Assembly: GCA_025774615.1 (NCBI GenBank)
Contig: JALGVQ010000016.1
Span: 1-21,868, forward strand
DNA length: 21,868 nucleotides
Origin: a bacterium
GTDB lineage: Bacteria; Blakebacterota; Blakebacteria; Blakebacterales; Blakebacteraceae
Reading direction: 5' to 3'
Shown here: positions 1-21,868 of the stretch, one piece after another
Layout of the letters: each line of letters starts with the position of its first letter
Position numbering within the stretch: the stretch's first letter is position 1
Made by a program: the position numbers and the translations under genes
Notes under the pieces: model-generated
The model's database searches: none
The model's input: the letters and a program-made list of their open reading frames with translations, nothing else
What the model was told of the DNA's origin: nothing

Positions 1-813
1 CCCCTGAAAATCAGTGGCAGTCGATACATGGCACTGACTGCAGACGGCGCTGACTGCATTGACTCCCGGTGGGGCCGCGCCATGATTCCCATGACAGTCA
101 TTGCAGGCCGGCGCACCGATATCGCCACGCTCCAGCAAAGCCGTACCGTGCACGCTGCCACGGTATTCGCCCCCGATCGCGATGGAATGTCCTGAATCGG
201 ACATTACCGTCGGATCTTCATGACAGGCTGTGCATGTTGCAGGGACGCGGGCCGGCGACACGGTTGAACGTGGATCAGATGCTCCCATGATCCGATGTGT
301 CGAATGGCAATCGACACAGGTGGCAACGCGGGTGTTCCCCTCCTGCAGGGCTTTCCCATGACCACTTATACGATAGAGCTGTTCCTGGTCGACTCTCTGC
401 TGTGGGGCGTAACGGCGCATGTACTCCGCGTCACTGTGACAGCGGCCGCAGAATGATGGAATCTCATCACGATCGGGGACGCCCCGAAATCCGGTTCCTC
501 TCCCCTTGGCTGCTGAATAATCAAATGTCTCGAGATCCACGGGTGCGTCGGGATTGCCTCCATGACAGTCAGAGCAATCGAGTCCAGCGTCCGCATGAGC
601 GCTGAGCCCGAAATCATGAACGATCCCCTCTGCCGCCTCCGGTCCATCCAGGACACTATGACAGGTGACACAACTACTCGAAGTTTCCTCCTGGCCCGCC
701 TTCATTCTCGCGTCACCATCAGATGTGGCGGCTGAAAGCGCGACAGACACATTGAGGAGCAATCCGGCCGCGGCGATCGAAAGCATGCTGAGTGTATTGT
801 ATCGGTGTCCCAT
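1..813 (-). CDS. Multihaem c-type cytochrome, at least 7 haems (3' end cut by window edge)
   Basis: A reading frame on the minus strand runs from an ATG at 813 through the window edge without a stop (271 codons). It begins with a Sec-type signal peptide (basic MGHR, a hydrophobic stretch to about residue 26, cleavage near ALSA-A), so the protein is exported to the periplasm. Seven CXXCH haem-binding motifs are visible: CVTCH 48-52, CSDCH 80-84, CGRCH 122-126, CVDCH 166-170, CTACH 194-198, CNDCH 237-241 and CSQCH 258-262. Extra histidines (for example HGNHG after haem 6) could be distal ligands. A GGAGAG ribosome binding site precedes the ATG. The gene lies 18 nt downstream of cytochrome b in the same direction and is almost certainly cotranscribed with Rieske and cytochrome b. 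I infer that it accepts electrons from the Rieske centre in place of cytochrome c1 or f. The C-terminus and total haem count are unknown. Confidence 0.93.
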   Translation of the reverse strand, partial: MGHRYNTLSMLSIAAAGLLLNVSVALSAATSDGDARMKAGQEETSSSCVTCHSVLDGPEAAEGIVHDFGLSAHADAGLDCSDCHGGNPDAPVDLETFDYSAAKGRGTGFRGVPDRDEIPSFCGRCHSDAEYMRRYAPQQRVDQEQLYRISGHGKALQEGNTRVATCVDCHSTHRIMGASDPRSTVSPARVPATCTACHEDPTVMSDSGHSIAIGGEYRGSVHGTALLERGDIGAPACNDCHGNHGAAPPGVNAVSAVCSQCHVSTATDFQG

Positions 814-831
814 CAGTTTTCTCTCTCCGAC

Positions 832-1902
832 TCAGCTGTGATGGAAGAACTTTGCCCATATGGTCAATATCGAGACCGCAATCATGATCAACAGACCGGC
901 ATATTGCAGGAACCTGCTCGGACGGCCTTCATTCGCCCCCCTGTCCAGCCAGGGTATGAGGATCCACACGAACCCCAGCAGACCAATACATCCGAAGACC
1001 AGGAGTCTTCCGTCGAGTCCGAGAACCGAGGAAGGGAAAATCCTGAGCAACTGGAACATCCAGAGAAAATACCATTCCGGTTCGATGCCGACCGGTGCCG
1101 ATGCGATCGGATCCGCTTCCATACCCAGTTCCCAGGGAAAATAGAGGGAAAGGGTTCCCAGGACACCCAACACGATCGTCCAGACCATGAGATCCCTGAG
1201 AATGAAGTTCGGGAAGAAGGGCATCTGGCGAGGTGGCCGGTCGGTCAGAGGAGGTGACATTCCCTGACGCTGGACAAGAAAGAGATGCGCCCCGATGGCA
1301 ACCGTGGTGATGCCCGGCAGCAGTGCAATATGGAATCCGAACATGCGGGTCAGGGTCGCCCCGGTCACATGTTCACCACCCCGAAGCATCCTCATCAGAG
1401 CCTCACCCACAACCGGGATCACGCTCAGCATCTCGGTGCCCACCTTGGTCGCAAAGAAGGATAGCTGGTTCCAGGGCAGAAGATATCCCGTGAATCCGAA
1501 GGCCATGAAGAGTCCCAGCATCACCAGGCCGGTGATCCAGGTGATTTCACGGGGCTTCCGGTACGCTTTGAGGAAGAAGACACTGAACATGTGGATCGCG
1601 GCCGCCCCGATCAGCAGGTTTGCCGACCAGGAGTGTATGCTGCGGACGAGCCATCCGAAGGGCACCTCGGAAATGATGTACTGCACACTCTCATAAGCGG
1701 CAGCTTCGGTCGGCCGGTAATACATCAGCAGAAGAATACCGGTTGCCACCTGGATGATGAACAGGAACAGGGTGATACCGCCGAAGTAGTACCAGATCGA
1801 GTGGTGCATCGGTACCGTTTTTTTCCGGGCAAAATCTGTCAGGTCACTGAGCTGGAACCGCTCATCGGCCCAGGAAACGAGGTATTTCAGGATCCTCGTC
1901 AT
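832..1902 (-). CDS. Cytochrome b of a quinol:cytochrome c oxidoreductase (b6-type N-terminus with fused C-terminal part)
   Basis: This 356-residue membrane protein aligns by eye with cytochrome b6 fused to subunit IV. It should be the quinol-oxidising, di-haem b subunit of a bc-type complex. Haem b ligands are H90 and H104 in one helix and H191 and H206 in another. The second pair is separated by 14 residues, the b6/f spacing, rather than 13 as in mitochondrial cytochrome b. The Qo-site signature PEWY is at 275-278. Y39 sits where b6 proteins carry the Cys that holds haem ci, so that extra haem is probably not covalently bound. The length fits about seven transmembrane helices. The ATG overlaps the Rieske stop codon by 4 nt (ATGA), which implies translational coupling. 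The multihaem cytochrome follows directly. Confidence 0.96.
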   Translation of the reverse strand: MTRILKYLVSWADERFQLSDLTDFARKKTVPMHHSIWYYFGGITLFLFIIQVATGILLLMYYRPTEAAAYESVQYIISEVPFGWLVRSIHSWSANLLIGAAAIHMFSVFFLKAYRKPREITWITGLVMLGLFMAFGFTGYLLPWNQLSFFATKVGTEMLSVIPVVGEALMRMLRGGEHVTGATLTRMFGFHIALLPGITTVAIGAHLFLVQRQGMSPPLTDRPPRQMPFFPNFILRDLMVWTIVLGVLGTLSLYFPWELGMEADPIASAPVGIEPEWYFLWMFQLLRIFPSSVLGLDGRLLVFGCIGLLGFVWILIPWLDRGANEGRPSRFLQYAGLLIMIAVSILTIWAKFFHHS

Positions 1903-2363
1903 GTCGATCTACTCACCAGTATCTCGTCTTCACGGATCTGGACAGTCAGTGACTGAAGCGGCCGGGGAGGTGGTCCCATTATATTCTTCCCCGTCAGGTC
2001 GAACCGGCCGTCATGACAGGCGCACCAGATCAGCGCCATATCAGCACGGTATTCCACGTTACAGCCCAGATGAGTACACGTTCCAAGAAACGCTCTGAAC
2101 TCCCCTTCAGGTGTTCTGATCAGCAGCGCGGCCTCCTCGCCGAATCGGAAGAGGGTTCCCGAGTTGGGTGGATAATCATCCACAAACCCCGCACTCACCG
2201 CCTGCTCAGCCACCCTGACATTTTTTGAAGGAAAGACGAACCGCCAGGTCGGATAGATGATCGCGGCGGTCAGGCCCAGCAGTCCGGTCCCGAGTGCCGT
2301 TTCCAGAAACCTGCGCCTGCCCTTGTTGTCGTCTGCGGGGGGGGTACCGCCAGAAGAGGTCAT
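1899..2363 (-). CDS. Rieske [2Fe-2S] protein of the bc-type complex
   Basis: The protein has 154 residues from the ATG at 2363. The N-terminus has a twin-arginine-like GRRRFLE (15-21) followed by a hydrophobic anchor (about 22-40), as in Rieske subunits exported by Tat and retained in the membrane. The cluster-binding boxes are CTHLGC (96-101) and CACH (114-117). C96, H98, C114 and H117 should bind the cluster, and C101-C116 should form the disulfide. The start was chosen because GGAG lies 5 nt upstream of the ATG at 2363; an in-frame TTG at 2378 would add five residues but has no well-spaced site. It is the first gene of the operon, 4 nt overlapped with cytochrome b, and transfers electrons from quinol to the downstream c-type cytochrome. 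Confidence 0.95.
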   Translation of the reverse strand: MTSSGGTPPADDNKGRRRFLETALGTGLLGLTAAIIYPTWRFVFPSKNVRVAEQAVSAGFVDDYPPNSGTLFRFGEEAALLIRTPEGEFRAFLGTCTHLGCNVEYRADMALIWCACHDGRFDLTGKNIMGPPPRPLQSLTVQIREDEILVSRST

Positions 2364-2437
2364 TACAGCTCCAGTCAACCCTCATTGATGTACGGTGGTG
2401 TCTACGAGGCCATTTGCATTCAAGACCTGTTCCGGAC

Positions 2438-2466
2438 ATTGTATTAAGCGGCACGTGGGACCGCAA
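2438..2466 (-). promoter_or_regulatory. Probable sigma70-type promoter of the Rieske/cytochrome operon
   Basis: On the minus strand a -35 box TTGCGG (2466-2461) and a -10 box TACAAT (2443-2438) are separated by exactly 17 nt. The start of transcription would fall near 2431, giving a leader of about 70 nt before the Rieske ATG at 2363. This is inferred from sequence match and spacing only. Confidence 0.55.
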
Positions 2467-2476
2467 TCCCGATAAT

Positions 2477-2496
2477 TCGGATTCCTATGTATCCGA
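2477..2496. promoter_or_regulatory. Inverted repeat upstream of the Rieske promoter (possible regulator site)
   Basis: TCGGAT and ATCCGA form 6-bp arms around an 8-nt spacer. The repeat is centred about 55 bp upstream of the inferred Rieske transcription start, where a class of activators binds. It lies between the two divergent promoters and so could act on either. Short repeats of this size also occur by chance. Confidence 0.3.
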
Positions 2497-2502
2497 TACA
2501 GC

Positions 2503-2531
2503 TGGACATCTATTTTAGTATTACTTAAATT
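2503..2531 (+). promoter_or_regulatory. Probable sigma70-type promoter of the OsmC-family gene
   Basis: TGGACA (2503-2508) and TAAATT (2526-2531) are separated by 17 nt and match the consensus boxes at 5 of 6 and 4 of 6 positions. Transcription would begin near 2538, about 47 nt before the ATG at 2585. The local sequence is strongly AT-rich in an otherwise GC-rich window. Confidence 0.45.
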
Positions 2532-2541
2532 ACTAAAATAG
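2510..2541. promoter_or_regulatory. Perfect 11-bp inverted repeat overlapping the osmC promoter (candidate operator)
   Basis: The arms CTATTTTAGTA (2510-2520) and TACTAAAATAG (2531-2541) are perfect reverse complements separated by 10 nt. The arm centres are 21 bp apart, two turns of the helix, which suits a dimeric repressor. The repeat covers the spacer and -10 box of the promoter inferred for the OsmC gene, so binding there would block transcription. It is too AT-rich and lacks a U-tract on the plus strand to be a good terminator. The regulator is not in this window. Confidence 0.5.
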
Positions 2542-2584
2542 TAGCCGTGTCACTGTTAAGACACGATGACCGTTCACAGCAAGG

Positions 2585-2992
2585 ATGGAGATATCAGTCG
2601 TGGAAATGGAGATCTACTTCCCGAGCGATGAGAAGATCAACGCCCGGATCGGGAACATGGAAATCGAGACAGGAGATGCCCCGGGCAGCCCGTACCCCTT
2701 CCAGCTCTTCCTGGCCTCGATCGGAACCTGCGCAGGAATCTACGTGAAGGGTTTCTGCAAGAAACGGGGTCTGCCTACCGACGGCATCAGGATCATTCAG
2801 CGGATGACGAGTAGAACACCGAACGGACCGATCGAAGGAATCGAGCTGGACATCCAGCTCCCCCCCGAATTCCCTGAGAAGTATTACGACGCCATTATCC
2901 GCGCGGCCAATCAGTGCGCGGTGAAGAAGCACATGGAAAACCCGCCGAAGTTCAACGTGCACACATCTGTACCTCAGACAGTCGCCTCCTGA
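2585..2992 (+). CDS. OsmC/Ohr-family peroxiredoxin-like protein
   Basis: The protein has 135 residues from the ATG at 2585. OsmC/Ohr proteins are small cytoplasmic thiol peroxidases or related thiol proteins that remove organic hydroperoxides. The two family cysteines are present in context: C49 in FLASIGTCAG and C111 in NQCAVKKH. The length is typical of the family. The start is uncertain: an AAGG directly abuts the ATG at 2585, while GGAG at 2587-2590 is well spaced for a GTG at 2600, and another in-frame ATG at 2606 matches the usual family N-terminus. It is a single-gene unit divergent from the Rieske operon, under a promoter overlapped by a perfect inverted repeat. The substrate cannot be deduced. 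Confidence 0.88.
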   Translation: MEISVVEMEIYFPSDEKINARIGNMEIETGDAPGSPYPFQLFLASIGTCAGIYVKGFCKKRGLPTDGIRIIQRMTSRTPNGPIEGIELDIQLPPEFPEKYYDAIIRAANQCAVKKHMENPPKFNVHTSVPQTVAS

Positions 2993-3058
2993 GGAACAGC
3001 CGGCTGCAATCAGCCTGTTTACCATAGCCGATCCCCTGCGCTATCTTCTCCCCGACAG

Positions 3059-3085
3059 GTGAGGTCTCCCCGAAGGAGGCCTCAC
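3059..3085 (+). other. Strong RNA hairpin between the OsmC and DUF885 genes
   Basis: Eleven base pairs (3059-3069 with 3075-3085, one G-U pair) close a 5-nt loop CCGAA. No U-tract follows, so it is not a typical intrinsic terminator. It may protect the 3' end of the OsmC transcript or structure the 5' leader of the next gene, whose ribosome binding site begins 20 nt further on. Confidence 0.45.
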
Positions 3086-3121
3086 GGTCCCATTCGGAAA
3101 TTTGAAGAGGAGATACTACTC

Positions 3122-4906
3122 ATGCGCAGAGCCCTCCCCGCCGTCATCCTCACCCTGGTCATCGTTGCTCTGTTCTCGATCACTTCACCCGCAGAATCTC
3201 TCGCTATCATGACGCTTCAGGGCCAGCAGGGGCCTGAAGTCGATGGAACAAGCGGGATGCGTGACATGCTGGAGCGGTACGGAACCGACCGGGCCGGAGT
3301 GAACCGGTTCTACAACCTCAGCAACTCAGACGTCCGGCTGGAGAGGATGACTGCGTTCTACCACAGCTGGCAGGACGAACTCGAAAAGGTCGACTTCAAC
3401 AGGATGGGCCAGACCGGCAGAATCGACTATCTCCTCTTCAAGAACCATCTCGCGAGGGAGCTGAGCAGGATCGACCATTTCGTGGAGCGGATCGAAGGAG
3501 CGATCGCCCTGCTTCCCTTCGCCGACACGATCATCGCGCTGGAAGAGTCACGTCGCAGGATGGAGCCGCTCGACCCCGAGAAGGCGGCCATCCTGCTCGA
3601 GGAGATGACCGACGGGATCAAGGAACTGAAGAAGGCGCTGGAAGACAGCCTGAAGGCAAAGAAGAGTGATGGGGAGTTCCATATAAGGAAGTCGATAGTG
3701 AACAGGGCCGCCAGGATGGCAGGGGATCTGCAGCGGACCCTCAAGCACTGGTACGAGTACTACGGCGGTTATGTCCCCCTCTTCAACTGGTGGACGAGCG
3801 ATCCCTATGAGAAGTGTGATGAGATCCTCAAGGAGTACATCAAGCTCCTGCGGGAAAAGATACTTGGTTACAAGGAAGGAGAACCCGATCCCGTCATCGG
3901 GGACCCTATCGGCCGGGATGCCCTGCTCGACGAACTCACCTTTGAGATGATCCCCTACACGCCGGAGGAACTGATCGCACTGGCCGAAGAGGAGTACGCC
4001 TGGTGCGAGAGTGAATACAAACGGGCCGCGCGTGAACTGGGATACGGTGATGACTGGCACGCCGCCCTGGAATACGTCAAGACCCTCCACGTGGCGCCGG
4101 GGAAACAGGATTCCCTCATCCGGGAACTGGCTGTAGAGGCGATCGCTTTTCTCGACGAGCACGATCTGGTGACGATCCCCGACCTGGCCAGGGAGACGTG
4201 GCGGATCGAGATGATGAGCCCGAAGGCCCAGGAGACGACCCCCTTCTTCACTTACGGCGGCCAGAAGATCAACGTCTCCTACCCCACTGACGGCATGACC
4301 AATGAGCAGAAGATCATGAGTATGCGCGGCAACAACATCCACTTCTCACGCGCCACCGTGCAGCATGAACTGATCCCCGGCCATCACCTGCAGGGATTCA
4401 TGGGCGAACGGTACAGAACCTGGCGCTCACCATTCCAGACCGCCTTCCTCGGTGAGGGTTGGTGTCTCCATTGGGAGATGCTCCTCTGGGATCTCGGGTT
4501 CCCGAAGACACCGGAGAACCGGATGGGCATGCTCTTCTGGCGGATCCACCGCTGCGCCAGGATCATCGTCTCACTCAAATTCCATCTGGGAGAGATGACT
4601 CCCGAAGAGATGATCGATTTCCTCGTAGAAAAGGTCGGTCATGAGCGGGACGGGGCCACGAGCGAAGTCAGGCGATACGTGGGTGAATCGTATGGTCCAC
4701 TCTACCAGTGCGCCTATCTGGTGGGCGGGTGGCAGCTGCGGGGTCTTTACGAAGAACTCGTGGAATCCGGCCGGATGACCGACCGGGAATTCCACGATAC
4801 GGTCCTCCGTGAAGGTTCGATCCCGGTCGAAATGATCCGCGCGAGTCTCACCGGCCAGCTACTGAACAGGAATTTCAGATCAGAATGGAGATTCAAAGGG
4901 CGTTGA
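3122..4906 (+). CDS. Secreted DUF885-family protein (zinc metallopeptidase-like)
   Basis: The protein has 594 residues from the ATG at 3122, chosen because an AGAGGAG ribosome binding site lies 8-9 nt upstream and because it begins a clean signal peptide (MRRALPA, a hydrophobic core, then a cleavage region near SPAES). A start at 3059 would add 21 basic and acidic residues before the signal and lies within a hairpin. DUF885 proteins have a gluzincin-like HExxPGH motif, here HELIPGH at 415-421, with a likely further metal ligand in GEGW (E445). They are predicted peptidases of unknown substrate, and this one should act in the periplasm or outside. The helical N-terminal half (about 45-330) and C-terminal catalytic half match the family size. 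The function as a peptidase is inferred from the motif, not established. Confidence 0.87.
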   Translation: MRRALPAVILTLVIVALFSITSPAESLAIMTLQGQQGPEVDGTSGMRDMLERYGTDRAGVNRFYNLSNSDVRLERMTAFYHSWQDELEKVDFNRMGQTGRIDYLLFKNHLARELSRIDHFVERIEGAIALLPFADTIIALEESRRRMEPLDPEKAAILLEEMTDGIKELKKALEDSLKAKKSDGEFHIRKSIVNRAARMAGDLQRTLKHWYEYYGGYVPLFNWWTSDPYEKCDEILKEYIKLLREKILGYKEGEPDPVIGDPIGRDALLDELTFEMIPYTPEELIALAEEEYAWCESEYKRAARELGYGDDWHAALEYVKTLHVAPGKQDSLIRELAVEAIAFLDEHDLVTIPDLARETWRIEMMSPKAQETTPFFTYGGQKINVSYPTDGMTNEQKIMSMRGNNIHFSRATVQHELIPGHHLQGFMGERYRTWRSPFQTAFLGEGWCLHWEMLLWDLGFPKTPENRMGMLFWRIHRCARIIVSLKFHLGEMTPEEMIDFLVEKVGHERDGATSEVRRYVGESYGPLYQCAYLVGGWQLRGLYEELVESGRMTDREFHDTVLREGSIPVEMIRASLTGQLLNRNFRSEWRFKGR

Positions 4907-4989
4907 ACCACAAGGAGTTGCAAGGATCGGGTCAGACCCGACACGGACTGGACAGGAAGAATTTTTTTGCCTATTCATTAAACGCTAAA

Positions 4990-5018
4990 TGGACATCGCC
5001 CCTCATCCGTTTTATTGT
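4990..5018 (+). promoter_or_regulatory. Weak candidate promoter for tonB
   Basis: TGGACA (4990-4995) and TATTGT (5013-5018) are 17 nt apart. The -35 box is identical to the one proposed for the OsmC gene. The predicted start near 5025 leaves a very short leader that begins at the ribosome binding site GAAGGAGG (5024-5031), so the true start may be elsewhere. The rest of the gap 4907-5037 holds only a 6-bp hairpin (4927-4941) and a T-run (4962-4968) too far from it for a standard terminator. Confidence 0.25.
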
Positions 5019-5037
5019 ATGACGAAGGAGGTGGACC

Positions 5038-5706
5038 ATGGCTACTGGTTGGCGTAATCCGAAACACGACCTGTCGGAAGAATCGAAAGTCGTCATCGAA
5101 CAGGGGTTTGCACTGAGTCTGGCCCTGATCACGATGCTCTTTCTGACCTACAGGTCATTCGAAGTCAAGGCCTATGCGGGAACGGGCGAGACTGAATATG
5201 TCGAGATCGAGGAGATTCCCGAGACCGAGCAGATGAAGAAGCCGCCGCCACCACAGCGGCCGCAGATCCCGGTTCCCACCGAATCGGAGGACATCCCCGA
5301 TGACGTGACGATCATGGACACGGAGCTCGACCTTGACGCTCCCCCGCCCCCTCCACCGCCCCCACCGGGCGCATCGAGGAAGCGGGAAGAGTCTCCGGTC
5401 TTCCTGGCCTGGGAGGAACCGCCTGAAGCGATCAAGCGTGTGACACCTGAGTACCCACCGATGGCGGTGAAGGCCGGTGTCGAGGGTAAGGTGATCCTGA
5501 TGATCGTCGTCGATGAGCGGGGTGATGTGCTCGAGGCAACGATCGTCACAGCGAGCCCTCCGGGTATCTTCGAGGATGCTGCCATCGCGGCAATGCTGCA
5601 GTGGAAGTTCAATCCGGCAAAGCAGCGTGACCAGGCTATCAAGGTCCGGCTGGCATATCCGATCGAGTTCACACTCACCACCGGCAGGCCGCCGCCCTCC
5701 GAATAG
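5038..5706 (+). CDS. TonB-family energy transducer
   Basis: The protein has 222 residues, preceded by a very strong ribosome binding site (GAAGGAGGTGG). It has one N-terminal transmembrane segment (about 21-38), a proline-rich periplasmic linker (60-112, including nine consecutive prolines at 102-110) and a C-terminal TonB domain (about 128-215) with TPEYPPMAVKAGVEGKVI and QWKFNPA signatures. TonB proteins couple the proton motive force, through ExbB/ExbD, to outer-membrane receptors. No exbB, exbD or receptor gene is adjacent, so the partners must be encoded elsewhere. It is followed by an intrinsic terminator, which suggests a short transcription unit. Its particular receptor cannot be inferred. 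Confidence 0.93.
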   Translation: MATGWRNPKHDLSEESKVVIEQGFALSLALITMLFLTYRSFEVKAYAGTGETEYVEIEEIPETEQMKKPPPPQRPQIPVPTESEDIPDDVTIMDTELDLDAPPPPPPPPPGASRKREESPVFLAWEEPPEAIKRVTPEYPPMAVKAGVEGKVILMIVVDERGDVLEATIVTASPPGIFEDAAIAAMLQWKFNPAKQRDQAIKVRLAYPIEFTLTTGRPPPSE

Positions 5707-5726
5707 TACACAGAAAACAGGCACAC

Positions 5727-5771
5727 AAACGGCCGGGATCGGTTCACCTCCGACAACCCGGCCGTTTTTTT
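5727..5771 (+). terminator. Rho-independent terminator after tonB
   Basis: An 11-bp GC-rich stem (5727-5737 with 5757-5767, AAACGGCCGGG pairing CCCGGCCGTTT) runs into a seven-T tract (5765-5771). The 19-nt loop contains a further 3-bp helix. The 20-nt offset from the tonB stop and the start of the esterase at 5787 fit a terminator that separates the two units. Confidence 0.88.
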
Positions 5772-5786
5772 AACAGGGAGTGAGAC

Positions 5787-7214
5787 ATGAGAAGGATCCA
5801 GCCTTTCTTCACACTTTTCATCCTCATGACATGCATGGGTATCGGGCCTTCAGCCCGGGCCGAGGTCACCCTGCCGCATCTCTTCGCTGACCACATGGTC
5901 ATCCAGCGGGATGCTCAGATCATCATCTGGGGCTGGGCCGATCCGGGAGAACGGGTGACGGTTGAACTCGGGACGCGGAGCCGGAAGACGCGGACAGACG
6001 ATGACGGTCGCTGGGAAGTGATACTCCCTCCCTTCCGATCGGGCGGTGTTCCACTCACCATGACCGTCACCGGGAATAACACCCTCACGATCGAGGATAT
6101 TCTGGTAGGTGAGGTGTGGGTCTGCTCGGGACAGTCGAACATGCAGTGGCCGATCCGGAACGCCAGCGATCCCGACTCGATCTCCGCGGCAGCCGATTTC
6201 CCCGGTATACGCATGTTCACCGTACCACATCGCACCGAGCTGGAGCCGCAGGAGGATTGTGAAGGAGCGTGGGCGATCTGCACACCTGACGCGGTGATGG
6301 CATTCTCGGCAGTGGGGTACCACTTCGCCCGGGTTCTGCACCTGGAAATCGATTGTCCCATCGGGATGATCCACACGTCATGGGGAGGCACCCTGGCTGA
6401 GGCCTGGACTTCGATCGGGACCTTGCGTTCCGATCCCCTGTATGGACAGATCATCGAGCGACGCGAAGCATCAGGCACCCGCCCACAGCACCGGGCGTCG
6501 AGCTTGTGGAATGCAATGATCGCGCCGCTCATCCCCTTCACGATCAAGGGAGCCATCTGGTATCAGGGTGAAGCGAACGTCCCCCGTGCGTCGCAGTACG
6601 GCACACTCTTCCCGGACATGATCGAGGACTGGCGTCGGAACTGGGATCAGGGAGAGTTCCCCTTCTACTTCGTGCAGCTGGCTCCCTACCGGTACGGGAA
6701 CAGGGATCTGCGCGCCGGAGCCGAGTTGAGAGACACCCAGCGAACGACCCTTTCTACTTCGAATACCGGGATGGTGGTGACCATGGACATCGGCAACCCC
6801 CGTGACATCCATCCCCGCAACAAACACGACGTCGGTCACCGACTGGCTCTCTGGGCCCTCGCGAACGATTACGGACGCGACCTTGTATTCAGCGGACCGC
6901 TCTATTCATCGATGGAAAATGCAGGACCAGAGATCCGCATCAGCTTCCGACACACCGCGGGAGGCCTTGTCACGATCGATGGTACCGCGCCCGATCACTT
7001 CGAGATCGCAGGGAAAGACCGGAAATTCCACCCTGCTGAGGCCCGCATCGAGGGTGACATCGTGGTCGTATACTCTGAGCAGGTCATGGAGCCGGTTGCG
7101 GTCCGATATGCCTGGCGGGACGACGCGGAGCCGAACCTCATGTCAACCGAGGGGCTCCCGGCCTCATCCTTCAGGACGGACGACTGGCCGGGTGTCACGG
7201 ACGGCAGAAAGTAG
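5787..7214 (+). CDS. Secreted sialate O-acetylesterase-like SGNH hydrolase
   Basis: The protein has 475 residues with a Sec signal peptide (MRRIQPFF, hydrophobic core, cleavage near ARA-E at 25). It contains the SGQSNM block (114-119, nucleophile S117), WYQGEAN (258-264) and RDIHPRNKHDVG (339-350) with the likely catalytic D340 and H342. These are hallmarks of the sialate O-acetylesterase/carbohydrate esterase family, which removes acetyl groups from sialic acids or acetylated polysaccharides. A beta-rich N-terminal domain (26-110) precedes the hydrolase fold, as usual in the family. The ribosome binding site is GGGAGTGAG. It stands alone after a terminator, with no sialic-acid catabolism genes nearby, so the substrate could equally be a plant or microbial acetylated glycan. 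Confidence 0.9.
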   Translation: MRRIQPFFTLFILMTCMGIGPSARAEVTLPHLFADHMVIQRDAQIIIWGWADPGERVTVELGTRSRKTRTDDDGRWEVILPPFRSGGVPLTMTVTGNNTLTIEDILVGEVWVCSGQSNMQWPIRNASDPDSISAAADFPGIRMFTVPHRTELEPQEDCEGAWAICTPDAVMAFSAVGYHFARVLHLEIDCPIGMIHTSWGGTLAEAWTSIGTLRSDPLYGQIIERREASGTRPQHRASSLWNAMIAPLIPFTIKGAIWYQGEANVPRASQYGTLFPDMIEDWRRNWDQGEFPFYFVQLAPYRYGNRDLRAGAELRDTQRTTLSTSNTGMVVTMDIGNPRDIHPRNKHDVGHRLALWALANDYGRDLVFSGPLYSSMENAGPEIRISFRHTAGGLVTIDGTAPDHFEIAGKDRKFHPAEARIEGDIVVVYSEQVMEPVAVRYAWRDDAEPNLMSTEGLPASSFRTDDWPGVTDGRK

Positions 7215-7217
7215 TTA

Positions 7218-8108
7218 TCAGAACGAAGCGATAATAAGCGCAACCGCAAGCAGCAGGTTCGTCCCCAGATTCCATTGGACATTTGAGGCCAGCGCCGGAA
7301 TCGGCACCTCTGATGCGGGATCGTTGAACGCCCACTTCAGCGGCTGTACCAGCAGCAGAGAGGGTAGCATGCCCGCCAGCGCGATCACCGGCAGATGATT
7401 CAGGACGACGGCTATCAGGATCGAGATCGGTGTCAGGAGCGCGGCCACCGCATAGATCATCGCGGCTGTCGGCCGCCCGAACGCGATCACCAGATGACGA
7501 CGACCACCCTCCTCATCGACCTTATCGTCCGGGAATTCGTTCAACAGGAGCAGGTTGAAGGTCATGAAAGTGGCAGGAATGGCGGCAGCGATACTGGCCG
7601 TACCCACAGTTCCATCCTGAACAAGCGCGGTTCCGAAAACAGCCAGCCCTCCCAGTCCGAGACCGGCAGCCAGTTCACCGATCCCGACCTTGACCAGGAC
7701 ATCGGAATAAAGCAGGACCGAGATCCCGCCGAGGATGATCACCGGCAGGAGGACCGTACCGATCCGGAAGAGGAACCAGAGGCCGATCACCAGGCCGATG
7801 GACGCGCAGGCGAGTCCGAAGATGAAGGCACTCTTCTGTGAGATCGCTCCGGAGGGAATGGTTTTGCTGCCACCCGAAAAGGGTGTCGCAGTGGTGTTGT
7901 AGTCGATACCGCTCCGCGCGTCACTCACCTCGTTGAGCACATTCACCGCGATATGCAGGACCGTCAGACCGACCAGGGCCAACAGGGTATGGAACCAGTT
8001 GAAGTGGCCTTCGTACGCGGCGGCGGCAGCCCCTGCCGCGACGAGTACCACCGGCAATGTCAGGAACGGAACACGGGCAACACCCATGTAGGCTTTCACA
8101 TTACTCAC
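7218..8108 (-). CDS. UbiA-superfamily prenyltransferase (MenA-like)
   Basis: The protein has 296 residues from a GTG at 8108, chosen because GGAGG (8120-8116) sits 7 nt upstream; an upstream ATG at 8174 would add 22 polar residues. Eight to nine hydrophobic helices are apparent. Two Asp-rich motifs typical of the superfamily are present: NEVSDARSGID (59-69) and NEFPDDKVD (190-198), which bind Mg2+-diphosphate. The first motif has Glu where the canonical NDxxD has its first Asp. The family attaches polyprenyl chains to aromatic acceptors, as in menaquinone or ubiquinone synthesis. A quinone role would fit the nearby bc-type complex, but no other men or ubi gene is present, so the acceptor is unproven. 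The gene converges on the esterase with 3 nt between stop codons. Confidence 0.87.
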   Translation of the reverse strand: MSNVKAYMGVARVPFLTLPVVLVAAGAAAAAYEGHFNWFHTLLALVGLTVLHIAVNVLNEVSDARSGIDYNTTATPFSGGSKTIPSGAISQKSAFIFGLACASIGLVIGLWFLFRIGTVLLPVIILGGISVLLYSDVLVKVGIGELAAGLGLGGLAVFGTALVQDGTVGTASIAAAIPATFMTFNLLLLNEFPDDKVDEEGGRRHLVIAFGRPTAAMIYAVAALLTPISILIAVVLNHLPVIALAGMLPSLLLVQPLKWAFNDPASEVPIPALASNVQWNLGTNLLLAVALIIASF

Positions 8109-8199
8109 GTCACATCCTCCGGGTGGGGCGTTTCCAGCATGCATCTGATTCCCTGTTTTCCAGGGACTCCACACGATAGTCTGTCGGTCCTCCGCAGCA

Positions 8200-8229
8200 T
8201 ATATATTTTTAGTGTGAAAAATTTCTCAA
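8200..8229 (-). promoter_or_regulatory. Probable promoter of the prenyltransferase gene
   Basis: On the minus strand TTGAGA (8229-8224) and TATATA (8205-8200) are 18 nt apart in an AT-rich island. The start would be near 8193, leaving a leader of about 85 nt. The divergent ATPase operon must also be transcribed from this 238-nt gap; an ATAAAT-like -10 near 8238 on the plus strand is the only weak candidate I see. Confidence 0.45.
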
Positions 8230-8346
8230 TTACCTGCATAAATGGCCATGACAGGGCTATCCCTCGACTGGTATTTGTATATGTTAAGGCACATCGATGA
8301 AGCATTCTTCTAACCGGTAGCCAGCACTTAACAACGGATCGAGCCG

Positions 8347-8949
8347 ATGGATGTGAAACTGGACAGTCTGATAGAGAAGCTGCGGACGGAGGGCGTGGAG
8401 GAAGCACAACAGGCCTCCCGCGAGATGATGGACAAATCCCGCGAAGAATCCGCCGCGATCATCGAGGAAGCACGCAGTGAAGCGGAGAAGATAATCGAGG
8501 AGGCCAGAGCAGAGGCTGCCAGGCTCCAGGAAAACGGTGAGCTGGCCCTCCGGCAGGCAGCCCGTGATTCCGAACTCCTCCTCAAGACCCGGATAACCGA
8601 TACGCTGGACCGGGTATTCCGCCGCAAGGTCGCCGAGTCTCTCACACCCGAGACGATGAAAGAGATCATCCAGCGGATCACTGACCAGTGGCAATCGGGC
8701 GCGACCGCTGAACTCTCTCTTAATGAGGATGAGACGCAGAAACTGGAAGGACTCCTCTTCACGGGGGTCGGAGAAGAGCTGAAAGACTCGATCTTCATCA
8801 GGGCGAGTAACGACATCTCTCATGGATTCCGGATCGGAATGAAGGATGACAGCGTGTATTTCGACTTCACGGATGAGAGTATCACCGAAGCCCTGATGGC
8901 ATTCCTTCAGCCGCGTCTGAAAGCCATCCTGGACGGGCAGGATGGATAA
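8347..8949 (+). CDS. atpE: V/A-type ATPase subunit E (peripheral stalk)
   Basis: This 200-residue protein has a long charged N-terminal helix (about 10-75, rich in Glu, Ala and Arg, with repeats such as IIEEARSEAEKIIEEARAEA) followed by a mixed alpha/beta C-terminal domain. This is the layout of subunit E, which forms the peripheral stalk that holds the A3B3 head static. It is the first gene of a seven-gene ATPase operon and overlaps the next gene by 8 nt. No dedicated subunit G/H partner gene is visible in the operon. The ribosome binding site (GGATCGAG) is modest. The 'atpE' symbol here follows V-ATPase usage, not the F-type c subunit. Confidence 0.9.
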   Translation: MDVKLDSLIEKLRTEGVEEAQQASREMMDKSREESAAIIEEARSEAEKIIEEARAEAARLQENGELALRQAARDSELLLKTRITDTLDRVFRRKVAESLTPETMKEIIQRITDQWQSGATAELSLNEDETQKLEGLLFTGVGEELKDSIFIRASNDISHGFRIGMKDDSVYFDFTDESITEALMAFLQPRLKAILDGQDG

Positions 8950-9439
8950 GCATTACTACCTGATCGCCCAGCTCCCGACGCTCGAATTCGATCGGCCGGC
9001 GGAGATGTCGATCGGGCTGTTCACAGAGGAAGCGAAGAAGTGGTTGAGGTTCAGTGATTTCGTGAAGCTCATGCACATCTACCTCTTCGACACCTCCCAC
9101 GACGACCCGGGCCCGGCATTGCTGAGGAAATTCAAGAAGTTCGAATATGAGTTCCGGAACGACCTGGCCCTCTGGCGGAGGGCGCAGAGCGAGGGAGAAG
9201 AGTACAAGCCGGACAGCTTCACCCCTGCCCTGTTGAAAGACGGGAATCCCCTTGAGATCGAGAAGCGACTCCTCAAATACCGGTGGGACTTCATAGATGA
9301 AAGAGAGAAGGACCACCACTTCGATTTCGACTTCCTGATTATCTACTACCTGAAGCTGCAGATACTCGACAAACTCGCCCTCTTCGATCAGGAGAGGGGA
9401 ATGGAAACCTTCCGTGAAATCAGCAGGGTGACAGCATGA
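8942..9439 (+). CDS. DUF2764-family protein of the V-type ATPase operon
   Basis: This 165-residue protein begins YYLIAQLPTLEFD, the typical opening of DUF2764 proteins, which occur between subunits E and A in V-ATPase operons of Chlamydiae, spirochaetes and Bacteroidetes. The protein is soluble, mostly helical and charged, with no transmembrane segment. Its conserved position, and the absence of subunits C and F from the operon, suggest that it is a structural subunit, perhaps the central-stalk or C/d-like link. This is inference; I know of no firm biochemical assignment. It overlaps E by 8 nt and A by 4 nt, indicating coupled translation. Confidence 0.82.
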   Translation: MDKHYYLIAQLPTLEFDRPAEMSIGLFTEEAKKWLRFSDFVKLMHIYLFDTSHDDPGPALLRKFKKFEYEFRNDLALWRRAQSEGEEYKPDSFTPALLKDGNPLEIEKRLLKYRWDFIDEREKDHHFDFDFLIIYYLKLQILDKLALFDQERGMETFREISRVTA

Positions 9440-11166
9440 ACCAACGAATCGGTGAGATCGTCGGCATCAGTGGAAACATGATCAACGTGAAATTCGAAGG
9501 CGCCATCTCGCAGAACGAGGTGGGCTTCGCGATCAGCGGTGATGAGAGGCTGAAGTCCGAGGTCATCAAGATCCAGAACGACATCGCGTCCCTCCAGGTA
9601 TACGAGAGCACCAAGGGATTGATGATCGGTGACAGGGTGGAATTCAGCTCGAATATGCTCTCGATCCAGCTCGGGCCTGGACTGCTCACGCAGATCTTCG
9701 ATGGTCTCCAGAATCCGTTGCCTGAGATCGCGGAGAAGTATGGTTTCTTCCTTCCCCGCGGAGTCGTACTCGACTCTCTCGGTGATGATCGCCCCTGGCA
9801 TTTCACGCCGATGGTCAAGCCGGGAGATGTGGTCATCGCCGGAACAAGAATCGGTCACGTACCGGAGACCCAGTTCACCCATTACATCTTCGTACCCTTC
9901 AATTTCCTGGGAGAGTACACAGTCGAGTCGATCGTCGATGAGGGGGACCACCCGGTCAACGGCACCATCGCCACGATCAAAGATGATCGCGGTCAGACGA
10001 TCGAACTTTCGATGCAGTTCAACTGGCCGGTGAAGATCCCGATCAAGAACTACCAGCAAAAGCTGATGCCGACCGAGACACTCAACACCAACGTCCGGAT
10101 CATCGACACCTTTTTCCCGGTGGCCAAGGGTGGCACGTACTGCATTCCCGGACCATTCGGCGCCGGCAAGACGGTGCTCCAGCAGATCACCAGCCGCCAC
10201 GCCGATGTGGACATCGTGATCATCGCCGCCTGCGGGGAGCGGGCCGGCGAGATCGTGGAAACGATGCGGGAGTTCCCCGAACTGACCGATCCGAAGACCG
10301 GCCGTGCCCTCATGGAGCGGACGATCATCATCGCCAACACCAGTTCGATGCCGGTCGCGGCCCGCGAGGCGTCGGTCTACACCGCCACTACACTGGGTGA
10401 GTATTATCGCCAGATGGGACTGAACGTGCTGCTGCTGGCCGATTCCACATCCCGGTGGGCACAGGCGATGCGTGAGATGTCGGGGCGTCTGGAGGAGATC
10501 CCGGGTGAAGAGGCATTCCCGGCCTATCTCGAATCACGGATCGCGGAATTCTACGAGCGGGCAGGGATCGTCGAACTCTCAGACGGCGAGTTCGGGAGCC
10601 TCACTATCGGCGGTACGGTAAGCCCGGCCGGTGGGAACTTCGAGGAACCGGTGACGCAGTCGACCCTGAAGGTGGTCGGTGCCTTCCACGGCCTCTCCCG
10701 TGAACGTTCCGACGCACGCCGCTACCCGGCGATCCATCCGCTGGAGAGCTGGAGCAAGTACGAGAGTTTTGTCCCGGCCGAATCAATCAGAATAGCCAAA
10801 GATTTCCTGTTCAAGGGTTCAGAAGTACATCAGATGATGATGGTCGTCGGTGAAGAAGGAACTTCGATAGAAGACTTCATCATTTACCTGAAATCAGAGT
10901 TCGTCGATTCTGTCTATCTGCAGCAGAACGCGTTCGACGAGGTAGACGCCGCCACTTCACCGGAGCGGCAGACACTCGTCCTGCAGAAGATCGGTGAGAT
11001 CCTTGATGTCGAGTTCCAGATCGAGAACAAGGAGGAGGCGCGGAAATTCTTCTACGACCTCCGGCAGGCCTTCATCGACCTGAACTACATCCAGATGGGA
11101 ACCGACGAGTTCACCCGGCAGGAGGAAGTCATCAACGACCTCATCAAAGGGGCTGTCGAGGCATGA
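9436..11166 (+). CDS. atpA: V/A-type ATPase catalytic subunit A
   Basis: This 576-residue protein is the usual length for subunit A. It has an N-terminal beta-barrel domain (1-70), the A-specific non-homologous insert (about 110-190), the P-loop GPFGAGKT (239-246), the catalytic region [10 protein letters not shown], and the arginine-containing [16 protein letters not shown] block. It hydrolyses or makes ATP at the A/B interfaces of the cytoplasmic head. The start codon overlaps the previous stop (ATGA), and the stop overlaps the start of subunit B by 4 nt. All key nucleotide-binding residues are present. Sequence quality and codon use match the neighbouring genes. Confidence 0.97.
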
Positions 11167-12587
11167 GGAAAGTCTACAACAAGATCCTGAGCATCTCAGG
11201 GAACGTCATCTCGGTAGAGGCAGAAGGTATCGCCTACGAGGAACTTGCCGAGATCACTTCGTGGCGGGGCAAGTCACTGGCCCAGGTCATCAAACTTGAG
11301 GGTAACATGGTGTACCTGCAGGTATTCGCGGGAAGCCGTGGGATCTCCACCGATGATGAGATCAGATTCCTGGGTCACCCGATGCAGGTTTCGTTCTCCG
11401 ACGACATGCTCGGCCGGATCTTCAATGGCAGCGGTGAGCCGCGTGACGGTGGTCCCCCGCTGACCGAGAACGTGATCGAGATCGCCGGCCCACCGGTGAA
11501 CCCGGCCAAGAGGATCGTCCCCAAGCGGATGATCCGTACCAACATACCGATGATCGACGTCTTCAACTCGCTCGTGGCATCCCAGAAACTGCCGATCTTC
11601 TCCATCTCCGGGGAGCCGTACAACGAGCTGCTGGCGCGGATCGCGATGCAGGCCGAAGTCGACATGATCATCCTCGGCGGGATGGGACTCAAATTCGACC
11701 AGTACATGTTCTTCCGAAACATCCTCGAAGAGGGTGGCGCGCTCGGACGGTCGATCTTCTTCATCCATACCGCTGACGAACCGGTCGTGGAGAGTCTCAT
11801 GGTTCCCGACCTGGCGCTGGCGGTTGCCGAGAAATTCGCGCTCCAGGGCAAGGAGGTCCTCTGCCTCCTGACCGACATGACCAACTTCGCTGATGCTCTG
11901 AAAGAGATCGCCATCACCATGGAGCAGGTACCCTCTAACCGTGGGTACCCGGGTGACCTCTACAGCCAGTTGGCCTCGCGTTATGAAAAGGCTGTCGACT
12001 TCGAGGGATCGGGCGCCATCACCACGCTGGCGGTCACGACCATGCCTGGGGATGACGTGACCCACCCGGTACCCGATAACACCGGTTACATCACCGAGGG
12101 TCAGTTCTATCTCAAGAACGGCCGTATCGAACCGTTCGGTTCGCTGAGCCGGCTCAAGCAGCAGGTCAACGACGATACACGCAGCGACCACCGCGCCATC
12201 ATGGACGGAATGATCCGCCTCTACGCTCTCTACAAGGAGACCGAGGAGAAGCGGGCGATGGGATTCCGCATGAGCTCCTGGGACCAGAAACTCCTGAAGT
12301 ACGGCGGCAGGTTCGAAGCGGGAATGATGGACCTCTCGGTGAAGATCTCGCTGGAGGACGCACTCGATCGCGGCTGGGAGATCCTTGCTGAATGCTTCAC
12401 TCCCGAAGAGACCGGTCTGAGGACTGAACTGATCAGGGAGTACTGGCCGGTCGACCTGGACGCAGCAGAGGAAGAGTCTGCAGAAGAGTCCGCCGATGAC
12501 CAGGCCGAGGCTGAAGAAACAGCAGTGGAGGAGACCACCGAAGCCGACACAGAGACTACTGACGAGGTGACCAAACTCGATGGCTAA
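11163..12587 (+). CDS. atpB: V/A-type ATPase regulatory subunit B, with acidic C-terminal tail
   Basis: This 474-residue protein is the non-catalytic partner of subunit A. It has the N-terminal barrel ([18 protein letters not shown]), the [16 protein letters not shown] segment where the P-loop is degenerate, as expected in B, and the [15 protein letters not shown] and [19 protein letters not shown] blocks. From residue 433 the protein ends in a 42-residue tail made almost only of Glu, Asp, Ala and Thr, which ordinary B subunits of about 430-460 residues lack. It overlaps A by 4 nt and D by 8 nt. The tail is probably disordered, and its role is unknown. Confidence 0.96.
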
Positions 12588-13194
12588 GGTCCGGCTGACA
12601 AAGAACGAGCTCAAGAAGCAGAAGGATAACCTCAAGAGGTTTACCCGTTATCTGCCCACGCTTGAGTTGAAGAAGAAGCAGCTGCTCCTGGAGATCCGCC
12701 GCATCCAGAATGAGGTCGAAGCGCTCGATACCGCCAGCAGGCGGCTTGAGCAGGAGATTTCCGCCTGGTCAGGTGTCTTCGCGGATAGATTCGATCTGAA
12801 CGAGTACATCAAGATCGAAGATGTCCTGCGCGGGCGCGGCAACATCGCCGGGATCGACATCCCCACCTTCGACAAGGTGATCTTCGAGGATATCCCGTGG
12901 GATTACTTCGAGGTCCCCTTCTGGGTCGATACCGGGATCGTGTCCATCAAGGAGCAGATAAGCCGGAGGATCGAACAGGATATCCTGCGGGAACAGGAAG
13001 AGATCGTACGGAATGAACTGCGGATAACCATCCAGAGAATCAAACTCTTCGAAGAGGTCAAGATTCCTGAGTCGAAAGAGGCTATCCGTATCATCCAGAT
13101 CTTCCTGGGAGACGGCATGACCGCTGAAGTGGTTCGGGGCAAGATCGCCAAGAACAAGATCGCCAAGAAGAGAGCCCTGGAGGCCAGCCGATGA
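12580..13194 (+). CDS. atpD: V/A-type ATPase subunit D (central rotor stalk)
   Basis: This 204-residue, almost entirely helical protein has long N- and C-terminal coiled-coil segments (about 1-65 and 125-204) and a short central region. It matches subunit D, the shaft that turns inside the A3B3 head. The N-terminus [18 protein letters not shown] and the lysine-rich C-terminal helix are family features. The ATG overlaps the end of atpB by 8 nt, and the stop overlaps atpI by 4 nt. Subunit F, its usual partner, is not encoded in the operon. Confidence 0.93.
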
Positions 13195-15002
13195 TCGCCC
13201 GAATGCAGCAAGTCACGCTCCTGCTCAGCGCGAGAAAACGGGAAGCGGCCCTCAGAAGACTCCGTACTCTCGGTGTCCTGCATGTCAAGAACATGGCCCC
13301 TCCCCTCTCAACTGACATCGATGCCCTTGTCGCACAACTCGGCGAACTCGAGAAAACAATACTTGTTCTGAGTGAGTCGACCGGAAGAGATGAGAGCGAG
13401 GCGACGTCCTCCCCTGCCGAAGGCACATCAGATCCACGCGAAGCGATCACCACCATTCTCAGCCTGGCGCAGGAACGCAGTACTCTGGAGGGCAACCTCA
13501 CCGAGCACCAGCAGATCAATGGATGGTACGAGCGCTGGGGTGATGTTTCCCGCAGCTCGATCAGGCAGCTGCGCGACGCCGGTCTCTGGGTGCGTCTCTA
13601 CGTCGGTGACCGGAAGACGATCAGAGGCCTGCCGCCGGAGACACAGATATTCGAAGAACGGGATGAAACGGGCACGGTCTTCTTCGCTTACTTCGGGGAG
13701 ACGCAGATAGACAGACTCGACTTCCGTGAGGAATCGGTCCCCGAGATCGAGGCTCCTGAACTCCGTCGCATGCTCGCAGAATGGGAAGCACGCATCGGGG
13801 AGATCGATGAAGAGATCTTCGCGATGAAGTCGGAAGAGTCGGGCCTGCTTGAACTGCGGTCGGAACTCGAGAAACAGCTCGAGCTCTCGAACGTGCTGCA
13901 CGGTATGGGCGAAGAAGAACAGTTCGTGTTGCTGCAGGGATTCTGTCCCGTCGATACGGTTGAATCCGTGAAGGAAGCAGCCGACGAACACGATTGGGCA
14001 TATCTGGTCGAGGAGCCGGAAAACCCTGATGAAGTACCGACCCTGATCCGCAATCCGAAGTGGCTGAGGATCATCGAGCCGATGTTCAACTTTCTCGGCA
14101 CCAAACCGGGATATGCCGAATTCGATATCAGCATGCCCTTCCTGATCTTCTTCAGCCTTTTCTTCGCGATGATCGTCAGCGATGCCGGCTACGGCCTCAT
14201 CTTCGTCTCGCTCGGATTCTTCGCACAGAAGAAGTTCGGCAAGAAGGCGCCGAAGGAACCGTTCATCCTGCTGTATGTGCTGGGTGGCGCAACCATGCTC
14301 TGGGGGCTGGTTTCGGGCAACTGGTTCGGTTTCGAGGGGATCGGGCGTCTGCCGATCTTCGAATGGGCACTCATCAACGCAATCAGCGCATTCCCGGCAG
14401 AAGCCGAACAGGCGGCCAATCTCAATTTCATGATGTACCTCTGCTTCTTCATCGGCGCGATCCACCTGACTGTCGCGCACGCCATGCGGGCGTTCCGGGT
14501 CATCAACTCACCAAAGGCACTGGCCGAAGTGGGCTGGATCTTCATCGTCTGGACGCTCTTCTTCGTGGCGGGGACGCTTGTCATCAGCAAGGATTTCCCC
14601 GGCATCGGGATGCCGCTGCTCATCACGGGATCCCTGCTGGTACTGCTCTTCGCCAACTTCCAGAAGAACATCGTTAAGGGGTTCCTGACCACCCTCGGTG
14701 ATCTGCCTCTCACGATGATCAGTTCCTTCTCGGACGTGGTCTCCTACCTGCGGCTCTTTGCGGTGGGGTACGCGTCGGTGACTGTGGCTGCGAGTTTCAA
14801 TGGTATGGCTGTCGGTGACGGCATCACCGGGATAGTAGCGGGTCTGGCAGCGGCCATAACGCTTTTCCTGGGGCACACGCTCAACATCGTGCTCTGTCTC
14901 ATGGGCGTGATCGTCCATGGAGTCCGTCTCAACATGCTGGAGTTCTCCGGACATATGAACATGCAGTGGTCCGGACAGGAGTACCTGCCGTTCAAGGAGT
15001 GA
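13191..15002 (+). CDS. atpI: V/A-type ATPase membrane subunit I (a-subunit homologue)
   Basis: This 603-residue protein has a cytosolic, coiled-coil-rich N-terminal half (1-300) and a C-terminal half with seven to eight transmembrane helices, starting near FDISMPFLIFFSLFFAMIVSDAGYG. The SDAGYG motif and the SDVVSYLRLFAVGYA helix with the essential arginine (R521) are diagnostic. This arginine faces the rotor ring and gates ion movement. The protein is at the short end of the 600-660 residue family range. It overlaps atpD by 4 nt and is followed by a structured 93-nt gap before atpK. Confidence 0.95.
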   Translation: MIARMQQVTLLLSARKREAALRRLRTLGVLHVKNMAPPLSTDIDALVAQLGELEKTILVLSESTGRDESEATSSPAEGTSDPREAITTILSLAQERSTLEGNLTEHQQINGWYERWGDVSRSSIRQLRDAGLWVRLYVGDRKTIRGLPPETQIFEERDETGTVFFAYFGETQIDRLDFREESVPEIEAPELRRMLAEWEARIGEIDEEIFAMKSEESGLLELRSELEKQLELSNVLHGMGEEEQFVLLQGFCPVDTVESVKEAADEHDWAYLVEEPENPDEVPTLIRNPKWLRIIEPMFNFLGTKPGYAEFDISMPFLIFFSLFFAMIVSDAGYGLIFVSLGFFAQKKFGKKAPKEPFILLYVLGGATMLWGLVSGNWFGFEGIGRLPIFEWALINAISAFPAEAEQAANLNFMMYLCFFIGAIHLTVAHAMRAFRVINSPKALAEVGWIFIVWTLFFVAGTLVISKDFPGIGMPLLITGSLLVLLFANFQKNIVKGFLTTLGDLPLTMISSFSDVVSYLRLFAVGYASVTVAASFNGMAVGDGITGIVAGLAAAITLFLGHTLNIVLCLMGVIVHGVRLNMLEFSGHMNMQWSGQEYLPFKE

Positions 15003-15009
15003 CTCGGGG

Positions 15010-15076
15010 CGGGTGAATACCCGACCGGGTGATCCCGGACCGGCAGGAAATGACAACATTCGTACGGTACGTACCG
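15010..15076 (+). promoter_or_regulatory. Cluster of three short hairpins between atpI and atpK
   Basis: This is the only real gap in the ATPase operon. It contains CGGGT-GAAT-ACCCG (15010-15023), CCGGG-TGAT-CCCGG (15025-15038) and the perfect palindrome CGGTACGTACCG (15065-15076), which ends 9 nt before the ribosome binding site AAAGGGTG of atpK. None has a U-tract. They may stabilise the atpK message or adjust its translation, since K is needed in many more copies than the other subunits. Confidence 0.4.
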
Positions 15077-15095
15077 AGCAAGAAAGGGTGACGAA

Positions 15096-15536
15096 GTGAT
15101 TGAAGGACTTGGAGACCTCAATGTTTCTCTGGTACTCGCGGCGATAGGATCAGCCTTCGGTACCGGTGTTGCGGGTATGGCGGCGATCGGAGCCTGGAAG
15201 AAAGCGTTCTCACAGAACAAGGCTGCTCCCTTCATCCTCGTGGCGTTCGTGGGCGCGCCCCTCTCCCAGACGATCTACGGCATGATCCTGCGGAACGCCA
15301 TCCAGGCCGCGGAGCTACCCGCCGAAACCTGGGCGGCACAGTTCGTTATCGGCGCTCTCGCCGGCGTGGCGATGGGTCTGTCGGCCTTCATGCAGGGTCG
15401 CGCAGGAGCCAAGGCTTGCGATGCCCAGGCCGAGACAGGCAAGGGATTTGCCAACTACATCATGGTGGTGGGTGTCATCGAGACCGTGGCGCTCTTCGTC
15501 ATGGTGTTCGCGATGACCGCTCTGCCCAGCGTCTGA
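15096..15536 (+). CDS. atpK: V/A-type ATPase subunit K (rotor ring proteolipid, Na+-type site)
   Basis: This 146-residue protein starts at a GTG preceded by AAAGGGTG. Four transmembrane helices in two hairpins are visible, as in Enterococcus hirae NtpK. Compared with the NtpK Na+ site (T64, Q65, Q110, E139), this protein has S57 and Q58 in PLSQTIYG, Q100 in FMQGRAGA and E129 in VIETVAL, so every side-chain ligand is matched (Ser for Thr). This supports a Na+-binding rotor ring, though H+ use cannot be excluded. It is the last gene of the operon. A 6-bp stem (15546-15562) follows without a U-tract. Confidence 0.93.
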   Translation: MIEGLGDLNVSLVLAAIGSAFGTGVAGMAAIGAWKKAFSQNKAAPFILVAFVGAPLSQTIYGMILRNAIQAAELPAETWAAQFVIGALAGVAMGLSAFMQGRAGAKACDAQAETGKGFANYIMVVGVIETVALFVMVFAMTALPSV

Positions 15537-15545
15537 TAGAGGACC

Positions 15546-15624
15546 GGGCAGCACCCCTGCCCTCTCGTCCGTACCGACCTACGGCGGGGAGGTCGTCTTC
15601 CATGTCTGTTTCACGGTATGGAAG
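15546..15624 (+). other. Three successive hairpins after the ATPase operon
   Basis: GGGCAG/CTGCCC (15546-15551 with 15557-15562), CGACCT/AGGTCG (15575-15580 with 15590-15595) and CTTCCAT/ATGGAAG (15597-15603 with 15618-15624) occupy the 122-nt gap before the flavin-reductase gene. None is followed by a T-run, so no intrinsic terminator is evident. Readthrough or Rho-dependent termination is possible. Confidence 0.3.
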
Positions 15625-15658
15625 GTGATCTCCCTGCTGTTGTATCAGGAGGAATGTC

Positions 15659-16237
15659 TTGAAACGCTCACTCGGTGCCAGAACACTTGCCTATCCCACT
15701 CCGGTCTTCGTGGTCGGTTCCTATGACAGCGAGGGCAATCCGAACCTGATGGCTGCCGCCTGGGGCGGGATCTGCTGCTCAAAACCACCCTCGGTTGCGA
15801 TCTCATTGCGAGCCGCCACCTACTCCCACGGCTGTATCCGTGAGAGCGGCGCGTTCACAATCAATATCCCCTCAGAGGATCTGATCAGGGAAGCCGACTA
15901 CGTCGGAACGTTCTCAGGCCGGGATGTCGACAAATTCCAGGAACTCGGGCTTACCCCGGTAAAGAGTGACCTGGTGAATGCCCCCTGGGTGGAAGAGTTC
16001 CCCGTGGTGCTGGAGTGCCGCCTGAACCACACCCTTGAAATAGGGATGCACACCCAGTACGTGGGAGAGATACTCGACGTAAAGGTGGATGAATCGGTGA
16101 TCGGTGAGAATGGTGTTCCCGATATCGAACTGTTGAAACCGATCTTTTACGACCCCGGAACGCGCGGGTATTATGGCGCAGGATCGATCCTCGGAATGGC
16201 TTATACGGCAAAACGACCAGACAAAGAACGGGAGTGA
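15659..16237 (+). CDS. Flavin reductase-like (FMN-binding split-barrel) protein
   Basis: The protein has 192 residues from a TTG at 15659 with an excellent ribosome binding site AGGAGGA (15647-15653) five nt upstream. It resembles the flavin-reductase-like/DIM6-NTAB family: [10 protein letters not shown] near the start, [22 protein letters not shown], a central [10 protein letters not shown] strand and a late HTQYVGEI strand. These proteins bind FMN and reduce flavins or act as small flavoproteins; the true substrate is unknown. Two adjacent cysteines (39-40) in the first region are a visible feature of many anaerobe members. The stop codon abuts that of the convergent ClC gene. Confidence 0.87.
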
Positions 16238-18310
16238 TCAGCTCTTTGCCAGCTGCTCGATCACCTTCTGAGGGCCGCTGATCAGCATACGATCTCCCTG
16301 CTCCAGTATCAGATCGGCTGAAGGCATCAGACTCACCGGCCGGTGAGGATCGTTCGGATCATGTCGCCGGACCATCATCACTTCAATCCTCTCTTTATTC
16401 CTCAGATCGAGCGACCGCAGGTTCTGACCGATATAGTGGGAAGGCACTTCCAGTTCGGTCATCAGATATCCGGGAGCGAACTGGACTGTACGCCCCTTCC
16501 TGAGCGATTCGTTACTGGTCTCGACACTTCCCAGAAGGTCCCGCCTCTGGATCTCGTTCTGATATGCCTCATCCACATCCGCCCGGTGCAGAGACCCGAT
16601 GATCCGGCCCGGACAGGTCGGGTCGATGACCGGAAGTTCTTCATGACTGCGCGACTCGAACATCCGCATCGCCACGTCGAGTGTATCCTGTGGAGCAACA
16701 CTCCGGGTGTCCAGGTTGGCCACGTCGGTCACCACCAGTAATGGCTCCAGCGCCTGGATATCGGAGAGAACCCGCCGGATTTCCTGATAGGAGATATTGC
16801 CGATGAGCTGCTCCTCTGCATCAACGACGAAGATGGATGAATGCACGGGGATCTCGGCGACCAGATCGAGGAACGGCCCGAGTCTCATATTGTGCGGTAC
16901 GGTGAAGACCTCCGAGGACATCACCTCCTGGACCCGCATCCCTTTCAGTACGTTGATCTCGGTTCCCCGGCGGAGCAGGATCCCTTTCGCGCGGAGCTTG
17001 ACGGTGTAGATGCTCTCCTCCATGAGCTGGTGCCCCACTATGACCGCAATGATCGAGGAGAGCATCAGTGGCAGGATGACTTCATATCCACCAGTCAGTT
17101 CGAAGAGGATCAGGATTGCCTGGAGAGGAGCTCTTGTGGCAGACGCCACGACCGCCGCCATTCCCACGAGAGCGTAGGCTCCATAGCTCGATGTGACGAT
17201 GTTCGGAGAGATCGCGCTGGCGGCATACCAGACGACTCCACCGGTCATGGCACCGAGGAAGAGGGATGGGGCCAGGATCCCACCCGACCCACCCGATCCG
17301 AGGGTAGCTGAGGTCGCGACGATCTTGGCCACGATCAGGAGCAGCAACAACAAGAGTGTGAGGTGGCCACTGAGGGCTTCCTCGATGAATTCGTAACCCA
17401 CTCCGAATACGTGTGACATTCCCACTACACCCAGGATACCGATGACCAGCCCCCCGATAGCCGGTTTCAGCCAGTCGGGAACCCGCAGCCTTTCGAAGAA
17501 TGACTCTGAAGCGGAGAGGGAACGGGCGAATGCCACGGCCACCAGACCAGCAGCTACACCGAGAGCGACGTAGTAGAGCAGTTCTATGGGGCTGGCGAGT
17601 TCATATCCCGGTACGGCAAATGCGGGAGCGGATCCGAGATAAGCCCGGCTTATCGCGGTTGCGGTCACCGACGAGACGATGATCGGACTGAGCTGGGCCA
17701 CCCCGAAATCACCCAGGATGATCTCGACCGCGAAGAGCATGCCGGCGACCGGCGCATTGAACGTCGCGGCTATTCCCGCGGCAGCTCCGCATCCCACGAA
17801 GGTCTTCATGCGACGGGGGCTGACACGCAGGAGCTGACCCAGTTTCGAGGCTACCGCACTACCGATCTGTACGATCGGTCCCTCTGAACCGGCTGAACCG
17901 CCCGATCCGATGGTAACAGCACTGGCCACGACCTTCGCTGCAGCAACCCGTCCGCGGATTATCCCACCGCTGGTTGCCACCGAGGCCATGACCTCGGGAA
18001 CCCCATGCCCCTTTGCCTCAGAAGCCATGAAGGTCACTATCGGGCCGACGATCAGACCACCGAGCACCGGTATGGCCAGACGGAGATACCACGGCAGGCC
18101 GAGGATGAAGCTGAAACCCGGTTCCGCGATCCCGTAGGCAAGATGCTGGACTCCGGAGATGGCGTAACGGAAGCCTACAGCGCCATACCCACCGATGATG
18201 CCGATGATGACGGCAAGGATCAGGTTGAAGCTGTAATCCCGCGCCGAGAGACTCCGCAACGCATCACGGGAGAATCTGGCCAGGTGGGAACGGATGGCCT
18301 CGATACGCAA
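16238..18310 (-). CDS. ClC-family chloride channel/transporter with CBS and TrkA-C domains
   Basis: The protein has 690 residues from a TTG at 18310 with GAAGGA upstream. The ClC core (about 28-440) contains GHGVP (101-105, the GSGIP position), GSEGP (141-145, gating glutamate E143), FNAPVAGMLFAVE (184-196) and GSGGSGGILAPSLFLG (338-353). The position equal to the internal proton glutamate E203 of E. coli ClC is I197, as in channel-type members. A CBS pair (about 459-580) and a TrkA-C/RCK-C domain (about 605-690) form a cytoplasmic regulatory tail, suggesting control by nucleotides or another small ligand. It likely moves chloride or another anion across the inner membrane. No partner genes are adjacent. 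Confidence 0.94.
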   Translation of the reverse strand: MRIEAIRSHLARFSRDALRSLSARDYSFNLILAVIIGIIGGYGAVGFRYAISGVQHLAYGIAEPGFSFILGLPWYLRLAIPVLGGLIVGPIVTFMASEAKGHGVPEVMASVATSGGIIRGRVAAAKVVASAVTIGSGGSAGSEGPIVQIGSAVASKLGQLLRVSPRRMKTFVGCGAAAGIAATFNAPVAGMLFAVEIILGDFGVAQLSPIIVSSVTATAISRAYLGSAPAFAVPGYELASPIELLYYVALGVAAGLVAVAFARSLSASESFFERLRVPDWLKPAIGGLVIGILGVVGMSHVFGVGYEFIEEALSGHLTLLLLLLLIVAKIVATSATLGSGGSGGILAPSLFLGAMTGGVVWYAASAISPNIVTSSYGAYALVGMAAVVASATRAPLQAILILFELTGGYEVILPLMLSSIIAVIVGHQLMEESIYTVKLRAKGILLRRGTEINVLKGMRVQEVMSSEVFTVPHNMRLGPFLDLVAEIPVHSSIFVVDAEEQLIGNISYQEIRRVLSDIQALEPLLVVTDVANLDTRSVAPQDTLDVAMRMFESRSHEELPVIDPTCPGRIIGSLHRADVDEAYQNEIQRRDLLGSVETSNESLRKGRTVQFAPGYLMTELEVPSHYIGQNLRSLDLRNKERIEVMMVRRHDPNDPHRPVSLMPSADLILEQGDRMLISGPQKVIEQLAKS

Positions 18311-18325
18311 GTAATAGAATCCTTC

Positions 18326-18353
18326 ACATTCAGGGTGGCCGGTATCTGAATGT
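18326..18353. promoter_or_regulatory. 8-bp inverted repeat before the ClC gene
   Basis: ACATTCAG (18326-18333) and CTGAATGT (18346-18353) are perfect inverted arms with a 12-nt spacer. A consensus -35 box TTGACA lies on the minus strand at 18356-18351, touching the repeat, though no good -10 box follows. The inner arm ends next to the ClC ribosome binding site. It could be an operator or a leader hairpin. The rest of the gap 18311-18423 shows nothing else clear. Confidence 0.35.
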
Positions 18354-18423
18354 CAATATCGGCACCCCGAATGACAACCACTCTCTTTCAATACCGGAGG
18401 AACCCCTTTTCCGGAAGTGACCT

Positions 18424-18771
18424 TTACAGGTCTCTCTCTGATCCGTTAGCCCATCTCTCCCAATCCGGCACGTAGATGGACATGAGGCTCTTGAACAGTT
18501 TCCCGTGATTGGGGATTCGTAGATGAAGAAGCTCGTGCACGATGGCATATCTCTGAAAGCCACTGCACTCTTTGAGAAGATCTTCGCTGAAGCTGATCCA
18601 CTTCCCTGGTGAACACGAAGCCCACTTGCTTCGCATCTTCTGGACACGGATCTGGGAGGGTTTCACCTTCAGCCTGTCAGCCCATTCGCGGACCTCAGTC
18701 TTGAAGTCTTCCTTCTCTCGAGGTGTACGTCTCTTGCCTTGTGCGCCATAGCCTTTGAGCGAAGGCTGCAT
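18424..18771 (-). CDS. YgjP/DUF45-like zinc metallopeptidase linked to the restriction locus
   Basis: This 115-residue protein contains the zinc motif HELLH (79-83) with the third ligand H89 in PNHGKLF, preceded by the family segment RSKWASCSPGKWISFSEDLL. This places it in the YgjP-like group (Pfam DUF45, M48-related clan). It lacks the longer N-terminal part of E. coli YgjP-type proteins, a short form often found beside hsdR in type I restriction loci. Its ATG shares one base with the hsdR stop codon (TGATG), so translation is coupled. The substrate and role in restriction are unknown; a role in turnover of the restriction enzyme is possible but is speculation. Confidence 0.87.
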   Translation of the reverse strand: MQPSLKGYGAQGKRRTPREKEDFKTEVREWADRLKVKPSQIRVQKMRSKWASCSPGKWISFSEDLLKECSGFQRYAIVHELLHLRIPNHGKLFKSLMSIYVPDWERWANGSERDL

Positions 18772-21023
18772 CAGGTCACCTCCGCGCGAAGCAACTTTTC
18801 TGCAACCAGAACCATGCTTTCTTTACCCACCAGGGGCAGGAGCACCTTATACAGCTCAGCCTTCAACTGGCGGAGTTCGGCGGCATTGTCCCGGTGATGC
18901 GGGAATCTGTCGAAGATCACGCGGATGACGGCAGTAGTTCTTTCCGGCTGTGCAACAGATTCCTTCTTCAACGTCCAGAAGAAGGAGAAAGTCGTATCGT
19001 CGAAACCCATGTGCTCTTGTAACTGCCGTGCCTCGACGATTTCACGAATGAGCGCTTCGATCTTGTTCAGGGCTTCTTCGGTGGTCTCCTGTCGTTCATC
19101 GTACGCCTCCATGATCGCTTCCGCCCGATCCCCGATCGGCTTCAGATAAGGATTACTATCAGCATCTTCCAGAATGGTCTTTCGAATGCTGTTCACCAGG
19201 TTGATGATCTTGCCCTTGTCGGAACCACTGTTCTCGTTGATCGCTGCCAACGTCTTCTCATCAATCTTGACGACCGAAAGTGTGCTTTCGAGGCCGTAAC
19301 TCTCCACCTTTTCGCGGACCAGTTCCTCTGTCTTCCTTGCAACATCACCGTAGAGGCTGGTTTTCTTGCTGAAGGCATTGCGGATGATCTTGAACAACAA
19401 CGACAGACAACTGAAGTCGTCGATGAAGTCCCGCAGATCAGGCGACGGAGACAGGATTTCGTACAGTGTCTCGATTTGCCTGTAGAATTTGTAGAAATCC
19501 TCCCGCTTCTCCTGCTCGAAAAATGTCGTTATAGCTCTCTCGACTGTCTTGTCGTCAATCGGACCCCGGCATAGCTTCACATACTCCTGAGCGGGACCAG
19601 TCATGAGTTCCCTGAACCTGTCAAACAACATATCCAGGTCCTCGATCACGCCGCTCACGATATCTGAATCGAAGGCAAGCGCCGTTTCCAGCTTCTCAAA
19701 GATACCGACAAAATCGACTACCAATCCGCAGGGCTTCTGTGTTTCAGGATCATGCTCATGCGGGCGGTTCACGCGAGCAATGGCCTGCAGCAGAACATGG
19801 TCACGCATGGGTTTGTCGAGATACATGCAATAGAGGATCGGTGCGTCAAACCCGGTCAAGAGCTTGTCGGTCACAATAAAAATCTTCGGCTCTACATCGG
19901 CTTTCAGAAACAGCTTGCGGGCATTCTTTTCAGATTCCGGTGAAATCTGATGCTGGTAAACAAGCGGATATTTCTCGCTATCATGCTGTGCGGATGTATA
20001 GATCGGCACTGAGTATTCATGCGGGAGAACCTTATCCAGAGCCTCTTTGTACAGGGCGCATGCTTCACGGTCGACAGCCACGAGGAATGCCTTGTAGCCC
20101 AGTGGTTCGACGTTCTCCGAAAAGTGCCTGGCGACGAATGCAGCGACTTTATCGATCCGGTCGTCCGCCTTCAGGAACGTTTTCAGACGCATGGCGTGGT
20201 CGAGAATTTTGTTGAGTTCATCAACATCACTCACGCCCTCGGCCTGCGCGAGATCGAGGAACTCCTGCTCCAACTGTTCACGTGGAACGCGTATCTCGCT
20301 TGGAGCCAGCGTATACTTGAGCGGTACGGTTGTACCGTCCTCAATCGACTCCGCTATTGAATACTTGTCGAGATATCCCTGCTCATCCTCTTTGCCGAAC
20401 GTCTTGAAAGTCCCTTTACCATAGGCTGTCTTGTCTATGGGCGTACCCGTGAAGCCGATCAGCGTAGCTTTCGGCAATGCTCCAAGCAGGTAGTTTCCTA
20501 GGTCGCCACCCGTGGTCCGGTGCGCCTCATCGACCAGCACAAAGATGTTCTCGCGCGTGTTGATATCCTTCCGAATACCGTCAAACTTGTGGATCATCGA
20601 TACAATCAGGCCTCGAAAATCTGAGGCCAGCAGCTCGCGAAGCTTCTGCTTGCTTGTCGCGTACTCGATGCTGATGTCATGGGAGGACATCTCGCCAAGG
20701 ATGCGCTCTACCCATCCGGCAAGCTGGCCCTCCAGTTCGTTGCGATCGATCATCAGAATCACGGTAGTTTTGCCGAAGGTATCGCGATTCTTGAGGATCA
20801 GACGCGCCGCTGAGATCATCGTGAACGTCTTGCCCGAGCCCTGGGTGTGCCAGACCAGACCCGTTGTGCGTGTCGCGTCCGTGCAGCGCGCCAGGATGCA
20901 ATCGATCGCTCGGGTCTGATGCTGTCGGAGAACGGTCTTCTGCAGTTCGTCTTCCTTATAGAAAAACAGAATCCATTCCTTCAGCATGGTCAGAAAGCGC
21001 TGCCTGTCGAAGAAGACTTTCAC
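18771..21023 (-). CDS. hsdR: Type I restriction endonuclease subunit R, motor and C-terminal part (frameshifted gene)
   Basis: This 750-codon open frame is the larger part of hsdR. It holds the DNA-translocating helicase motor: Walker A QGSGKT (61-66), DEAH box (165-168), GFTGTPI (190-196), motif VI QAIARVNR and a helical C-terminal region that contacts the methylase. The family N-terminal nuclease domain is missing from this frame. It is in the adjacent open frame 21020-21712, and a 29-bp tandem duplication at 21052-21109 separates the two. Without the duplication the frames join as NLFNWRDEEDGNYEKKVK, the expected family sequence. The nominal GTG at 21023 is therefore probably not a true start. 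The region is less GC-rich and uses codons differently from the ATPase genes, which suggests lateral acquisition. Confidence 0.92.
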   Translation of the reverse strand: MKVFFDRQRFLTMLKEWILFFYKEDELQKTVLRQHQTRAIDCILARCTDATRTTGLVWHTQGSGKTFTMISAARLILKNRDTFGKTTVILMIDRNELEGQLAGWVERILGEMSSHDISIEYATSKQKLRELLASDFRGLIVSMIHKFDGIRKDINTRENIFVLVDEAHRTTGGDLGNYLLGALPKATLIGFTGTPIDKTAYGKGTFKTFGKEDEQGYLDKYSIAESIEDGTTVPLKYTLAPSEIRVPREQLEQEFLDLAQAEGVSDVDELNKILDHAMRLKTFLKADDRIDKVAAFVARHFSENVEPLGYKAFLVAVDREACALYKEALDKVLPHEYSVPIYTSAQHDSEKYPLVYQHQISPESEKNARKLFLKADVEPKIFIVTDKLLTGFDAPILYCMYLDKPMRDHVLLQAIARVNRPHEHDPETQKPCGLVVDFVGIFEKLETALAFDSDIVSGVIEDLDMLFDRFRELMTGPAQEYVKLCRGPIDDKTVERAITTFFEQEKREDFYKFYRQIETLYEILSPSPDLRDFIDDFSCLSLLFKIIRNAFSKKTSLYGDVARKTEELVREKVESYGLESTLSVVKIDEKTLAAINENSGSDKGKIINLVNSIRKTILEDADSNPYLKPIGDRAEAIMEAYDERQETTEEALNKIEALIREIVEARQLQEHMGFDDTTFSFFWTLKKESVAQPERTTAVIRVIFDRFPHHRDNAAELRQLKAELYKVLLPLVGKESMVLVAEKLLRAEVT

Positions 21024-21712
21024 CTTCTTTTCATAGTTTCCGTCTTCTTCGTCCCTCCAGTTGAAGAGATTCTTGCGATCTCCCTCCAGTTGAAGAGATT
21101 CTTGCGATCAAGATTCCAGGTTACACCGTAGTAGAAGTCGATCAGATGCGTGATGTCGAAAACCTGGGGTGCGGTCAGCATTTCCGGAGTTTCGTGATGA
21201 TATTCCCGGATCTGGATCAAGCCCTCTTCAATGCCCTTGGCTCTGGTCGCATTCTTGGTTTCCACGATGGCAACGGGGATCCCGTTGATCAGGAACATCA
21301 CATCTGCGCGATTCGTTTCCTGTCCGTTTGTGTATTGCCACTCATCCGTGACGTGGAACGTGTTTCGATCCGGCGTTACGAAATCGACAACCGTGACATT
21401 CCGTTCTCGTTTCTCGCCTTCGTCGTAGACACTCTGCTCCCCGCGCAGCCATGCCAGGATTTCCGCATTTCCCTCAATCGTGTTTCGTACCGCCTCGATC
21501 CTGCGAATTACGTCACCGGCATTGCCTGCAGTAATCAGTCCGGGATTCAGTTCAACCAGCTTCTCTTCGAGAACCCTGTTGAATAGAAGCCCGCCTTCGC
21601 CCTTCCGAAACGCCACCGCTTCCGAACGTGACACATACGTCCAACCCGCTTCCTCTGCATAGCGAATCAGCGGAGCCTGGACAGTTTTGTATTCGCTCAG
21701 TTTCTGCATCAC
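21020..21712 (-). CDS. hsdR: Type I restriction endonuclease subunit R, nuclease part (frameshifted gene)
   Basis: This is the 5' part of hsdR, starting at GTG 21712 (GAGG 9 nt upstream) or at the adjacent ATG 21709. It carries the nuclease domain of HsdR: D137, then E151 and K153 in VAIVETKN (the PD-ExK core), and the following QxxxY motif (Q167 to Y171). After NLFNW (205-209) the frame enters the second repeat copy and ends in 21 unrelated residues before a stop at 21020. Only the nuclease domain would be made, without the motor, so DNA restriction should be abolished in this form. The intact protein would have about 970 residues. No hsdM or hsdS gene is seen within the window. Confidence 0.9.
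   Translation of the reverse strand: MMQKLSEYKTVQAPLIRYAEEAGWTYVSRSEAVAFRKGEGGLLFNRVLEEKLVELNPGLITAGNAGDVIRRIEAVRNTIEGNAEILAWLRGEQSVYDEGEKRERNVTVVDFVTPDRNTFHVTDEWQYTNGQETNRADVMFLINGIPVAIVETKNATRAKGIEEGLIQIREYHHETPEMLTAPQVFDITHLIDFYYGVTWNLDRKNLFNWREIARISSTGGTKKTETMKRR
21052..21109. repeat. Exact 29-bp tandem duplication inside hsdR
   Basis: Bases 21052-21080 and 21081-21109 are identical, with no extension of identity on either side. The unit begins TCCCTCCAG and ends TTGCGATC. Because 29 is not a multiple of three, two copies shift the frame, while one copy (or four) would keep hsdR open. It is a recent slippage or recombination product, since the copies have not diverged. It could also be an assembly or amplification error. 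Confidence 0.95.
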
Positions 21713-21867
21713 ACCAAACGTCCTCTATTGGGCACAAGTGCCCAAGTCCTTTGCGATGGCTTTCCCCGAGCCAAACGAGTAATCTCCGTCATATGGGAAG
21801 CATGGCCACAATCGAGGTGCCGAAGGTTCGGTTCAGAGAACCTGAGCGCAACTTGCCGGGACGCAAG
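21709..21867 (-). CDS. Unidentified partial open frame at the right edge
   Basis: A minus-strand frame enters from the window edge and ends at a TGA (21711-21709) that overlaps the hsdR start (GTGTGATG). Only 52 codons are visible, and I recognise no family; it does not look like the C-terminus of HsdS or HsdM. The TGATG junction resembles the hsdR-to-metallopeptidase junction, which is the only argument that it is a real upstream gene. It contains an inverted repeat (21728-21745) and may simply be non-coding leader. Confidence 0.2.
   Translation of the reverse strand, partial: LASRQVALRFSEPNLRHLDCGHASHMTEITRLARGKPSQRTWALVPNRGRLV
21728..21745. promoter_or_regulatory. Perfect 8-bp inverted repeat before hsdR
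   Basis: TTGGGCAC-AA-GTGCCCAA is an 18-nt near-continuous palindrome directly upstream of the hsdR ribosome binding site (GAGG, complement of 21722-21725). As DNA it could be an operator. As RNA it could form a hairpin beside the ribosome binding site, though a 2-nt loop would force the innermost pair open. A regulatory role is inferred only from position. Confidence 0.35.
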
Positions 21868-21868
21868 A

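What the first reader, a model, noticed from the sequence alone, without database searches (positions are those of the whole stretch)
21052..21109. hsdR is switched out of frame by an exact 29-bp tandem duplication
The two reading frames of hsdR meet exactly at a perfect 29-bp direct repeat. Removing one copy joins nuclease and motor domains through NLFNWRDEEDGNYEKKVK, the expected HsdR junction. Because the copies are identical and adjacent, the event is reversible by slippage or recombination. It could be an on/off (phase-variable) switch of restriction, a recent loss under phage or self-restriction pressure, or an assembly error.
Basis: partly seen in the sequence, partly recalled or inferred. 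Interest (0 to 1): 0.75.

Follow-up and report, generated by a model that had tools for sequence, protein, structure and literature searches.

The report
Likely assembly error inside restriction gene
A restriction-enzyme gene looks broken by a perfect 29-base doubled segment, but the same assembly carries many such doubled segments, including one in a normally essential ribosome gene and one around a scaffold gap, so this is most likely an assembly mistake and not a biological on/off switch.

Summary
Window 21052-21109 is an exact, exactly two-copy 29-bp tandem duplication. It puts the HsdR nuclease frame (21712-21020, minus) and motor frame (to 18771, minus) out of register. All 78 homologues from the genome-contig scan that cover the site read through in one frame, and none has a repeat there. 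The phase-switch interpretation is not supported. The window is one whole contig of a fragmented MAG (324 contigs, 82% complete). In 1.25 Mb sampled from this MAG I found 19 exact, blunt two-copy duplications of 20-85 bp, against 3 in 1.19 Mb around hsdR in 80 other assemblies. Imperfect duplications are equally common in both. The exact ones show no preference for keeping the reading frame. They break unrelated ordinary genes (msrBA, a sugar-binding protein, a ROK kinase, a methyltransferase) and the only der/engA, a GTPase essential in model bacteria. Another contig has 13 Ns between two identical 114-bp flanks, the published signature of a scaffolder failing to merge overlapping ends. Most likely, 21052-21109 is such an unmerged join and hsdR is intact in the organism. 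Reads were not available, so a real recent duplication is not excluded.

The parts
21052..21080 (-). 29-bp copy adjoining the motor-domain frame
   Evidence: exact identity with 21081-21109
21081..21109 (-). 29-bp copy adjoining the nuclease-domain frame
   Evidence: exact identity with 21052-21080
21020..21712 (-). hsdR 5' frame, HSDR_N nuclease domain with D137...E-x-K; runs into an out-of-frame stop after the repeat
   Evidence: PF04313 E=4.8e-29; motif
18771..21023 (-). hsdR 3' frame, SF2 motor and C-terminal domains; Walker A, DEAH, TGTP and QxxxRxxR motifs intact
   Evidence: PF18766, PF04851, PF22679, PF11867; TIGR00348; motifs
18424..18771 (-). YgjP-like metallopeptidase gene directly downstream of hsdR; its start overlaps the hsdR stop
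   Evidence: PF01863 E=1.8e-24

Best explanation
The 29-bp duplication is most likely an assembly artefact. Two contig ends that overlapped by 29 bp were joined end to end without collapsing the overlap, so the overlap is printed twice. The organism most likely carries a single copy and an uninterrupted hsdR, the restriction subunit of an ordinary Type I restriction-modification system. Shown: the exact blunt repeat, the uninterrupted homologues, the genome-wide excess of the same kind of repeat, the hit in der, and the scaffold gap with an unmerged 114-bp overlap. Inferred: that the hsdR joint arose the same way, although it has no Ns.
For: Rate: 19 exact two-copy duplications with 0-1 bp joint homology (20-85 bp) in 1.25 Mb of this MAG, against 3 in 1.19 Mb of 80 relatives' loci, binomial p about 0.001. 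Only the exact class is in excess; 80-99% identical duplications are equally frequent in both. Selection: periods mod 3 are 7/7/5, so there is no bias towards keeping frame. Target: the same kind of duplication splits der/EngA, whose KH domain is the only one in the genome, and msrBA and a Peripla_BP_4 protein inside a domain. Mechanism: L234 (contig C293) 4665-4677 is 13 Ns between identical 114-bp flanks inside a permease gene, the error described for IDBA-UD and CLC scaffolds in PMC7111523. hsdR is otherwise intact: dN/dS about 0.05 in the N part against L031 and all motifs present.
Against: There are no Ns at the hsdR joint. I had no reads, assembler name or coverage. The control is loci around hsdR from other MAGs, not random regions of a MAG built by the same pipeline. 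der essentiality comes from model bacteria and was not tested here. Some exact duplications in this genome may be real, and relatives have a background of about 2.5 per Mb.
Confidence: 0.85

Rival explanations
1. A real, recent tandem duplication inactivated hsdR in the sampled strain: a plain loss-of-function allele, in principle able to revert.
For: The copies are exact and the rest of hsdR is undamaged and conserved, as expected for a very young event. Restriction genes are often lost (established knowledge).
Against: It would need the same event to have hit about 19 sites in 1.25 Mb with no bias towards keeping frame, including der. The joint has no microhomology.
Confidence: 0.09
2. An evolved phase-variable on/off switch of restriction, flipped by gain and loss of the 29-bp copy.
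For: Tandem duplication inside an ORF is a known route to high-frequency phase variation (pneumococcal type 3 capsule, Waite 2001, reference 20 in PMC3784515).
Against: None of the 78 genome contigs homologues covering the site has a repeat there. There is no repeat tract or flanking microhomology at the site. The feature is not specific to hsdR.
Confidence: 0.03
3. A functional split HsdR: the nuclease frame stops at a TGA that overlaps a GTG start (GTGA, 21023-21020) of the motor frame, so two coupled proteins are made.
For: The GTGA overlap exists.
Against: The N product carries a 20-residue out-of-frame tail, and no genome contigs homologue is split at this point. One such overlap is easily chance.
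Confidence: 0.02

Closest known systems
Scaffolding local assembly error: overlap between flanking sequences not merged (Chen et al. 2020, PMC7111523)
   Same: An exact duplicate of an overlap on both sides of a join; the L234 gap in this same MAG matches the description.
   Different: At hsdR there are no Ns between the copies, so either the Ns were closed or the ends were concatenated directly (inferred).
Intragenic tandem-duplication phase variation, pneumococcal type 3 capsule locus (Waite et al. 2001, cited in PMC3784515)
   Same: A tandem duplication within an ORF breaks the frame and can revert precisely.
   Different: There the variation was observed in living populations. Here there is one consensus sequence, and the same mark lies in many unrelated genes.
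Phase-variable Type I restriction-modification (hsdS inversion in S. pneumoniae, PMC4948785; HsdM1 of H. pylori, PMC10810217)
   Same: A Type I restriction-modification gene.
   Different: Those switch hsdS by inversion or affect hsdM expression; no such structure is found here.
Type I restriction enzyme R subunit (HsdR, TIGR00348)
   Same: All domains and motifs are present and conserved.
   Different: The assembled frame is broken at 21052-21109.

Membership tests
Type I restriction enzyme R subunit (HsdR) | N-terminal PD-(D/E)xK nuclease domain | tested here: met
   PF04313 E=4.8e-29; DVMFLINGIPVAIVETK
Type I restriction enzyme R subunit (HsdR) | SF2 translocase motor with Walker A, DEAH, TGTP and motif VI | tested here: met
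   PF18766 and PF04851; motifs
Type I restriction enzyme R subunit (HsdR) | Both domains in one uninterrupted frame | tested here: not met
   As assembled, the frame is broken at the repeat; all 78 genome contigs homologues covering the site are uninterrupted
Type I restriction enzyme R subunit (HsdR) | Cognate hsdM and hsdS nearby | tested here: inconclusive
   The contig ends 156 bp upstream of hsdR. One HsdM is on another contig and is only 24-29% identical to HsdM at relatives' hsdR loci. No HsdS found in the 82% complete MAG
Phase-variable contingency gene | Mutable repeat retained at the site in relatives | tested here: not met
   No tandem repeat at the site in any homologue
Phase-variable contingency gene | Both states present in the population | not testable with these tools
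   No reads or second assembly of the population
Phase-variable contingency gene | Mutation focused on particular loci | tested here: not met
   The same exact duplications lie in unrelated genes across the genome, including der
Scaffold-join duplication artefact | Exact, exactly two-copy, joint homology no more than random, many loci, frame-neutral | tested here: met
Scaffold-join duplication artefact | Ns at a join flanked by unmerged identical ends in the same assembly | tested here: met
   L234 4551-4791; not at the hsdR site itself
Scaffold-join duplication artefact | No reads support the two-copy joint | not testable with these tools
   No reads available

The most novel reading that the evidence does not exclude
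The duplications are real: this lineage has an unusual mutational process that makes blunt 20-100 bp tandem duplications across the genome, so that many genes, hsdR among them, flicker on and off.
Probability: 0.04. Interest if true: 0.65.

Novelty: not a real feature. Interest (0 to 1): 0.06.

Why it matters
Frame-breaking perfect tandem repeats in MAGs can look like phase-variable switches. A whole-assembly count of exact duplications, compared with imperfect ones, plus a check for hits in essential genes, helps separate the two without reads. This MAG's gene calls should be treated with care: extrapolating 15 per Mb gives about 50 such joints in 3.3 Mb.

Tried and rejected
A closer relative was sought: only 4 genomes of this phylum are held and none of the other three has this hsdR. 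No other copy of the site is in the genome. An old pseudogene is rejected because both halves are conserved and show strong purifying selection where it can be measured. A duplication made by slippage between short direct repeats is disfavoured because there is zero joint homology. A general excess of spaced direct repeats is rejected: 9.5 against 10.9 per Mb. Clustering of duplications at contig ends was looked at by eye only and was not conclusive.

Full report
Observation. The repeat is exactly as described: 21052-21080 equals 21081-21109, and the period-29 match extends over exactly 58 bp, so nothing beyond the two copies matches at the joint. On the minus strand the HSDR_N frame (21712-21020) ends at a TGA after a 20-residue out-of-frame tail, and the motor frame is open from the second copy to 18771. 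Pfam and NCBIfam place the halves at HsdR positions 4-200 and 215-665.

Relatives. A scan of genome contigs gave 80 loci with related hsdR, up to 82% identical. In all 78 that hold both halves, the two halves lie in one frame with no internal stop, usually with the same 9-codon spacing, and none has a tandem repeat at the site. The two flanks therefore represent one ordinary gene, and a repeat at this position is not a retained feature of the family. Nuclease and helicase motifs are intact, most of the seven closest comparisons contain no gaps (at most one per half), and dN/dS of the N part against the nearest relative is about 0.05, so there is no decay elsewhere. That leaves a very recent event or an artefact.

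Context. The window is the whole contig C242 of a 324-contig, 82% complete MAG. The contig ends 156 bp upstream of hsdR, so hsdM and hsdS of this operon are not on it. The only HsdM found in the MAG lies on another contig and is 24-29% identical to HsdM proteins at relatives' loci. No HsdS was found.

The decisive test. If the duplication were a switch, it should be particular to hsdR or to a few loci. I sampled 141 stretches (1.26 Mb, of which 8.6 kb read N) of the same MAG and counted exact tandem duplications, using the 80 relatives' loci (1.19 Mb) as control. The MAG has 22 exact duplications of 20-100 bp against 5 (p about 0.002). For those with 0-1 bp of joint homology the counts are 19 against 3 (p about 0.001). 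Duplications of 80-99% identity are equally frequent in both sets. A real mutational process should also leave older, diverged copies, and surviving ones should favour multiples of three. Here the excess is in exact copies only and the periods are 7/7/5 across the three residue classes.

Targets. The other joints lie in unrelated genes. A 76-bp copy in contig C27 (L139:3814-3965) puts the KH domain of Der/EngA out of frame: TIGR03594 1-367 is in one frame and 345-432 in another, and the KH domain occurs only once in the genome. Der is described as an essential GTPase in B. subtilis (title of PMC3466195). An 85-bp copy splits msrBA, a 29-bp copy splits a Peripla_BP_4 protein, a 37-bp copy truncates a ROK kinase, and 38-bp and 61-bp copies interrupt a PEMT-like methyltransferase and probably a Gfo/Idh/MocA protein. 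A consensus genome with its only der broken in the same way is hard to read as the state of a living population.

Mechanism. In contig C293 (L234) a gap of 13 Ns at 4665-4677 is flanked on both sides by the same 114 bp, inside a permease gene. [quoted passage not shown] The N-free exact duplications are most simply the same failure with the gap closed or set to zero; this last step is inferred. Assembly is a known source of false pseudogenes in bacterial genomes (PMC11017572).

Limits. No reads, coverage or assembler identity were available, and a control MAG of the same pipeline could not be sampled. The control loci are biased to hsdR neighbourhoods. I therefore put the artefact at 0.85 and leave about 0.09 for a real recent inactivation and 0.03 for a switch.

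Noticed in passing
L139:3814-3965 (contig C27): Exact 76-bp tandem duplication puts the KH domain of the only Der/EngA out of frame.
   Followed up: yes
L234:4551-4791 (contig C293): 13 Ns flanked by identical 114-bp sequences inside an amino-acid permease-like gene: unmerged scaffold overlap.
   Followed up: yes
L223:9182-9239, L164:5924-6094, L217:5362-5436, L238:4569-4690, L130:3965-4040, L140:16320-16389, L179:17228-17304: Further exact two-copy duplications in or beside genes of the same MAG, most of them frame-breaking.
   Followed up: partly
21020-21023: The stop of the 5' hsdR frame overlaps a GTG start of the 3' frame (GTGA), by chance a coupled-start layout.
   Followed up: partly
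18424-18771: A YgjP-like metallopeptidase gene overlaps the 3' end of hsdR.
   Followed up: no
L002:3-1430 (contig C96 start): A second, contig-edge-truncated HsdR-like fragment of a different subfamily in the same MAG.
   Followed up: no
8347-15536: Apparent V/A-type ATPase operon in the same window, read from the ORF translations only.
   Followed up: no
13140-13169: Exact in-frame 15-bp tandem duplication (CAAGATCGCCAAGAA) near the end of the 12580-13194 ORF.
   Followed up: no
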